A program made the translations under genes and the position numbers. A stretch of 64,000 bases of DNA from Pseudomonadota bacterium (GTDB taxonomy: Bacteria > Desulfobacterota > Desulfobacteria > Desulfobacterales > Desulfobacteraceae). Location: contig JAHJLN010000160.1 of NCBI GenBank assembly GCA_018821715.1, positions 19,923 to 83,922 on the forward strand, in the 5' to 3' direction. This document shows positions 1 to 64,000 of the stretch, piece after piece. The notes beneath the pieces are model-generated. The model was not told the origin of the DNA and made no database searches. It saw only the letters and a list, made by a program, of their open reading frames with translations. Each line of letters opens with the position of its first letter. Position 1 is the first letter of the stretch.

Positions 1-356
1 TGTTTTATCCGGGAATGACGGTCTTTTACATCCCATATTTTTTCATAGGGCACCCCTGCAAGGACCATATTCAGATAAATATGTGTGTCCTGTTCAAGCC
101 TGCCGACCCATTCTTTGGGGACCCCGTGCTGGCGACCGCCCGGCGACTGGCACCGCTCCTTTGCAGGAAGAATTTTACCATCCGGGCAGAACCATTTAAT
201 GGCCTGGAAAGGGCCTTTAGGGTCTTTTTTCATTGCCTGTATCAACTGGATCCTGTCATTTTCCGGCTGTGCCTGGGCACAGTCAGATATTGAAACCCCA
301 AAGGATACAGTCCATAGCAATACTGTAATGATTATTTTTCCCTGAAACCCGTTCAT
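1..356 (-). CDS. Secreted protein, N-terminal part only (runs off window edge)
   Basis: This is an open leftward frame starting at ATG 356 with a good ribosome site (AGGAGA, 7 bases upstream). It is still open at base 1, so the C-terminus lies outside the window. The ORF track does not list it. The first 30 residues form a signal peptide (charged start, hydrophobic run, then AQAQP). The mature part begins with MKKDPKGPFQAIKWFCPDG, followed by C and PGGRQHG motifs. From memory, similar starts occur in large periplasmic PEP/pyruvate-binding-domain proteins of deltaproteobacteria, but too little is present to be sure. It lies 92 bp downstream of, and in the same direction as, the phosphate transporter gene, so it may be co-transcribed with it. 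Confidence 0.6.
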   Translation of the reverse strand, partial: MNGFQGKIIITVLLWTVSFGVSISDCAQAQPENDRIQLIQAMKKDPKGPFQAIKWFCPDGKILPAKERCQSPGGRQHGVPKEWVGRLEQDTHIYLNMVLAGVPYEKIWDVKDRHSRIK

Positions 357-447
357 CAAAAAATCTCCTGAAACCTGTTTTTCATGATGTTGTTTAAAAA
401 AAATTCCTTGTCATCCACCCATTTTCCGGCCGGGTTGATGCCTGGAA

Positions 448-1446
448 TCAAACTGCACCCATCAAGGCAAACAAGAAATAGGCAGATCCGGAAACTGCAG
501 CAGATCCCGGGATGGTTAACACCCATGCGAGAACAATAGTTTTGGCCACACCCCATCTGACCGCTGAAAGGCGATGGACCGATCCAACGCCGATGATACC
601 ACCGGTAATGGTGTGAGTGGTTGAAACCGGAATCCCTGCAAAGGAATTCCCGATAATGGATGCAGCCGCAGCCATTTCTGCACAGAATCCGTCGACCGGC
701 ATCAATTTTGTTACCCGCATGCCCATTGTTTTCACCACCCGCCAGCCCCCGAGCAATGTTCCCATGGCAATGGCCAGATGGCAGGTGAAGATCACCCACA
801 CCGGGACGGAAAAGCCCTCCTGCCAGCCGCCAGAAACAAGCACCATGACAATGATTCCCATGGTTTTCTGGGCATCGTTTGCTCCGTGGCCAAGACTGAA
901 CAGGGCTGAAGAGATAAGCTGGCCGATACGGAAAAAGCGATCTACTGATCCAGGCGGCCAGCGTCTGAAAACCCATGCGGTTACAATGGAAAAGAAAATG
1001 CCCAATGCCATGCCCACAAGGGGTGAGAGAATAATAAACATACCGATTTTAATAATTCCGGGCAGGATCAATACCTTGACTCCGCCCTTTACAAGACCGG
1101 CACCGATGATGCCTCCCACAAGGGCATGGGAGACGCTGATGGGAAGTCCCATGACCGTACACACATGGGTCCACAATACAGCACCCACCAGCACCGCCAG
1201 GACAAACCAGAGGGAAAGGATATCAGGGCTGACCACACCCCTGCCAATGGTTTTGGCCACTCCGACACCAAAACCAAAGGCTGCAACCAGATTGAAAAAC
1301 GCAGCCCAGGCCACAGCCATGCGCGGGGACAATACCCGGGTAGACACAATTGTGGCAATAGAGTTGGCAGCATCGTTCATCCCGTTTAAAAAATCAAACA
1401 CCAGTGCGATAAAAATAATGACCCCGGCAAAAAGCATTGTCTCCAT
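448..1446 (-). CDS. pit: PiT-family inorganic phosphate transporter
   Basis: A 332-aa integral membrane protein that should import phosphate (as a metal-phosphate or cation symport) across the inner membrane. It shows the two PiT signatures in the usual inverted halves: FLNGMNDAANSIATIV near residue 20 and LGHGANDAQKTMGIIV near residue 195. About ten hydrophobic segments surround them. The length fits the short bacterial PiT class. It starts 11 bp downstream of the PhoU-like DUF47 gene, the usual pairing for this transporter class. The long ORFs on the opposite strand (617-1477) and in another frame (356-976) are shadows of this gene. High confidence for the family. The transported cation cannot be read from the sequence. 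Confidence 0.92.
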   Translation of the reverse strand: METMLFAGVIIFIALVFDFLNGMNDAANSIATIVSTRVLSPRMAVAWAAFFNLVAAFGFGVGVAKTIGRGVVSPDILSLWFVLAVLVGAVLWTHVCTVMGLPISVSHALVGGIIGAGLVKGGVKVLILPGIIKIGMFIILSPLVGMALGIFFSIVTAWVFRRWPPGSVDRFFRIGQLISSALFSLGHGANDAQKTMGIIVMVLVSGGWQEGFSVPVWVIFTCHLAIAMGTLLGGWRVVKTMGMRVTKLMPVDGFCAEMAAAASIIGNSFAGIPVSTTHTITGGIIGVGSVHRLSAVRWGVAKTIVLAWVLTIPGSAAVSGSAYFLFALMGAV

Positions 1447-1457
1447 TCACTTCGTCC

Positions 1458-2084
1458 TTATGCGTATTTTATCATGATGGTTTCAATCACATTGGCCAGA
1501 TCTTCGCAACGGTCAATTGCCGCTTCCAGGTGCTCATATATTTCTTTTTGCTTCATCAAAAGAAATGGATCAGAAGGATTTTCAAAAAGATCGTGCAGCG
1601 CCCTGCGAAGCGTCATGTCGCCTTCATTTTCAATGCTGTTCACATCAATGCAGATTTTAAGAATGGCATCTTTTTGCTTCAAATCACTCAGCATTCCAAT
1701 GGCAGCGGCAAGTTTTTCAAATGCTCTTTTCAAAATATCAATCTGTTCTTTTACCGCATCCGGCGGCAATGGCATATTGTAAATCTCCATTCGCGTTCCT
1801 GCTTTTTCCAGCATGTCAACAATATCATCCGTATGGTTGGCAAGCATCCGTATATCTTCCCTGTCAAAGGGGGTTACAAAAACACTGTTTAACAATGCAA
1901 AAATCTCGTGGGCGATGTCATCGGCCCTGTTCTCGGTTTTTTTAATACGCGCAGTCAGTTCCTGTCTTTTTGAATAGTCATTTAACAATTGTTCGAACAA
2001 ATCAATCCCCTCAACAACACAATCCGCATGCTGTTTGAAAAGGGTAAAAAAACGATTCTCTTTTGGCAAAAATCTTTTAAACAT
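1458..2084 (-). CDS. DUF47 / PhoU-like phosphate transport regulator
   Basis: A 208-aa, all-helical soluble protein of the DUF47 (TIGR00153, PhoU-related) family. It opens with FLPKENRFFTLFKQHAD and carries the acidic DDIAHEIF and DREDIRMLANHTDDIVD segments, which in PhoU-like folds contribute to metal binding. Members of this family sit directly upstream of pit genes and are thought to modulate low-affinity phosphate uptake. Here the gene is first in the pair (pit follows after 11 bp). No promoter box stands out in the 130 bp upstream. Family assignment is solid. The regulatory role is taken from the family. Confidence 0.88.
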   Translation of the reverse strand: MFKRFLPKENRFFTLFKQHADCVVEGIDLFEQLLNDYSKRQELTARIKKTENRADDIAHEIFALLNSVFVTPFDREDIRMLANHTDDIVDMLEKAGTRMEIYNMPLPPDAVKEQIDILKRAFEKLAAAIGMLSDLKQKDAILKICIDVNSIENEGDMTLRRALHDLFENPSDPFLLMKQKEIYEHLEAAIDRCEDLANVIETIMIKYA

Positions 2085-2216
2085 GTTGCTTTCCCTGTTT
2101 TTTTACGCTTGTTTTTGTTTATGATAAACAGAATCCGGATAAAACCTGCAAATTATAAAATCTGCAACTTTATTTTTACCTATACACACACCTGATTATA
2201 CCGTATCATTTTAATC

Positions 2217-3206
2217 ATGTATATTGCATATAAAAAAAATAAAAAAGGTTCACAATATATTTTACGGGAATCTTATACCCTTGGCGATCAATTGACGTTC
2301 AGGGACCTGTTTGATCTGGGTTCTGACCCGTCGAAGTTCATCAAATATGCAGGCCACAATGCCTTTTATTTTGATGAAACAATTCAAGATGCCCTGTCCC
2401 AAGCCAATGCAAGGTATGATTCCGACGAGCTTGAAACCCTTTTCTGGCCCTGGATCAGGCCGGATATAAAAAGAGCTATTGACACTTTCAGGAACCGATC
2501 GTCCAACAGGTCCAGCAAAAAACTCAGTGACCTTGAAAAAGAGCAGATATCTGGCAGGGTCCACAGTTTTGACAAAAGAAGAGCCCATTATTTAAAATTC
2601 GGAACCATGGACCAGGGAGCGGTTGAAAATATGCCTGTCGTACTTTTCAAGGACCATGTTCATCAATCCAGGGATGAAATTGAGCAGCACTTTCTTAAGC
2701 AGGAATTTGCTTTAAATGCCCGGGAATTAAAAACTTATGTGTATACGGTTTTTGATCTTCAACGTTTTTTTTCAAGCATGCTGGCAAAAAAAATGCCCCA
2801 CGCCCTGGATCAGGAAAAGGTGGACGACTATTTTCTCAAAGAAATCTGCCGGCTCAATTTAGAACTTTTCAACAAAAAGACTCAGCTTGATGACTATATG
2901 ATCCGGTATGTTTTCCTGTTTTTTGATCATCCGTATGCCGACACAACCCTGCTGGATGATTTTGCCAGGGCCTTCATGTCCAGGCATCGAGTTTTCAGGC
3001 CCAAACCTCAAAAATCCATTACCACGCAAAATGCCTGTAAAATTTTCAACATTACAAAAACAGAGTTTGGCGCAATGACAAAAAAACACCTGACAAAATT
3101 GTACCGCAGACTTGCAAGACAGGTTCACCCCGATACTGGCGGTTCCCATGAAAAGTTTGTTGAACTGAATACTGCCTACGAAATTCTGCTGGAAAATATT
3201 AAATAA
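2217..3206 (+). CDS. C-terminal J-domain protein with an unrecognised N-terminal region
   Basis: A 329-aa protein whose last ~60 residues are a J domain. Helix II/III is visible as LYRRLARQVHPDTGGSHEKFVELNTAYEIL, with an intact HPD tripeptide near residue 303. It should therefore stimulate a DnaK/Hsp70. The first ~260 residues are mostly charged and helical (YIAYKKNKKGSQYILRES..., an Arg/Lys-rich RNRSSNRSSKKL patch) and match no family I recognise. A J domain at the C-terminus rather than the N-terminus marks it as a specialised co-chaperone, not DnaJ. No clear Shine-Dalgarno precedes ATG 2217. It faces the next gene and ends 7 bp from that gene's stop. Confidence 0.75.
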   Translation: MYIAYKKNKKGSQYILRESYTLGDQLTFRDLFDLGSDPSKFIKYAGHNAFYFDETIQDALSQANARYDSDELETLFWPWIRPDIKRAIDTFRNRSSNRSSKKLSDLEKEQISGRVHSFDKRRAHYLKFGTMDQGAVENMPVVLFKDHVHQSRDEIEQHFLKQEFALNARELKTYVYTVFDLQRFFSSMLAKKMPHALDQEKVDDYFLKEICRLNLELFNKKTQLDDYMIRYVFLFFDHPYADTTLLDDFARAFMSRHRVFRPKPQKSITTQNACKIFNITKTEFGAMTKKHLTKLYRRLARQVHPDTGGSHEKFVELNTAYEILLENIK

Positions 3207-3212
3207 TCGCCA

Positions 3213-4832
3213 TTATCTGTTTTTTTGAAGGACCAGGTCATCATATTCCGAGCTGGTGACTGAAGCCTTGATAATCACCGGCCCGGTAAGGAAAACTGCT
3301 TTTTGCAAGGCCGCTTTATAGGCAGCTTGATCCGAGGCATTTAAAACCGGCACACCAAGGAAATGATCTGAATCCGGATAGTCTTTTTCAAAAAGTCTTG
3401 TGCCATAATAGGACGGGTAATTTTTCCGGGTTTGTTTAATCCGGATCAACGCAAGTTCATTATCCGATAAGAGGATAAAAATGATGTGCAACCCCAGCCG
3501 TTGAGCGGTTGCCATTTCTCCTGCCGCCATCAGAAACCCGCCGTCTCCCATTACACAGGCCACTTTTTTATCCGGGCAGCATAGTTTTGCTGCAATGGCC
3601 GCTGGAATAGCAAACCCCATTGACGACCATCCGTTTGTCATCAACAGGCACCCGGGTTCAGGCGTGGGCCATTTCTGCCCGATCAGATGCAGATGGGCCC
3701 CTACATCACAGGTCAGGATACCATCCTTTGGAAGGATGTCTCTCAATCCTTCCAAAACGGCCAGGGGACCAAATGACATATCAGGGGCTTTCAACGCTGC
3801 AAACATTTTTTGTTTTCGCTTTAACAGCGCTTCCAGATCCCAGGCATGGTTCAACCGGGGAAATACCAGAAATGATTGAAGGGAGACCTGCATATCTCCG
3901 ACAACATCAGCGGCAAGTTTACAGTTATATGTATCCAGGTCTGCGGGGACAATACTGATATGGACAATGGGAGCCTTTGGTATCCAGTCTTCATAATTGA
4001 CTTCAACCGGATCATACCCGATACCGATGATCAGATCTGCCTGCTGGTGGGTCTGAGCCACCATATTTGCCAGAGCATGGTTCAAGACGCCAACATATAA
4101 AGGATGATCTTCCGGCACCATGCCCTTTGCCATTGGGGTCAGCACAACCGGCAGGCCAAATTTTTCAACCACCTCAAGTATCAATGGTTTCAGTTGCGAT
4201 TGCACAGCTGTTAACCCTATAACAACCAAAGGCTTTTTTGCCTTCAAAACGGCCTGGCGCATAGTTTCCATAACAGCGGCAGGTGCGGGTTTGATCCCTG
4301 GACTCGGTTTTAACACGGTTTGTTCTTCCCGGATTTTAAGGCTGCTGATATTTGAAGGGACACCAATATGCACCGGGCCCGGCAATCCGGTACCGGCAAT
4401 TTTGGCAGCCGCTAAAAGTGTCTTTTTAACCCGTCCGGCCTCTAATCGGGTTGTCCATTTGGTGATGGGCTTAAACAATGCCTGAAGGTCAATATTCATC
4501 TGGACGGTTCGATGCCGTTTTTCTTCGGGCAGTTCATCTGTAAATGCCAGAAGCGGGGACCGGTCAAGCAATGCTGCCCCCACACCGGTTGAAAGATTGG
4601 TGGCCCCCGGGCCGAATGTGGCAAAACAGGCCCCCGGGATCCTATTCAGCCTGCCGCAGACCGATGCCATAAACCCGGCAGCAGCTTCATGGCTGACAAG
4701 GATGAAATCAATCCCATCGGTTTTACGGATCGCCTCCATATAATCGATCATGCTGCCGCTGGGCACGCCAAAAACATACCGGATGCCGATCTCCTTAAGG
4801 GTTTCGGAAAATTGCTGCCCTGTTGTTTTCAT
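3213..4832 (-). CDS. ThDP-dependent enzyme, acetolactate-synthase-like large subunit
   Basis: A 539-aa protein with the three-domain fold of thiamine-diphosphate enzymes. The PYR domain is at the N-terminus with the catalytic-type Glu in SHEAAAGFMA. A central nucleotide-type domain follows, then the PP domain with the ThDP/Mg motif GDGGFLMAAGEMATAQ...NELALI. Overall it resembles acetolactate synthase catalytic subunits and their paralogues (benzoylformate decarboxylase, glyoxylate carboligase types). No small regulatory subunit or ilv gene is adjacent, so a true role in branched-chain amino acid synthesis is doubtful. It could be a 2-oxoacid decarboxylase or sulfopyruvate/phosphonopyruvate-type enzyme. 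Family certain, substrate unknown. Confidence 0.82.
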   Translation of the reverse strand: MKTTGQQFSETLKEIGIRYVFGVPSGSMIDYMEAIRKTDGIDFILVSHEAAAGFMASVCGRLNRIPGACFATFGPGATNLSTGVGAALLDRSPLLAFTDELPEEKRHRTVQMNIDLQALFKPITKWTTRLEAGRVKKTLLAAAKIAGTGLPGPVHIGVPSNISSLKIREEQTVLKPSPGIKPAPAAVMETMRQAVLKAKKPLVVIGLTAVQSQLKPLILEVVEKFGLPVVLTPMAKGMVPEDHPLYVGVLNHALANMVAQTHQQADLIIGIGYDPVEVNYEDWIPKAPIVHISIVPADLDTYNCKLAADVVGDMQVSLQSFLVFPRLNHAWDLEALLKRKQKMFAALKAPDMSFGPLAVLEGLRDILPKDGILTCDVGAHLHLIGQKWPTPEPGCLLMTNGWSSMGFAIPAAIAAKLCCPDKKVACVMGDGGFLMAAGEMATAQRLGLHIIFILLSDNELALIRIKQTRKNYPSYYGTRLFEKDYPDSDHFLGVPVLNASDQAAYKAALQKAVFLTGPVIIKASVTSSEYDDLVLQKNR

Positions 4833-5161
4833 TTTTCTCTCTTTCTTTAATCAAATAACAGTTAACCTCTATAGACCCTAACAGAATCTGTTTGAATTAA
4901 TCAATATAATCCGTTTTCTGATGGAATTGAATATCGCTTATCCATAAAAATTGCAGCACCCCTGTTTTTTAAGGTTCAATGGGCGTATTGAGGTGTGACC
5001 GACTCTATTTGACTTGGATAATATTGCAGGTTGAAAAAAAAAATGCAAAAAAATGCAAAACTCAGGGTTTACCCCGATTGCTTTCATCTATTCATATTTG
5101 ATATATAGATATTCTTGGTTTTAAAATTTCAAGTCTTTATTTTATAAAAAAGGAGAAAATC
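4833..5161. other. 329-bp AT-rich intergenic region between divergent genes
   Basis: Divergent upstream region of the ThDP enzyme (leftward) and the 75-aa DHp-like protein (rightward). It contains A-rich tandem words (AAAATGCAAAAAAATGCAAAA near 5041-5062). The only clear signal is the AAAAAAGGAGAAAAT ribosome site of the 75-aa gene. No hairpin terminator, riboswitch-like fold or convincing promoter pair was recognised. Confidence 0.4.
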
Positions 5162-5389
5162 ATGGATTGTATTGAAGAAAAAAATCCTGAATTTATTGAG
5201 GATACAATAACATACACTATAGCTTCTGACTTGAGAAATCTTTTATCTGCCATCAAGGGGCGAACGATTTTAATGAAGAATGTGATCAACCCCTCAAATC
5301 CGCTTCAATACCATTTTGACGAAATTTTAAATTGCCTTGATGAGAGTTCTGATATTACTAATCTTCTTTTGGATCCGCATCTGTATTGA
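5162..5389 (+). CDS. 75-aa stand-alone histidine-kinase DHp-like protein lacking the phosphoacceptor His
   Basis: A small protein with an excellent ribosome site (AAAAAAGGAGAAAATC-ATG). The segment IASDLRNLLSAIKGRTILM...HFDEILNCLDESSDITNLLLDP lines up by eye with the HisKA dimerisation helices of deltaproteobacterial hybrid kinases. Those typically read IAHDFNNILMGIQGR...H..LK.IE..V.SAADLTKQLLGFA. The position of the phosphorylated His is Ser here (IASDL), and no ATPase domain follows. It could be a degenerate kinase remnant kept as a gene, or a small protein that forms heterodimers with full-length kinases. The similarity is recalled, not computed. Confidence 0.6.
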   Translation: MDCIEEKNPEFIEDTITYTIASDLRNLLSAIKGRTILMKNVINPSNPLQYHFDEILNCLDESSDITNLLLDPHLY

Positions 5390-5444
5390 TATTTGCCACC
5401 AGATCATTTTGTCTTTGATGACCATAGAAAAAGCATCACTGCTG

Positions 5445-5963
5445 CTATGCCGATTGAACCGGATAGGTATTGCCCTTGATGATTAAGAAAAGCTGCCCGT
5501 TTTTTTCTTCCATAAACTTTGAAATTTTTAACAGCGCCCGTGATGTAAACTTGATCCTGTGTTCAGGGGTTTGAAGATAAAGGTTGTCTTCCCTGTTATA
5601 CAGCTTGCCTGCATCAAGTTTTATCGTATCATTGTTATTTAATGCAAGTGTGATATCTTTCTCTTCCTGCACGATGACATCACTGACAAAAAGAACCGTG
5701 TCTTCGTAGGGGAAATATACTTTTTCTTCATATTCATCTGTTTTCTGGCTGACATAATACCCGGTGCTGTCTTTTCGGATGGATGAATTGAAATATTTTA
5801 TAATTTTAGGATGTTCAAACTTTCCATGCTCGTTATGCCAGACGCCATTTTTATCCATCCGGAAAACAGCCTCTTCTTTTGATATAATAATCAATTTCCG
5901 CTTTTTTGACACCATCCCTGCACCTTTTTCATCTGGTTTGTTTTGCCAACTTATCTGTGTCAT
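5445..5963 (-). CDS. DUF1285-like cytoplasmic protein
   Basis: A 172-aa soluble protein without signal peptide or membrane segment. The region FRMDKNGVWHNEHGKFEHPKIIKYFNSSIRKDSTGYYVS, followed by a second beta-rich half ending RALLKISKFMEEKNGQLFLIIKGNTYPV, has the layout I associate with DUF1285. That family has two small beta domains: a GxWxHxGxxIxxPxIxxxF core and a closing LGLxSGGxxxPL-like segment. No function is established for the family. It is transcribed leftward, downstream of nothing obvious, and stands alone. A second possible start is Met17. I am moderately sure of the family and have no view on function. Confidence 0.6.
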   Translation of the reverse strand: MTQISWQNKPDEKGAGMVSKKRKLIIISKEEAVFRMDKNGVWHNEHGKFEHPKIIKYFNSSIRKDSTGYYVSQKTDEYEEKVYFPYEDTVLFVSDVIVQEEKDITLALNNNDTIKLDAGKLYNREDNLYLQTPEHRIKFTSRALLKISKFMEEKNGQLFLIIKGNTYPVQSA

Positions 5964-6002
5964 ATCATCAAAGGTCCTTGCAAGGCAATTAAAACCAAAC
6001 GA

Positions 6003-7295
6003 TTATGGACGGCCGTTTTTCGGCGGGGGGCCTTTTCGGGCTTTTTTTTTAATGGGAACAGATCCCCCCCGAACACACCTGACATAATTTAATACTCTTC
6101 TGGCATCACCCTGGGGACCATGACCCAGGGCCGGGCTTCCGGTTTTTGGATCACTTCTCTGGGCACCGGCACCATGGACATCCATGGTGACACCGTTCAT
6201 TTGCCCAATGGCTCGCCCAAAAGAAATATAAACGGCATTAGCCCCTTCTCTCGGACCGTCCAGGTGAGTGGTGGACGTCCAGAAAAACGGATAATCCGTC
6301 TGCCCCGCCTCATTAACAATGGCGGTTGTATTGAAGACCGGGTCAAGGCAGGGGGAACGGCTTGTGGAAGGTGAACGGGTATAATCTACTATATACTGCA
6401 ACTCCTTGGCATTGGGAAGCCGCCAGTCGCTGTATCCTGCACAGGTTAACTTCTGTGCATAGGTTAACGCATCAGCCCAGTTCATGGCCCGTTGACTGTC
6501 AGACTGCATCCACATCATTCCGGTTGCCTGGTCTGTGATTGTGCCGTCTTTATTGTCGTGAAACTCATTTTTCCCATATGATGCGCCTCTAACATATCGG
6601 GCATAAAAAAATTTTTCCCTTGATCTTCCGGGTTTTTTATAGCCGTACCCTTTGATCCTGCCATCTGCAAAGTTGACGCCAAAAAGCGTTTTTGCGTTGC
6701 CCATGGTGGTACTGACATATTGTGTACTCGATAGCCATTGGGCATCGATATATCTTTCCCCGGCAGCAATGTTTCCATATTTAAAATCAAAATAATCCGT
6801 ATTGATATAGGGTATGGCATTGGTAGGAACCCCTGCCGTAAGATTTCTTTTGTTAAACCCTGTGTTCCCGTTAAAATTCATCAAAGAATACAATTCCTTG
6901 ATATTGGGAACTCTCCAGTCGGTATAGCCGCCAAGAGTCATGTTTTCTGCAATGCTTTCCGCTGCAGCCAGGCTGACTTTTTTGGCATCAACCGCTTTGG
7001 ACCACATTAAACCGGTTACAAGATCAGTAATGGTTCCATCACGATTGTCTCGATAGGAGGGAGGATTCCCTTGGTATTGTGCATCCTGGCCGTAAAAAGA
7101 ACCGGTTGGATCAGGAAAGCCTATCTCCCCTGAATTTCCGTAGCACTTGTTTTGTCCTGTATCCACCACAGGGCTTGGGGCAAGCGGCTGAGCGAGGATA
7201 AATTCAATAAAAAGCAATGGGATCGCAAACCCTGTTGCCAGTATCGTTACGATTTTTTTTACGGTTTCTCTTATTTCCACTGAATGCTGCTCCAT
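6003..7295 (-). CDS. Secreted protein with two DUF1566 (Lcl C-terminal-type) domains
   Basis: A 430-aa exported protein. The N-terminus (hydrophobic run about residues 13-35) is a signal peptide or anchor. Two tandem DUF1566 repeats follow. The first has DNRDGTITDLVTGLMW and, about 60 residues later, DWRVPNIKELYSL. The second has DNKDGTITDQATGMMW and DWRLPNAKELQYIVDY. These domains belong to the C-type-lectin/FGE-like fold seen in Legionella Lcl and in many secreted deltaproteobacterial proteins, where adhesion or carbohydrate binding is suspected. The C-terminal tail is Lys/Arg/Pro rich (KKKARKGPPPKNGRP). It is monocistronic. No catalytic residues can be named. Confidence 0.82.
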   Translation of the reverse strand: MEQHSVEIRETVKKIVTILATGFAIPLLFIEFILAQPLAPSPVVDTGQNKCYGNSGEIGFPDPTGSFYGQDAQYQGNPPSYRDNRDGTITDLVTGLMWSKAVDAKKVSLAAAESIAENMTLGGYTDWRVPNIKELYSLMNFNGNTGFNKRNLTAGVPTNAIPYINTDYFDFKYGNIAAGERYIDAQWLSSTQYVSTTMGNAKTLFGVNFADGRIKGYGYKKPGRSREKFFYARYVRGASYGKNEFHDNKDGTITDQATGMMWMQSDSQRAMNWADALTYAQKLTCAGYSDWRLPNAKELQYIVDYTRSPSTSRSPCLDPVFNTTAIVNEAGQTDYPFFWTSTTHLDGPREGANAVYISFGRAIGQMNGVTMDVHGAGAQRSDPKTGSPALGHGPQGDARRVLNYVRCVRGGSVPIKKKARKGPPPKNGRP

Positions 7296-7401
7296 TTATC
7301 ATCATCAATTTAAAAAAAATAACAAAATAAAACCCATTAAAAAAAATCATATCAGCAAATTGTCACACAAATAAGAAGAAACTATGAAGATAATGTGAAA
7401 T

Positions 7402-7599
7402 TTATTTAAGAGCTTCGCAGTATTGTCCCGGTGTAATACCATATATTTTTTTGAATATACGGTTCAGATGGCTCTGATCAAAAAATCCGGTTGCATGTGC
7501 CGCATCCATAATCGGCACTTTTTTTTCCATCAATTCCCGGGCTTTTAACGCTCTGACATGGTTCAAATAGGTATGGGGGGTCAATGTGAAAAATACCAA
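7402..7599 (-). pseudogene. 5'-truncated AraC-family regulator (second HTH half only)
   Basis: The 65-codon frame carries the last part of an AraC-type DNA-binding domain: LTPHTYLNHVRALKARELM, then a second helix-turn-helix AAHATGFFDQSHLNRIFKKIYGITPGQY, a near-ideal AraC signature. The N-terminal sensor domain and most of the first HTH are missing. The frame can only start from a TTG inside the 3' end of the neighbouring binding-protein gene (19-bp overlap, -1 frame). The sequence switches from binding protein to AraC within a few codons, which suggests a deletion or recombination joint rather than a designed small protein. Expression as a 65-aa HTH peptide is possible but unlikely. Confidence 0.75.
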
Positions 7600-8315
7600 T
7601 CGAAAATGATATTATTAACTTCTCCATCCTGTTGCATTTTTTTTATTTCTGTGTTGATCTTTCCAATGATCTTATCATGTTTTCCTTTTGTGAAACCGAT
7701 ATGCCCGAACTTAATCGTTAGCGGCCTGGATAATGTCCGAAACTCAGACGTCAACTTCTCTTTATTTAAAATGTAAAGGCCAACCAGCTTATCACACGGA
7801 TAAACGTGAATTCGTGCGGAAAGGATTTTTTTAAAATTTGACAAATGGCTGTCGGATTTTTCTCTTATAAATATGGGGGAATTATCAAATTCCGGCCCAT
7901 AGGAGTATCCACGCATAACCCCTATGGTTAATCCTTTCAAATCTTCTAATGTTTCGAATTGAATATCAGCGTCTTTTCGTACAAAAAAAACAATGGGATT
8001 GTCGATAATGGGATCTGTAAAATCGAAAAGTTCCAACCGTTCTTTGGTTTTGGTAAAACTGAACAAACCATCTATTTCACCTTGTTTGGTTAAAATGTAA
8101 GCGCGCTTGAACGGCAGGTATTTCAAGGTTAACGAAACGTCTGCACGTTTGAAAAGAGTGGTGACAATCTTCACCATAATCCCCTTTGCCTGGTTGTCTT
8201 CCCGAAATTCATAAGGGGGAAAATCAATATACCCCAGATTGATTTCTTCTGCACTGATGCTGCGCTCAAAAAAAACCAGGAATACCAATAAACAGATTGT
8301 CAAAATTTTTCTCAT
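7581..8315 (-). CDS. Periplasmic solute-binding protein, SBP_bac_3 (amino-acid type)
   Basis: About 244 aa from the Met at 8315. The ORF-track start at 8354 adds 13 residues ahead of a clear signal peptide, MRKILTICLLVFLVFF...SAEE, so the internal start is preferred. The mature protein begins EINLGYIDFPPYEF and contains RADVSLTLKYLPFKRAYILTKQGEIDG and LEDLKGLTIGVMRGYSYG. These are the typical lobes of family-3 binding proteins that bind polar amino acids or related small molecules. No permease or ATPase is adjacent, so it may be an orphan receptor for a distant transporter or for a sensor. Its 3' end overlaps the truncated AraC frame. Confidence 0.78.
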   Translation of the reverse strand: MRKILTICLLVFLVFFERSISAEEINLGYIDFPPYEFREDNQAKGIMVKIVTTLFKRADVSLTLKYLPFKRAYILTKQGEIDGLFSFTKTKERLELFDFTDPIIDNPIVFFVRKDADIQFETLEDLKGLTIGVMRGYSYGPEFDNSPIFIREKSDSHLSNFKKILSARIHVYPCDKLVGLYILNKEKLTSEFRTLSRPLTIKFGHIGFTKGKHDKIIGKINTEIKKMQQDGEVNNIIFDWYFSH

Positions 8316-8388
8316 AGAAAAAAGACCCTTCAGGCGTGGCAAGATATATAACAACTGCCTTTTTTGAAATCCATTGGCTTAATTTAGA

Positions 8389-9717
8389 TTACTCTGCTGA
8401 TCTTAAAATAATCTTTTTTTCTTTGGCAAAGGTTTCTGCAGATGCTTCAACTTTCTTTCTCACATAGTCCTTTAATGGTGAAATCCAGCCACTGACGGAG
8501 ACCCATTCTTTGCCATCCCATTGCTGAACTCTCACCCAGCCGCCGCCTTCATGGTCGGCCGGCGTGGTTTTGATGGCGGGCAGAAGACCTTTTGCCCCGA
8601 TTTCATCAATTCGTTCTTCCGTAATATTCAGGTGTTCCAGGGCCCACTGCATCTGCTCACCTGTCACCACCTGGACACCGAATTTTTTATGAGCAGTTCG
8701 AAGGGCTTCTTCCGATATAATTGCCCAAATAATTCCCCGGTTATAAAACACTGTCCCGACCCGGGTCAAAGAAATACTTCCTTTCATGGAGCCATAGACA
8801 GTATCGATAATTTGCCGGATTAAAGGAAAATTTTTCCCAACGCCATGAAAATTGGTAGCATAATAGCCTTTTGCAGCCGATTCTACCGGCAGCACTGTCT
8901 CTTCAGACCCGCACCACCAGAAACCAATGATGCGATCAATGGGGAACCCGTGCCTTGCCGCCTCCTTAAGAGGAACGGTGCAGGAAATACCAAAGTTCCG
9001 GTTGATAACCCAGTCCGCCTTAAACCGGGTGGTGATGTCGTCCCATTGTGCTTTCTGGTCAATCCCCGGCCAGGCCACAGAATAGTGTTTAACAACAAAC
9101 CCATAGGTTCTGGACATGTCATCCAGTATGGTTTCGGTTTCTTTTCCAAAGGCCAGGTCCAGATGCAGGTTGGCGATTTTTAACCCCTTGAGCTTCTCCA
9201 TACCGCCCATTTTCCCGGCAATGAATTTGATTTTGCCTGTTGACTGGGACCAGTAATTGGTGGGGATATTAAAAAAATAGGGGAAAACCCGCCCGTCTGA
9301 ACAATCTGTCCTGCCATAACCAACTGAAAGGACAGGAATCCTGTCCCGGGTTGCTTTTTCAATCAGGGCATAGGCGACCCCTGTACTGAACGGGTGAACA
9401 TAAGCGGGTTTTTTTGATTTGAATTGTTCATAGTAGTCCACTGCCCGTTCAACATTATAACCGGTCTCATATTCTTCCCATTCATACATGATCCCATTAA
9501 CTCCGCCCTGTAGGTTTCTCAGCTGCATAAAATCGATCATTCCGCTGGCAAGTCCGCTGCCCGCTGCAGAGAAGGTCCCTACCCGATATGAAAGAATAGG
9601 GACAAATTGTTTGGGCACCTTTTTTTCCCCATCATCGCCCAATACCTGACTGGAAAACATCATCAAATGGATGACCACCATAATACAGCAATAGGAAATG
9701 TTGACCTTATGTCCCAT
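8389..9717 (-). CDS. Liv-type (Peripla_BP_6) ABC substrate-binding protein, orphan copy
   Basis: A 442-aa exported protein (signal peptide ending around VLGDD) of the type I periplasmic-binding fold used by branched-chain-amino-acid-like (HAAT) transporters. By eye it is a close paralogue of the binding protein at 22344-23669. They share YRVG/YRIG, SxGYGRTDxSDGRVFPYxF, NYWSQ, GGMxKLKG, EQMQWxLEHLNIT and DHEGGG. No permease or ATPase accompanies this copy. The LivGHM/LivF set 10-15 kb to the right is the obvious partner, which would give that transporter a second ligand specificity. It lies downstream of the beta-oxidation operon but separated by 413 bp including a hairpin, so it probably has its own promoter. 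Confidence 0.87.
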   Translation of the reverse strand: MGHKVNISYCCIMVVIHLMMFSSQVLGDDGEKKVPKQFVPILSYRVGTFSAAGSGLASGMIDFMQLRNLQGGVNGIMYEWEEYETGYNVERAVDYYEQFKSKKPAYVHPFSTGVAYALIEKATRDRIPVLSVGYGRTDCSDGRVFPYFFNIPTNYWSQSTGKIKFIAGKMGGMEKLKGLKIANLHLDLAFGKETETILDDMSRTYGFVVKHYSVAWPGIDQKAQWDDITTRFKADWVINRNFGISCTVPLKEAARHGFPIDRIIGFWWCGSEETVLPVESAAKGYYATNFHGVGKNFPLIRQIIDTVYGSMKGSISLTRVGTVFYNRGIIWAIISEEALRTAHKKFGVQVVTGEQMQWALEHLNITEERIDEIGAKGLLPAIKTTPADHEGGGWVRVQQWDGKEWVSVSGWISPLKDYVRKKVEASAETFAKEKKIILRSAE

Positions 9718-10130
9718 TTTTTCCCCTTTTTTAGCATTGAAATATGTTTTAGTGATAATACAGGCAATTTTATATACTACATGACAATAGCAAATGCGGG
9801 TATTGGTGTCAAGTACCGCAAACCATTACTCCAGGGCCAACGCACGCTTTTTTATCATTTGACCGATCATGGGACCGTCTCAGTGTTTTGCTATCTATTG
9901 CGATGCCCTGGCCTTTTATCTGTTCTGTCACAGATTCAATCCAACGCTTAAAACTATTTTGGAATTAATTGGGGCTCATTTTTTCAAAAATCCTGCCAAA
10001 AGTGTCATGCGAAGATATTCCATGAGGCAGTTCTATAAATTTTGAAAGCCATTTACACTTCTCAAGCAGTCAGGACGACTGCTTGAGATTTAACGAAATC
10101 CCCCTTGCCCTGTAGTCGTGCATACATGGG
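9718..10130. other. 413-bp intergenic region with a terminator-like hairpin
   Basis: Separates the end of the leftward beta-oxidation operon from the orphan binding protein. It holds the hairpin described at 10060-10088. The 9607-9951 plus-strand ORF has no family features and overlaps a real gene start, so I do not call it. No -24/-12 promoter like those of the neighbouring operons was found here. Confidence 0.5.
10060..10088 (-). terminator. Hairpin downstream of the acyl-CoA dehydrogenase gene
   Basis: A perfect 12-bp stem (TCTCAAGCAGTC / GACTGCTTGAGA) with a 5-nt loop lies 43 bp after the acyl-CoA dehydrogenase stop. No U-run follows on the minus strand, so it may be a weak terminator or an mRNA 3'-end stabiliser. 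Confidence 0.55.
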
Positions 10131-11285
10131 TTATAGTGATCCTTTGGCCAGCATTCTTCCAATAATCATGCGCAGAATTTCAGACGTGCCTTCTACAATC
10201 TGTAATAATTTGGCCCCTTGATAATACCGTGATACCGGATATTCTTCCATGTATCCGTAACCACCGTGAATCTGAACCGCGTCACTGGCTACTTTTTCCA
10301 ACATTTCCGTAGCATATAGTTTAGCTGCAGTGGCCTCAAAAGCATGGGGAATACCCTTATCCTTCATCCAGGCGGCTTTAAGATATTGGTTCCTGGCAAG
10401 CTCTATGGACACAGCCATGTCTGCCAGCTTGAACTGGATGGACTGAAAATCAAAGATGGGTCGGCCGAATTGCTTTCTTCCTCTGGCATGGCGCAAGGAT
10501 TCGTCCAGACAGGCCTGGGCCAGCCCCACTGCCACAGCGGCAATACTGATACGACCGGTTTCCAGCACACTCAAATGCTGTGAAAAACCACGCTCCGGAT
10601 TTCCCAAAAGATTATCCGCCGGGATGGTGCAATTGGAAAGAATCACTTCATGGGTAGCCGAGGCGTGCCAGGCATTTTTTCGATACCGTTCACCCAGTTT
10701 AAATCCTGGTGCCTCTTTTGGGACGATAAAGGTGGCAATCACCTCCTTGCCGCTATCAAGCCGGGTATTGGCTGCCACAAGAACCAGGGATGCGTTGTCC
10801 AGTCCGATATTGGTGATAAATTGTTTGGTGCCGTTAAGGACCCAGTTGCCACCAATCCGTTCAGCAGTTGTGGACAGGGAACCTGCATCTGAACCTGAAT
10901 CCGGTTCAGTAAGACCGAACGCACCAATTTTGACCCCTTCCACTAAAGGAATAAGCCATTTTTGCTTCTGTTCTTCAGTACCGAAAACAAATAGTTCCTG
11001 GGCTGCAATGCTGGTGGTAACGTCCAGCATTGCACCCAGGGTGATGTCAGCCCGGGATATTTCCTCAATCACCAGATGGGTGCTTACCCAGTCCCCATCC
11101 ATGCCGCCGTACGCTTCCGGGAACGGAATGCCCATCAACCCCAGATCAGCCATCTTCTCCATGAGATCATAAGGATATTCCCCGGTTCTTTCCATCTCTT
11201 CGGCCCTGGGCGCGATTTCCTTTCGTGCAAAGTTCCGAACCTCATCTCGAATCATCTTTTGTTCTTTTGTCAGCTCAAAGTACAT
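10131..11285 (-). CDS. Acyl-CoA dehydrogenase
   Basis: A 384-aa FAD enzyme of the ACAD family, which oxidises acyl-CoA to 2-enoyl-CoA and passes electrons to ETF. It shows the flavin/substrate motif GAFGLTEPDSGSDAGSLSTTA near residue 125, the C-terminal signature QIHGGYGYMEEYPVSRYYQGAK, and the catalytic-Glu motif IVEGTSEILRMIIGRML near the end, as in short/medium-chain enzymes. It is last in the leftward operon after SDR, hydratase, thiolase and DUF35 genes and completes a beta-oxidation set. The chain or side-chain preference cannot be read directly. The cluster context favours an aromatic-substituted or methyl-branched acid. No electron-transfer flavoprotein genes are present in the window. 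Confidence 0.93.
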   Translation of the reverse strand: MYFELTKEQKMIRDEVRNFARKEIAPRAEEMERTGEYPYDLMEKMADLGLMGIPFPEAYGGMDGDWVSTHLVIEEISRADITLGAMLDVTTSIAAQELFVFGTEEQKQKWLIPLVEGVKIGAFGLTEPDSGSDAGSLSTTAERIGGNWVLNGTKQFITNIGLDNASLVLVAANTRLDSGKEVIATFIVPKEAPGFKLGERYRKNAWHASATHEVILSNCTIPADNLLGNPERGFSQHLSVLETGRISIAAVAVGLAQACLDESLRHARGRKQFGRPIFDFQSIQFKLADMAVSIELARNQYLKAAWMKDKGIPHAFEATAAKLYATEMLEKVASDAVQIHGGYGYMEEYPVSRYYQGAKLLQIVEGTSEILRMIIGRMLAKGSL

Positions 11286-11390
11286 TCTTTTTCCTTTTTT
11301 TATATATTAAAACTATTTAATATTCGACTGTCGTAATCCTAACCTATGATGCCGAACATCTCGCTGTTTGCCTGAAAACTGCAGGTTCGT

Positions 11391-11801
11391 TCAATGCAAA
11401 AGTGAAAACAAGGGCCTTGCCGCCTCTCCACTTGAATATCGGTCACCTGGAAATACCTTGTGGCCGAGTCTTACCCGTCTGTCGATCAAACGCATATCAG
11501 CCTCAACAGGATCGATGCCCGAAAGATTTCCTGCAATCCAGGGACCTTCATCAAGTTCGACCATGACGATGACATAGGGTGCTTCCACCTCCCTGCCCAT
11601 AGGAGCAACATAGGTTGTGGTAAAGGTGACTATCTTTCCTGTGCCGCTCATCTCGACCACTGAAAGATCTGTTTTGGCACACGCCTGGCAGGTCATTTTC
11701 GGTGGACAGGTAATGGTGCTGCAACCCGCACATCTGAGCCCCAGCAACTTATTTTTTTTTAATGCATTGCTATAGGTTTGAAAATTGAGTATCTGTTCCA
11801 T
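11391..11801 (-). CDS. DUF35 zinc-ribbon / OB-fold partner of the thiolase
   Basis: A 136-aa protein with an N-terminal rubredoxin-like zinc ribbon (LRCAGCSTITCPPKMTCQAC, four Cys) followed by an OB fold (GKIVTFTTTYVAPMGREVEAPYVIVMVELDEGPWI). DUF35 proteins form obligatory complexes with SCP-x-type thiolases and aldolases, as BbsA does with BbsB in anaerobic toluene degradation and ChsH2/Ltp2-type systems do in steroid side-chain breakdown. It lies 24 bp downstream of such a thiolase gene, exactly the expected pairing. It is probably needed for thiolase activity or CoA-substrate binding. Strong family call; the exact role is from homologues. Confidence 0.9.
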   Translation of the reverse strand: MEQILNFQTYSNALKKNKLLGLRCAGCSTITCPPKMTCQACAKTDLSVVEMSGTGKIVTFTTTYVAPMGREVEAPYVIVMVELDEGPWIAGNLSGIDPVEADMRLIDRRVRLGHKVFPGDRYSSGEAARPLFSLLH

Positions 11802-11825
11802 AATTGATCCATCTCCGTTTATTGT

Positions 11826-13001
11826 TTACTCTGATTTTAGAACCAGATTAACGATAACGCCGTCACCGCCCAGCGTGTCCACAAGTCCAACCTTGGCACC
11901 TTCAACTTGTCTTCCCTGGCTCACAAGATCTCCTCTTAATTGGCTGACGATTTCATAGACCTGGGATGCGCCTGTGGCACCAATGGGGTGGCCTTTGGAT
12001 TTCAGACCACCTGAAATATTTATGGGAATCCTGCCGGCAAGATCTGTTTCCTTTTTTTCCCATAGTTCGCCACCTTTGCCGAAATCAGCAAATCCCAGAC
12101 TTTCGGCGGCAATGATGCTGGCGATGCTGAAGCAATCATGAAGTTCGCACACATCAATATCATCAGGACCGACACCGGCCATTTTATAGGCTTGTTTCAC
12201 CGATACCTCCCGGGCTTTCAACCGCGGCAGGTACTTGTATTGCGAGCTGAGCATTCCGGATGATGCCTGGCCCACACCGGCAATATAAACCGGTTTATCC
12301 GTGAGTTTTTTGGCGACCTCTTCCGATGCCAGGACAAGCGCTGCAGCACCATCGGAAAAAGGACAGCAGTCGAGCAATTGCAGTGGTGTTGTCACCATAA
12401 AACCATTGAGCACCTTATCAATGGTGATCTTTTTTTGAAACTGGGCATGGGGATTGAGAATGCCGTATTCGTGGGATTGCACAGAAACCATAGCCATCTG
12501 TTCCTTGAGCTTCTCCAATGGGATGCCGTACCGTGAGGCATATAGATGGGTAAGCATTGCAAAAAAGGAAGGAAACGTGAATCCTGAGGGATACTCATAT
12601 CGGGCGTCATGAAACATGGCAAAGGTTCGTGTTGCCAAGGCAGTCCCCATGGCTGTGGCTTTTTCAACACCACCAGCCAGGACAATATCATAGGCACCGG
12701 AAGCCACCCACATAAATGCATCCCGGATAGCCATGGTTGCTGAAGCACAAGCCCCTTCAAAGCGGCTGGCCGGAACATTGAAACAACCGATATTATCCGC
12801 AAGATAGGACTGAATCATTCCCTGGCCCTCGGAAAAATCACCCAGAACATTCCCGCAGAAGATAGCCTGGATATCTTTGGATTTCAAATTCGAACGAATG
12901 ATGGCATCCATGGAGGCTTCGGACAACAGCTCAAGCTGGGTTCTGGGTGAATCGGAAACAAATTGGGTATGTCCCATACCGACAACGGCAACTTTTCTCA
13001 T
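11826..13001 (-). CDS. SCP-x-type thiolase (acetyl-CoA acyltransferase / lipid-transfer thiolase)
   Basis: The start is placed at 13001 (MRKVAVVGMGHTQF), which has AGGAG eight bases upstream. The ORF-track start adds six residues. The enzyme should cleave 3-oxoacyl-CoA with CoA. Active-site features are the nucleophile Cys in FEGACASATMAIRDA, the DVCELHDCFSIA segment and GHPIGATGASQVYEI near the C-terminus. The CELHD pattern and the DUF35 partner place it in the SCP-x / BbsB-like thiolase branch. That branch accepts branched, aryl or bulky 3-oxoacyl-CoAs rather than plain fatty chains. It sits in mid-operon between enoyl-CoA hydratase and DUF35. Confidence 0.9.
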   Translation of the reverse strand: MRKVAVVGMGHTQFVSDSPRTQLELLSEASMDAIIRSNLKSKDIQAIFCGNVLGDFSEGQGMIQSYLADNIGCFNVPASRFEGACASATMAIRDAFMWVASGAYDIVLAGGVEKATAMGTALATRTFAMFHDARYEYPSGFTFPSFFAMLTHLYASRYGIPLEKLKEQMAMVSVQSHEYGILNPHAQFQKKITIDKVLNGFMVTTPLQLLDCCPFSDGAAALVLASEEVAKKLTDKPVYIAGVGQASSGMLSSQYKYLPRLKAREVSVKQAYKMAGVGPDDIDVCELHDCFSIASIIAAESLGFADFGKGGELWEKKETDLAGRIPINISGGLKSKGHPIGATGASQVYEIVSQLRGDLVSQGRQVEGAKVGLVDTLGGDGVIVNLVLKSE

Positions 13002-13048
13002 AATTATTCTCCTATACAATTTTCAGCGTAAATCCACTAATCGATCTG

Positions 13049-13840
13049 CTATTTACAAATAAATTTTGGTATTCGCTTTTCAATAAATGCAGCCATTCCC
13101 TCTTTTTGATCATGTGTGGCAAAAAGCCATTCAAAACACCGGGTTTCATATTTAAGAGCTGAATAAAGATCCATATTCATGCCGTCGTTGACAGCCATTT
13201 TTGTCATCTTCAAGGCAAATGCCGGTTTTAAGGAGCATTTGGCCGCCATTGCTCCGGCCGCATCCATCAAAGAAGCCGTGGGCACGACCTTATTCACTAG
13301 TCCGATACGAAGGGCTTCCTTCGCATCAATGGATTCACCGGTATACAATAGCTCTTTTGCTTTCCCGACACCGACAAGTCTTGGGAGACGCTGAGTTCCG
13401 CCTCCCCCCGGAATGACACCGATATTAATTTCAGGTTGTCCGAAAATAGCGGTTTCAGAGGCGATACGGATATCGCACGCCAGGGCCAATTCACACCCAC
13501 CCCCGAGTGCCAACCCGCTGATGGCGGCAATAACCGGTACCAAAAAGCCTTCAATGGTATTAAACAGTGCATGTACCCGGGTGATAAACCGATGTGCCTC
13601 AACCGGCGTGGTTATCCGACAGATTTCCCTGATATCCCCACCTGCGGCAAAGACCTTTTCACTGCCGCAGATAATGACCGCCGTAAGGGCCTGGTCATCA
13701 GCCAATTCATCAAAGGCATGGTGCAGTTCTTTTACCAGTTCACTATCCAGAGCGTTCATGCTTTGGGGCTTGTTTAATGTAATGATCCCTATGCCCTCAT
13801 TTTTTTCGCAGATAATCGTGTTAAAATTCATCCTTTTCAT
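13049..13840 (-). CDS. Enoyl-CoA hydratase (crotonase family)
   Basis: A 263-aa crotonase-fold enzyme that adds water to 2-enoyl-CoA. The oxyanion-hole segment is AAGGDIREI. Both catalytic Glu positions are present: one in GGGCELALACDIRIAS and one in FGQPEINIGVIPGGGGTQRLPRLVG. The length is normal for a monofunctional hydratase, and there is no fused dehydrogenase domain. The adjacent SDR would supply the next step. Two Met codons (13840 and 13831) compete as start; the first has AAAGG just upstream. Second gene of the leftward operon, 22 bp after the SDR stop. Confidence 0.92.
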   Translation of the reverse strand: MKRMNFNTIICEKNEGIGIITLNKPQSMNALDSELVKELHHAFDELADDQALTAVIICGSEKVFAAGGDIREICRITTPVEAHRFITRVHALFNTIEGFLVPVIAAISGLALGGGCELALACDIRIASETAIFGQPEINIGVIPGGGGTQRLPRLVGVGKAKELLYTGESIDAKEALRIGLVNKVVPTASLMDAAGAMAAKCSLKPAFALKMTKMAVNDGMNMDLYSALKYETRCFEWLFATHDQKEGMAAFIEKRIPKFICK

Positions 13841-13861
13841 CCTTTCCTTTTAACCAGCTGC

Positions 13862-14629
13862 TTAGCGAGCAGCCATGCGTATGGCGGCATCCAATCTTAT
13901 GGTCTCGCCGTTTAACTGGGGATTGCCGATGACATGCATGGCAAGCCGCGCAAACTCTGATGGACGGCCCAACCGTTTGGGGAAGGGAATCATTTTTACC
14001 AGCGAAGTTTTTGCATTTTCAGGTAATCCGGACAGCATGGGTGTTTCGAACAGGCCCGGTGCAATTGTCATCACGCGGATCCCATACTCACTAAACTCCC
14101 GTGCAATGGGGAGCGTTAACCCCACTACTCCGGCTTTTGACGCCGCATAAGCGGCCTGCCCTATTTGACCTTCATAAGCAGCCACCGAGGCTGTATTGAT
14201 AACAACCCCTTTTTCACCATCACCATTGGGCACGTTTAAAACCATTTTTTCAGCAGCCAGCCGAATGATATTCATCGTGCCCATGAGATTGATATTGACG
14301 ACTTTAAAAAACCCGCTCATTGACATAGGACAGCCCCTGTTGAGAACTTTGGCAGGGTTGACAACGCCGGCACAATTAACGGCAAAGTGTATGGCACCAA
14401 AACTCACCATGGTTTGATGAATCGCAGCTGCAACATGATTTTCATCTATCACGTCTATTTTGCAGAAAATAGTTGAAGGGCCCAGCTCAGAAACGATTTT
14501 TTGTCCTCTGTCCTCATCAAAATCCAGTATGGCGACTTTGGCTCCCTCTTTTACAAACCCTCGGACGCACGCTTCACCCAAACCCGAAGCACCGCCGGTG
14601 ACAATGGCTACGTGATCCCTTATTTCCAT
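13862..14629 (-). CDS. SDR 3-hydroxyacyl-CoA dehydrogenase (HSD17B10-like)
   Basis: A 255-aa short-chain dehydrogenase with the NAD-binding TGGASGLGEA, the NCAG motif (AVNCAGV), catalytic Ser in INTASVAAYEGQ and YAASK. The acidic residue after beta-2 (ILDFDED) argues for NAD+ over NADP+. The insertion CPMSMSGFFKVVNINLMGT and the ending GETIRLDAAIRM recall type II 3-hydroxyacyl-CoA dehydrogenases. In animals and bacteria these also oxidise 2-methyl-3-hydroxyacyl-CoA. It is the first gene of the leftward operon and is preceded by the minus-strand -24/-12 promoter at 14747-14762. Confidence 0.9.
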   Translation of the reverse strand: MEIRDHVAIVTGGASGLGEACVRGFVKEGAKVAILDFDEDRGQKIVSELGPSTIFCKIDVIDENHVAAAIHQTMVSFGAIHFAVNCAGVVNPAKVLNRGCPMSMSGFFKVVNINLMGTMNIIRLAAEKMVLNVPNGDGEKGVVINTASVAAYEGQIGQAAYAASKAGVVGLTLPIAREFSEYGIRVMTIAPGLFETPMLSGLPENAKTSLVKMIPFPKRLGRPSEFARLAMHVIGNPQLNGETIRLDAAIRMAAR

Positions 14630-14746
14630 ATCTCATCTTCCTTTCCTAATTAACTTAGATTGTTTGATACTTTTGATTCAACCGCAGGGTTGTCGGGCCT
14701 GATTTAGTGACGACCAAAACTATCTGCATGTTCATGCACTTATGTT

Positions 14747-14762
14747 AGCAATTGATGTGCCA
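14747..14762 (-). promoter_or_regulatory. Sigma-54 (-24/-12) promoter of the beta-oxidation operon
   Basis: On the minus strand the sequence reads TGGCAC-ATCAA-TTGCT, a full match to the RpoN consensus (TGGCAC-N5-TTGCW), 118 bp upstream of the SDR start. It matches the plus-strand promoter at 17365-17380 in 15 of 16 bases, and the sigma-54 activator gene starts on the other side of the same intergenic region. Confidence 0.85.
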
Positions 14763-14829
14763 GAAAAGTAAGTCACTGAAATTGCAGTGATTATGATTTT
14801 AATTCAATTTTAAATATGCAATTGGGGCA

Positions 14830-14860
14830 GGACACCTGTCTTTTAAAAAGGACACTTGAT
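14830..14860. promoter_or_regulatory. Putative activator binding sites (GGACAC repeats)
   Basis: GGACACCTGTCT (14830-14841) is a near-palindrome of form GGACA-N2-TGTCC, followed 20 bp later by a half-site GGACACTTGAT (14850-14860). They lie 70-100 bp upstream of the minus-strand -24 box. A matching full site, GGACACATGTCC, lies upstream of the plus-strand sigma-54 promoter. Assignment to the neighbouring activator is inference. Confidence 0.55.
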
Positions 14861-14947
14861 TATCATTCTTCATCATGAGACTATATAGGATCGATAAATA
14901 GTTCACTCTCTGCCAAAACCAGACAGGCAGATTAAAAAGGAGATGCA

Positions 14948-17062
14948 ATGAAAATAATGTCGCTTGAAAATATTATGCGCAAATCATTTGTAACGCTTTC
15001 CCCTGAGGATGATCTGCAAAAGGCCGCCCAACTAATGCGTTCGATCAAGCTGGATGTTCTTCCCGTGACCAACAAGGAGGGTCAGCTGCTGGGAATTATG
15101 GCCAAAGCCAATATTTTTGATGCCGTGTCTGCCGGTTTGCATCCCAACACCCTTATTAAAGAATTATTTAGAAAAGATGACGTTGTCACCTTGCAACAGG
15201 ACATGTCCTATGAAGATGCCGCTAAAAATGTTCGTGAAAGCCAGGCCGGATCTGCAATCCTCATCGATAAAAACGGGAAGGCGACCGGCATTTTCACTAA
15301 AGCAAGATGGATCATGGCAATGTTCCAGCAGGAGGAATTGCTCAACAGCCGGTTGCGGGCGATTCTCGACACCATGCACAATGGGTTGATCGTTATAGAT
15401 GCCGACGGTTTTATCACGGCCGTGAATGCAGCTGCTGAGAAGATGCTTTCTGTCAGGTCTTCCGGAGTCAAGGGGAAACCGGTGGACATCCTGTTTAAAG
15501 ATTTACATCTGGATGACGTACTCACAAAAGGCAATGTATTTATAGACATCAAGCAGACCATTGATCGCTCAGCCTTGCTGTGCAATGTAACACCCATTAT
15601 CAATGATTCCCAGATCAATGGCGCGGTGATCGTTTTCCAGGATACCACGGATATTGATCAGGTTGCCTCAAAACTGGAGAGTGTGACGAAACTCTACAAG
15701 ACCCTGGATTCGATCATGGAAATTGCCTATGACGGAATAGTTGTGGTGGATGCAAAAGGAACCATCTTAATGGTGAATGGTGCTGCTGAAAAATTTTTCC
15801 GGATTTCTCATAAAAAAATGATCGGCCGACCGGTAAACAAGGTTATTGAAAACACACAGGTTCATGTGGTTGCTCGAACCGGCGTGGCTCAAATCAACCA
15901 GTTGCAGTTTATCGGCGGCATTCCCTATGTTGTATCCAGCATGCCGATTATCCGGGAAGGAATTGTCATAGGAGCTGTGGGGAAAATTTTATTCCGGCAT
16001 CTTGACCAGGTTCGCGATCTTGCAAAAAAGCTGGAAGATCTGGATCATAACAGGGCACTATACCAAAGCAAAACAAGTGACAACCAGGACGGGCGATTCG
16101 GATTTGACCGAATTGTCACATCAGATCCGGAATTCTTGCAGATCAAGGAAGAAGCAGCAATTGTGGCCAAAAGACCGTCCAATATCCTGGTTACCGGGGA
16201 AAGCGGAACCGGCAAGGAACTCATTGCCCAGGCTATTCATGAGACCAGTTTCTGCAGCAAAGGAAGGATTGTTAAAGTCAATTGTGCTGCAATTCCGGAC
16301 AACCTGCTGGAATCAGAATTCTTCGGATATGTACCCGGCGCGTTTACCGGCGCACAAAAAAACGGAAGAAAAGGTAAAGTTGCGCTGGCAGATGGGGGGA
16401 CCTTATTTTTAGATGAAATCGGAGATATGTCCTTAAACCTGCAAAGCAAACTCTTGCGGGTTCTCCAGGAAAGAAGTTTCGAACCCCTGGGTTCCGATAA
16501 AACCATACATGTAAATCTGCGGATTATCGCAGCCACCAACCAGAATCTGGAACGATTGGTCAGTAAAGGACTATTCCGTTCGGATTTATATTACCGGCTT
16601 AATGTGATCCGCTTGATCGTACCGCCACTTCGAAAAAGAGCCGGTGACATCCAGTTGCTGTTTCATTTCTTTCTGGAAAAATACAATCGTATTTTCGGAA
16701 CAAGTATCCGCAGCGTTTCCAAGACTGTTTGTGAGATACTTGATGCGCACCACTGGCCGGGCAACGTCCGGGAGCTGGAAAATGTTGTAGAACGTGTTGT
16801 TAATCTGGCAAGATCTGAAAAAATAGATGTTGGTGACCTTCCGCCTTATCTCAAAGAGCAAAACAAAAAGGAACTTTCAAACGAAAACTTGGCATCTGGG
16901 CCCAAGCTATTGGTCAACAGCCGGGATGACCATGAACGGGACATGATCATTGCCGCATTGGAAAATGTGGGCGGCAATAAAGCAAAAGCTGCGAGGAAGT
17001 TAGGGATCAGCCGATCATGGTTATATGAAAAAATGAATCGGATAGGATTACAAACCAAGTGA
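14948..17062 (+). CDS. Sigma-54-dependent activator with CBS pair and two PAS domains
   Basis: A 704-aa bacterial enhancer-binding protein. Domains in order: a CBS pair (about 5-125), PAS 1 (about 135-235), PAS 2 (about 255-350), and the AAA+ domain with Walker A GESGTGKE at 417, intact sigma-54 contact loop GAFTGA at 464 and Walker B GGTLFLDEIGD at 483. It ends in a Fis-type HTH (NKAKAARKLGISRSWLYEKMNRIGL). CBS pairs usually sense adenine nucleotides or related ligands such as S-adenosyl or CoA compounds, so it may read energy state or an acyl-CoA-type signal directly. It has no receiver domain. Placed between two operons with matched sigma-54 promoters, it is their likely activator. Ribosome site AAAAAGGAGATGCA. 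Confidence 0.92.
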   Translation: MKIMSLENIMRKSFVTLSPEDDLQKAAQLMRSIKLDVLPVTNKEGQLLGIMAKANIFDAVSAGLHPNTLIKELFRKDDVVTLQQDMSYEDAAKNVRESQAGSAILIDKNGKATGIFTKARWIMAMFQQEELLNSRLRAILDTMHNGLIVIDADGFITAVNAAAEKMLSVRSSGVKGKPVDILFKDLHLDDVLTKGNVFIDIKQTIDRSALLCNVTPIINDSQINGAVIVFQDTTDIDQVASKLESVTKLYKTLDSIMEIAYDGIVVVDAKGTILMVNGAAEKFFRISHKKMIGRPVNKVIENTQVHVVARTGVAQINQLQFIGGIPYVVSSMPIIREGIVIGAVGKILFRHLDQVRDLAKKLEDLDHNRALYQSKTSDNQDGRFGFDRIVTSDPEFLQIKEEAAIVAKRPSNILVTGESGTGKELIAQAIHETSFCSKGRIVKVNCAAIPDNLLESEFFGYVPGAFTGAQKNGRKGKVALADGGTLFLDEIGDMSLNLQSKLLRVLQERSFEPLGSDKTIHVNLRIIAATNQNLERLVSKGLFRSDLYYRLNVIRLIVPPLRKRAGDIQLLFHFFLEKYNRIFGTSIRSVSKTVCEILDAHHWPGNVRELENVVERVVNLARSEKIDVGDLPPYLKEQNKKELSNENLASGPKLLVNSRDDHERDMIIAALENVGGNKAKAARKLGISRSWLYEKMNRIGLQTK

Positions 17063-17287
17063 ATAATGGCCCTGCAAAAATCATCTACAGATAATGCTTC
17101 GGCAAATTTTTTCACTTAAATTTGTATCAGACCCAAGATCAAACTATAGTTGATCTCCCCGCTATAAAGCGATTTTAGAATCGTGTTTCAATTTTCAAAA
17201 ACAAGCGTATTTTATCTGTTTTTATTTCAAAATGACCCTATTTATAAATAGGTGAACAATTCCTCTATAAAGCCAGTCCTCATTACC

Positions 17288-17299
17288 GGACACATGTCC
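17288..17299. promoter_or_regulatory. Putative activator binding site upstream of the uptake operon
   Basis: GGACACATGTCC is a 5-2-5 inverted repeat located 66-77 bp upstream of the -24 box at 17365, a normal distance for an enhancer-binding protein site. It closely matches GGACACCTGTCT at 14830, upstream of the divergent sigma-54 promoter. Confidence 0.55.
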
Positions 17300-17364
17300 T
17301 GTATAGCGAACTCACTCCAGGTATTAAAAAATAAAAATATAAGTAATTTCAGACTGTTATGTAT

Positions 17365-17380
17365 TGGCACGTCAATTGCT
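17365..17380 (+). promoter_or_regulatory. Sigma-54 (-24/-12) promoter of the acyl-CoA synthetase / liv operon
   Basis: TGGCAC-GTCAA-TTGCT, a full consensus match 58 bp upstream of the ATG at 17439. The remainder of the 376-bp gap between the activator gene and the synthetase is AT-rich and holds the GGACACATGTCC site at 17288. Confidence 0.87.
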
Positions 17381-17438
17381 AAACTTAAGTCAGAAAGTAA
17401 AGCTTTTTTTTTGATAAATTAAAATCAGAGGGGGTTAA

Positions 17439-19421
17439 ATGTCTGAAGCTTCAAATCCAGCAGGTACTCGATACTATGATACCATGGATACGTTACCCAA
17501 AATATTGCTTTATAATGCCCACGAAAGAAAAGACAGAACCTGCATGCGGGAAAAAGATTTGGGTATCTGGCAAACCTGGACTTGGAGTGAAATGGCCAAG
17601 GAAATTAAAATACTGGCCTGTGCCCTTGCAGCAAAAGGGTTTAAGAGAAATGATAAATTGGGCATCATTGGAAACAATCGAGCCAGATTATATTGGTCCA
17701 TGGCGGCAGCACAATGTCTGGGAGGAATTCCGGTGCCCTTATATCAGGACTCTACCGCCAATGAAATAATCGGTATATTAATTGATTCCGACGTCAGTTT
17801 TATCGTTGTTGAAGATCAGGAACAAGTCGATAAGATACTGGAAATATGGGATAAATGTCCTTTAATTCGCCATGTGGTTTATGAAGATCCCAGAGGAATG
17901 TTTCAATACAACCAGCCCTTTTTAAATGACTTTGAATCCATGATGGCCTTAGGCAGAAGATACGACCGGGAACACCCCGATTTCTTCTTGCAGGAGGTTG
18001 ATAAAGGATCTGGTGAAGATGTGGGGGTTTTCCTGTTCACGTCAGGAACAACTGGAAAACCCAAAGGCGTGGTGATGACCTACAATAATATTATTATTAC
18101 GGCCAGAAACACGATTGAACTTGAGAAGTTATCACAAAAAGATGAACTGATTGCCTACTTGCCCATGGCCTGGGTTGGAGACTATTTATTTTCATTTGCT
18201 CAGTCCTATGTTGCTGGGTTTTGCGTCAATTGTCCTGAAAATACTGAAACCATTGAGGCTGACAGGCGTGAAATCGGGCCGAGCTATTATTTCGGCCCCC
18301 CTCCGATCTGGGAAAATTTGTTGACCCGAATAATGATACGAATGGAAGATGCATTTTGGGTTCAAAAAAAAGTATTTCATTTTTTTATGGGGGTTGCAAA
18401 AAAAACCGGGGCCAGGATCCTAAACAAGGAGTCCGTCTCTTTGTTGGCCCGATGGCTCTATGCTGTCGGAGATATCCTTATTTATGCGCCATTGAAAAAC
18501 GCTTTAGGGATAAGCAATGTACGTCTGGCCTATACAGCCGGTGAAGCCATCGGGCCGGATTTGTTCGATTTTTATCGATCCCTTGGAATCAACATCAAAC
18601 AGCTTTACGGCCAAACAGAAGCCTTTGTTTTTGTCTGTATTCAACCCGACGGCGAAATTTATTCCGACACTGTGGGAATCCCGGCACCCGAGGTGGAGGT
18701 AAAAATCACAAAAAAAGGTGAGGTCATGTATCGCAGCCCGGGTGTTTTTCATTCATACTATAAAAATCCTGAATCAACCGCTGACACAAAAACACCTGAC
18801 GGATGGGTATATACAGGGGATGCAGGTTTTTTCGATGCCCGGGGCCACCTTAAAATCATAGACAGGATTAAGGACGTCGGCAAATTTTCCAGTGGAGAAC
18901 TGTTCGCCCCGAAATACATTGAAAACAAGTTAAAATTTTTCCCCCACATTAAGGAAGTTGTTGCCTTTGGCAATGATCGGGATTTCGCAACGGCTTTTAT
19001 CTGTATCGACATGAATGCGGTCGGTGACTGGGCTGAACGACTCAACCTTTCTTATTCGGGATATGCCAGTCTGGCAGGCCATGAAGCGGTTTACCAATTA
19101 ATCAGAGAATCCATCGAAAAAATGAACAAGGATCTGGCCCTGGACGAGAAGCTGCGCCATTCCCAGGTCAAACGTTTTCTTCTCCTTCATAAAGAACTGG
19201 ATGCCGATGACGGCGAACTGACCCGGACACGAAAAGTCAGGCGTAAATTTATCAATGAAAAATACCCGGTTTTAATTGAAGCACTTTACTCAAATAAAGA
19301 TATTTGCAGATTTGAAGCAAAAGTGAAATTCGAAGATGGGCGAACAGGAATCATAGCAGCAAACTTGAAAATCTGGAAGGCAGCACTATTCGGATCAGAT
19401 GCAGTAAGGGAGGAAAAATGA
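17439..19421 (+). CDS. Long-chain-type acyl-CoA synthetase (AMP-forming)
   Basis: A 660-aa ANL-superfamily ligase that activates a carboxylic acid to its CoA thioester via acyl-AMP. It has the P-loop-like motif LFTSGTTGKPKGVVMTY near residue 203, the LYGQTEAF motif, GWVYTGDAGFFDARGHLKIIDR (A7/A8 region) and FSSGELFAPKYIENKLKF. The length and style match the FadD15-type synthetases often built into liv-type transporter operons. Ribosome site GAGGGGG. Its stop overlaps the LivG start (ATGA), so translation is coupled. This suggests that the acid is activated as it is imported. The substrate is not deducible. Confidence 0.9.
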   Translation: MSEASNPAGTRYYDTMDTLPKILLYNAHERKDRTCMREKDLGIWQTWTWSEMAKEIKILACALAAKGFKRNDKLGIIGNNRARLYWSMAAAQCLGGIPVPLYQDSTANEIIGILIDSDVSFIVVEDQEQVDKILEIWDKCPLIRHVVYEDPRGMFQYNQPFLNDFESMMALGRRYDREHPDFFLQEVDKGSGEDVGVFLFTSGTTGKPKGVVMTYNNIIITARNTIELEKLSQKDELIAYLPMAWVGDYLFSFAQSYVAGFCVNCPENTETIEADRREIGPSYYFGPPPIWENLLTRIMIRMEDAFWVQKKVFHFFMGVAKKTGARILNKESVSLLARWLYAVGDILIYAPLKNALGISNVRLAYTAGEAIGPDLFDFYRSLGINIKQLYGQTEAFVFVCIQPDGEIYSDTVGIPAPEVEVKITKKGEVMYRSPGVFHSYYKNPESTADTKTPDGWVYTGDAGFFDARGHLKIIDRIKDVGKFSSGELFAPKYIENKLKFFPHIKEVVAFGNDRDFATAFICIDMNAVGDWAERLNLSYSGYASLAGHEAVYQLIRESIEKMNKDLALDEKLRHSQVKRFLLLHKELDADDGELTRTRKVRRKFINEKYPVLIEALYSNKDICRFEAKVKFEDGRTGIIAANLKIWKAALFGSDAVREEK

Positions 19422-20275
19422 ATACCGCCATCAAGTATAACGAAACTGTTTTTCAGGGCCTTAGCAGTCCGATAGATGTCTATGCTCGAACCAGATCCCA
19501 AAAAATCGGGGCACCCATTCTTCAAGTCAAAAACGTCAGTTTGTCGTTTGGCGGCGTGGCGGCTCTTGAAGACGTCAGTTTTAACGTAAAAGAACATGAA
19601 CTTTTGGCCATCATCGGTCCCAACGGTGCAGGAAAAAGCTCTATGCTCAATGTTATCAATGGTGTCTACCACCCACAAAAAGGTCAAATTACTTTTTTTG
19701 GCGAAACCCGACATAAGATGAATGCCCATCATTCCGCAGAACAGGGAATAGCCCGAACCTTCCAGAATATAGCGTTGTTTCCGGGTATGACTGTTATTGA
19801 TAATATCATGACCGGACGTAACCTGAAAATGAAGGCTAACTTTTTAGAGCAGGCACTTTATATCGGTAGAGCCAAAAAAGAAGAAATTTACCACCGCCAA
19901 AAAGTAGAAGAAATTCTCGATTTCCTTCATATTCAACCGATTCGGAAGACTCCGGTCGGCAGACTTCCTTATGGTTTGCAAAAGCGCGTCGAACTCGGAA
20001 GGGCTTTGGCAGCCGAACCCAGACTGTTACTTTTGGATGAACCCATGGCCGGTATGAATATGGAAGAAAAGGAGGATATGTGCCGGTTTATTTTAGATGT
20101 AAATGATGAATTGGGAACCACCATCATCCTTATTGAACACGACATGGGTGTGGTGATGGATATTTCCGACCGGGTTGTTGTTCTCAATTACGGCATGAAG
20201 ATTGCGATTGGAACGCCAAAAGCGGTTTGCGAAGATAAGGATGTTATCGAGGCATATTTAGGAGTGAACCCATAG
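19418..20275 (+). CDS. livG: ABC transporter ATP-binding protein, LivG type
   Basis: A 285-aa ATPase of the branched-chain-amino-acid-type (HAAT) importers. Walker A is GPNGAGKSS, the Q-loop region is ARTFQNIALF, the signature is LPYGLQKRVELGRALA, and Walker B is LLLLDEPMAGM. The C-terminal VIEAYLG is typical of LivG. About 35 extra residues precede the ABC domain. The gene overlaps the acyl-CoA synthetase by 4 bp and is followed by livH and livM. By context the cargo is a carboxylic acid rather than leucine. Confidence 0.92.
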   Translation: MNTAIKYNETVFQGLSSPIDVYARTRSQKIGAPILQVKNVSLSFGGVAALEDVSFNVKEHELLAIIGPNGAGKSSMLNVINGVYHPQKGQITFFGETRHKMNAHHSAEQGIARTFQNIALFPGMTVIDNIMTGRNLKMKANFLEQALYIGRAKKEEIYHRQKVEEILDFLHIQPIRKTPVGRLPYGLQKRVELGRALAAEPRLLLLDEPMAGMNMEEKEDMCRFILDVNDELGTTIILIEHDMGVVMDISDRVVVLNYGMKIAIGTPKAVCEDKDVIEAYLGVNP

Positions 20276-20290
20276 TTAAAAGGAATTTTT

Positions 20291-21172
20291 ATGACATTTT
20301 TTTTAGAAGTATTAATCAGCGGGTTATTGTCGGGTGTGATGTACTCTTTGGTTGCCCTTGGACTCGTACTCATTTTCAAGGCTTCGGGAGTTTTTAATTT
20401 TGCACAAGGATCAATGGCGCTTTTTGCAGCACTCACTTTTGTCAGTTTTCTGGAGATGGGAATCAACTTTTGGGTCTGCCTTTTAATGACGATGGGCGTC
20501 ATGGTCATACTGGCTTTTTTGGTCGAAAAATTCATTTTACGCCCTTTGATAAATCAACCCATGATCACCTTGTTTATGGTGACCATTGGATTGGATTTTT
20601 TTCTGGAAGGGTTTGCTCAATTGGCATGGGGAACCCAGGTCCATCGTCTGGATCTGGGCATTCCAAATGACGCCCTTTTCATCTTTGATATCATGATCGG
20701 GAAACAAGACATTTTTATTGCAGTTACAGCCGCCTTCCTTGTATTGGTTTTAACTGTTTTTTTTAACAAAACAAGAATGGGAAGAGCCTTAAGAGCTGTG
20801 GCTGACGACCACCAGGGCGCTATGTCTGTCGGCATACCCTTAAAACATGTTTGGGTGATGGTATGGATTGTGGCCGGATTTGTGGCACTGGTGGCAGGGT
20901 TGGCCTGGGGGAATAGTTTAGGCGTTCAATTTTCATTAAAAACGATTACGTTGAAAGCCATTCCCGTTATTATTCTCGGCGGATTTACTTCAATTTCAGG
21001 AGCCATTGTAGCAGGACTGATCGTCGGAGCCAGTGAAAAGTTAGCCGAGGTTTTTTTAGGACCGTTTGTAGGCGGAGGAATTGAAAATTTTTTCCCTTAC
21101 CTTTTGGCAATTGTCTTTTTATTAATTCGACCGAATGGATTATTCGGGGACGTTCATATTGATAGGGTGTAA
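20291..21172 (+). CDS. livH: ABC transporter permease, LivH type
   Basis: A 293-aa inner-membrane permease with about eight hydrophobic segments. It opens with the LivH pattern LISGLLSGVMYSLVALGLVLIFKASGVFNFAQGSMA and contains the EAA-like loop MGRALRAVADDHQGAMSVGI that docks the ATPases. It lies 15 bp after livG and 3 bp before livM. Confidence 0.93.
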   Translation: MTFFLEVLISGLLSGVMYSLVALGLVLIFKASGVFNFAQGSMALFAALTFVSFLEMGINFWVCLLMTMGVMVILAFLVEKFILRPLINQPMITLFMVTIGLDFFLEGFAQLAWGTQVHRLDLGIPNDALFIFDIMIGKQDIFIAVTAAFLVLVLTVFFNKTRMGRALRAVADDHQGAMSVGIPLKHVWVMVWIVAGFVALVAGLAWGNSLGVQFSLKTITLKAIPVIILGGFTSISGAIVAGLIVGASEKLAEVFLGPFVGGGIENFFPYLLAIVFLLIRPNGLFGDVHIDRV

Positions 21173-21175
21173 ATT

Positions 21176-22240
21176 ATGTTTTACCGAGAAACAGGACAAT
21201 TTAAAACAAGTTACGCAGCAGACAGAGCCATTTTCCCAATACGGCAAGACCTTTATGGCATGGGGATTCTATTGCTCCTTGCCCTGACGGTTCCCTTTTT
21301 TGTAAAAGAGTATTGGCTTTCAGCCATCCTGATACCATTTCTGGTATTTTCACTGGCAGCATTGGGATTAAACATTTTAACCGGGTATGCCGGCCAGTTG
21401 TCTCTGGGAGCCTCCGCCTTCATGGCGGTTGGCGCTTATACCGCCTGGAACATTTCCACCCGCCTTCCCCAAGTCCCCTTGCTGGTATCCTTTATTGCCG
21501 GCGGAATAACGGCAGCGGCTTATGGAATGTTTATCGGGATCCCAAGCCTTCGCATCAAAGGGTTTTACCTGGCGGTTACAAGTCTGGCCGCTGTTTTTTT
21601 AACAGAATGGATTTTCACCCATATTGGATGGTTCTATAATTATGAATTAAGCGCCACCATATCAACTCCGGAAATGGTGATCGCAGGGATCAAGTTTGAT
21701 ACGCCGATTCGAAGATATTACTTGACCTTAATCATCGTCTGTTTAATGGCACTGGCCGCAAAAAATATGATGCGCTGCACCATTGGTCGTGAATTTATGG
21801 CAATAAGGGATATGGATGTTGCCGCCGAGGTTATCGGTATTCGAATGCTGCGTACTAAACTGGTTGCTTTCGGTATCAGTTCATTTTATCTGGGCGTGGC
21901 AGGCGCATTGTACGCTTTTGTCTACCTTCGCTCCGTAAGTGCGGCTTCTTTTGATCTAAGTGAATCTCTGCATATTTTATTTATGATCATCGTCGGGGGT
22001 GTTGGCAGTATTTTAGGCTCTTTTCTAGGAGCAGCCTTTATTTTGCTGATGCCTATTTTTTTAAACCTTGGTGCCCATGCCGTACTCGGCAATTCCATTG
22101 ATCCACAAAATTTAGCCACTCTGGAGCTGATGGTCTTTGGCGGTCTCATCATCTTCTTCTTGATTGCAGAGCCCCACGGCATGGCCAGATTATGGCAAAT
22201 AATAAAAGAGAAGCTGAGGATTTGGCCTTTTCCCCATTAA
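21176..22240 (+). CDS. livM: ABC transporter permease, LivM type
   Basis: A 354-aa permease. The characteristic LivM core LGLNILTGYAGQLSLGASAFMAVGAYTAW begins near residue 62, and the cytoplasmic coupling loop IGREFMAIRDMDVAAEVIGI is near residue 203. About ten transmembrane segments are visible, with a ~40-residue N-terminal extension before the first. It pairs with LivH to form the translocation pore and is followed after about 100 bp by the binding protein gene. Confidence 0.93.
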   Translation: MFYRETGQFKTSYAADRAIFPIRQDLYGMGILLLLALTVPFFVKEYWLSAILIPFLVFSLAALGLNILTGYAGQLSLGASAFMAVGAYTAWNISTRLPQVPLLVSFIAGGITAAAYGMFIGIPSLRIKGFYLAVTSLAAVFLTEWIFTHIGWFYNYELSATISTPEMVIAGIKFDTPIRRYYLTLIIVCLMALAAKNMMRCTIGREFMAIRDMDVAAEVIGIRMLRTKLVAFGISSFYLGVAGALYAFVYLRSVSAASFDLSESLHILFMIIVGGVGSILGSFLGAAFILLMPIFLNLGAHAVLGNSIDPQNLATLELMVFGGLIIFFLIAEPHGMARLWQIIKEKLRIWPFPH

Positions 22241-22343
22241 ATGAAATTAGAAGGTCACCAACCGCATTTTTTTGATAGCCGGATTTTCCGACTGTCTTTT
22301 ATAACCGCTGGAAACAGCATAATTTCCATTAATAGGAGGAAAA

Positions 22344-23669
22344 ATGAAAAGATTTTCAAAATTATTTACAGCCTTGCTTTCTGTCGGTTTCTTGGCTGGA
22401 CTCTTTGTTTCTAACGCGTTTTCGGATTCAACCGATACGCAATTCATTCCCATGGTGACATATAGAATCGGGCCTTACGCCGCCGGAGGGTCTGGAATTA
22501 CAGGCGGTTACATTGACTACCTTTCTTTAATCAATGAACAAGACGGTGGTGTCAATGGTGTCAAGTTTTCCTGGAGTGAATGTGAGACGGAATATAAGAC
22601 ACCGCGAGGGGTGGAATGTTACGAGCGTTTAAAAAACCAAGGTTCGGGAGCTACGGTTTTTAATTTTTTAAGCACCGGCATGACATATGCGGTTCTCGAC
22701 CGCGCAACCACCGATAAGATACCTATCATGTCATTGGGTTACGGCCGCACAGACACGTCTGACGGACGGGTATTTCCCTATATTTTCCCCCTTATTACCA
22801 ACTATTGGAGCCAGAACACTGCTAAAATTAAATATATTGGACAGCAAGAAGGCGGCATGGACAAACTGAAAGGCAAATTAATCGTGAATCTTCACCATGG
22901 CTCAGGTTACGGACGTGAAACCATTCCCATTCTTGATGTACAGGCCAAAAAATACGGGTTTACCGTAAAACATCTTGAAGTGGCCCATCCAGGTGTGGAT
23001 CAAAAATCCCAGTGGCTGCAAATTCGTCAGCTGAAACCGGATTGGGTCATATTGAGAGGATGGGGAATCATGAATCCAACAGCCTTGAAAATGGCTGCCA
23101 ATATTAAATTTCCCGCTAATAAAATCCTGGGTGTCTGGTGGAGCGGGGCTGAAGAAGATGTCAGACCGGCCGGAGATGCAGCCATCGGGTTTCGAGCGGC
23201 TGGATTTCACCCTGCCGGAACAGATTTCCCAGTGTTAAAACAAATTAAAAAAATTCTATATGAAAAAGGGAAAGGTGATCTCAAGGATCAAACCCGAATC
23301 GGCAGCGTCTATCACATCCGGGGGATTATTCACGGGATAGTGACGGCTGAGGCCATTCGTACGGCCCAGGCAAAATTCGGGAACCGGGTTATTACCGGCG
23401 AAGAAATGCAATGGGGATTGGAACACCTTAACATTACAGCCGAACGTATTAAAGAACTGGGTGTTGAAGATATGATGATGCCGCTTAAATTGTCCTGTTT
23501 TGATCATGAAGGAGGAGGGGCTGTCAAAATTATGCGCTGGGACGGCAAGCAGTGGGAGGTTGTATCGGACTGGATTCAATCGGATCAGTCCATTGTCCGA
23601 CCCATGGTTGAAGCATCTGCGGCTAAATATGCCGAAGAAAAAGGTATAACGCTTAGAACCTGTGAGTAG
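22344..23669 (+). CDS. ABC substrate-binding protein of the Liv-type operon
   Basis: A 441-aa exported Peripla_BP_6 protein. The signal peptide (MKRFSKLFTALLSVGFLAGLFV...NAFSD) has a ribosome site AGGAGG. It is a close paralogue of the orphan protein at 8389-9717 and shares SLGYGRTDTSDGRVFPYIF, NYWSQNTAKIKYI and DHEGGG. This family is found with FadD-containing liv operons rather than with true leucine transporters, so an aliphatic or aryl carboxylic acid is the likely ligand. It determines the specificity of the LivGHMF importer in this operon. Confidence 0.9.
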   Translation: MKRFSKLFTALLSVGFLAGLFVSNAFSDSTDTQFIPMVTYRIGPYAAGGSGITGGYIDYLSLINEQDGGVNGVKFSWSECETEYKTPRGVECYERLKNQGSGATVFNFLSTGMTYAVLDRATTDKIPIMSLGYGRTDTSDGRVFPYIFPLITNYWSQNTAKIKYIGQQEGGMDKLKGKLIVNLHHGSGYGRETIPILDVQAKKYGFTVKHLEVAHPGVDQKSQWLQIRQLKPDWVILRGWGIMNPTALKMAANIKFPANKILGVWWSGAEEDVRPAGDAAIGFRAAGFHPAGTDFPVLKQIKKILYEKGKGDLKDQTRIGSVYHIRGIIHGIVTAEAIRTAQAKFGNRVITGEEMQWGLEHLNITAERIKELGVEDMMMPLKLSCFDHEGGGAVKIMRWDGKQWEVVSDWIQSDQSIVRPMVEASAAKYAEEKGITLRTCE

Positions 23670-23711
23670 AACTATCACAAGAATAAGCCTTTGGAAGACA
23701 GGGAAAAAGTT

Positions 23712-24530
23712 ATGATGGATCAAAAACCAATGATTTTATCAGTAAATAATATAGAGGTGATTTACGATCATGTTATTTTGGTCTTAAAGGGTGTATCACT
23801 GGCAGTTTCGCAAGGAAGCATTGTTGCGCTTCTCGGGGCCAATGGCGCCGGTAAAAGCACAACGCTTAAAGCTGTGTCCAAACTGCTGCACTCTGAAAGA
23901 GGAGAACTCACTAAGGGCAAAATTTCTTTCCAGGGCCGGGACACCGACAACCTAAGGCCGCCGGATTTGGTTAAACTAGGCTTGATACAGGTCATGGAAG
24001 GACGTCACTGTTTTGAGCATCTGACCATAGAGGAAAACCTGTTAACCGGGGCTTATACCCGGGCCGACGGTCGACGGGCCATCAAGGAATCATTGGATCT
24101 GGTCTATCATTATTTCCCTAAACTATCGGATCGATGTAATTGCCTTGCCGGTTATACTTCCGGTGGTGAACAGCAAATGACGGCTGTCGGACGGGCGTTA
24201 ATGGCAAATCCTAAATTGATTCTTTTAGATGAACCCTCCATGGGGCTGGCCCCCATGATGGTTGAAGAAATCTTTGAGATCGTTAAAACCCTTAATGAAA
24301 AGGAAGGGGTAAGTGTACTGCTTGCTGAACAGAACACCAATATCGCTCTGGGGTATTCGTCCTATGGGTATATTCTGGAAAACGGCCGTGTTGTTATGGA
24401 AGGCAGGTCTGATGAACTCAGGAATAATGAAGATATCAAAGAATTCTATCTTGGCATGGCCAAAGAAGGGACAAAGAAAAATTTTTGTGATTCAAAGCAT
24501 TACCGCCGCAGAAAACGCTGGCTGGCATAG
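23712..24530 (+). CDS. livF: ABC transporter ATP-binding protein, LivF type
   Basis: About 272 aa. The ORF-track start is a TTG at 23691 with no ribosome site. ATG 23712 has AGGGA seven bases upstream and is preferred. Walker A is GANGAGKST, the signature is TSGGEQQMTAVGRALMANP, and Walker B is LILLDEPSMGLAP. LivF normally ends near EFYLGM. Here a basic Cys-containing tail (KKNFCDSKHYRRRKRWLA) is added, which is unusual. It completes the importer encoded by livG, livH, livM and the binding protein. Confidence 0.9.
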   Translation: MMDQKPMILSVNNIEVIYDHVILVLKGVSLAVSQGSIVALLGANGAGKSTTLKAVSKLLHSERGELTKGKISFQGRDTDNLRPPDLVKLGLIQVMEGRHCFEHLTIEENLLTGAYTRADGRRAIKESLDLVYHYFPKLSDRCNCLAGYTSGGEQQMTAVGRALMANPKLILLDEPSMGLAPMMVEEIFEIVKTLNEKEGVSVLLAEQNTNIALGYSSYGYILENGRVVMEGRSDELRNNEDIKEFYLGMAKEGTKKNFCDSKHYRRRKRWLA

Positions 24531-24573
24531 ATCGTTAAAAAGCCGTTCATAACCGGTAAATAAATTTTCCCAT

Positions 24574-24692
24574 AAAAAATATGACAATGGGCTAACAAAA
24601 AACATGAACAGAACAATTAAATCCCATTACTTGATTTTATTAAATTCACATTTATTCACAATAACCTTTTAAACAACATTGTCATATTTTTT
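24574..24692. repeat. 16-bp perfect inverted repeat spanning 119 bp, between livF and the second ligase gene
   Basis: AAAAAATATGACAATG (24574-24589) and its exact reverse complement CATTGTCATATTTTTT (24677-24692) flank 87 bp of AT-rich, gene-free DNA. It could be a terminator with a long loop, ending in a T-run, or the terminal repeats of a small MITE-like element. Confidence 0.55.
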
Positions 24693-24731
24693 TAACAGCA
24701 TCCAGTAAAATACAAAGAAAGAGGTAAGCAA

Positions 24732-26378
24732 ATGTACAATAGCAAGGTAAGTTTTAACAAGTTGTCTTCTGATTTCAACTGGAAAAATGAGCTGTCGCTG
24801 TTCAGTAAAGATATTTCAAAAGGGTTCAACTTTTCCTTTGAAGCATGCGACAGATATTCGGATTCCGATAAAACAGCCATCTATTGGGAGGACTCACAAG
24901 GCAACCGTGAGAGTATCTCCCACCAAAAACTCAGTAGCCTGTCGGATCGCGTGGCTGTTGCACTGCAAAATCAAGGTGCAAAACCCGGGGACAGGATCGC
25001 AACCCTGATGCCGCGGATACCCGAACTTTATGCAACGCTTCTGGCGATCTGGAAAATCGGTGCTGTTTATGTTCCGCTATTTACCGCCTTCGGACCTGAA
25101 GCAATCTTCCACCGCCTTGAATCCAGCCGGACTCGATTTCTTTTCACTCACGGACGGTTTCGAAAAAATGTGAGCAATGACATCCCTGATTTGGAAAAAA
25201 TCATTGTAGTGCAACCGGAAGATGACACTTCCCACCCCAAGGAAGTGGATTTTTATGAAATGATCCAGGCAAGTTCCGGAAAACCCGATCTGGCAACCGT
25301 ACTGCCGGACGACCTGGCCATTATCCTGTATACCTCTGGGTCAACCGGCATGCCCAAAGGCGCGATGCTCAGTTATAAATTTTTTATTTTCCATGTGCCC
25401 TATCTGCGTTATGCCGTTTGGCTTAAGCCGGAGGATAACTTCTGGTGCGCTGCTGACCCGGCCTGGGCCTATGGCCTTTTGCACACCTTTGTGCCGTTAA
25501 CACTAGGCAATTCCATTCTCGTGGATGAATCGCTCTTCACTCCGGAGAGATGTTATCAACTGCTTGAGCGGTACAATATTTCAAATTTTGCTTACGCCCC
25601 TACTGCCTTTAGAGCCTTGGCCGCTGCGGGCAGTAAACTGCGTCGCCAGTATGACATCCGGCTGAGGGCCATCAGCAGTGCCGGCGAACCGTTAAACGCT
25701 GATACAGTGACGTGGGCCATTGAAAATTTTGGTGTGCCCATCCACGATCACTACGGATTTACCGAAGCCGGCATGCAGGTGAACAATTACAATTGCTGCA
25801 AAATGGAAACACGCCCCGGGTCCATGGGCTTTCCGGTTCCCTGGCATCGTGCAGCCTTAATTGATGCACAAGGACAGGTGTGCGATGGCCTGGAACCTTC
25901 AAGATTAGGAGTGCACAAAGATGAATATGGAACCTATTTCAAAGGATATTGGGAGGAGGAACAAAAGACTCGTTCATCTTATGTGGGAGATTGGCTTGTG
26001 CCGGGAGACATTGCCTGGAAAGATTCGGATGGATATTTCTGGTTTGAAGGCCGGAATGATGATGTCATCTCCAGCGCAGGTTTCAGGATCGGACCTGTAG
26101 AAGTGGAAAATTCCCTGATGGGCCATGAGGCTGTCATGGAAGCGGCCGTGGTCGGGACACCTGATCCGGCAAAGGGAGAAATTGTAACTGCCTACGTTGT
26201 TTTGAAACCCGGATTTCAAGGATCTGAAGAATTGGCAAGACAGATCAGTTTATTTGTCAAACAGACCTTGAGCAAACACCAGTATCCCCGCAAAATCGAA
26301 TTTGTGAATGAACTGCCCAAGACACCCAGCGGAAAAATCCAGCGGTTTAAGCTGCGTGCCTTGGCACTACAGGCATAA
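24732..26378 (+). CDS. Acyl-CoA synthetase (AMP-forming), acetyl/benzoate-CoA-ligase-like
   Basis: A 548-aa ANL ligase distinct from the FadD-type enzyme at the head of the operon. Motifs are ILYTSGSTGMPKGAMLSY (A3), DHYGFTEAGM (A5), YFWFEGRNDDVISSAGFRIGPVEVE (A8) and the C-terminal catalytic Lys in TPSGKIQRFKLRAL (A10). The pattern resembles medium-chain/acetyl- and benzoate-CoA ligases. It lies 200 bp after livF, 12 bp before the racemase-like gene. Two different ligases in one operon suggest two related acids or an upstream acid plus a breakdown product. Ribosome site AAAGAGGTAAGCAA. Confidence 0.88.
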   Translation: MYNSKVSFNKLSSDFNWKNELSLFSKDISKGFNFSFEACDRYSDSDKTAIYWEDSQGNRESISHQKLSSLSDRVAVALQNQGAKPGDRIATLMPRIPELYATLLAIWKIGAVYVPLFTAFGPEAIFHRLESSRTRFLFTHGRFRKNVSNDIPDLEKIIVVQPEDDTSHPKEVDFYEMIQASSGKPDLATVLPDDLAIILYTSGSTGMPKGAMLSYKFFIFHVPYLRYAVWLKPEDNFWCAADPAWAYGLLHTFVPLTLGNSILVDESLFTPERCYQLLERYNISNFAYAPTAFRALAAAGSKLRRQYDIRLRAISSAGEPLNADTVTWAIENFGVPIHDHYGFTEAGMQVNNYNCCKMETRPGSMGFPVPWHRAALIDAQGQVCDGLEPSRLGVHKDEYGTYFKGYWEEEQKTRSSYVGDWLVPGDIAWKDSDGYFWFEGRNDDVISSAGFRIGPVEVENSLMGHEAVMEAAVVGTPDPAKGEIVTAYVVLKPGFQGSEELARQISLFVKQTLSKHQYPRKIEFVNELPKTPSGKIQRFKLRALALQA

Positions 26379-26390
26379 GGAGATCTGCAT

Positions 26391-27551
26391 ATGTCCAGAC
26401 TACCTTTTATGAAAGGCGCTTTAAACGATATCACGGTTCTCGACTTTTCCCGCCTTCTGCCCGGCCCCTATTGTTCCATGATTCTGGCAGACCATGGTGC
26501 CAGAGTAATTTCAGTGGAAGATCATCGGTACAAGGCTGACGGATATTACATAACGCCGCTTTATCGCAATAAGCAACACATTACCTTGAATTTGAAAACC
26601 AATGCCGGTAAAAAGATTTTTTTCGAATTGGCCCAAAAAGCTGACGTCATTCTGGAAGGATTCAGACCCGGGGTGGCGCAAAAATTAGGGGTCGACTATG
26701 ATACTGTCCTTCGACTGAATCCTGAAATTATCTACTGTTCTATTACCGGATATGGCCAGACCGGTGGTAAAAAGGATTTGGTTGGCCATGATGTGAACTA
26801 CCTTAGCTATTCCGGGGTCCTGGACCTGATGGGCGAACAAAATAGATGTCCGAGCATTCCCGGTGTGCAGTTTGCAGATATCGCTGCAGGCGGTATGAAC
26901 GCAGCTCTCGGTATTCTTCTGGCATTGTTTCACCGTTCCCAAAGCGGCAGAGGCCAATTTATTGATATATCCATGACGGACGGGATGGTCTCCTTTTTAC
27001 CGGTTCCTCTTCACTTCTTTCAGAAAGACGGCGGTCTTCCCAAGCGGGGAGCCTCGCTGCTCTCACACAAATATGCCTGTTACAACACCTATGAGACGGC
27101 AGATAAAAAACATATCTCTGTTGGTGCACTGGAAGGCCGATTCTGGAAAAAGCTCTGCTATTATTTGGGGTTTCCAGAATATGAATCAGAACAATTTAAT
27201 GAAAAAAGGAGGGATCAAATCCTGGGGCATTTCAAAGAAGCCTTTAAAAAGAAAACCCAGGCCCAATGGAACCGAATACTGGAAAAATTGGATGCATGTT
27301 ACAGCCCAGTGCAGGATTTAAGTGATGTATTGCAGTCCGGTTTTTTGCGCAAAAGAAAAATGATCATGGATTTTTCAGACAGAAACGGAGAAAAAATCAC
27401 GGCTATCGGTGTCCCCATCAAACTCAGCAAAACGCCCGGCTCTTTACGCACACCACCTGTGGGTTTTGGTGAGAGTACAACAGATGTACTTAGAGAGCTT
27501 GGATATAATGAAAACCAGATACAAAATTTTCACATCTCAGATGTGATTTAA
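26391..27551 (+). CDS. CoA-transferase family III protein, alpha-methylacyl-CoA-racemase-like
   Basis: A 386-aa CaiB/BaiF-fold protein. Two features point to racemase (AMACR/Mcr) rather than CoA-transferase chemistry: GHDVNYLSYSGVLDLMG, with the AMACR-type His at about 133, and FADIAAGGMNAALGI, with the Asp at about 163. In Mycobacterium Mcr the paired His and Asp are the two acid/base residues. Formyl-CoA-type transferases instead use an Asp nucleophile in a different context. An enzyme that epimerises 2-methylacyl-CoA fits well with the HSD10-like dehydrogenase and SCP-x thiolase of the divergent operon. Good ribosome site AAGGAGATCTGCAT. Transferase activity cannot be excluded from sequence. 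Confidence 0.85.
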   Translation: MSRLPFMKGALNDITVLDFSRLLPGPYCSMILADHGARVISVEDHRYKADGYYITPLYRNKQHITLNLKTNAGKKIFFELAQKADVILEGFRPGVAQKLGVDYDTVLRLNPEIIYCSITGYGQTGGKKDLVGHDVNYLSYSGVLDLMGEQNRCPSIPGVQFADIAAGGMNAALGILLALFHRSQSGRGQFIDISMTDGMVSFLPVPLHFFQKDGGLPKRGASLLSHKYACYNTYETADKKHISVGALEGRFWKKLCYYLGFPEYESEQFNEKRRDQILGHFKEAFKKKTQAQWNRILEKLDACYSPVQDLSDVLQSGFLRKRKMIMDFSDRNGEKITAIGVPIKLSKTPGSLRTPPVGFGESTTDVLRELGYNENQIQNFHISDVI

Positions 27552-27727
27552 AATCATTAGCATCTAAACTTGTTTATATGAAAAAAGTCGGCCATTTCTT
27601 ACCGCTTCTTTCATGACTTGTGAAAGGCAAACCCTGATAAAATAACGGGTCAGTCCTTGGTGTTAGTAAGTAATCGACAGACAACACCCCTTTTTGGGCA
27701 AAAGTGTTTTAGGATAAGAGGTGACTT

Positions 27728-29854
27728 GTGATTTTTATTTCTTTCAAATTAAAACAAAAGATTTTAAGTGTTATTGTACTGGTTGTTGCAATTGTCATGG
27801 TGATTTCATCTCTGGCAGTGTCTTATGTGATTTATCAGCAAAATGTGACCACAACAAATACAAATATTGTTGTGGCCGTCGATAATATCAAAAATAAGAT
27901 CTTAGAAATCCAGGATGACCTGGTAATAAGGACGAATCAAACAATTAGAATCTTTACGGTTGGAGAGAACGTCAAGTTCATTGTTGAATTCAAGGAAAAA
28001 TCAGGCCTTGGTATGACTGGGACTTCATTCTCAAGTCTTGCCAATGCAGCTTTTGCCCTGTGTTCTACCAGTGATATCAATAAAATGGCTGTATATGACG
28101 CCAAAGGGGAATTGATTGCATTTTCAAAAAAAAATGCAGGTGGTTCCATGCTTGTTGGATACCATTATATCAATCCTAAAAGGGCATTCGATTATCTTCT
28201 TTTAAAGGGCGATGACCAGGTTGAGGGCAATAATTGGCAAACAAGTGAAAAAATCAATGAACTTGGAATTCCGGTTTTAAGAACCAACTTTTCTTCCAAA
28301 GCGACTCAAAAATCTGTCGTTAAAACCGATAACGGCCTATCCATAGATGTGACAATTCCTGTGATGGTTGATGTCTATAATAACAAAACAGATAAAATGG
28401 AACCTGGTTTTTTCGGTTTTGTCGTTGTGTCAAAATTACTGGGAAGAAGCTTTGTTCGACAAATGACGGAGCTGACAAACATGAAGATTAATATTTTTGC
28501 AGGGGATAATCTGTCTGTAGGAGATCTTGCAGAATATAAAACCATTGCCAAATCCGGTTTACCTGATCGCATTGATTTTTCATGGAAATTAAAAAACCAG
28601 GTTGTAGTTTTAAATAAGACAATCGTTAATGACAAGAATTTTATCCAGGGAATTTTGCCGATTTATTCCAATGGGCACTTTGATGGGGCCATAACAGCGC
28701 TCAATTCCACACAAACTATTATCGACAATACCAAACAGGTAGTGTATGTTCTTGTCGTTGTCTATCTGTGCTGTATTGTTCTTATCATTCCTGTTGCACT
28801 TTTTGTTTCAGGAACCATCGTAAAATCCATCCTCAAAGTCACACAAAGTCTCAAAGACGTTGCACAGGGAGAAGGCGACCTGACCAAGAGGATTGAGATC
28901 AAGTCAAAAGACGAGATCGGGGAATTGTCTCAATGGTTTAATCTCTTCATAGAAAAACTGCAGGCCATGATTTTAGATATTTCTAAAAGCTCTCAGGCTC
29001 TATCCCGGTTTGCAAATGTGACCAAAGAACAGTCAGGGCAGATATCTGACAGTTCTAACGATATGTCAAACATCACAAAAACCGTAACAAAATCAACAAC
29101 TAAAATGAGTTCAAGTATTACATCTATTTCCTCAGTGGTCGGCCAAGCCTCTGATAAACTTGATATTGTTGCTTCTTCAACAGAAGAAATGACGGCAACA
29201 ATTAATGAAATCGCAAAAAATGCTGAAACTGCAAGAATAATGAGTGTTGATACTGGTCAAAAGATTAAAAAGGCTGCCTTGCAGGTCAACCGGCTTGGGG
29301 TGGATATCAAAGAGATAAATGTTTTCAGAGAATCAATTAATGAAATTTCAGAGCAGACAAATCTTTTAGCGTTGAATGCAACTATTGAAGCGGCCAGGGC
29401 CGGAGATTCAGGGAAAGGCTTTGCCGTTGTGGCGGGAGAAATAAAAGAACTGGCACGACAGACAGCCGTTGCAACAGAGGATATTAAGGTAAAAATTGAA
29501 AATATTCAAAATTCAGCAAATATAACCGAGAATGAAATGGCGAGCATCTCACAGGTATTCAGCGATATGAATGGCGTGGTCAATGAGATCGCATCCTCTA
29601 TTGAAGAACAATCCGCTGCTACAAAGGAAATTTCAGATAACACGTCCATCGTTGCAAGCGGGATCAGTGATGTGAATATACAGATTGTCCAGTTTGATAA
29701 TTTAACAGCCCAGATTGCCGAAGATATGAAAAAAGTGAGTGTAGCAAGTGTCAGTATGTCTGAAAACTGTAGGAATATCAATTCAGATGCCCAAAAAATG
29801 CAACAACAGACAAATAAGCTTGATAGTTTAATGAGTAAATTTGTCATTGAGTGA
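27728..29854 (+). CDS. Methyl-accepting chemotaxis protein with periplasmic Cache-type sensor
   Basis: A 708-aa receptor starting from GTG, supported by AAGAGGTGACTT just upstream. TM1 is at about residues 12-35. A large periplasmic double-Cache-like region follows (about 36-335, with [18 protein letters not shown] and [15 protein letters not shown]), then TM2 at about 338-362 and a HAMP domain. The cytoplasmic helical hairpin has the conserved tip [36 protein letters not shown]. No CheR-binding pentapeptide is present at the C-terminus (ends MSKFVIE). It signals to CheA/CheW, which are not in the window. The ligand is unknown. Its position after the uptake operon may reflect sensing of the same compound, but that is speculation. 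Confidence 0.92.
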
Positions 29855-29960
29855 GTAAGCAAAAGACAGCACTCTTTTTCATAGACAGGAACCCAAATCA
29901 AATAATGAAAGAATATAATGAATTGATTGGGTAAACTGATCAATTCATATATGCCGATGT

Positions 29961-30028
29961 CCGGAGGCACCCATCTCCGGCAATTATCTGTTGCGGGGGC
30001 TTTACTCCCCTAAACCCCCGCAACAGAT
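29961..30028. repeat. Tandem hairpins, one with a 14-bp perfect stem
   Basis: A small hairpin CCGGAG-N8-CTCCGG (29961-29980) is followed by ATCTGTTGCGGGGG (29986-29999) and its exact complement CCCCCGCAACAGAT (30015-30028) around a 15-nt loop that itself contains CTCCCC. No T-run follows, so a simple terminator is unlikely. The G5/C5 'GGGGGC-TTTACTCCCCTAAA-CCCCCG' layout looks like a dispersed REP-type repeat. Confidence 0.6.
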
Positions 30029-30132
30029 CCAAGCCGGGCAGCAAAATTAAATATGGAAATTTAAAAGATCTTTTGGAATGTTATTTTATTTTCGTGCTGA
30101 TGATGGCATAATAGTTTAATACAGAACGAAAA

Positions 30133-30185
30133 ACGAGTGCAAAAAATGACGATCATAAAATAATCTGCCTGGTTTTTGCACTCGT
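30133..30185. terminator. 13-bp inverted repeat between convergent genes
   Basis: ACGAGTGCAAAAA (30133-30145) pairs with TTTTTGCACTCGT (30173-30185) across 27 bases. It sits between the convergent chemoreceptor and oadB-like genes. It could end transcription in both directions, although the loop is long. Confidence 0.4.
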
Positions 30186-30222
30186 TAATATCTTGAGTAA
30201 GTCTGGTTGGCAAAATATAAGG

Positions 30223-31353
30223 TTATTTTGCCATCAGGCTCCATAAAACGCCAGCTGCAATGGCGGATCCGATAACACCGGACACATTGGGCGCCATGGC
30301 GTGCATGAGCAGAAAGTTGGTCGGATCTTCTTTCTGGCCCACTATCTGGACAACGCGGGCTGAATCCGGAACAGCAGATACCCCTGCCGCCCCTAACAAG
30401 GGATTGATTTTTGATTTTAAGAACAGGTTCATAAATTTTGCAAAGAGAACGCCTGCTGCGGTTGCCAGACAAAATGAAAATGCACCAAGCGCAAAAATAC
30501 CCACTGAACTTTTGGTCAGGAAAACATCTCCCTGGGTACTTGCGCCGACTGTAACGCCCAGCAGTATGGTTGCCGTATCAATAATGGCATTTCTTGCCGT
30601 CTGGGCAAGTCTTTCAGTGACAACCGCTTCTTTTAAAAGATTTCCAAAGCAGAGCATTCCCAAAAGCGGAAGCGCTGCAGGAGCAAGGAAACAGCAGAGA
30701 AGAAAAGCAAGGATGGGGAATATTATTTTTTCTCTTTTAGTAACTTCCCTTGGTTCTTCCATTCTGATCAACCGTTCCTTCCGGGTTGTCAGAAGTCTCA
30801 TGATCGGGGGCTGGATCACGGGAACCAGTGCCATGTAGGAGTAGGCAGCCACGGCTATGGGACCGATCAACATCGGCGCTAATTTGGCTGTCAAAAAAAT
30901 TGCCGTCGGACCGTCCGCGCCGCCGATAATCCCGATGGAAGCCGCTTCATTCGGGGCAAATCCAAGGGCCAGAGCCCCTAAAAAGGTAATAAAGATACCT
31001 GTCTGGGCAGCCGCGCCCAGCAGCATCAGAACCGGCCGTGCCAGAAGAGTGGAAAAATCCGTCATGGCGCCGATACCCAAAAAGATAAGGGGCGGATAAA
31101 TCCCCTGGGTCACACCGAAATATAAATAATGAAGAACTGAATTATTTTCATAGATTCCCAACCCCAATCCTTTAAATATGGGAATATTTCCGATGAGCAT
31201 GCCAAATCCGATGGGCACTAAAAGCAATGGTTCATAATCCTTGGCAATTCCAAGATAGATAAAGATTATCCCGACAACAATCATGATAAGATAACGATAA
31301 TCCCATAGATAGAACCCGGTGTTATGATAAAACTCTAAAAATAACGTATCCAT
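30223..31353 (-). CDS. Sodium-pump decarboxylase beta subunit (OadB/GcdB/MmdB family)
   Basis: A 376-aa polytopic membrane protein that couples decarboxylation of a carboxybiotin carrier to Na+ export. Family hallmarks are [20 protein letters not shown], the conserved sodium-path segment [20 protein letters not shown], and [20 protein letters not shown] near the C-terminus. Ribosome site AAGAGGAAATAAAAT. The gamma-type subunit is just upstream. No carboxyltransferase (alpha) or biotin carrier gene is present nearby, so the substrate (oxaloacetate, methylmalonyl-CoA or glutaconyl-CoA) is undetermined. The long plus-strand ORF 260-838 bases inside it is a shadow. Confidence 0.93.
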
Positions 31354-31395
31354 ATTTTATTTCCTCTTGCGTGTCATATATTTTTCAGACCAATT

Positions 31396-31848
31396 TTAGC
31401 ATGAAAAGATTTTATCAAACCTATCCTTGTTCCAGGTAAAAAACCCAGCGCCGTCAGGGATGATTATTTTTGTTTTGAGAAGCGTGTTCAGGTTTGAATG
31501 CGGGTCCATCAAACCACTGATACAGGCAAGATGAAGCAGTCGTGACAATGAAAAATGATCTTCCATGGTCCTTGCAAGAAGGCCAAACTGCTTTGCAACT
31601 TCTTTCTGGCTTTCTGTAAAAACAACTCTGTCAGAGATATGTTTTTCCTGCTGTTCATCCGGTTTCTCTTCCTGTTTCTTTGCTCTAAAGAACGCTTTGA
31701 TTTTTGAGGGATCTTCCCATAAAGCCAAGACCTTATAAAGTTTTGAAATCACAAAAGAAAGCATTACAAGGCCTGAAAATACGATGGTGATGCCGACAAC
31801 GGAAATTGCCCATCCATTATTGGCATTAATTGCTTCTAATCCGTACAA
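31396..31848 (-). CDS. OadG-like gamma subunit of a sodium-pump decarboxylase
   Basis: A 150-aa protein with a single N-terminal transmembrane helix (WAISVVGITIVFSGLVMLSFVISKLY) preceded by the short periplasmic YGLEAINAN. A charged linker (about 55-95) and a C-terminal globular part without obvious biotin motif (no MKM) follow. OadG subunits anchor and stabilise the alpha/beta complex. Here the C-terminal part (SLSRLLHLACISGLMDPHSNLNTLL...) is longer than in classic ~85-aa OadG. It sits 42 bp upstream of the beta-subunit gene in the same direction. Confidence 0.78.
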   Translation of the reverse strand: MYGLEAINANNGWAISVVGITIVFSGLVMLSFVISKLYKVLALWEDPSKIKAFFRAKKQEEKPDEQQEKHISDRVVFTESQKEVAKQFGLLARTMEDHFSLSRLLHLACISGLMDPHSNLNTLLKTKIIIPDGAGFFTWNKDRFDKIFSC

Positions 31849-31863
31849 GCGGTTACCTCCATG

Positions 31864-32313
31864 TTAAAAAATTTCCAAAAGACCCAAGCCATCAACCTCT
31901 TTTACAAATGGTGCCGTGGTGTCAAGATATTCCTGCCAGGATTCCATAATGATTGCAGCGGCTTGTGAATCTTCCTGGATAACAGCTAAAAAATCCTGTC
32001 TTGAAATGACAAACACATTTCCTTTTTCAAGAACCGTCAGGGTCGTTTTATAGACACCTTTGACAGATAAAAGTTCCAGTCCGATGAAATCTCCGGAAGT
32101 GCTTAAAACAACTGATTTGCCTTTATCCATAGACACCAGGAGTGTGCCCTTGTCTAACAGAAAAAAGAGCTGGGCTTCATCTTTGGCATTTACCAGGACC
32201 TCTCCCGGCTGTATTTCCCATTTGCCGAAAAGGGGTGCCAGCCGTTCAATATCAGATTCTTCAAGAGAACTGAAAACAGATGACTGGGATAGAAGTTCTT
32301 TGATATTACTCAT
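31864..32313 (-). CDS. Single-domain cyclic-nucleotide-binding (CRP-like) protein without HTH
   Basis: A 149-aa protein made of one cNMP-binding beta-roll: SQSSVFSSLEESDIERLAPLFGKWEIQPGEVLVNAKDEAQLFFLLDKGTLLVS, followed by the phosphate-binding-cassette region SGDFIGLELL. The usual Arg of the cassette (RxA) is absent, with K/T at the equivalent stretch, so cNMP binding is doubtful. There is no DNA-binding domain, so it is likely a protein-level regulator. It is the first gene of the three-gene leftward unit with OadG and OadB (15-bp gap), which hints at regulation of the sodium pump or its absent partners. Confidence 0.8.
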   Translation of the reverse strand: MSNIKELLSQSSVFSSLEESDIERLAPLFGKWEIQPGEVLVNAKDEAQLFFLLDKGTLLVSMDKGKSVVLSTSGDFIGLELLSVKGVYKTTLTVLEKGNVFVISRQDFLAVIQEDSQAAAIIMESWQEYLDTTAPFVKEVDGLGLLEIF

Positions 32314-32479
32314 TATTTCCCCGTAATAATTAATCTGCTTGTTATAAAAGGAATCTATTCAAGCATATTTTATAAGTCCTGTCGATAGAAAAATCCTGAC
32401 TGATAGATATATCGTTTAGCTTTATAAAATAAATCTTTATTTAAAAACAATACTGTCTGATTTTTATGGATCATTCTTA

Positions 32480-32509
32480 TTGACTGTAAATACTTAAATA
32501 TCGTACTAT
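32480..32509 (+). promoter_or_regulatory. Sigma-70-like promoter of the BMP transporter operon
   Basis: TTGACT (32480-32485), 18-bp spacer, TACTAT (32504-32509), 39 bp upstream of the ATG at 32548, in an AT-rich divergent region. Recognised by eye only. Confidence 0.45.
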
Positions 32510-32547
32510 CTCTAAAATTTTGTCAATCTAAAAAAAGGAGTATAACG

Positions 32548-33837
32548 ATGAAAAAAAGGGGTGTTGTCATAGCATGGTGCTTAATTTTGTTATTTGGCCT
32601 GTTCTTTTTCTCTTGCGGGCAACAGGATCAAAACCAGGTTGATACTTCAAAGATTGAACAGCAGATCGCTGAATTGTCAAAACGGATAGACGACTTATCC
32701 CAAAAAGTTGCCGCACTCTCCCCTGAAACAGCCATGGAAAATCCTGAAGCACCTGCTGAAAAACTAAAAGCAGGGTTTATTTATGTCGGCCCTGTTGGTG
32801 ATTACGGCTGGTCCCATGCCCATGATCTGGGAAGAAAATTTGCAGAAAAAAAATTGCCCTGGCTTGAAACCACCTATGTTGAATCTGTTGCAGAATCAGA
32901 TAGTGCAAGAATCATGGACCGCCTTATTCAGGAACAAAAATGCGACGTGGTTTTCACTACAAGCTTTGGATACATGGAAGATACCATTGCCGCCGGCACC
33001 CGGTATCCTGATAAGCTGTTCATGCATTGTTCAGGATTTAAACGATCTGATAATGTTGGAACCTATTTTGGGGATCTTTACCAGATGTATTATTTGAACG
33101 GCATTATGGCCGGTGCATTGACCAAGACCAATAAAATAGGGTATGTCGCAGCCTTTCCAATCCCGGAACTGGTTCGTCATATTGACGCCTATGCCCTGGG
33201 TATCAAAGCTGCAAACCCGAATGCCAGACTCCATGTAAAATGGATTTATGCCTGGTACGGCCCGGACAAGGCAAAAGAAGCTGCCGAGGCATTGATTGCA
33301 GAAGGCTGTGACGCCCTTGCCTTTACCGAAGATACGCCTTCAGTCATTGAAGTCGGCCAGAGCCATGCGGAAAAAGGCAAACAAATTTATACCTTCAGCC
33401 ATTATTCCGCCATGCAGCCCTATGGCGTTGATTCTGTTGTTTCAGGACAATTCATGGACTGGGGGGGAATGTATGCCCAGATTCTTGAAGACATTCATAA
33501 CAAAACCTGGACCAACGAGGATGTCTGGTGGCTTGCCAAAGAAAAAGCCGCCATCCTTGGCGGCAGTGAAACTGAAATCATCAATCCCAAGTTTGTGCCC
33601 GCTTTAAAAGAAGCAATGATTGATACTAAAGAATTTGGCAACATTTCTGCGTACGAACTTGTGATAAAACGATACGAACAGATGAAGCAAGGGGTTGATG
33701 TGTTTGACCCGTTTACAGGCCCCATCACCGATAATCAGGGAAACCTGAAAATAAATGCCGGGGAAAAAGCGTCAAAACAAGATCTTCTGAGCATGATGTA
33801 TTATGTGGATAATGTTGAAGGCTCCATCCCCAAATAA
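32548..33837 (+). CDS. BMP-family (nucleoside-type) ABC substrate-binding lipoprotein
   Basis: A 429-aa lipoprotein: signal peptide with lipobox ending FFFSC at about residue 23. A 30-residue coiled-coil-like stretch (IEQQIAELSKRIDDLSQKVAAL) tethers it. The BMP/PnrA-like binding domain then begins KAGFIYVGPVGDYGWSHAHDLGRKFAE. Other family marks are GYVAAFPIPELVRHIDAYALGIKAANP and the C-terminal FDPFTGPITDNQG. The family binds purine nucleosides and related compounds for BmpA-NupABC-type importers. The coiled-coil spacer is not usual for the family. It is followed by a strong terminator, then ATPase and two permeases. Confidence 0.92.
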   Translation: MKKRGVVIAWCLILLFGLFFFSCGQQDQNQVDTSKIEQQIAELSKRIDDLSQKVAALSPETAMENPEAPAEKLKAGFIYVGPVGDYGWSHAHDLGRKFAEKKLPWLETTYVESVAESDSARIMDRLIQEQKCDVVFTTSFGYMEDTIAAGTRYPDKLFMHCSGFKRSDNVGTYFGDLYQMYYLNGIMAGALTKTNKIGYVAAFPIPELVRHIDAYALGIKAANPNARLHVKWIYAWYGPDKAKEAAEALIAEGCDALAFTEDTPSVIEVGQSHAEKGKQIYTFSHYSAMQPYGVDSVVSGQFMDWGGMYAQILEDIHNKTWTNEDVWWLAKEKAAILGGSETEIINPKFVPALKEAMIDTKEFGNISAYELVIKRYEQMKQGVDVFDPFTGPITDNQGNLKINAGEKASKQDLLSMMYYVDNVEGSIPK

Positions 33838-33853
33838 TTAAAATAATATCCAG

Positions 33854-33891
33854 AAAAAAACGCCGGAGAACATTTTTCCCGGCGTTTTTTT
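33854..33891 (+). terminator. Rho-independent terminator inside the BMP transporter operon
   Basis: AAAAAAACGCCGG (33854-33866) and CCGGCGTTTTTTT (33879-33891) form a perfect 13-bp stem with a T-run, 17 bp after the binding-protein stop and 10 bp before the ATPase start. It would keep the binding protein in molar excess over the membrane components. Confidence 0.85.
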
Positions 33892-33901
33892 AAAGCGTCT
33901 T

Positions 33902-35416
33902 ATGAAAAAAATTCAGCGCCTTGAAATGAAAGCAATCTCAAAATCATTTCACGGCATACCTGCCAATCAGGACATTCATCTTTCCATTGAATCCGGTGAA
34001 ATCCTGGGACTTCTGGGCGAAAACGGGGCAGGGAAAACCACATTGATGAATATTTTGTATGGTCTTTACCAGCCGGATGCAGGTCAAATCAGCATCAATG
34101 GTAAGGGCATCCGGATCAGCAATCCTGTTGAATCCATCCACCACGGTATTGGAATGGTGCATCAGCACTTCATGCTCGTACAGAATCATTCAGTGATTGA
34201 AAATATTGCATTGGGCTATAAAAAAACGCCTTTTTTTTTCCCAAAAACAAAAATAAGAAAAAAAGTTGAAGACTTTTCTAAAAATTTTGATTTCCATCTT
34301 GATCCTGAAAAAAAGGTCTGGCAGCTGTCAGCCGGGGAACAGCAGCGCATCGAAATTATTAAAGCGCTTTTAAATGGTGCCGACCTTCTTATTCTTGATG
34401 AACCCACTTCTGTTTTAACCCCTTTGGAAATCAAAGAATTGATTTCCATATTAAGACAGATGAAGGCCAAGGGCCATATGGTCATTTTCATTTCCCACAA
34501 GCTGGATGAAATCATGGATATCTGTGACCGGGTCATGGTGCTCCAAAAAGGAAAAATTGCGGGAAGCTCCGACACAAAAGATACGGATAAGCAATCCCTT
34601 GCCAGGATGATGGTGGGCAGGGATGTTGTCTTTAATATCCACAGAGAAAAAATTACAAGGGGCGAAAAAATATTATCTGTAAAAAATATTAATGCCCTGG
34701 GAGATAAAGGGCTTTTTGCCGTTAAAAATATCTCATTTGAACTTTTTAAAAATGAAATATTCGGTGTTGCCGGGGTTTCCGGCAATGGACAAAGAGAGCT
34801 TGCAGAAGCCATAACAGGCATCAGGCCCCTCTTTTCCGGGCAAATTAAAATCAATGGCAAAGACATCACCAATAAATCGCCTAGAACCATTTATGACAAC
34901 GGCGTTTCCCATGTCCCGGAAGAAAGAATGCGGTTTGGAATCGTTCCGGGTCTTTCCTTATATGATAATGCCATTCTAAAACAGCACCACACAAAAAAAT
35001 TTTCCGGGCGCTGTTTCCTCAACTACAAAAAGATCAAAGATCATACAAGTGCCATTATCAATGCCTTTAAAATTTCCACCCATTCCATAAGCAACCAGGT
35101 CAGAAACCTTTCCGGCGGTAACATCCAGAAGCTGATCCTAGGAAGGGAAATCAGCGAAACACCACGGCTTCTCGTGGCGTCTCACCCTACCTATGGACTG
35201 GATGTCGGGGCAACGGAATTCTTAAGAAATCACCTTTTGGAACTTCGGAAACAAGGCAGCACCGTGCTCCTCTTTTCCGAAGATCTTGAAGAAATATTTG
35301 AACTGTGCGACCGGGTTGCCGTTATTTTTGATGGGCAATTCATGGCCGTTCTTGATTCAGATGATGAACAGCTTTGTGATATCGGCCTGATGATGGCCGG
35401 CTCAAAAAGAGTCTGA
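33902..35416 (+). CDS. Nucleoside/sugar-type ABC transporter ATPase with two ABC domains
   Basis: A 504-aa protein with two fused nucleotide-binding domains of the CUT2/NupA type. Domain 1 is complete: Walker A LLGENGAGKTTL, signature LSAGEQQRIEIIKALL, Walker B LLILDEPTSVLTP. Domain 2 is the degenerate kind usual in this family: Walker-A-like GVSGNGQRELA, signature LSGGNIQKLILGRE, and SHPTYGLDVGAT in place of a normal Walker B, with no catalytic Glu. It energises uptake by the following two permeases. No good ribosome site is visible at ATG 33902. A second Met at residue 9 is an alternative start. Confidence 0.92.
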   Translation: MKKIQRLEMKAISKSFHGIPANQDIHLSIESGEILGLLGENGAGKTTLMNILYGLYQPDAGQISINGKGIRISNPVESIHHGIGMVHQHFMLVQNHSVIENIALGYKKTPFFFPKTKIRKKVEDFSKNFDFHLDPEKKVWQLSAGEQQRIEIIKALLNGADLLILDEPTSVLTPLEIKELISILRQMKAKGHMVIFISHKLDEIMDICDRVMVLQKGKIAGSSDTKDTDKQSLARMMVGRDVVFNIHREKITRGEKILSVKNINALGDKGLFAVKNISFELFKNEIFGVAGVSGNGQRELAEAITGIRPLFSGQIKINGKDITNKSPRTIYDNGVSHVPEERMRFGIVPGLSLYDNAILKQHHTKKFSGRCFLNYKKIKDHTSAIINAFKISTHSISNQVRNLSGGNIQKLILGREISETPRLLVASHPTYGLDVGATEFLRNHLLELRKQGSTVLLFSEDLEEIFELCDRVAVIFDGQFMAVLDSDDEQLCDIGLMMAGSKRV

Positions 35417-35435
35417 CAGCAGTGAGATAATAAGA

Positions 35436-36515
35436 ATGATAAAAATTCAAACCACAGATAGATATAATATTACCGGCTTCAGATCATTTATGACCAATAT
35501 CCTGTCTCTTGCAGCCGGGTTGGTCGTTATCAGTATTATTTTTCTGATTGTGGGCGTGAACCCTTTGTATGCGCTTTTTAAAATATTTTCAGGATCATTC
35601 GGCTCTTTTTACGGGTTCAAGGAAACCCTTACCAAAGCCATCCCCTTAATATTGATCGGCGCAGGCCTGACCCTTGCTTTCAGGGCAAAATTCTGGAACA
35701 TCGGTGCTGAAGGCCAGATGCTCATGGGCGCCATTTTTGGCACCGGGGTGGGACTCTTTTTCGGCGATGCGCTTCCGTCTTACATCATCGTTCCTTTAAT
35801 TTTTCTGGCAGGTTTTATCGGAGGAGGATTGTGGGGAATCATTCCCGCCATCCTGAAAATAAAATATTCCATTAATGAAGTCATTTCCACGTTAATGCTC
35901 AACTATATCTGTGCCCAGTTTTTAACCCTGCTCATTGTAGGGCCATGGAAGGGGAAAACAAGGTTTGGTTTTCCCGGAACCGACAATCTTCCGGATGCTG
36001 CAGTACTTGGCCTGATCCCCGGCTCCAGGATTCACTATGCCACACTGACCCTGGCGGTTATCTGTGCTGTTGTCCTGTGCGTGGTGATTTATAAAACACG
36101 ATTTGGATATGAAACAAGAGTGGTGGGGGAAAATCCTGATGCAGGAAAATATGCCGGGATCAATTTTTTAAAAACAACCCTGATCATTATGGCCGTCAGC
36201 GGTGGTCTGGCCGGCATGGCAGGTATTGGTGAGGTGGCCGGCATCCATCACTATCTTGGGTATCCTGCTTCCGTATCCTCCGGGTATGGATTTACCGCCA
36301 TCATTGTGGCATGGCTTGCCAAATTAAATCCGCTCTATGCCATTATTTCCGGTATATTTTTTGCCGGCATCCTGGTGGGGGGTGATGCCATACAGATATC
36401 GTTAGGACTGCCGGCGGCCACGGTTGAAATTGTAAACGGCATACTGTTGATATTTTTAATTATGGGGGATTATTTTTTAAACCATAAAATTACCATCCAG
36501 TTTTCAAACAAATAA
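35436..36515 (+). CDS. ABC transporter permease (nucleoside type, NupP/YufP-like)
   Basis: A 359-aa permease of the BPD_transp_2 family with about ten hydrophobic segments. The family pattern AIPLILIGAGLTLAFRAKFWNIGAEGQMLMGAIFG begins near residue 68. The coupling loop VVGENPDAGKYAGINFLKTTLIIMAVSGGLAGMAG lies near residue 230. It pairs with the next gene to form a heterodimeric pore. Confidence 0.92.
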   Translation: MIKIQTTDRYNITGFRSFMTNILSLAAGLVVISIIFLIVGVNPLYALFKIFSGSFGSFYGFKETLTKAIPLILIGAGLTLAFRAKFWNIGAEGQMLMGAIFGTGVGLFFGDALPSYIIVPLIFLAGFIGGGLWGIIPAILKIKYSINEVISTLMLNYICAQFLTLLIVGPWKGKTRFGFPGTDNLPDAAVLGLIPGSRIHYATLTLAVICAVVLCVVIYKTRFGYETRVVGENPDAGKYAGINFLKTTLIIMAVSGGLAGMAGIGEVAGIHHYLGYPASVSSGYGFTAIIVAWLAKLNPLYAIISGIFFAGILVGGDAIQISLGLPAATVEIVNGILLIFLIMGDYFLNHKITIQFSNK

Positions 36516-36526
36516 GGATGCAATAG

Positions 36527-37447
36527 ATGGAAGATATAATTATTTCAACACTTCAAAGGACCATGGTTGCAGGAACCCCTTTACTTCTTGCCACAACGGG
36601 AGAAATCATTTGTGAACGGTCCGGCATTCTCAATCTGGGGGTTGAAGGTGTGATGTCAATGGGCGCCGTGGTCGCTTTCATTGTCACCATGACAACGGGA
36701 CAGCCCTGGCTGGGCGTTCTTGCTGCCATTGCTGCGGGAATAGCGTTTTCCATCATCCATGCCTTTACCTGTGTTACCCTGCAGGCAAACCAGGTTGTGT
36801 CAGGCCTGGCGTTAACCATGTTGGGTCTGGGGCTTTCCGGCATGCTGGGCAAATCCTATGTAGGAAAACCCCTTTCAATCAAAATGGAAGACTTAAGTAT
36901 CCCCTGGTTATCCGACATCCCGTATCTTGGAAAAATTTTGTTTTCCCAGAGTCCGTTTTTCTTTATTGCCGTGCTTCTGGCTTTTGCCGCCTGGTTTTTT
37001 CTTGAAAAAACCCTTTTGGGAATACAGATCAGGTCAACCGGAGAAAATCCGAAATCCACGGAAACTCAAGGTGTAAATGTTTCCCGGTTACGATATCTGA
37101 GTGTAATGATCGGCGGTGGTTTTTCAGCTCTGGCCGGCGCCCATCTCTCCATTTCATATTCAAAATCATGGATAGAAGGGATGACGGCAGGAAGGGGATG
37201 GATTGCCATTGCCCTGACCATCTTTGCCCTGTGGAACCCGGGGCGTGCCATATGGGCGGCATTTCTGTTCGGCTTTATTTTCGTTGTCCAGTACCTTCTA
37301 CAGCCCCTGGGAATTTCACCCAATTTTCTGGCCATGCTCCCCTACATCGCAACACTTTTAATTTTATTGCTGATCAGCCTTAAAGATTCAAAAAAATTAA
37401 ATGCACCTGCCATGCTTGGCGAACCCTATAAACGGGGTCAAAGATAA
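36527..37447 (+). CDS. ABC transporter permease (nucleoside type, NupQ/YufQ-like)
   Basis: A 306-aa BPD_transp_2 permease. It starts with TMVAGTPLLLATTGEIICERSGILNLGVEGVMSMGA, diagnostic for the second permease of BMP-type nucleoside importers. The coupling loop STGENPKSTETQGVNVSRLRYLSVMIGGGFSALAGA appears near residue 177. Gap to the previous gene is 11 bp. Last transporter gene of the operon; the DUF3334-like gene 75 bp further may or may not be co-transcribed. Confidence 0.92.
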   Translation: MEDIIISTLQRTMVAGTPLLLATTGEIICERSGILNLGVEGVMSMGAVVAFIVTMTTGQPWLGVLAAIAAGIAFSIIHAFTCVTLQANQVVSGLALTMLGLGLSGMLGKSYVGKPLSIKMEDLSIPWLSDIPYLGKILFSQSPFFFIAVLLAFAAWFFLEKTLLGIQIRSTGENPKSTETQGVNVSRLRYLSVMIGGGFSALAGAHLSISYSKSWIEGMTAGRGWIAIALTIFALWNPGRAIWAAFLFGFIFVVQYLLQPLGISPNFLAMLPYIATLLILLLISLKDSKKLNAPAMLGEPYKRGQR

Positions 37448-37522
37448 CAAACCCTTTGACTTTTCATTGATTTTTATTGATAATTGACACATCATTCATC
37501 ATTTCTTTTAAAAGGAGATAAT

Positions 37523-38056
37523 ATGTCAGAGCCGATGGTATCCATTGATGAAGTTTCTAAAATCTTTTTAAAAACAGCCCAGCACACCCTTGAAACCAGT
37601 ACAAAGCAGGAGGTTACATATTCCTCAACTATCCAGAAAATACCAAAAGTTTCCATGAAACCCGACCTGACCTGTTTTGTTCAGTTCAACGGGGATTATA
37701 ACGGACTTGTCGTGATAAATTTTTCAGCCAGTGCAGCATTTGAAATCTATAAATCTTACATGAAAGCCATGGGAATGCCCAAAGAAGAAATCGCAACAAC
37801 GGTTGCATCACCCGAAGTTTCAGATACCATAGGGGAAATTACCAACCAGGTCATGGGGCAGTTGACCAAGGACATTGAGGAAAAATTTAATCTCAACGCC
37901 ATTTTCGGGCAGCCCAAAGCCTTGACGTTAAACAGTTCCATCACCCTTGTCATTGATTCGGATTACAGGGAAAACAGGCGGCTGTCATTTAAAATCGGCA
38001 ATTACAGTTTTAGAATTGAAATTGCAATGGAACACTCTGAGTTTGTTCTCATTTAA
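37523..38056 (+). CDS. DUF3334 / CheX-like protein
   Basis: About 177 aa from ATG 37523, chosen because AAAAGGAGATAAT precedes it. The ORF-track start 39 bp upstream lacks a site. A soluble alpha/beta protein with CheX-type features: TCFVQFNGDYNGLVVINFS as the central strand pair, MGMPKEEIATTVASPEVSDTIGEITNQVMGQL as the long helix carrying an E-x-x-N pattern (EITN), and a C-terminal FKIGNYSFRIEIAM. CheX/CheC proteins dephosphorylate CheY through an ExxN motif, so phosphatase activity is plausible. I recall DUF3334 as the nearest named family. It is not tied to the transporter upstream by overlap. Confidence 0.68.
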   Translation: MSEPMVSIDEVSKIFLKTAQHTLETSTKQEVTYSSTIQKIPKVSMKPDLTCFVQFNGDYNGLVVINFSASAAFEIYKSYMKAMGMPKEEIATTVASPEVSDTIGEITNQVMGQLTKDIEEKFNLNAIFGQPKALTLNSSITLVIDSDYRENRRLSFKIGNYSFRIEIAMEHSEFVLI

Positions 38057-38074
38057 AAAACAAACCTAAATTTT

Positions 38075-39484
38075 ATGAAACCCTTGAAATTATTTTTTAT
38101 CAGTTTTAGCCTTATTTTATTTTTTTCATTTTTTGTGAATATAAGCTTTGCCGTAACGATTCAAAAAGAAAAAGAAATCGCAAAAGAATTCATGGAAATG
38201 ATAAAAAAACGACAGATGCTGTTAAATGATCCCATTGCCAATCACATGATAACCCAGATCGGCAATCATATTCTTTCTTTCCTGCCGCCCCAGCCCTTTG
38301 ACTATTCATTTTATATTGTTGACGAAGATGTTTTTAATGCATTTGCAAGTCCGGGTGCCAATATTTTTGCCTATCGGGGACTGATCACCTCCCTTGATTC
38401 CATTGATGAACTGGCAGGCATCATTGGGCATGAAATTGCCCATGCAGCAAGCCGTCATGTATCCGAATCCATTGATCGTGCAAAATATGTCAATATTGGA
38501 AGCCTGGCAGGGGTACTGGCCGGTGCCATCATCGGCGGCAAACAAGGGGGTGATGCCGGGGCGGCAATCATGACAGGATCAATCGCCCTGGGTCACACGG
38601 CCATGCTTTCATTTACAAGGGAAAATGAAACAGAAGCAGATGAAAAAGGCATCATGTTTTTAAAAAGGAGCTGTTTTTCACCTCAAGGACTCCTGGCAGG
38701 TCTAATGAAAATCAGAGCATCTGACTACCGGGGCGTGGAAGGCATCCCGGATTATGTTAAAACCCATCCTGGAACCGGCAGCCGTATTGCCCATGCTGAA
38801 ACCCTTCTTTCAAATTACATCCCCCCTAAAGACAAAGCAAAATGCGCCGAAGATCTCAGGTTTGATATGGTGAAATACAGGCTTTTAGGACTTTATGCAG
38901 GTATTGAGCCCACATTGAACCTGTTGACCAACCAGTTGAATGACTCGCCTTCAACTGCTGCCATCCATTACGGACTGGGTCTGATTTACGACAGAAAATT
39001 CATGAAGGACAAAGCCATGGCCCACTTTAAAACAGCGCTTTCCATTGCTGTTTTCGATCCAATGGTATTGCTTGAAATGGGCAGGGTTTATTTGGAAAAT
39101 AGTGAGCCCCAAAAAGCCCTCAACGTTCTAAACGGGATTGAATCAGACCCGGTCATAGGTCTGATGGCAAAATTTTATCAGGCAGGCGCATACCTTGAGT
39201 TGGAAAACCTGGCAACAGCAAAAGAACTTTTCACTCTTGTCATTGATAAAGCTCCCGCCTTATATCCAAAGGCATATTACAACCTTGCGGCAATACTGTC
39301 CCTTGAAAAAAAACAAGGGCTTTCTCATTATTATCTTGGGATCTATTATTCAAAAATCAACAATACCAAAACCGCCATCGTCCATTTAAATAAAGCGCTG
39401 GACTTGCTTACAGATGACGCTGATATCCAAAAGACAAAAGACCTTTTAAATGAATTAAACGAAACCTTAAAAAAACGATCTTAA
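38075..39484 (+). CDS. Periplasmic M48 metalloprotease with TPR repeats (BepA/YfgC-like)
   Basis: A 469-aa exported protein. The signal peptide (FISFSLILFFSFFVNISFA) is followed by a Peptidase_M48 domain with zinc motif GHEIAHAASRH near residue 130 and the third ligand in ENETEADEKGIMFL. The C-terminal half has several TPR-like helices (AAIHYGLGLIYDRKFMKDKAMAHFKTAL, AYYNLAAILSL). This is the layout of BepA/YfgC, which degrades or assists misassembled outer-membrane proteins such as LptD. The length matches BepA (about 460-490). It starts 18 bp after the previous gene's stop, so co-transcription is possible. Confidence 0.88.
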   Translation: MKPLKLFFISFSLILFFSFFVNISFAVTIQKEKEIAKEFMEMIKKRQMLLNDPIANHMITQIGNHILSFLPPQPFDYSFYIVDEDVFNAFASPGANIFAYRGLITSLDSIDELAGIIGHEIAHAASRHVSESIDRAKYVNIGSLAGVLAGAIIGGKQGGDAGAAIMTGSIALGHTAMLSFTRENETEADEKGIMFLKRSCFSPQGLLAGLMKIRASDYRGVEGIPDYVKTHPGTGSRIAHAETLLSNYIPPKDKAKCAEDLRFDMVKYRLLGLYAGIEPTLNLLTNQLNDSPSTAAIHYGLGLIYDRKFMKDKAMAHFKTALSIAVFDPMVLLEMGRVYLENSEPQKALNVLNGIESDPVIGLMAKFYQAGAYLELENLATAKELFTLVIDKAPALYPKAYYNLAAILSLEKKQGLSHYYLGIYYSKINNTKTAIVHLNKALDLLTDDADIQKTKDLLNELNETLKKRS

Positions 39485-39662
39485 AAAAACCAGGCACTCT
39501 AAAGTAATAACATTTAAATAATATCTATAATTAATAAAAAAAATGTTGCCTAGTTATTGTAACTTTGCTACGGTAATCATGAATCTAATAAAATCAAATA
39601 TACTACTGTCGGTTTTTTAATTACTTTGTTTGTAGGTTTTTTTTTAAACAGGAGAGTATCGT

Positions 39663-41771
39663 ATGAAACTTACCATCGGGAAAAAACTTACCTCTAGTTT
39701 TTTGCTTCTTGCATTCCTTGTCTTGTTATCCGGTATCGTGGGCATCATTATTCTCAACAAAGTATCGGATTCCGCCGATACGGTTGCAAAAGAAAAAGTT
39801 CCTATCCAGTATTCTGTAATGAAAGCCAATCTCATAGTTGAAAAGATCCAGAAAGCCCTGGTAGAGTACACCGGTTCTTTTTCAGGACTTGACCAGCAGG
39901 AAAAAAGCCTTTTGGAAAAGCTGGACGAGTTTGACATGTGGATGGATATGCTGGAATATGGAACCGGTTCTGATAAATTTTTAAAAAGCAAATCAAATAC
40001 GGTTTATAAAGCCCTTAAATTAGACATTGAAGTTCCCCAAAGTTCCAAAGAAATGCTCACAATTGTTACTGCGGCAAAAAAGGAAAATGCTGTTTTCAGG
40101 AAAGGGTGTACAGATCTGGTAAAAGCCCATAATGAATACCTGAGTTATTCGGTTACAGTTGATAACAAAAACTATGACCTGCCCTCCTATCTCATGCTGC
40201 TGGAAAAGGATCATCGAAACTGGTACAGTTTGCTTGAAAATGCTGTCATTACGGTGATACTGTACAAAGGGAATGCAGATCCCACCAAAGGCATGCTGGG
40301 AAGCTGGATCCATACCTATAAAGTTGAAGATGAGGAATTGAACACGCTTATCAAAAAGCTAAACAAATATAATGTAAAATTACTGGAGCATATCGGAGAA
40401 ATCAATCAGGCGAGTGATACCCAAGGAAAAACAACGGTTTTCAATAAAAGCGGCGGATCATTTGAACGTGTCAGTCAATTCCTTGATAGAATCAATGACT
40501 ACATCAGACCTGTATATCAGAAACTTGACGCTGCCAAAACAGAAAAGCTGACCGCATTGACCCAGTCAGCCGTTAAAATCAACAAAAGCCTTGAAGCCCT
40601 TGTCAAGGGAGCTGAAAATGAGATGGCAAGTGCTTTGAAACAATCTGAATCCTCAAAAAAAAGCGGTACAGTCTTTCTCATTGTCCTGACCATTGCCGCA
40701 GTCCTGGTCGCCATTGGGCTGGGATTGTTCATGAGCCGTTATATGACAAGGAGCATTACAGCCCTGGCTGATGTGACAAAGCAGATTGCCAAAGGAGATC
40801 TTAAAAATAAAGTAAACGTGACGTCCAATGATGAGTTGGGAGACCTTGGCACTGACACCAATGCCATGGCAGATAATCTAAGGAACATTATCCGCCAGAT
40901 CACGGATTATTCGGGACAATTGACGAAATCTTCTTCAGATCTGACAAGCCTTGCATCTTCCATGTCCGATGGTGCCCAGAACATGACGGCAAAATCAGAA
41001 TCCGTGGCTGCTGCTGCAGAAGAGATGAGCGCCAATATGAATTCGGTTGCAGCAACCTCTGAAGAGGCGACCACCAACATCAACACCGTGTCCATAGCAA
41101 CAGATGAGATCAACTCCTCCATTAATGAAATCGCCAAAAACTCTGAAAGAGGCAGTGCCATTACCCAGGAGGCAGTCGAAAAAACCGGCAGTGCCACCAG
41201 ACGAGTAAATGAACTAGGGGTGGCTGCAAAAGAAATCAGCAAGGTCACGGAAGTGATTTCCGAGATTTCGGAACAAACCAATCTTCTGGCATTAAATGCC
41301 ACCATTGAAGCGGCAAGAGCAGGGGAAGCCGGGAAAGGCTTTGCTGTTGTTGCCTCAGAAATAAAGCAGCTGGCTGTTCAAACGGCAGGAGCGACCAATG
41401 ATATTAAGCTGCGCATTGAGAGCATTCAAAATTCCACGGCCGATACGGTTCTGGAAATTGAAGGTGTGGCAAAAATAATTGAAAATGTAAATGATATTGT
41501 GGGAACCATTGCCGCAGCGGTTGAAGAACAGTCTGCCACCACAAAAGAAATTGCCGAGAATATGGGACAGGCCTCAAGCGGATTACAGGAAGTCAGTGAA
41601 AATGTTGCCCAGAGTTCCACTGTGGCCAGCGAAATTGCCAAAGATATCGGTGAGGTGAGCACCAGCAGCAATGAAGTGTTAAAGGGCAGTGAGCTTGTCA
41701 ACCAGAGCAGTGGTGAATTAAAAAAACTGGCCGCCAGCCTTCAGGAACTTGTCAAACAATTTAAGCTTTAG
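39663..41771 (+). CDS. Methyl-accepting chemotaxis protein with helical-bundle sensor
   Basis: A 702-aa receptor: TM1 ([24 protein letters not shown]), then a long mostly helical periplasmic domain (about 35-325) without Cache strands. TM2 ([22 protein letters not shown]) is near residue 338, followed by HAMP and a signalling hairpin with tip [36 protein letters not shown]. The heptads align with the standard CheA-coupling bundle. The C-terminus (LVKQFKL) has no CheR-tethering pentapeptide. A secreted Cache protein gene follows 50 bp downstream and could serve as its ligand-binding partner, since the helical sensor itself has no obvious pocket domain. Confidence 0.92.
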
Positions 41772-41821
41772 TGATGGAATTACGATATATGTAACACAAC
41801 AACCCTATAAAGGAGAAAAAC

Positions 41822-42352
41822 ATGGTAAAAAAATCTTTAATCGTCTTTTTTGGTCTTATTATTGCGTTCTGCTTTGCAGGCAACGGATTTACAGAACCAC
41901 TAACCGCTCAAATGTGCAAGGAAAAAGCCATTGCAGCCGGAAAACTGATTGAGCAAAACGGTGAAAAAGCGTTTGAAACCCTGAAAGACCCTAATGGAGA
42001 ATTTATATTCGGTGATGGTCAGGGGTATGTCTGGGTACAGGACCTTGATGCAAAGATGATCATGCACCCCATAAAACCGTCCCTTGACGGCAAAGCCCTT
42101 TCCGGCCTTAAAGATAGCAACGGTGTCCTCTTTTTTGTAGCGTTTAACGAAATTGCAGAAGAAAATCCCGCCGGTGGATGGGTGGCCTATCAATGGCCGA
42201 AACCCGGAGAAAAAGGAGAATCCTCAAAAGTATCTTTTGTTATCCTTGCCAAACATGGCGGCACGGATTATGTTGTGGGTTCAGGGATTTATGATGTAAC
42301 GGCTGATGACATTAAAAAGCAATTCCCGTCAGATGTTGTTTACGAAGATTAA
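41822..42352 (+). CDS. Free-standing secreted single-Cache (sCache_2-like) protein
   Basis: A 176-aa protein with a cleavable signal peptide (KKSLIVFFGLIIAFCFAGNGFTEP) and no membrane segment or signalling domain. The mature part is a single Cache domain: the long helix TAQMCKEKAIAAGKLIEQNG, then EFIFGDGQGYVWVQDLDAKMIMHPIKPSLDGK, FNEIAEENPAGGWVAYQWPKPGE and KVSFVILAKHGGTDYVVGSGIYDV. Such domains normally sit inside receptors or kinases and bind small organic acids or amines. A free copy 50 bp after a chemoreceptor gene suggests a periplasmic binding partner. It has a good ribosome site (AAAGGAGAAAAAC) and ends just before a strong terminator. Confidence 0.85.
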   Translation: MVKKSLIVFFGLIIAFCFAGNGFTEPLTAQMCKEKAIAAGKLIEQNGEKAFETLKDPNGEFIFGDGQGYVWVQDLDAKMIMHPIKPSLDGKALSGLKDSNGVLFFVAFNEIAEENPAGGWVAYQWPKPGEKGESSKVSFVILAKHGGTDYVVGSGIYDVTADDIKKQFPSDVVYED

Positions 42353-42374
42353 TTGTAATTTGACATAAATTTAT

Positions 42375-42419
42375 AAAAGGATCATATCCGGCAAGACCTT
42401 AGGATATGATCCTTTTTTT
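42375..42419. terminator. Strong terminator between convergent genes
   Basis: AAAAGGATCATATCC (42375-42389) and GGATATGATCCTTTT (42402-42416) form a perfect 15-bp stem, with the T-run continuing to 42419. It ends the Cache-protein transcript. The A-run on the other side lets it act on the leftward EF-G transcript too. Confidence 0.88.
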
Positions 42420-42424
42420 ATTTT

Positions 42425-44455
42425 CTATACCTTATCAAATCTGGAAAAATGCATGGAAAACGTTCCCCTGCCCTGGCTGGCGGATCGAAGGGCTGTGGAA
42501 TACCCAAACATTCTGGCAAGCGGTACCACGGCTTTTACAATCTGGATACCGGCTTTCGGATTGATGGATTCCACTTTCCCGCCCCTGGCATTCAGATCAG
42601 ATATGGCATCTCCCATAAATGCATCGGGAACAAAAATTTCTACTTCCATAATCGGTTCAAGAAGACTGATGGATGCATTTTCCAGCGCATCCTTACATGC
42701 CATGGAAGCGCAAACTGAAAAGGCCAGCTCTGAACTTCGTTCATCAAAGCTGCCGCTTTCAATCATAATGCCGATATCCACCAGAGGATAGCCTTTAAGG
42801 TATCCGCCTTCAAGGCTTTCTTTGATTCCTTTTTCAATACCGGGAAGATATTGTTCAGGGATTTGATCATTTCCCACCTTGCAGGCAAAGGTAACCCCAT
42901 CTCCCCGATTTAAAGGCTTAAGACTGATACTGATATTTGCAAAATGTGCTTTGCCTGAAATTTCTCTTTCAAAAACAGCGCTGCCTTTTGATTTGGCGTT
43001 AAGAATTTCCCTGTAAACAACCTGTGGATTTCCCACATTGACATTGGTTTTAAACTCTTTTAACATCCGTGAAATAATAATTTCAAGATGAAGTTCCCCC
43101 ATTCCGGAAAGAATTGTCTGGCCGGTTTCCTCATCTTTTCTCACCTTCAGGGTCGGATCTTCAATCATGAACTTTTCAAGAACATCATCAAGTTTCTCCT
43201 GATCTGCATGGGTTTTCGGCTCAATAGCAATGGAAATAACCGGATCTTCATATTCCATTTTTTCAAGAAAAACAGGATGGTCCTGTGAGCACAGGGTATC
43301 CCCGGTTCCAGAATCCTTTAACCCCACAATACCGACAATATCCCCGGCAGTCGCCTCTTTCAGCCGTTCTCTTTTATTGGCGTGCATCTGCAGAATTCTG
43401 GATAATTTTTCATTTTTCTTTAACAAAGGATTGTAGACATCGGAACCTGACTCGATTCTGCCCGAATAAATCCTGACAAAAGACAACTTTCGACCTTCAA
43501 TCATGGAGACTTTGAAAATCAAGGCTGCCAACGGGGCGTTCTTTTTGGGCAGGCAGTCAACTGTTTCATTGGTTTCCGGGTGTATCCCCTTAAGGGGCGG
43601 GACATCAACAGGGCTTGGCAAAAACAATTCAATTCCGTCCAGCAGGGGTTGAATGCCCTTGTTTTTAAGGGCGCTGCCACAAAGGACCGGCACGATCTTT
43701 CTTGAAATGGTTGCACCCCGAATGGCCCGGATAAGCTCTTCAGCAGATATTTCCTCTTCTGAAAGATATTTTTCCATTATGTCATCATTGACTTCGGATA
43801 TGGCCTCAAGAAGTTTGTCACGATATTCTGCTGCTTCCAGTTCAAACTCAGGTGCAATATCGTCTGCTGAATACTGGGCACCCTTTGTTTCGTCATCCCA
43901 GGTGATCTGCTTCATATGGATCAAATCAATAACACCTGAAAAATGGTCTTCAGACCCCATGGGCAGCTGTATCATCACAGGATTTGCCCGCAGTTTGTCT
44001 TTAATGGATTTGACTGCACTAAAAAAATCCGCCCCGGTTCTGTCCATCTTGTTGATAAAGGCCAGCCTGGGAACCGCATATTTATCTGCCTGGCGCCAGA
44101 CCGTCTCTGACTGGGGTTCAACCCCCCCTACCGCACAAAAAACACCAATAGCCCCATCTAAGACCCTTAATGCTCTTTCCACCTCAACGGTAAAATCCAC
44201 GTGTCCAGGGGTATCAATGATCTGGATAAGCGACTGCTTCCATTCACAGGTGGTCACCGCCGAGGTGATGGTGATGCCCCGCTCCTGCTCATCCTGCATC
44301 CAGTCCATGACAGCTTCTCCATCATGAACCTCTCCGATTTTATAGGATTTTCCCGTGTAAAAGAGAATCCGTTCCGTTACCGTAGTTTTACCCGCATCAA
44401 TGTGGGCCATGATCCCGATATTTCTAAACTGACTGATATTCTTTTTTTTGTTCAT
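42425..44455 (-). CDS. Elongation factor G, second-copy type
   Basis: A 676-aa translational GTPase. G1 is [10 protein letters not shown], the switch region is [13 protein letters not shown]3 is [12 protein letters not shown] and G4 is INKMD, followed by EF-G domains II-V ([23 protein letters not shown] near the end). It is slightly shorter than canonical EF-G (about 692-700) and is not next to rpsL, rpsG or tuf. It overlaps a GerMN-domain gene by 4 bp. It is therefore likely the accessory EF-G (fusA2-type), used in ribosome recycling or under special conditions, rather than the main elongation factor. A role in translocation cannot be ruled out. Confidence 0.87.
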
Positions 44456-44991
44456 TTCACAATCAACATATTTGTTTTATAAAAGTATTCAAGGTCAATA
44501 TGACCGGCCAGTGTCATTGCATCCATACCATCAATCAACAGTTTAACCCTTTTTATCTTTGGAATATTCATGGTTAAAGAATTCACCATTGAATATATGG
44601 CCAGAAGCTCCGACTGAGTGTCCATATTCTCTATTTTTCCCTGTTCTATAGTCAAATCAACATATGCCGTTCCATCATCTGCAATAAAAAAAGAATTGAG
44701 TTTGGCATCTTTAGGCCAGGTCGGCTCAAGGGAAGGCACCGATGGCCCTGCCAGCAGGGCTTTGATAATTTCCCGGCCCAGCTGATGTGACTCCAGCGTA
44801 GAAGGAAACCTGATTTTAACAGATTTCAAGGCTGCCCGGTCCTGGTCTGCGTAATAGACAAATCCTTCAAAAAGATCTTCATAAGCTGAAATCCCATCCT
44901 CTTTTATGCTGGTTTCTGCGCCAAAAAGGGTTGATACTGCAAAAAAACTCAGAAAAATAAAAACAAGTAGTGTTTTCTGCTTGGATTTCAT
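44452..44991 (-). CDS. Secreted GerMN-domain protein
   Basis: A 179-aa exported protein: signal peptide [23 protein letters not shown], then a GerMN domain. Family features are the [13 protein letters not shown] helix, [19 protein letters not shown], and the [41 protein letters not shown] ending that closes every GerMN domain. In spore formers the domain helps germination. In Gram-negatives it is found in small lipoproteins and cell-wall-associated proteins of unknown role. The stop overlaps the EF-G start (ATGA-type, 4 bp), so the two are translationally coupled despite acting in different compartments. Confidence 0.83.
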
Positions 44992-45154
44992 GGTTAAACT
45001 CTTGGTAAATTCTTTAAATTAAAAATGATATTTGATACAGCATTGCCCAATACGTGTCAAGAAAATATCCCTTGCAAATCAGCTGAGGGTTTAATAAAAT
45101 TGAAAACTTAAAAACAGCAAATCGTTTATTTGATCATTATATGTTATCAGGAGT

Positions 45155-45538
45155 ATGTGTGATTATATGATTCCAGGATTTGAGGCAATTGTTGAAGACC
45201 GGATAAAAAAAGCCAGAGAAAATGGAGCGTTTGACAACCTTGAAGGTGCCAACAAACCCTTAAAATTTGAGGACCAGCATATTCCCCAAGAATTTCGGCT
45301 TGCCCACAAAATACTGAAAAACTCAGGCTTTCTTCCGCCTGAAGTGGAACTAAAAAAAAAGATCACCCAGGTCGAAGATTTGCTTGAAGCAGCCCAGGTC
45401 GATTCTCCTGAAAGGATTAAAATGCAAAAGAAGCTGAACTATCTTTTAACCAAATTAAACACCATAAGAGGAGACCGACCCTTCTCACCACTGCTGTCAG
45501 ATACATATAGGGATACGATAATAAAAAAAATATCATGA
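45155..45538 (+). CDS. DUF1992 (DnaJ-homologue subfamily C member 28 conserved domain) protein
   Basis: A 127-aa basic protein with the DUF1992 hallmark IPGFEAIVEDRIKKARENGAFDNLEGANKPLKFEDQ...PQEFRLAHKILKNSGFLPPEVEL. The family is widespread and its function unsettled. In eukaryotes the domain is fused to a J domain. CAGGAG lies immediately before ATG 45155 (one base of spacing), so the second Met (45167) could be the real start. It overlaps the next gene by 4 bp and heads a five-gene rightward operon. Confidence 0.85.
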   Translation: MCDYMIPGFEAIVEDRIKKARENGAFDNLEGANKPLKFEDQHIPQEFRLAHKILKNSGFLPPEVELKKKITQVEDLLEAAQVDSPERIKMQKKLNYLLTKLNTIRGDRPFSPLLSDTYRDTIIKKIS

Positions 45539-46026
45539 ATTTTAAACAAAAAGATAAAGACGGGCTTTTCCGAAGTATTTTTACAGCATATTTCATTTTG
45601 CTGTTACATGTTTTTCTGCTGGCAGGCGCAGGGGTAACCGTTGTATTGTTCAAGGGGGTATATCACTATCTCCCATGGATCATGGGCTGTATCGGCATTT
45701 TAGTTCTGGCAATTGCCTGGATTTTCTATCGACGGGTAAAAAACAGTTCATCTGATATCAAAAACATTCTTTCTATGCCCCAGTTTCAGGACAAAACGGT
45801 TGAAATAAGGCTTCTTGGCGGACTTGCCTCCTTTAAAATAACCCCAAAAGAAAAGCAAAAAACGTACATTGGTCATCACCCTCCAACTCATTTGGATCGA
45901 CTTCTCATTGAAAAAAATATCAACCCGACAGAGCAGAAGATTCTTGAACTTACCGCACTCTTCAAAAAGGATCTTATCACTAAAGAAGAGTTTGAGGCGG
46001 CAAAACACAACATTCTTCAAGGATAA
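45535..46026 (+). CDS. Small inner-membrane protein with SHOCT-like tail
   Basis: A 163-aa protein with two transmembrane helices (about residues 14-40 and 46-66). It has a cytoplasmic Lys-rich linker and a C-terminal LTALFKKDLITKEEFEAAKHNILQ, which fits the short SHOCT oligomerisation motif (xLxxLxxxGxITxEEFExxKxxLL). I do not recognise the rest. Overlaps the DUF1992 gene start-to-stop (ATGA) and is 14 bp from ddl, so it is part of the operon. Function unknown. Confidence 0.72.
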   Translation: MNFKQKDKDGLFRSIFTAYFILLLHVFLLAGAGVTVVLFKGVYHYLPWIMGCIGILVLAIAWIFYRRVKNSSSDIKNILSMPQFQDKTVEIRLLGGLASFKITPKEKQKTYIGHHPPTHLDRLLIEKNINPTEQKILELTALFKKDLITKEEFEAAKHNILQG

Positions 46027-46040
46027 TACAGGAGGTTAAA

Positions 46041-47000
46041 ATGGAGAAAATCAGACTGGCACTTTTATCGGGCGGAGTCTCTTCGGAAAGAGAGGTTTCC
46101 CTTAACAGCGGCAAACAGGTATTTAATGCCCTTGATAAGGACAAGTATGATATCACGCAATATGATCCTAAATTTGACCTGAAACAACTGGTAATTGACT
46201 CGGACAAGATTGACGCTGCCCTGATCATTCTGCACGGTCCTTTTGGAGAGGACGGAACCGTCCAGGGGCTTTTGGACCTGCTGGATATTCCCTATCAGGG
46301 TGCAGGGGTCCTGGGAAGCGCCATGGCCATGAACAAGCTGGTTGCCAAGAGACTTTATGAAGGCGCCCGGGTGCCGACCCCCTCGTATCTGTCCTTTTCA
46401 ATGCACGAAAAAATTGAACCGGCTGAAATTGTGGAAGTGTTGGACCTGCCCGTGGTGGTAAAACCGGCCTGTGCCGGATCAAGTGTCGGGATGACCATCG
46501 TCAAGACGGCAAAAGATCTGGAAGATGCCATCAAACTGGGGTTTGCCCATGATGACTGCATTATTATTGAAAAATATATAAAAGGGATTGAGCTGACCTG
46601 CGGGGTCCTTGGAAATGAAACATTAGAGGCATTGCCGGTCATTGAAATCATCCCGGGTGAAGGCCATGAGTTTTTTGATTACACGGCAAAATATGTTGCC
46701 GGTGAAACCCATGAAATCTGCCCTGCCCGTATTGACGAGGCCACCACAAAAAAAGTTCAACAACTTGCCGTTAAAGCCCATCAAGCCCTTTTTCTAAAAG
46801 GATATTCCAGAACAGATCTGATCTTGAGCAACACCGACGTGTGGGTTCTTGAAACCAATACCATTCCGGGAATGACGGCGACCAGTCTTTTTCCCCAGTC
46901 TGCACAGGTTGCAGGATATTCTTTTACACAACTTTTAGACCAACTCATTCAACTTGCAATCAAAGAACATTCAAAACAAAAACTAAGGAGAGCTACATGA
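46041..47000 (+). CDS. ddl: D-alanine--D-alanine ligase
   Basis: A 319-aa ATP-grasp enzyme that makes the D-Ala-D-Ala dipeptide for peptidoglycan. Visible motifs are LLSGGVSSEREVSLNSG near the start, HGPFGEDGTVQGLLDLLDIPYQGAGVLGSAMAMNK, VVVKPACAGSSVGMTIV, EKYIKGIELTCGVLGN and the Mg/ATP site VLETNTIPGMT. Normal length. Ribosome site CAGGAGGTTAAA. Its stop overlaps the purD-purE start by 4 bp. Confidence 0.95.
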   Translation: MEKIRLALLSGGVSSEREVSLNSGKQVFNALDKDKYDITQYDPKFDLKQLVIDSDKIDAALIILHGPFGEDGTVQGLLDLLDIPYQGAGVLGSAMAMNKLVAKRLYEGARVPTPSYLSFSMHEKIEPAEIVEVLDLPVVVKPACAGSSVGMTIVKTAKDLEDAIKLGFAHDDCIIIEKYIKGIELTCGVLGNETLEALPVIEIIPGEGHEFFDYTAKYVAGETHEICPARIDEATTKKVQQLAVKAHQALFLKGYSRTDLILSNTDVWVLETNTIPGMTATSLFPQSAQVAGYSFTQLLDQLIQLAIKEHSKQKLRRAT

Positions 47001-48760
47001 AGATTCTAGTCATTGGTGGTGGTGGCCGTGAACATACAATGGTTTGGAAAATATCCAAAAGCCCGCTGGTGGAAAAAATATATTGCGCCCCGGGAAATGC
47101 CGGCACCCACGACCTTGCAGAGTCTGTTCCCATCAATGCCGAAGATATTGATGCCCTGGCGGCTTTTGCCAAGAAAAATGAAATCGATCTCACGGTTGTC
47201 GGCCCGGAAGGACCTCTGGTCAAAGGCATTGCAGATGTTTTTGAAGCAATGGGACTAAAGGTATTTGGCCCCAGCAAGGCTGCGGCAAGACTTGAAGGCA
47301 GCAAGGATTTTTCAAAACAGCATATGCTCAAGTACAATATCCCCTGTGCCATGGGTAAAGCATTTACAGATACCGGCAAGGCCAAAGCCTATGCCAAAGC
47401 GCTCGGGGCCCCCTGCGTGGTCAAGGCAGACGGACTTGCCGCCGGCAAAGGGGTGATCATCTGTTCAACCCTTGATGAAGCAAATGAGGCCATTGATGCC
47501 ATGATCAATGACAACGCCTTTGGCGATGCCGGCGCCATTGTAGTGGTAGAAGAATGCCTTAAAGGAGAAGAAGCCTCTTTTATTGCATTAACCGATGGAA
47601 AAACAGTTCTGCCGCTGCCTGAATCCCAGGACCATAAAAGAATCTTTGATAATGATGAAGGCCCCAATACCGGTGGCATGGGAGCATATTCCCCTGCACC
47701 GGTCTTAGATCACATGCTCCGGGAAAAAGCCATGAAAGAGGTTATGATCCCGGCTGTCCAAGGCATGGCCAAAGAAGGCACTCCCTTTAAGGGCGTTCTA
47801 TATGCAGGCCTTATGGTGGATAAAGACCAGATAAAAGTACTTGAGTTTAACACCAGACTGGGTGACCCTGAAACACAGCCCATTCTAATGAGACTGGAAA
47901 ATGACCTTGTTCCCCTGATGGAAGCCTGCTGTGATAAAACCCTGCATAATTTTTCAACCCGAATCGACCCGAGAGCGGCAATGTGTGTCGTCATTTCTTC
48001 CGGCGGATATCCGGGCCCATATGAGACAGGGCAAGAAATCTTTGGCATTGATAAGGCAAACAAAGTTGAGGATACGGTTGTCTTTCATGCAGGCACTGCA
48101 TTAAAAGACGGCAAGGTGGTCACTGCAGGCGGCAGGGTCCTGGGGGTAACCTCCCTGGGTGAAACCGTTAAACAAGCCATTGACAGGGCATATGAAGCCT
48201 GTGAGAAAATTTCATTCAATAAGCATTTCTTTAGAAAAGATATCGGTGCAAAGGCTTTAAAACGCCTTTCCATCCCCCCCCAGGTGGGCGTTATCATGGG
48301 AAGTGACTCTGATTTTCCTGTCATGGAAAAAGCGCTGTCCATCCTCAAAAAATTTGATATCCCCTATTATGTCACGGTTGCCTCTGCCCACAGAACCCCG
48401 GAAAGAGCCGCCAGGCTTGCCAGTGAGGCCAAGGAAAAAGGAATAAAAGTGCTGATCTGCGGAGCCGGCCATGCAGCACACCTGGCAGGCGTCATCGCCG
48501 CCCATACCACCCTTCCCGTATTAGGGGTTCCCATAGATTCATCTGCACTTAAAGGAATGGATTCATTGCTGGCAACGGTTCAGATGCCGCCGGGAATTCC
48601 CGTGTCCACCATGGCCATCGGGAAATCAGGCGCTTATAATGCCGGTATCTCCGCTGCCCAGATTATTGCACTCTCAGATCCTGTGCTGGCCCAAAAACTT
48701 GTGGCCTTTAAACAGGAAATGGCAGACAAGGTCAATAAAAAGGCCAGGTCTTTTGCATGA
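46997..48760 (+). CDS. purD: PurD-PurE fusion (GAR synthetase + N5-CAIR mutase)
   Basis: A 587-aa fusion of two purine-synthesis enzymes. Residues 1-~423 are PurD (phosphoribosylamine-glycine ligase): ILVIGGGGREHTMVWK at the start, VVKADGLAAGKGVIIC, the PDNEG-like NDEGPNTGGMGAYSPAP and VLEFNTRLGDPETQP. Residues ~429-587 are PurE (N5-carboxyaminoimidazole ribonucleotide mutase): VGVIMGSDSDFPVMEKAL, ASAHRTPERA, GAGHAAHLAGVIAAHTTLPVLGVP and the closing GKSGAYNAGISAAQI. Both appear complete. The class I PurE implies a partner PurK, which is not in the window. The enzymes are steps 2 and 6 of the pathway, so fusion probably serves co-expression rather than channelling. Confidence 0.93.
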   Translation: MKILVIGGGGREHTMVWKISKSPLVEKIYCAPGNAGTHDLAESVPINAEDIDALAAFAKKNEIDLTVVGPEGPLVKGIADVFEAMGLKVFGPSKAAARLEGSKDFSKQHMLKYNIPCAMGKAFTDTGKAKAYAKALGAPCVVKADGLAAGKGVIICSTLDEANEAIDAMINDNAFGDAGAIVVVEECLKGEEASFIALTDGKTVLPLPESQDHKRIFDNDEGPNTGGMGAYSPAPVLDHMLREKAMKEVMIPAVQGMAKEGTPFKGVLYAGLMVDKDQIKVLEFNTRLGDPETQPILMRLENDLVPLMEACCDKTLHNFSTRIDPRAAMCVVISSGGYPGPYETGQEIFGIDKANKVEDTVVFHAGTALKDGKVVTAGGRVLGVTSLGETVKQAIDRAYEACEKISFNKHFFRKDIGAKALKRLSIPPQVGVIMGSDSDFPVMEKALSILKKFDIPYYVTVASAHRTPERAARLASEAKEKGIKVLICGAGHAAHLAGVIAAHTTLPVLGVPIDSSALKGMDSLLATVQMPPGIPVSTMAIGKSGAYNAGISAAQIIALSDPVLAQKLVAFKQEMADKVNKKARSFA

Positions 48761-49397
48761 TGAAAAAAAAATAGTCTGTATTGATCCTGAAACTCCGGAC
48801 ACTGATATTATCATTAAAGCCGGAAAAATCATCCAAAACAATGGCGTGGTGATTTTTCCGGCTAAATGCCTTTATGGGGTTGCAGCCAATGCGTTAAATG
48901 AAAAAGCGGTTGAAAAAGTATTCCAGTTAAAGCAACGACCGTTGAACAACCCGATTCTCGTCCTTATCCCTGATAAAAAAATGCTCTTGACTCTTGTCAA
49001 ATCAATCCCAAAACCTGCTGAAAAACTGATGGATGCCTTCTGGCCCGGAAACCTGACCCTTGTCTTTGAAGCAAGCAGCAATATCCCCAAACTGTTAACC
49101 GCCGGTACAGGAAAAATCGGCATAAGAATTCCAGCTCACCCGGTTGCAAAAGCCCTTGTTGAATATGTAAACCTTCCCATCACCGGTACCAGCGCCAATC
49201 TGTCAGGGCAAAACAGCTGTAACCAGGCTTGCCGGCTTGACCCCGCCATTATCGACCATGCCGACCTGGTGCTGGACGCAGGTACTTTAAAAGGCGGCAA
49301 AGGCTCAACCATTGCAGATGTGACCACAGCAGCCATTACGATCCTTCGGGAAGGCGAAGTTACGGCAGACCAGATCAATAAAACTCTGGCAAGTTGA
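48753..49397 (+). CDS. Sua5/YrdC-type threonylcarbamoyl-AMP synthase (start uncertain)
   Basis: This enzyme forms threonylcarbamoyl-AMP from threonine, bicarbonate and ATP for the t6A37 modification of ANN-decoding tRNAs. Motifs are GVVIFPAKCLYGVAANA (substrate tunnel), KQRPLNNPILVLI (KRP.xxP.. RNA/ATP motif), LTAGTGKIGIRIPAHPVAKAL and PITGTSANLSGQ. The ORF-track start (48639) lies deep inside purE and is not credible. In this frame the only near start is TTG 48753. The natural ATGATG at 48757 overlapping the PurE stop runs through nine A's into a TAG one frame off. One extra A, by slippage or sequence error, would give MMKKKIVCIDPE.... See findings. Confidence 0.85.
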   Translation: MHDEKKIVCIDPETPDTDIIIKAGKIIQNNGVVIFPAKCLYGVAANALNEKAVEKVFQLKQRPLNNPILVLIPDKKMLLTLVKSIPKPAEKLMDAFWPGNLTLVFEASSNIPKLLTAGTGKIGIRIPAHPVAKALVEYVNLPITGTSANLSGQNSCNQACRLDPAIIDHADLVLDAGTLKGGKGSTIADVTTAAITILREGEVTADQINKTLAS

Positions 49398-49459
49398 CAT
49401 TTTAGACACCATAATTTCATTGACAAATCCCCTGTTTTCCCATAATAAAGAACAATCAT

Positions 49460-49546
49460 GCCGGAGTGGTGGAATTGGTAGACGCAGAGGACTCAAAATC
49501 CTCCGGGCGCAAGCCCTTGCGAGTTCAAGTCTCGCCTCCGGTACCA
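49460..49546 (+). tRNA. tRNA-Leu (CAA)
   Basis: An 87-nt class II tRNA. Acceptor stem GCCGGAG pairs with CTCCGGT (one terminal G-U). Anticodon stem GAGGA/TCCTC encloses loop CTCAAAA with anticodon CAA, reading UUG. A long variable arm (GGGCGCAAGCCCTTGCG region) and T arm GAGTTCAAGTCTC follow. The 3' CCA is encoded. Confidence 0.95.
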
Positions 49547-49555
49547 AATAAACAC

Positions 49556-49588
49556 AAGGGTTTGACCGTTTTCGGTTAAACCCTTTTT
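49556..49588 (+). terminator. Terminator of the tRNA-Leu transcript
   Basis: AAGGGTTTGACCG (49556-49568), a TTTT loop, then CGGTTAAACCCTT (49573-49585) form a 13-bp stem with one G-U pair followed by a T-rich run, starting 9 bp after the tRNA 3' end. Confidence 0.85.
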
Positions 49589-49813
49589 GTTTAATGCCTG
49601 TTTACAAACTCGCTCCTGCCCCCATCCTGTCCCCATTTTTATTGTTAAGCTGAGTGATATAATTTTATCAATAGTTCAGCATTTGGCTTTCAGGGATAGC
49701 CTTAGTTGTTCCGGTGTGTGTCTTTTAATAGGTTTTTCAAAGTATCTATATATTTAGGAATAATCAGTCATGCTGAAAAACCAATGGAGGATAATGATTC
49801 TTTGCAATGGAAT

Positions 49814-51712
49814 TTATACAATTCCCCGGCATTTCAGGACAGGGACATTGTACCGCTCATGATGGGTCAGTTCCATCCAATGGTTCTGAAGGGCCATGTC
49901 GGCAAAATTAACGGGCAAGATATCATCATTAAGCCTGAAGCATCTCTTCTGCCATTTCTTTACCGTGTCAGCGGGAAGCTGCGAATCAATCATTATCCCA
50001 TCCAGATGGGATAATGCCCTTAACTCTGCCTCCTCCGGCAGGTTATCCCTGTCCCAGAGAAATATCTGTCGTCCCATATCAGCCTGGAACCACAGATCGG
50101 TTCGCCTGGAGATCACTGTGAATTGAACTGCCCGGTTCCCGGGCTTTGGATAGAGATAGTGCCGGTCATGATCCAGGAAATGGGGCCTCTGGATAGCCAT
50201 GATTGAAAGGATCTGCTCTATATCCGGCAAGTGTTCCGGCGTAATGAAAACAATCTCCGCGGGAACAAACGGATTGTTTTCAGACAGCATCCTTAAAACT
50301 GTTTTCATGTAGATTTGATCAGTCACGCCGGGACCGAAGAATACCTGGTAAGGAGAGGTCAGCAGGCCTGACAGCGGTTCAATCTCTTCGATCGGGCGCT
50401 GGTGATAAAAGATCAGTTTTGAAACAAACTGCCTGCCTTCAAGCGTGACATAACCATCTTGGCAGGTGTCATTCTTGAAAGCCACATCAAGATCCGGGAA
50501 GACGCACAGGGTGACATCAAAAAGCGCTTCGGCCGAGTCCAGTGCACGCCGCATGTCATGGGGGGTAAAATCCTTCGTGCTGATGAGGGTGTAGGGCGGA
50601 TTTGTTTCATAGGTCAGTCCCAGTTCCCGCTGTTTTTTCCTGAATTGTGTGCCCGGCAGCACCAGGAGCGGAAATACCTGAATATGGTCATACAGGTGAT
50701 GATCATACACAAACTCAAGCGTCTGTTTAAACCCTGACAGTGTATCTCCGGGAAGGCCGAAAATCAGATCCACGGTGGGGGCAATACCGACAGCCTGGAG
50801 CTGTTTTACACCGTTCAGAAAGGCTGCAAGATCTGTTGGCCGGTTCATCAGCTTCAGGGCGGCCGGATTGGTACTCTGCAACCCTACCTCAAACCCTTTA
50901 AATCCAGCGTTTTTATATAATTCAGCAGTCACCCGATCCACAGATTCTGCCCGAATTTCACTGATCAGGGCAATCTGTCCCTTTTCGTTTAACCCCGCGA
51001 TTTTTTCCAGCAGCACAGGCAGACCTGGCCGTGAGTTCAAGGAGGGATCCAGAAGATATATTTCAGCAACCTGATGGTCCATGGCCCAGAAAATACTATC
51101 CAGTACTATCCGGTCAGGGGCAATGCTGCGTTTGTTTTTAGACTTGTTGTAATAGCAGAATCCGCATCGATAGGGACACCCCCTCTGGGTTTCCAGGAGC
51201 ATCACATTCTCTAATCCCGGTGCCAGGTACCCGTTCACATAGGGGCTACCCTGTGAGAGAAAACAGGTTCCTGAACCATCTGAACCGCAACCCTGATGCC
51301 ACGGCGCATCTGATGTGAGAAGGCTTGTAAACATGGTCTCTCCTTCACCGTAAACATAAAAATCAACTACCGAAGATTGTATCCGGGTATTGTCCGGCGT
51401 GATTTCAGGACCGCCAAAGATGATGCGGGTCTGGATCTCCTGTTTGATACATTCGGCAATATACAGCGATCGATCAAGGTTCCAGCAGAAAACCGTAAAG
51501 CCCAGGATATCGGGTCTGCGTTCAACAATGTACCGGATCAGGGCCTGATCTGCCGCATACGAAGCCATACTTTCCGGAACAATATCGACACAGCAGTCAG
51601 GAATCCCGGCTACCGCCTGTTTGAGATATGCTGCACCCAATGGAATATTGCCGGTTTTTACACCAAAATTGAGCTGGGGTATGGGAAGCTGAATCAAAAG
51701 GACTTTTTTCAT
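49814..51712 (-). CDS. B12-binding-domain radical SAM protein (DUF4080 type)
   Basis: A 632-aa protein. The N-terminal cobalamin-binding-like Rossmann domain (about 1-140) begins KKVLLIQLPIPQLNFGVKTGNIPLGAAYLKQ. It lacks the classic DxHxxG, as is common in this class. The radical SAM core follows, with the cluster motif CPYRCGFCYYNKS near residue 182 and EVGLQSTNPAALKLMNR further on. The C-terminal ~200 residues are a variable domain of the type often labelled DUF4080. Such enzymes carry out methylations or other radical chemistry, and no substrate can be assigned. It is monocistronic and points away from the tRNA terminator. Confidence 0.85.
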   Translation of the reverse strand: MKKVLLIQLPIPQLNFGVKTGNIPLGAAYLKQAVAGIPDCCVDIVPESMASYAADQALIRYIVERRPDILGFTVFCWNLDRSLYIAECIKQEIQTRIIFGGPEITPDNTRIQSSVVDFYVYGEGETMFTSLLTSDAPWHQGCGSDGSGTCFLSQGSPYVNGYLAPGLENVMLLETQRGCPYRCGFCYYNKSKNKRSIAPDRIVLDSIFWAMDHQVAEIYLLDPSLNSRPGLPVLLEKIAGLNEKGQIALISEIRAESVDRVTAELYKNAGFKGFEVGLQSTNPAALKLMNRPTDLAAFLNGVKQLQAVGIAPTVDLIFGLPGDTLSGFKQTLEFVYDHHLYDHIQVFPLLVLPGTQFRKKQRELGLTYETNPPYTLISTKDFTPHDMRRALDSAEALFDVTLCVFPDLDVAFKNDTCQDGYVTLEGRQFVSKLIFYHQRPIEEIEPLSGLLTSPYQVFFGPGVTDQIYMKTVLRMLSENNPFVPAEIVFITPEHLPDIEQILSIMAIQRPHFLDHDRHYLYPKPGNRAVQFTVISRRTDLWFQADMGRQIFLWDRDNLPEEAELRALSHLDGIMIDSQLPADTVKKWQKRCFRLNDDILPVNFADMALQNHWMELTHHERYNVPVLKCRGIV

Positions 51713-51989
51713 GATGGCAAAATGTATTACAATCCAAAGCCAATAACAAGGGATAAAAATGCTTCCGGAATAGGGACATATTTTACTATATTCCAGGTCA
51801 ATCCGACATTCCCCAGACTATAACCATTCTGACATCAAAAATATCAGACCGTCTGGGTTTGATGGTAAAGTGATTTGTACCAGTATCTTAAAGATTTCAA
51901 ACTGTGGACTTTGTCCATTTATGTAGCGAGTTTGTTTTGTTGTGACTTACCCCGCCGCCAGAAGCCAACACAAAAAATCTTGTGAAAAA

Positions 51990-52187
51990 TTATTCGGTGT
52001 CACTGTCACCAATAAAGGGACACATGTTGTGTCGGATCAATGGAATAGTTGCACCTAAGCGGGAGACCCGTTTGTTAACATCCTCGAAAGGCTGCAGATA
52101 TGGCAGGTGTATCATTATAAAAAAAGCCTGTTCAAACGGATCGGAAAAGGCACAGGCTTTCGTGCCATGCAATATGACGCGCGACAC
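51990..52187 (-). pseudogene. Fic-domain protein remnant
   Basis: The minus-strand frame contains FSDPFEQAFFIMIHLPYLQPFEDVNKRVSRLGATIPLIRHNMCP, a clear piece of the Fic core: PF-x-D-x-NKR is the variant of HPFxxGNGR found in one widespread Fic subfamily. Only about 50 residues of a normally 300-400-residue protein remain. The frame starts at a GTG inside the inverted repeat and ends in unrelated IGDSDTE. It is a decayed gene fragment, not a functional AMP-transferase. Confidence 0.72.
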
Positions 52188-52230
52188 TAAAGCGCGTCAA
52201 TAATATGTCACGCTTTAGTGTCGCGCGTCA
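52175..52230. repeat. 20-bp perfect inverted repeat
   Basis: TGACGCGCGACACTAAAGCG (52175-52194) is exactly mirrored by CGCTTTAGTGTCGCGCGTCA (52211-52230) with a 16-nt spacer. The left arm can also fold with GCGCGTC at 52192-52198, giving a second, mutually exclusive hairpin. It marks the boundary between the Fic remnant and the metF terminator. Confidence 0.75.
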
Positions 52231-52242
52231 ATAAAAAAAATA

Positions 52243-52279
52243 AACCCGGCCTGAAAAGTGGTTCTTTTCAGGCCGGGTT
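52243..52279 (-). terminator. Terminator of the metF-hdr operon
   Basis: A perfect 16-bp stem (AACCCGGCCTGAAAAG / CTTTTCAGGCCGGGTT) with a 5-nt loop. On the minus strand it is followed by TTATTTTTTTTATT. It lies 18 bp after the metF stop. Confidence 0.9.
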
Positions 52280-52296
52280 CTTGATGCTTGATGCTG

Positions 52297-53229
52297 TTAA
52301 ACAACCGGTCTTGGCAATACTCCGGCTCTTTTGGCAATTTCAGGGACCATGTGCTCCCATTCAATGGCCATCATGTGGACACCGGCCACACCTTCCATCT
52401 CCTTGAACTCTGCAACCTGTTCCAGGGCAAATTTGATGCCCTCTTCCGACTGGTCTTTTTTATCCACGCCTTTAAGGCGTTTGATCAGAGAATCGGGAAT
52501 ATCCATGCCCGGGACGAATTTTGACATGAAGTTTGCCATGCCGGCATTTTTCATGGGGGTAACCCCTGCCAGGATATAGCATTTTTCGTGGAGCCCCATG
52601 TCAACGACTTTTTTCATGAAGTCCCTGAATTTTTCCATGTTGAAAATGCATTGGGTCTGGATAAAATCAGCACCGGCTTCTATTTTGTTGGCAAGGCGAT
52701 AAACCCTGTATTCATAGGGGTCTGCAAATGGATTGGCTGCGGCGCCGATAAACATTTTAGGCGGCACATCAATATCTTCGTCATTGAGGAACTTTCCTTC
52801 ATCCCTCATTTTTTTGACCATGGCAATCAGCTGCATGGAATCAATATCATGAACATTTTTTGCATCCGGGTGATTCCCAAATGTCTGATGATCCCCTGAA
52901 AGACAGAGCATGTTTCGAATCCCCAGGGCATAGGCGCCCAGGATATCACTCATCATAGCCAGGCGGTTTCGATCCCTGCAGACCATCTGGAAATTGGGTT
53001 CAAGCCCTTCTTCGATCATCAGTACAGACCCTGCCATGGAAGACATTCTGACCACGGCTGTCTGGTTATCCGTCATATTTACGGCATCTACATTGCCTTT
53101 AAGGTGTTTTAATTTATCTTTCAAATGCGCTACATTGGCACCTTTTGGTGGCCCGCATTCTCCTGTAAATGCGAAGTGTCCGGCTTTTAGAACCTTTTCA
53201 AGGTTACTGCCTGATTTAAGCTCACTCAT
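52297..53229 (-). CDS. metF: Methylenetetrahydrofolate reductase, MetF type (copy 1)
   Basis: A 310-aa TIM-barrel flavoprotein for methylene-THF/methyl-THF interconversion. Features are TGECGPPKGANVAHL at the start (the catalytic-Glu region of MetF), VNMTDNQTAVVRMSS, NMLCLSGDHQTFGNHPDAKNVHDIDS, and GADFIQTQCIFNMEKFRDFM with YILAGVTPMKNAGMANFMSKFVPG. It is the last gene of the leftward operon, 22 bp after the MetV-like gene. In MetFV complexes of acetogens MetF lacks NADH binding and takes electrons via MetV and partners. That is likely here too. Confidence 0.92.
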   Translation of the reverse strand: MSELKSGSNLEKVLKAGHFAFTGECGPPKGANVAHLKDKLKHLKGNVDAVNMTDNQTAVVRMSSMAGSVLMIEEGLEPNFQMVCRDRNRLAMMSDILGAYALGIRNMLCLSGDHQTFGNHPDAKNVHDIDSMQLIAMVKKMRDEGKFLNDEDIDVPPKMFIGAAANPFADPYEYRVYRLANKIEAGADFIQTQCIFNMEKFRDFMKKVVDMGLHEKCYILAGVTPMKNAGMANFMSKFVPGMDIPDSLIKRLKGVDKKDQSEEGIKFALEQVAEFKEMEGVAGVHMMAIEWEHMVPEIAKRAGVLPRPVV

Positions 53230-53251
53230 TGTGGGTTCTCTCCTTTGTCTG

Positions 53252-53929
53252 TTATATATTTCCCTGAACCAATTCTTCCCTGATACTTCTTCTCGGTCCG
53301 CCGTCTCTGGCTGTTCTCCAGTTTTTAATCCCTTTTACACCAATAAGGTCTTCAAGCCTGCCGGCATCCATTTTCTTTCTCACAATAGAATCCCAGATGC
53401 ATTCTGTTTCTTTATTCACTTCACAGATACCGCCGGATGATCCGCCGCAGGGGCCGTTCATCAAGCTTTTTGCACACCTGGCAATGGGGCACAGCCCGCC
53501 GAAATTATGGATACCACAGGTACCGCAGCCTGCGCACCGTTCTTCCCATATGCCGTGCTGAGTGGCTCCACCAAAAAAGGTGGTATTAACCCCAGGATAA
53601 AATGTCTGGTCTTTATACATTTCAGATAGAAACTGGGGGCCGACACCGCAGGCCAGAGAAATCACTGCATCATAGTCACCCACTTTTTCACTGATTCCGG
53701 CCACATATTCTATGTCACACTGTCTTTCTAACACATCAATATCAATCTCAATGTCGTTTCCCTGTTTTTTCCTGGCAATTTTCATTGAGGATGCCAGTAT
53801 TTCAACTTCTTTTAACCCGCCGACATTGCAGACAGTAACGCACCCTTTGCATCCTGCGATGAGAATCTTTTTATTGTCTTCCACCATCGCTAAAATCTCC
53901 TGTAGAGACTTTCGATCTGCTACTATCAT
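53252..53929 (-). CDS. metV: MetV-like MTHFR C-terminal zinc/iron-sulfur protein
   Basis: A 225-aa Cys-rich protein of the MTHFR_C family (PF12225 type). Cysteines occur in ILIAGCKGCVTVCNVGG, SLACGVGPQFL, RCAGCGTCGIHNFGGLCPIARCAKSLMNGPCGG and GGICEVNKETECIW. In Moorella the homologue MetV binds MetF and carries Fe-S or zinc sites linking it to HdrABC-MvhD. The gene order here (mvhD-like, metV, metF) supports the same role: electron hand-over between the Hdr module and MetF. Confidence 0.87.
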   Translation of the reverse strand: MIVADRKSLQEILAMVEDNKKILIAGCKGCVTVCNVGGLKEVEILASSMKIARKKQGNDIEIDIDVLERQCDIEYVAGISEKVGDYDAVISLACGVGPQFLSEMYKDQTFYPGVNTTFFGGATQHGIWEERCAGCGTCGIHNFGGLCPIARCAKSLMNGPCGGSSGGICEVNKETECIWDSIVRKKMDAGRLEDLIGVKGIKNWRTARDGGPRRSIREELVQGNI

Positions 53930-54008
53930 TGTTCACCTCTATCTTTTTTTCAAACCCTGCCGAAAGCGTTCCGCTGTCCGGCAGGGTTTAATTAATTATT
54001 AACTCCAC

Positions 54009-54434
54009 CTATGCCGCAGTATTGCTTTTCACAGGTGTTGGTCCTAGGCCTCTTATCTGTTCCACCATTTCATTGGCAATCTCGGCAAACCGTGCACCCT
54101 GGGCTGAAGAAAGATTGTACATCTCCACCCGTTCAGGTTCAATCCCCAGTTCCGTCAGGGTTCTTTTCACGTATTCAACCTTTCTTCTGGCTTTAAGATT
54201 ACCTTCCAAATAGTGGCATTCGCCTTCAAGACATCCTGCCACATATACTCCGTCCGCACCATCCTCAATGGCATTTAAAAGATGGAGGATATCCACCCTG
54301 CCTGTGCACGGCACCTGAATAATTTTGACATCTGCAGGATAGGAGAGTCGCATGGAACCTGCCAGGTCCCCGGCTGCATACGCTCAGTACTGACAGCAAA
54401 AAGCGATTATCCTGGGTTCAAATTCTTGGGTCAT
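54009..54434 (-). CDS. mvhD: MvhD-like hydrogenase/Hdr iron-sulfur subunit, selenoprotein (in-frame TGA)
   Basis: 141 aa including a selenocysteine. The ORF track starts it at the internal Met 54353. The real frame begins at ATG 54434 with GGAGG seven bases upstream, and reads through a TGA at 54384-54386 (residue 17). This gives FCCQY-U-AYAAGDLAG, where MvhD homologues have Cys in the FxCxWC/SYAGADLAG motif. Downstream are VPCTGRVDILHLLNAIEDGADGVYVAGCLEGECHYLEGN, the conserved second half. MvhD passes electrons between HdrA and a partner dehydrogenase. Here it would connect the HdrA fusion to the MetFV module. A hairpin 13 nt after the TGA could be the SECIS. Confidence 0.88.
54354..54370 (-). 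promoter_or_regulatory. Putative bacterial SECIS hairpin of the mvhD-like gene
   Basis: Beginning 14 nt after the TGA, GGGACCT pairs with AGGTTCC (one G-U) around a GGC loop. Position and size fit the bacterial SECIS bound by SelB. Energy not computed. Confidence 0.5.
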
Positions 54435-54479
54435 TATTCGCCTCCATTAATCCTGATGATTAAAAGTTTACACATAATC

Positions 54480-57400
54480 TTACGCCTTTTCAAAAAGTGC
54501 ATCGGTTTTTGCCAGAATCTGCGGATCTGTAAAATGATTCAGTTTAATGGCCTTGCCCGGACACTCTGCCACACAGGCCCCGCAACCATGGCATTCCACG
54601 GCAGCAATCTGTGCATACCCATCCGCATGAATCGTGGGTATCCCATAGGGGCAGGTTCTCACGCAGGTCAGGCAGACCGCACATTTTTCACGGGTGACCT
54701 CTGCCACAACACCCCCCACCATCAATGAATCTCTTGAAAGAATTGTCATGGCGCGGGCAACAGCGGCACGGGCCTGGGCAATGCTTTCTTCAAGGGGTTT
54801 GGGATAATGGGCAAGACCTGCCACAAACAGGCCGTCAGATGCAAAATCAACCGGCCGCAGTTTTGCGTGGGCCTCTACAAGGAAGCCTTCAGCATTTGTC
54901 GGCACTTTGAACTTTTCAAACAGGTTCTTGTTCTCACCGGGAACCACACCGGATGCAAGAACTACCAGATCCGGGTTGATCTTTACCGGCATCTGGAGAA
55001 CATGATCAATGACCGTAAATTCCAGGTCACCGTTGCTATCTTTTCTGAGTTTCGGCATCTTTTCAAGGTCGTACCGGATAAACAGCACACCCCGTTCTCT
55101 TGCCTCTTTATAGAGATCTTCTCTGAACCCATAGGAGCGAATATCCCTGTAGACCACATAAACCCGTTTCCTTGGATCTTTCTTCTTAAGGGCTAACGCA
55201 CTCTTGAGACTGTGGGTACAGCAGACTTTGCTGCAATAGGGATTTTCATCGTTCCTTGATCCGACACATTGGACAAATACAACGGCCCTGGCCTTATCAA
55301 TCCTTGGATCATCTTCCCGCAACGCTGCATCCATATCCAGATGGGTCAGCACATTGGGGTCTTCACCATAGAGGTATTCATGGGGCTTGTACTCCATGCC
55401 GCCGGTTGCAAGAATGGCAGCGCCATGTTCAATGGAAACCTGGCTGCTGTCACTGTTTTTAGCAATCTGGGTCACAAAATTTCCCATGGATCCAGTTGTT
55501 GCCTTAATCTGGGAATCCAGATACAGCTGAATAGACTCATGGGCTTTGGTTTTTTCAATCAGGTCTGTCAGATACGCCTGAATCGGTTCTCCTTTCCAGG
55601 TGGCATTCAATTGCATTGCAATTCCCCCCAGAGTGCCTGTTTTTTCAACCAGATGAACGTTAATGCCCTGTCTGGCTGCGCCAAGAGCTGCTTCCATACC
55701 GGCCACACCACCGCCCACCACAAGGACAGACTTCTGGATATCCAGGCTGACCTGATGCAAGGGCTCTATTAACGCTGCCTTGGCGACAGCCATGCGAACC
55801 AGATCTTTGGCTTTCTGGGTTGCCTTTTCCGGCTCCTTCATATGGACCCAGGTATTCTGATCCCGGATATTTGCCATTTCAAAGAGATACTTGTTCAGGC
55901 CCGCATCCCGGATGGTTTCCTGGAACAACGGCTCATGGGTTCTCGGAGAACAGGCTGCCACAATCACTCTGTTGAGCTTGTGTTCCTGTATCAGCTCTTT
56001 CATGTTATCCTGGGAATCCTGTGAACAGGTAAACAGTTTATCCTCCACATGGACCACATAGGGTAAAGTGCTGGCATAATCCCTGACTGCCGGTACATCG
56101 GCAACACCGCCGATGTTGATACCGCAGTTACAGACCCAGACACCGATCCTTGGCTGCTGCCCTGAAAAATCACTTTCCGGCGGCAGTTCCCTGGTCCGTG
56201 TCATGCTCCATCTGTCATCTTTCATTGCCATGGTGGCGGTTGCTGCCGCAGCCGAGGCTTCCATGACCGATGAGGGGATATCCTTGGGTTCCTGGAAGGC
56301 ACCACAGACATAGACCCCTTTTTTATTGGTGGACACGGGCGACAGGTTATCCGTATGGGCAAACCCGTGGCTGTTGAGTTCTATGCCCATCTTGTCCGCA
56401 AGCGCCTGAGCGTCTTTGTTGGGCGCCAGACCAACGGAAAGGACAACCATATCAAAAATCTCTTCAACCATGCTCCCGGCTTCCGTGGAGTAAACAATTC
56501 TATATTTATCGCCAGGTTCAGGGAAAACAGAGTGGATTCTGGATCTGACGAACCGAACCCCGCCATCCTGAGCCCTGATATTGTATTTATCAAAATCTTT
56601 GCCATGGGTTCTCATGTCCATGAAAAAGATGGCTGCATCCAGGCCTTTGGCACTGTGTTCCTTTGCAATCACGGCCTGTTTGTTGGCATACATGCAGCAG
56701 ACACCGGAACAATAGGAATGATCCCCTTTGTTGATATCCCGTGAACCCACACATTGGAGCCAGGCGATCTTTTTGGGTTCCACATGATCCGACGGTCTGA
56801 CAAGGTGTCCGGCATAGGGACCGGATGCAGACAGGATTCTTTCAAATTCTACGCTGGTCATGATGTTGGGGCTGTGACCATAGCAGTAGGTGATCATCTG
56901 GGTGGGTTCAAACGGGGTGAACCCCGGTGCCATGATAACCGCACCCACATGAATGGTATGCTCTTTTGCCGTCATGGAATGATCAACCGCATTGGCAAGA
57001 CAGGCATCCACGCACTGCATGCATTCAGAACAATATCCGCAGTTCAGACATCTGGCCGCTTCTTTTTGACCTTCTTCCCTGCCATATCCCAGTTCCACTT
57101 CGTCAAAATTGCCTGCCCGTTTCTCAATGGCCAGCTCCGGCATCTTATACCGGTTCACTTTTGCCATGTCTGCTTCAACCGGACGGAATTCAGGGTTTTC
57201 AACAACAGGAATTGCTCTTCCCTCTTCCATATCCTTTCCTGTAAGATACCGGAAAATGGATTCAGCAGCTTCCATACCGGCTGCGATGGCAGCAATGGCA
57301 ACGCTGGGTCCTGTCTGAACATCACCGCCTGCAAATACGCCTTCCCTGTCTGTACAAAGGGTGACGGGATTGACTTCCGTGGTATCCCATTTGCTGATTT

Positions 57401-58910
57401 TCAGATCAGCAAGGTTTTCTATAGCAGAAAGATCCGGCCGTTGACCAATGGCAGGAATAAGCTGATCAATCTCAATGTCATACTCGCTGCCGGGAACAGG
57501 CACCGGGCGTCTTCGCCCTGATTTATCCGGTTCTCCCAGCTCCATCTTGATCACGCGAACGGCCTTGACCCTGCCGTTTTCTTCGATGAGTTTCTGTGGA
57601 GCGGCAAGATAGACAATCTTTGTTCCTTCATCTTCAGCAGCACAGATTTCCTCTTCCCAGGCCGGCATTTCCTTGCGGGTCCTGCGGTAAAGGATGGTAA
57701 CCTCCTGGGCGCCCAGTCGAACAGCAGCCCTTGCCACGTCAATGGCGACATTTCCGCCGCCGATAATCCCGACTTTGTTTCCAACCTGGGTTTTCCCCGT
57801 CAGATTGAGTTCTCTCAAGAAATCAACGCCCTGGCGGACCCCTTCAAGATCTTCTCCCGGGATGCCAAGTGCAATCCCTTTGTGGGCACCCAGTCCCAGG
57901 AAAACCGCATCAAACCCGTCAGCCAAGAGGCTGTCCACGGTGATATCTTTTCCAAGAGCTGTGTTCAGCTTTATTTCAACCCCAAGGTTGGTAACCACCT
58001 CGATGTCCTTATCAAGGACTTCCGGCGGCAGACGATGATCCGGAATACCGACCCTGAGCATCCCGCCTGCTTTAGGCAGCGCTTCAAATATGGTGGCATC
58101 CACCCCTTTTCTGGCCAGATGATACCCAGCCGAGAGACCTGCCGGTCCGGAACCGATGATGGCAACTTTTTTACCGATCTTTTCAGCACATTCAATTTCA
58201 ACCTCTCTGGGGTCAAAACTGTCTGCAGCAAGGCGTTTCAAATCCCTTATGGCCACCGGCTGATCCACCTGGCAGCGCCTGCAGGCATCCTCGCACTCAT
58301 GGGGGCAGACCCTGCCCAGAACTCCGGGCAACGGGAGCTGTTCCATGATAATTTCCAGGGACTCCTTATATTTGCCTTCCTTTACCATTTGAACATAGCC
58401 TTGCACATTCAGTCCTGCAGGGCAGGTCAGACGGCAGGGGGCCTTGTCCTTTTTCTCTATGGCAAAACCCGACGGCATTGCCTGGGGGTAAAGCTTAAAT
58501 GCAGCCTTTCTGTCACCCAGCTCTTCGTCAAACTGGTTGGGAAGCTCTACGGGACAGATTTTGGAACATTCTCCGCAGGCAGTACATTTTTCAAGATCAA
58601 TAAATCGGGGTTCCTGTCTTAATTTTACTGTAAAATCACCCTCTTCACCGGTGACTTCTTCAATCTGCGTCATGGTCATGAGCTCAATATTGAGATGACG
58701 ACCTGCTTCAACCAGTTTCGGGGAAATGATACACATTGAGCAGTCATTGGTGGGAAAGGTCTTGTCTAATTGCGCCATTGTTCCGCCAATGGCTGTATCT
58801 TTATCTACGAGGTATACCAGATACCCTGAATCCGCCAGATCCAGCGAAGCCTGAATACCTGCGATGCCGGCACCGACGACCATTACCGACCCTCTACCTT
58901 TTTCGGCCAT
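54480..58910 (-). CDS. hdrA: HdrA-(GltD/NfnB-like)-HdrA fusion flavoprotein
   Basis: A 1476-aa iron-sulfur flavoprotein. Residues 1-~125: HdrA FAD domain (VVGAGIAGIQAS, GGTMAQLDKTFPTNDC) with a 4Fe-4S site CTACGECSKICP. About 155-575: complete GltD/NfnB-type module with CPAGLNV, CPHECEDACRRC, FAD site IIGSGPAGLSAGYHL (~251) and NAD(P) site IIGGGNVAIDVARAA (~382). About 620-895: rest of the first HdrA (CLNCGYCSECMQCVDAC, CVGSRD, YCSGVCCMYANKQA). About 920-1476: second HdrA (VCNCGINIGGV, AACSPRTHEPLFQ, VVGGGVAGMEAAL, CVGSRND, YCSKVCCTHSLK) ending in two ferredoxin clusters from C1410. It should bifurcate or confurcate electrons between NAD(P)H, ferredoxin and the MetF side. Ribosome site AGGAGGG. 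Confidence 0.92.
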   Translation of the reverse strand: MAEKGRGSVMVVGAGIAGIQASLDLADSGYLVYLVDKDTAIGGTMAQLDKTFPTNDCSMCIISPKLVEAGRHLNIELMTMTQIEEVTGEEGDFTVKLRQEPRFIDLEKCTACGECSKICPVELPNQFDEELGDRKAAFKLYPQAMPSGFAIEKKDKAPCRLTCPAGLNVQGYVQMVKEGKYKESLEIIMEQLPLPGVLGRVCPHECEDACRRCQVDQPVAIRDLKRLAADSFDPREVEIECAEKIGKKVAIIGSGPAGLSAGYHLARKGVDATIFEALPKAGGMLRVGIPDHRLPPEVLDKDIEVVTNLGVEIKLNTALGKDITVDSLLADGFDAVFLGLGAHKGIALGIPGEDLEGVRQGVDFLRELNLTGKTQVGNKVGIIGGGNVAIDVARAAVRLGAQEVTILYRRTRKEMPAWEEEICAAEDEGTKIVYLAAPQKLIEENGRVKAVRVIKMELGEPDKSGRRRPVPVPGSEYDIEIDQLIPAIGQRPDLSAIENLADLKISKWDTTEVNPVTLCTDREGVFAGGDVQTGPSVAIAAIAAGMEAAESIFRYLTGKDMEEGRAIPVVENPEFRPVEADMAKVNRYKMPELAIEKRAGNFDEVELGYGREEGQKEAARCLNCGYCSECMQCVDACLANAVDHSMTAKEHTIHVGAVIMAPGFTPFEPTQMITYCYGHSPNIMTSVEFERILSASGPYAGHLVRPSDHVEPKKIAWLQCVGSRDINKGDHSYCSGVCCMYANKQAVIAKEHSAKGLDAAIFFMDMRTHGKDFDKYNIRAQDGGVRFVRSRIHSVFPEPGDKYRIVYSTEAGSMVEEIFDMVVLSVGLAPNKDAQALADKMGIELNSHGFAHTDNLSPVSTNKKGVYVCGAFQEPKDIPSSVMEASAAAATATMAMKDDRWSMTRTRELPPESDFSGQQPRIGVWVCNCGINIGGVADVPAVRDYASTLPYVVHVEDKLFTCSQDSQDNMKELIQEHKLNRVIVAACSPRTHEPLFQETIRDAGLNKYLFEMANIRDQNTWVHMKEPEKATQKAKDLVRMAVAKAALIEPLHQVSLDIQKSVLVVGGGVAGMEAALGAARQGINVHLVEKTGTLGGIAMQLNATWKGEPIQAYLTDLIEKTKAHESIQLYLDSQIKATTGSMGNFVTQIAKNSDSSQVSIEHGAAILATGGMEYKPHEYLYGEDPNVLTHLDMDAALREDDPRIDKARAVVFVQCVGSRNDENPYCSKVCCTHSLKSALALKKKDPRKRVYVVYRDIRSYGFREDLYKEARERGVLFIRYDLEKMPKLRKDSNGDLEFTVIDHVLQMPVKINPDLVVLASGVVPGENKNLFEKFKVPTNAEGFLVEAHAKLRPVDFASDGLFVAGLAHYPKPLEESIAQARAAVARAMTILSRDSLMVGGVVAEVTREKCAVCLTCVRTCPYGIPTIHADGYAQIAAVECHGCGACVAECPGKAIKLNHFTDPQILAKTDALFEKA

Positions 58911-58925
58911 TTGGATCCCTCCTTT

Positions 58926-60212
58926 TTATAGTCCCACTTCAGCCAGATCCGGCCCAAGATAGGTTCGTTCAGTTTCAGAAAGCATGCCCATGGCAAGACA
59001 GATAATCGTCCATAAATGGACAACATGCCAGCCGCCGCCAAAATGTTCGCCAATATCTTCAACCTGGCCGTGACAATTATGACAGGGTGCAATCACGTAG
59101 GTTGCACCGGTTGCCTTGAGCTGGTTGAATTTCGTCTGGCCATACGCTCTTCTTGCGTCGGGAAATCCGGCCTGCAAAGCACCGCCGCCGCCGCCACAGC
59201 AATAATTATTGCCCCTGTTGGGTACGGTATCAATAAAATTTTCTTCACCCACAACGGTTTTGATGACAAAGCGCAAGTCATCTACAATTTTATTGGACCC
59301 GCTTTTTCTTCCGATATTGCAGGGATCCTGCACTGTAAATTTGGCTTTGATATCTTTGTTCCAGTCAGAGTTGACCTTTAATTTACCCTCTTTTATCCAC
59401 TGGGCATACAACTCAATAATGGTGGTCAATTGAAACTTGTGAGGGATCTTAAATCTGCGCAATCCTTCCAGGATCGCAAAGTATGAGTGCCCTCACTCGG
59501 TATTGACGACAATAGGGCTTTTTAAATTATTGTCCACATGGTGGACAAACTCCTCTACAATATATTTCCATCCCTCAAGATCGGCCATGAACATGCAGTA
59601 ATTTTCACCGGCCCACATCACGGACGGATAGGTCCAGTCTGCACCGACGGTATGAAGAATTTTCCACAAAGGTCCCATTTCCTCGGGTTCTGTTACAGGT
59701 TCCCTGGAGTTCTGGTTCAGTACCATTGTGGCACCTACCCGATCTACTGAAACCTCTAAATCCTCAAACCCCGGCTGGTCTTCCCGGATTTCCTCGGCCA
59801 CATCCAGGACAGTGAATTCAAAATCATCCTTCTTAGCCCCCATTGCACTGCCGGTTCGAATATGCTGGTCACAGGAACCAAGGATTCCTTTCGGTCTTTT
59901 TTCCCTGGGAACACTTGCCCGCAGATTAAACACCAGTGCCGGGATATTAATTTTCATGGGACAGGCGGATACACAACGTGCGCACATACTGCACACCCAC
60001 TTCCAGTCTGACTTGCGTATTTCATCATCCATCCCTAAATTCAACATTCGTATGAGCTTTCTCGGATCCATGTCCATCAGCTCCGAAGCCGCACACCCTC
60101 CTGTGCAGGTCCCACATGTCAGACAAAGATCAAAGTTTGCATCAGGTACCTTTCCAAGAACCTCATCTTTAAATTCAATGTCAAGGGTATCAATCTTAAT
60201 TGCCTCTGCCAT
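58926..60212 (-). CDS. HdrC/HdrB-like iron-sulfur selenoprotein (in-frame TGA joins two ORFs)
   Basis: The ORF track shows two proteins (239 and 178 aa), but 58926-60212 is one 429-codon frame interrupted only by TGA at 59493-59495 (residue 240). Read as Sec it gives VVNTE-U-GHSYFAILEGLRRF, where Hdr/GlpC-type CCG domains have ECGH. The N-terminal part is HdrC-like, with two 4Fe-4S motifs: CLTCGTCTGGC (Cys 30, 33, 36, 40) and CSMCARCVSACP (74-84). The C-terminal part is an HdrB-type cluster domain: DPCNIGR, NYCCGGGGG, APCHNCHGQ. It should form the disulfide-reductase-like arm of the Hdr complex. A hairpin after the TGA could be the SECIS. No selA/selB/selC genes are in the window. Confidence 0.9.
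59458..59478 (-). promoter_or_regulatory. Putative bacterial SECIS hairpin of the HdrC/B-like gene
   Basis: Starting 15 nt after the TGA, TGCGATCC pairs with GGATTGCG (with two G-U/U-G pairs) around a TGGAA loop. Spacing and size match bacterial SECIS elements. Energy not computed. Confidence 0.55.
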
Positions 60213-60226
60213 TTCAAAGCTCTCCC

Positions 60227-61105
60227 TTATCTTAATTTGGCTGCGTTCAGATACTGCACCAGGTTATCAACACCTCCAATGGTAATGATATGAACCCCCT
60301 GGCAAATATCTTTCAGACTGTTAACAGTATCGGCAAAAAGCTCCATACTCGCTTTCTGCTTATTAGGTGCTTTCAAAAGCTTCTGGATAACCCACTCAGG
60401 TACAAGCCCGGATTTAAAATGACGGTTCAGAAATTTGCCCATCCCTGCGGTTCTCAAAATCATAACCTCAGCAATGACAGGGACTTTAAACGGCGCAACC
60501 TGCTTCATGAACTTTGCAAACTGATCAATATCAAAAATAGGCGTTGTTAGAAAATATCCTGCACCCACATTCATCATATCTTCCATTTCTTCCATGCCGC
60601 GCTTTGGCATGTTTTTTCCCCAGGGTGTTTCAATTCCGGAACCCAGTACGAACTCAATCTTGCTGTCAAGCTCTTTTCCTTCAATTGAAACCCCTTGTTT
60701 CAAATGATCCATAACCGATGCCAGTTTCCCTGAATCAACATGGAAGAACATTGATTCTTGAAGGGTATCTCCTGCAATCCTGTAATCTTCGGTAAATACC
60801 AGAAGATTTTCCACACCGGTCTCATGGGCAAGCGTCAGGTCCTTTTGCAGTTGGAAACGGTTTTTATCTCTTGTAGTGGTTTGATAAATGGCATTCAAAT
60901 TATTCTCGTTTAAAAGACCACATGTTTTGATGGTGTCACTTACCACTCCTTCAAGTTCTATTTCCGAAACAGATACACCGTCCACACGGCCTTTTACCCT
61001 GCCAAGGCTTTCAACAAGTCCCTCGGGTTCTTCATCTCCGAGAGGAACCTGCACTTCGGACGTTACAACAAATCTCTTTTTTTCCAAAGATTCTTTTAAT
61101 TTCAT
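60227..61105 (-). CDS. MetF-like methylenetetrahydrofolate reductase paralogue (copy 2)
   Basis: A 292-aa TIM-barrel protein related to MetF: SLEKKRFVVTSEVQVPLG at the start (catalytic-Glu region), VDGVSVSEIELEGVVSD, and LNAIYQTTTRDKNRFQLQKDL with the conserved T-T-R-D-K/R-N. Then ENLLVFTEDYRIAG replaces the usual LxLxGD, and GAGYFLTTPIFDIDQFAKFM and PVIAEVMILRTAGMGKFLNRHF follow. It differs enough from the metF at the operon's other end that the two are not a recent duplication. It lies 14 bp after the response-regulator gene and 14 bp before the selenoprotein gene. It may be a second catalytic or a structural subunit. Confidence 0.85.
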   Translation of the reverse strand: MKLKESLEKKRFVVTSEVQVPLGDEEPEGLVESLGRVKGRVDGVSVSEIELEGVVSDTIKTCGLLNENNLNAIYQTTTRDKNRFQLQKDLTLAHETGVENLLVFTEDYRIAGDTLQESMFFHVDSGKLASVMDHLKQGVSIEGKELDSKIEFVLGSGIETPWGKNMPKRGMEEMEDMMNVGAGYFLTTPIFDIDQFAKFMKQVAPFKVPVIAEVMILRTAGMGKFLNRHFKSGLVPEWVIQKLLKAPNKQKASMELFADTVNSLKDICQGVHIITIGGVDNLVQYLNAAKLR

Positions 61106-61119
61106 GATCTGCCTCCCTC

Positions 61120-61692
61120 CTATTTTAATCCCAATAATTTGGCCACTTCATCCTTGAGCTTGGACAGGGGCAACGGCTTTGAAAAACAGACATCCGCTCC
61201 ATTCTCTTTCATCTGGGCGAACTTATCATCATCCAGGTATGCGGATAATACGATAATTTTTATCTCTTTTGTTTTTTCATTTGCCTTGATTTTTTTACAG
61301 ACTTCATACCCCTTGATATCCGGCATCATAATATCAAGAATCAAAAGATCAGGATGAAAATGATTGACCTGGAGACCTGCTTCAAAACCGTCTGATGCTG
61401 AAATCACCTCATAGTCAAACTCATCTTCTTCCAAAGCCTGTACAATTGACTCAACAATGATCATATCATCATCTACAACAAGAATCTTTTTTCTGGCGCC
61501 CTCCTCTTTTTCTTCCGGAATGGGGATCCCCTGGCTTCTCATAAATGTCTCAAGATCAGACTTTTTTATCCTGCGATGTCCGCCAACGGTTCGATATGCT
61601 TTAATGTGTCCGGCTTCAACCCAGTTGATAATGGTTTTAGACGAAACATTGCAGTATTTGCTCGCGGTGAATACAGTCAACGTGTCTTCCAT
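61120..61692 (-). CDS. Response regulator with N-terminal MerR/excisionase-type HTH and C-terminal REC
   Basis: A 190-aa protein with reversed domain order. Residues ~6-55 are a helix-turn-helix of the MerR/BldC/excisionase kind (FTASKYCNVSSKTIINWVEAGHIKAYRTVGGHRRIKKSDLETFM). Residues ~68-190 are a receiver domain (ILVVDDDMIIVESI, phospho-acceptor Asp in PDLLILDIMMPDIKGYEV, VLSAY, CFSKPLPLSKL). It is the first gene of the hdr-met operon, so it probably controls that operon and itself. The PAS kinase 300 bp upstream is the likely partner. Tandem AATAAC repeats overlap its putative promoter. Confidence 0.9.
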   Translation of the reverse strand: MEDTLTVFTASKYCNVSSKTIINWVEAGHIKAYRTVGGHRRIKKSDLETFMRSQGIPIPEEKEEGARKKILVVDDDMIIVESIVQALEEDEFDYEVISASDGFEAGLQVNHFHPDLLILDIMMPDIKGYEVCKKIKANEKTKEIKIIVLSAYLDDDKFAQMKENGADVCFSKPLPLSKLKDEVAKLLGLK

Positions 61693-61731
61693 AACACCCT
61701 CCTTGTTAATATTTAGGTGACTTTCTATTTT

Positions 61732-61749
61732 TAGTTATTATAGTTATTT
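61732..61749. promoter_or_regulatory. Tandem 9-bp repeats over the putative -10 region of the hdr-met operon
   Basis: TAGTTATTA TAGTTATTT are two head-to-tail 9-mers (8 of 9 identical). On the minus strand they contain TATAAT (61742-61737), and a perfect TTGACA lies at 61769-61764 with a long 21-bp spacer. This would suit control by a small HTH regulator such as the operon's first gene product. Inference. Confidence 0.5.
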
Positions 61750-61787
61750 CATAAAATATCTTTTGTCAAGCAAATAATCATTCCTAT

Positions 61788-61805
61788 AATAACAGTAATA
61801 ACAAT
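61788..61805. promoter_or_regulatory. Second pair of tandem 9-bp repeats in opposite orientation
   Basis: AATAACAGT AATAACAAT repeats the AATAAC word of the first pair, inverted, 38 bp away. It begins inside the TATAAT (61785-61790) of a plus-strand TTGTCA-16-TATAAT promoter-like sequence. Confidence 0.45.
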
Positions 61806-61909
61806 AATTTCTATTCGAGGCAATTCAACGAAACTCTACGAGGTAAAGGACTTTCAGCGAATTCCAGGTGTTATCTGACAATTTGGACGGAATTATTTTT
61901 TATGTTTTT

Positions 61910-61951
61910 TTTACCCCCTGATACTTTTTTGAAAAAATATCAGGGGGTAAA
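61910..61951. terminator. Hairpin downstream of the PAS histidine kinase gene
   Basis: TTTACCCCCTGATA (61910-61923) and TATCAGGGGGTAAA (61938-61951) are exact complements around a 14-nt T6/A6 centre, 44 bp past the kinase stop on the minus strand. No U-run follows the stem in either direction, so efficiency is uncertain. The rest of this 303-bp gap holds the repeats and promoters listed above. Confidence 0.6.
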
Positions 61952-61995
61952 GGAAGATTTCAGATCTTACGGCAGCTATTTTTTCCTTTTACACT

Positions 61996-63819
61996 CTACT
62001 TACCTGCAATGGGAAGCGTGATGGTAAACTTTGTCCATTGTCCCTCTTCAGATTCAACTGTGATATCCCCATCATGGTCCTTGATAAACCCATAGCAGAC
62101 GGAAAGTCCCAGGCCAACACCTTGAACGCTTTCCGTCTTGGTCGTAAAGAATGAATCAAAAATCTTTTTTATATGAACAGGTTTTATACCCGTCCCTGTA
62201 TCCTTGATGATGATATAAAGCTTTTCAGAACTGACCTTAGTGGATATTTGAAGTTCACCGCCATCGGGCATGGCATACATGGCATTGGAAAACATATTGA
62301 TAAATACCTGGCGCAATTGATCCTTGGATGCAAAAACAGTTCCCGGATTTTCAGCAAGATCAAGGATTACCTTTATGCTGTTTTCCCTTAGCCGTTTTTC
62401 ATACAGCAGCAGCAGCTCATCAATAACCACGTTAATGTCTATCTCAACACGCTTGTCCTGATCCGGTCTTGAAAAGGACAGCATTTTCTTGAGCATGTCT
62501 GCCAGCCGCTCAATCTCTGACAATGACATATCTAAAAGCCGTCGTCTCTTGTTTTCAGGTGAAATTTCGGTTTTCATCAATTCAAGGGTGTTCATGATAC
62601 CAAACAACGGATTATTCAACTCGTGGGCAATCTGGGATGTGAGTCTTCCCATGGCAGCCAGTTTCTCTGACTGGAGCAGATGTTGTCTTGCTGCGCCCAA
62701 TTCCCTTTCTGTCTGGAGCCGTTCTTTTAGATCGACAAACAACCCGACAGATGCCACCTCTTTGCCTTTATCATCATAAATAAGGCTGGTAGACAAATTC
62801 CCTTCCACCAGTTCCCCATTGTCCTTTTTAAAATTCAATGGATAAGAATTAAGCTTGCCCTTGCCCCCGAACTTTTCATCTCTCATCATTTCCATGACCT
62901 TTTTGGCCACTTTATTGGAAAAAATCTGCTGGATGGTCATTTTTCCGACCACCTCGGCAGATTTTACCCCGAAGATATTTTCAGCACCCTGGTTCCACAG
63001 TCGGATAACTCCGTTCATATCCATTGCCATAATGGCATTGGGGGAACATGAAATGATCTTATCCAAAAAATCATGGGCTTCTTTTATCTCGATTTCATGT
63101 TTCTTTCTCCGGGTCTGGTCCACAACGATCCCTTCATATCCCAGGATGTCTCCTTTGGTGTCATACCTGACATTACTGGTTAAAAGAAGATGCAGTATGT
63201 GGCCGTCCCGTTGCCGCCATTTCACCTCGTAATCGACGACCTGCCCTTTTTTTTCTATAATTTGTGTATATTTTCGCCTGTCTAAAGGATTTAAATACAC
63301 ATCCCTTGCAAGATCAAGGGAAAGGAACTCTTCTTTATTCTTATATCCGAGCATTTTCAACAAGGTGGGGTTGACATCTAAAAACCGCCCCTCCTTACTG
63401 CTGATAAACACCCCGCACCCTACATGTGTAAAAAGCCGTTGATAGCTTGCCTTGGAGGATTTGAGCCTTTCCTCCTGCCGCACATTGTGAGTGATGTCCC
63501 GGTATATGGAGAGCTTGGATTTTGTACCGTCCTGGTTGGTTACCGGCAGTTCTGACAGGGAAAAAATTTTATCCACTGATTCGATATAGACCTGACTGTG
63601 ATGGGTTTCATTTTTATTAAAAATTTCTTTATAATTGCACCAGTCGCATGGTTTTTCCGATCCGATCAATACGCTGTGGCATTTCTTGCCAACCCCTTCA
63701 CCAAACAACACTTTCATGAATTTATTCATGTATTCAACCGTATAATTATCATTTACAATATAAATACCATCTTCAAAAGCATCCAGTGCATCCAAGAGCT
63801 TCGGGGTATGATCGGTCAT
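61996..63819 (-). CDS. Soluble PAS-PAS-PAS sensor histidine kinase
   Basis: A 607-aa cytoplasmic kinase without membrane segments. PAS 1 (about 8-115) carries a Cys cluster (KKCHSVLIGSEKPCDWCN) often seen in deltaproteobacterial PAS domains that may bind a metal or respond to redox. PAS 2 (about 128-240) and PAS 3 (about 250-375) follow. The HisKA phospho-acceptor is in SQIAHELNNPLFGIMN. The HATPase_c domain has N-box QVFINMFSNAMYAMP, DTGTGIKPVHIKKIFDSFFTTK and GVGLGLSVCYGFIKDHDG. The lack of a membrane anchor suggests it senses an internal redox or metabolic signal. It lies upstream of and parallel to the HTH-REC regulator, its probable partner. Confidence 0.9.
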   Translation of the reverse strand: MTDHTPKLLDALDAFEDGIYIVNDNYTVEYMNKFMKVLFGEGVGKKCHSVLIGSEKPCDWCNYKEIFNKNETHHSQVYIESVDKIFSLSELPVTNQDGTKSKLSIYRDITHNVRQEERLKSSKASYQRLFTHVGCGVFISSKEGRFLDVNPTLLKMLGYKNKEEFLSLDLARDVYLNPLDRRKYTQIIEKKGQVVDYEVKWRQRDGHILHLLLTSNVRYDTKGDILGYEGIVVDQTRRKKHEIEIKEAHDFLDKIISCSPNAIMAMDMNGVIRLWNQGAENIFGVKSAEVVGKMTIQQIFSNKVAKKVMEMMRDEKFGGKGKLNSYPLNFKKDNGELVEGNLSTSLIYDDKGKEVASVGLFVDLKERLQTERELGAARQHLLQSEKLAAMGRLTSQIAHELNNPLFGIMNTLELMKTEISPENKRRRLLDMSLSEIERLADMLKKMLSFSRPDQDKRVEIDINVVIDELLLLYEKRLRENSIKVILDLAENPGTVFASKDQLRQVFINMFSNAMYAMPDGGELQISTKVSSEKLYIIIKDTGTGIKPVHIKKIFDSFFTTKTESVQGVGLGLSVCYGFIKDHDGDITVESEEGQWTKFTITLPIAGK

Positions 63820-64000
63820 GGCAACTCTCCTTAAAAATTGTGGATCGGTTTTTAAATAAAGGAATACTTGCCGCCCTGTTTTTTGTCAAGGTCCGTGAAT
63901 GATGTTTACAGGGCCAACGCATGTAAATATTAAGAAGCCCCTATGCTTTGCCTGGTTGCCGGTGTCTGTCACTTAAACATAACATTCTCCAGATAATCCG
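63820..64000. other. Gene-free end of window
   Basis: The last 181 bases hold the upstream region of the kinase gene (ribosome site AAGGAGAGTTGCC before ATG 63819). No other gene, repeat or terminator was recognised. Confidence 0.4.

What the first reader, a model, noticed from the sequence alone, without database searches (positions are those of the whole stretch)
54480..58910. HdrA-NfnB/GltD-HdrA giant fusion
Seen: a GltD/NfnB-type module with its own FAD and NAD(P) Rossmann motifs is inserted inside a first HdrA unit, and a second full HdrA with a terminal diferredoxin region follows. Known: HdrA contains a bifurcating FAD; NfnB bifurcates NADPH electrons. Inference: one polypeptide may hold three FADs and at least six Fe-S clusters, connecting NAD(P)H, ferredoxin and a low-potential partner without a separate hydrogenase or FdhAB. 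This architecture could define a distinct class of electron-bifurcating complex.
Basis: partly seen in the sequence, partly recalled or inferred. Interest (0 to 1): 0.85.

Follow-up and report, generated by a model that had tools for sequence, protein, structure and literature searches.

The report
Known HdrA-GltD-HdrA fusion (HdrL)
The giant protein is real and well built, but it is a known and widespread electron-transfer subunit (called HdrL, also Moorella's HdrA), here sitting in a selenium-using enzyme cluster that most likely interconverts methylene- and methyl-tetrahydrofolate using NAD(P)H and a second, low-potential electron carrier.

Summary
In detail: 54480-58910 (-) is one intact 1476-aa ORF. 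A GltD/NfnB-like module (about residues 154-620) lies inside the inserted ferredoxin region of a first HdrA unit; a second HdrA unit follows. A structure model (residues 1-908, pLDDT 88) shows HdrA closing around an NfnB-like fold. The claim of a "distinct class" fails: this is HdrL, described in Desulfobacterium autotrophicum in 2009, with the architecture of Moorella HdrA in the MetVF-HdrCBA-MvhD methylene-THF reductase. It occurs in 34/39 family genomes and up to 84/197 of the phylum. The window carries that same cluster: RR, MetF2, HdrCB, HdrL, MvhD, MetV, MetF. New details: (1) bifurcation residues E690/K744 are invariant in unit 1 (92/92) but mostly lost in unit 2; (2) the GltD module has Lys225 where NfnB has its cluster-ligating Glu, as in non-bifurcating StnC, so it is probably only an NAD(P)H entry point; (3) the window copy has the YRR motif of NADPH enzymes, while its paralogue and Moorella-type proteins have CLE (NADH-type); (4) HdrCB and MvhD are both selenoproteins. 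Verdict: new member of a known kind.

The parts
54480..58910 (-). HdrL: HdrA-GltD-HdrA fusion, 1476 aa
58452..58910 (-). HdrA unit 1, first part (residues 1-153): FAD Rossmann motif GAGIAG, NDCSMC (C57/C60; C60 is a Sec position in paralogues), first ferredoxin-domain cluster motif C109-C119
57051..58451 (-). GltD/NfnB/StnC-like module (residues 154-620): Fer4_20, FAD motif GSGPAG, NAD(P) motif GGGNVA followed by YRR (408-410), Lys225 at the position of the NfnB cluster Glu
56211..57050 (-). HdrA unit 1, second part (residues 621-900): C621/C624 (GltD clusters), C627-C637 (ferredoxin cluster 2), E690 and K744 bifurcation residues, C720/734/738/739 cluster
54483..56165 (-). HdrA unit 2 (residues 916-1476): N-terminal cluster domain, FAD domain with D1194/K1236 in place of E/K, no inserted ferredoxin domain, C-terminal two-cluster ferredoxin
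54009..54434 (-). MvhD/FlpD, real start at the ATG at 54434; in-frame TGA at 54384-54386 read as selenocysteine (FCCQY-U-AYAAGDLAG). The plain ORF 54009-54353 is a truncation.
58926..60212 (-). HdrC-HdrB fusion (HdrD-like, 428 aa) with Sec at codon 240 (TGA 59493-59495, NTE-U-GH)
59438..59495 (-). SECIS-like hairpin following the HdrCB UGA (MFE -21 kcal/mol, z -3.66), stem conserved in almost all relatives that carry TGA
53252..53929 (-). MetV (Fe-S subunit of MetVF; DUF5981)
52297..53229 (-). MetF, methylene-tetrahydrofolate reductase
60227..61105 (-). MetF2: second, divergent MTHFR-family protein (22% identical to MetF); keeps the conserved Glu, Arg and Asp but has Thr for the conserved Gln
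61120..61692 (-). response regulator (MerR-type HTH plus REC), conserved upstream of MetF2
61996..63819 (-). PAS histidine kinase, conserved neighbour in some relatives

Best explanation
The protein is the central flavoprotein (HdrL) of a type IV (Moorella-type) methylene-THF reductase made of HdrCB, HdrL, MvhD, MetV and MetF. Most likely path: the GltD module exchanges hydride with NAD(P)H at its FAD (NADPH preferred, from the YRR motif) and passes single electrons over its two [4Fe4S] clusters and the inserted ferredoxin domain to the FAD of HdrA unit 1, which carries the invariant Glu/Lys pair and is the bifurcating (or confurcating) flavin. One branch runs to a low-potential partner (ferredoxin, or a carrier docking through MvhD). 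The other runs through HdrA unit 2 and HdrCB to MetV and the MetF flavin, where methylene-THF and methyl-THF interconvert. In a sulfate reducer with an acetyl-CoA synthase the net direction is probably oxidative during growth on organic acids: methyl-THF plus reduced ferredoxin confurcate to NAD(P)H. Shown here: domain order, predicted fold, motifs, gene order, homology to the characterised enzyme. Inferred: electron path, NADPH preference, direction, bifurcation itself.
For: Same architecture, length class and gene order (HdrC-type upstream, then HdrA-MvhD-MetV-MetF) as Firmicute proteins L159-L161, whose ORF length (1487 aa) and E696/K750/E1204/K1246 numbering equal those published for Moorella HdrA (PMC9430772). 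Moorella HdrA is the site of NADH oxidation and MetF of methylene-THF reduction (PMC8760232). 70 of 98 HdrL loci with enough flank are directly followed by MvhD and MetV. E690/K744 invariant in 92/92; in unit 2 Glu is replaced in 84 of 92 and the E+K pair survives in 4. Lys/His225 instead of Glu against StnC/NfnB. YRR as in the NADPH enzymes NfnB and StnC against CLE in Moorella-type L159-L161. AcsB/CdhC and DsrK in the same genome.
Against: Bifurcation has not been demonstrated even for Moorella: the complex did not oxidise NADH with methylene-THF, and the second acceptor is unknown. In S. ovata no co-reduction of ferredoxin or NAD(P) was seen. Some HdrL clusters lack MetVF next door (L066 and L069 have RR-MetF2-HdrCB-HdrL only), so HdrL may also serve other partners. 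The YRR/CLE rule is inferred from motif, not assayed. The MetF2 protein is unexplained.
Confidence: 0.62

Rival explanations
1. Non-bifurcating conduit: the fusion simply moves electrons from NAD(P)H (or, through MvhD, from a membrane or quinone-linked donor) to MetVF, without coupling to ferredoxin.
For: S. ovata complex: membrane-linked electron transport to methylene-THF and no detectable ferredoxin or NAD(P) co-reduction (PMC9430772); no bifurcation shown for Moorella. Unit 2 has mostly lost its Glu.
Against: E690/K744 of unit 1 are invariant over phyla (92/92), which is hard to explain for a plain conduit; in the oxidative direction NAD(P)+ reduction by methyl-THF (about -200 mV, PMC9430772) would be uphill without a second donor.
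Confidence: 0.25
2. One reading: the GltD module bifurcates on its own like NfnB, and HdrA adds further flavin chemistry in a distinct class of enzyme.
For: Fold and sequence are close to NfnB; the Arg corresponding to NfnB R201 is invariant (R293).
Against: The Glu ligand of the proximal cluster is Lys or His in all of about 110 homologues; the same change goes with a non-bifurcating FAD in StnC, which also keeps the Arg; no NfnA partner in the cluster; architecture already published.
Confidence: 0.06
3. HdrL here serves sulfur or formate metabolism (as proposed for the HdrL1-DsrABC cluster of D. autotrophicum), and the MetVF neighbours are incidental.
For: D. autotrophicum HdrL1 lies next to dsrABC; 28 of 98 loci lack MvhD+MetV directly downstream.
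Against: In this clade (orthologues 69-87% identical) the order RR-MetF2-HdrCB-HdrL-MvhD-MetV-MetF is kept in nearly all loci with enough flank.
Confidence: 0.07

Closest known systems
HdrL1-HdrL3 of Desulfobacterium autotrophicum HRM2 (PMC2702500, 2009)
   Same: HdrA/glutamate-synthase fusion, NADH-binding site predicted, followed by mvhD, selenocysteine in some copies
   Different: Contexts described there include dsrABC and fdhAB; I could not align to those proteins directly. The window copy has Cys60 and not Sec in HdrA unit 1, and sits with MetF2, HdrCB and MetVF.
HdrA of the MetVF-HdrCBA-MvhD methylene-THF reductase of Moorella thermoacetica (type IV MTHFR; PMC9430772, PMC8760232)
   Same: Identical domain order, near-identical length (1476 against 1487 aa), E/K in unit 1, no inserted ferredoxin domain in the second unit, same downstream order MvhD-MetV-MetF
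   Different: About 47% identity; NAD(P) motif YRR and not CLE; Asp instead of Glu in unit 2; HdrC and HdrB fused and Sec-containing; MvhD Sec-containing; extra MetF2 and two-component regulator genes
StnC of the StnABC transhydrogenase (8oh5) and NfnA of NfnABC (9bov, 9n5u)
   Same: Closest solved relatives of the GltD module (40-45% identity), permuted order with the 'ERxxNFxEV..RCLxCG' segment after the Rossmann domains, Lys at the cluster position, YRR NADPH motif
   Different: Fused to NuoG-like domains and not to HdrA; coupled to a NuoF-like FMN bifurcation module
HdrA of HdrABC-MvhAGD (5odc, 8rvu)
   Same: Both HdrA units are homologous; Glu356/Lys409 conserved in unit 1
   Different: Single HdrA unit, no GltD insert, hydrogen as donor, heterodisulfide as acceptor

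Membership tests
HdrL / GltD-containing HdrA | GltD-like FAD/NAD(P) module inserted in a first HdrA unit, second HdrA unit behind it | tested here: met
HdrL / GltD-containing HdrA | MvhD encoded directly downstream | tested here: met
   92 of 98 loci with flank show MvhD downstream
Type IV (Hdr-type) methylene-THF reductase | metV and metF in one cluster with hdrC, hdrB, hdrA and mvhD | tested here: met
   HdrC and HdrB are fused
Type IV (Hdr-type) methylene-THF reductase | HdrA oxidises NADH and MetF reduces methylene-THF in a physical complex | not testable with these tools
   shown for Moorella in the literature; motif suggests NADPH here
Bifurcating HdrA | Glu and Lys at positions 356/409 (M. 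thermolithotrophicus numbering) | tested here: met
   E690/K744 in unit 1; unit 2 has D1194/K1236, not met there
Bifurcating HdrA | coupled reduction of ferredoxin | not testable with these tools
   needs biochemistry
Bifurcating NfnB | Glu ligand at the FAD-proximal [4Fe4S] cluster | tested here: not met
   Lys225; K or H in all of about 110 homologues
Bifurcating NfnB | NfnA partner subunit | tested here: not met
   none among the cluster's neighbours
Bacterial selenoprotein (HdrCB) | in-frame UGA at a Cys position of homologues, frame conserved beyond it, SECIS hairpin, SelB in the genome | tested here: met
Bacterial selenoprotein (MvhD) | in-frame UGA at a Cys position of homologues, SECIS hairpin | tested here: inconclusive
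   TGA/Cys alternation over 107 loci is clear, but its hairpin was not significant against shuffles

The most novel reading that the evidence does not exclude
The cluster is an NADPH-dependent, selenium-enhanced variant of the type IV methylene-THF reductase with a second MTHFR-family subunit (MetF2) that no longer binds folate in the usual way. Desulfobacteraceae would then carry a pair of isoenzymes, one NADPH-type (YRR) and one NADH-type (CLE), that set the direction of the Wood-Ljungdahl methyl branch.
Probability: 0.35. Interest if true: 0.5.

Novelty: new member of a known kind. Interest (0 to 1): 0.32.

Why it matters
The second acceptor and the coupling mechanism of type IV methylene-THF reductases are unsolved. 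Alignment of about 110 fusions gives sharp, testable predictions: HdrA unit 1 is the bifurcation site, the GltD module is only the nucleotide port, and a YRR/CLE switch separates NADPH- from NADH-linked versions. It also flags that automatic annotation breaks or truncates two subunits (HdrCB, MvhD) because of selenocysteine codons.

Tried and rejected
Considered a chimeric assembly or frameshift artefact: rejected, since 84-87% identical full-length orthologues lie in independent genomes. Considered the HdrCB TGA as a real stop separating HdrC from HdrB: rejected (TGA in 24 relatives down to 54% identity, Cys in others, conserved frame and hairpin). Rfam gave no SECIS hit and only sub-threshold leader-like hits. 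Considered that the GltD module bifurcates like NfnB: disfavoured. Mock et al. 2014 (Moorella enzyme) is not held and Appel et al. 2021 was not read; both are cited only through other papers. One translation with wrong coordinates failed, as did one search with a wrong handle.
Full report
The observation. The minus strand of 54480-58910 is one uninterrupted ORF of 1476 aa starting at ATG 58910, 15 bases behind the upstream gene. Family searches place HdrA-type sequence at residues 1-153, 627-899 and 916-1476, and a PRK12771/GltD/NfnB-type module at 152-656 with Fer4_20 and Pyr_redox_2. The insert sits between the two cluster motifs of HdrA's own inserted ferredoxin domain: C109-C119 before it and C627-C637 after it. 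The segment 585-624, whose counterpart is N-terminal in NfnB, follows the Rossmann domains here, as in StnC and NfnABC, so the module is permuted relative to NfnB. An AlphaFold model of residues 1-908 from 44 homologues is confident (pLDDT 88.1, pTM 0.83). Foldseek finds both HdrA (897 alignment columns, TMt 0.94) and NfnB (TMt about 0.8) in it.

Cofactors. 35 ligand-type cysteines are conserved in at least 98% of 92 homologues; with Lys225 they make 36 ligands, i.e. nine [4Fe4S] clusters by my count: two ferredoxin-type in unit 1, two in GltD, one in the unit 1 flavin domain, and four in unit 2. The published count for Moorella is eight. Unit 2 lacks the inserted ferredoxin domain, and unit 1 lacks the N-terminal cluster domain and C-terminal ferredoxin, so the two units are complementary rather than two full HdrAs.

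Neighbours. All cluster genes from 63819 down to 52297 lie on the same strand: histidine kinase, response regulator, MetF2, HdrCB, HdrL, MvhD, MetV, MetF. The order from the response regulator to MetF recurs in Desulfobacula, Desulfamplus, Desulfocicer and other Desulfobacteraceae. Across 98 HdrL loci with enough flank, 70 are followed by MvhD and MetV. The genome also has an acetyl-CoA synthase, DsrK and SelB, so it is very likely a Wood-Ljungdahl sulfate reducer with selenocysteine machinery. A second HdrL (50% identical, contig C138) carries Sec at the position of C60 and is also followed by MvhD-MetV-MetF.

Selenoproteins. The apparent stop at 59493-59495 splits HdrC from HdrB only in a standard translation. 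The codon is TGA in 24 relatives down to 54% identity and in two more distant homologues, the frame is conserved after it, and paralogues have TGC; one search finds the TGA site in 39 loci. The hairpin directly behind it folds at -21 kcal/mol (z -3.66). Its stem is kept in almost all the TGA genes, with paired changes (CAATCC/GGATTG, CAGTCC/GGACTG), and is absent in the Cys paralogues. MvhD starts at 54434 and not 54353 and has TGA at 54384-54386; in the loci held here this site is TGA 49 times and Cys 58 times. Its hairpin is not significant against shuffles. Both protein families were already known to include selenoproteins (PMC2702500).

How it works. The pair E356/K409 of methanogen HdrA marks bifurcating flavins (PMC9430772 citing Appel 2021). 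Here it is E690/K744 in unit 1, invariant in 92 of 92 fusions. In unit 2 the Glu is Asp in the window and Asp, Ala, Gly or Ser in most others; E+K survives in 4 of 92, and in most of a separate Firmicute set. So unit 1 is the likely bifurcation site. NfnB's proximal cluster has a Glu ligand; StnC has Lys170 there and its FAD does not bifurcate (PMC10482914). By the PDB alignment the residue is Lys225 here, Lys or His in all of about 110 sequences and never Glu. So the GltD module most likely only exchanges electrons with NAD(P)H. Its nucleotide motif is YRR, as in the NADPH-using NfnB and StnC; the paralogue and the Moorella-type proteins have CLE, and Moorella HdrA oxidises NADH. The switch occurred several times on the tree. 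This supports, but does not prove, an NADPH-linked enzyme here.

Comparison. L159-L161 are unnamed Firmicute genomes that I identify as Moorella-type from the ORF length and the four published residue numbers, not from a name. The architecture, the gene neighbours and the proposed reaction are all in print for Moorella, related clusters in Chloroflexi, and the fusion itself for Db. autotrophicum. What differs here is detail: HdrCB fusion with Sec, Sec-MvhD, the YRR motif, and MetF2. MetF2-like genes also stand directly upstream of many Sec-type HdrLs; they keep the conserved Glu and Arg but have lost the conserved Gln almost throughout. Their role is unknown.

Limits. I found no assay of any Desulfobacterota HdrL. 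Even for Moorella the second acceptor is unknown and coupling was not shown. The electron path and direction are inference. The phylum-wide count (84 of 197) includes some partial matches (HdrA-only or contig-end hits), so it is an upper bound for intact fusions; the family count (34 of 39) is mostly full-length. My eight-way labels misassign two rows (L048, L062) as Sec because of an upstream TGA; no conclusion rests on them. The set of about 110 aligned fusions holds one near-duplicate (L116 and L145 are the same genome).

Noticed in passing
58926-60212 (-), TGA 59493-59495: HdrC-HdrB fusion is a selenoprotein with a conserved SECIS-like hairpin; standard ORF calling splits it in two.
   Followed up: yes
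54009-54434 (-), TGA 54384-54386: MvhD is very likely also Sec-containing; the plain ORF (54353 start) loses 27 N-terminal residues.
   Followed up: yes
60227-61105 (-): MetF2, a second divergent MTHFR-family gene that accompanies HdrL clusters in Desulfobacterota; conserved Gln replaced by Thr. Function unknown.
   Followed up: partly
L013:2713-9236 (own genome contig C138): Second HdrL with Sec66 (position of C60) and NADH-type CLE motif, followed by its own MvhD, MetV and MetF: a paralogous enzyme set.
   Followed up: yes
L066 and L069, downstream of HdrL: RR-MetF2-HdrCB-HdrL cluster without MvhD or MetVF within 10 kb downstream, so the MetF2-HdrCB-HdrL core can stand apart from MetVF.
   Followed up: partly
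own genome C183:12426-13424 and C18:3002-3997: Two more HdrD/DsrK-like genes with a single in-frame TGA, probably further selenoproteins.
   Followed up: no
61120-63819 (-): Two-component pair (PAS histidine kinase; response regulator with MerR-type HTH ahead of REC) conserved upstream, a likely regulator of the cluster.
   Followed up: no
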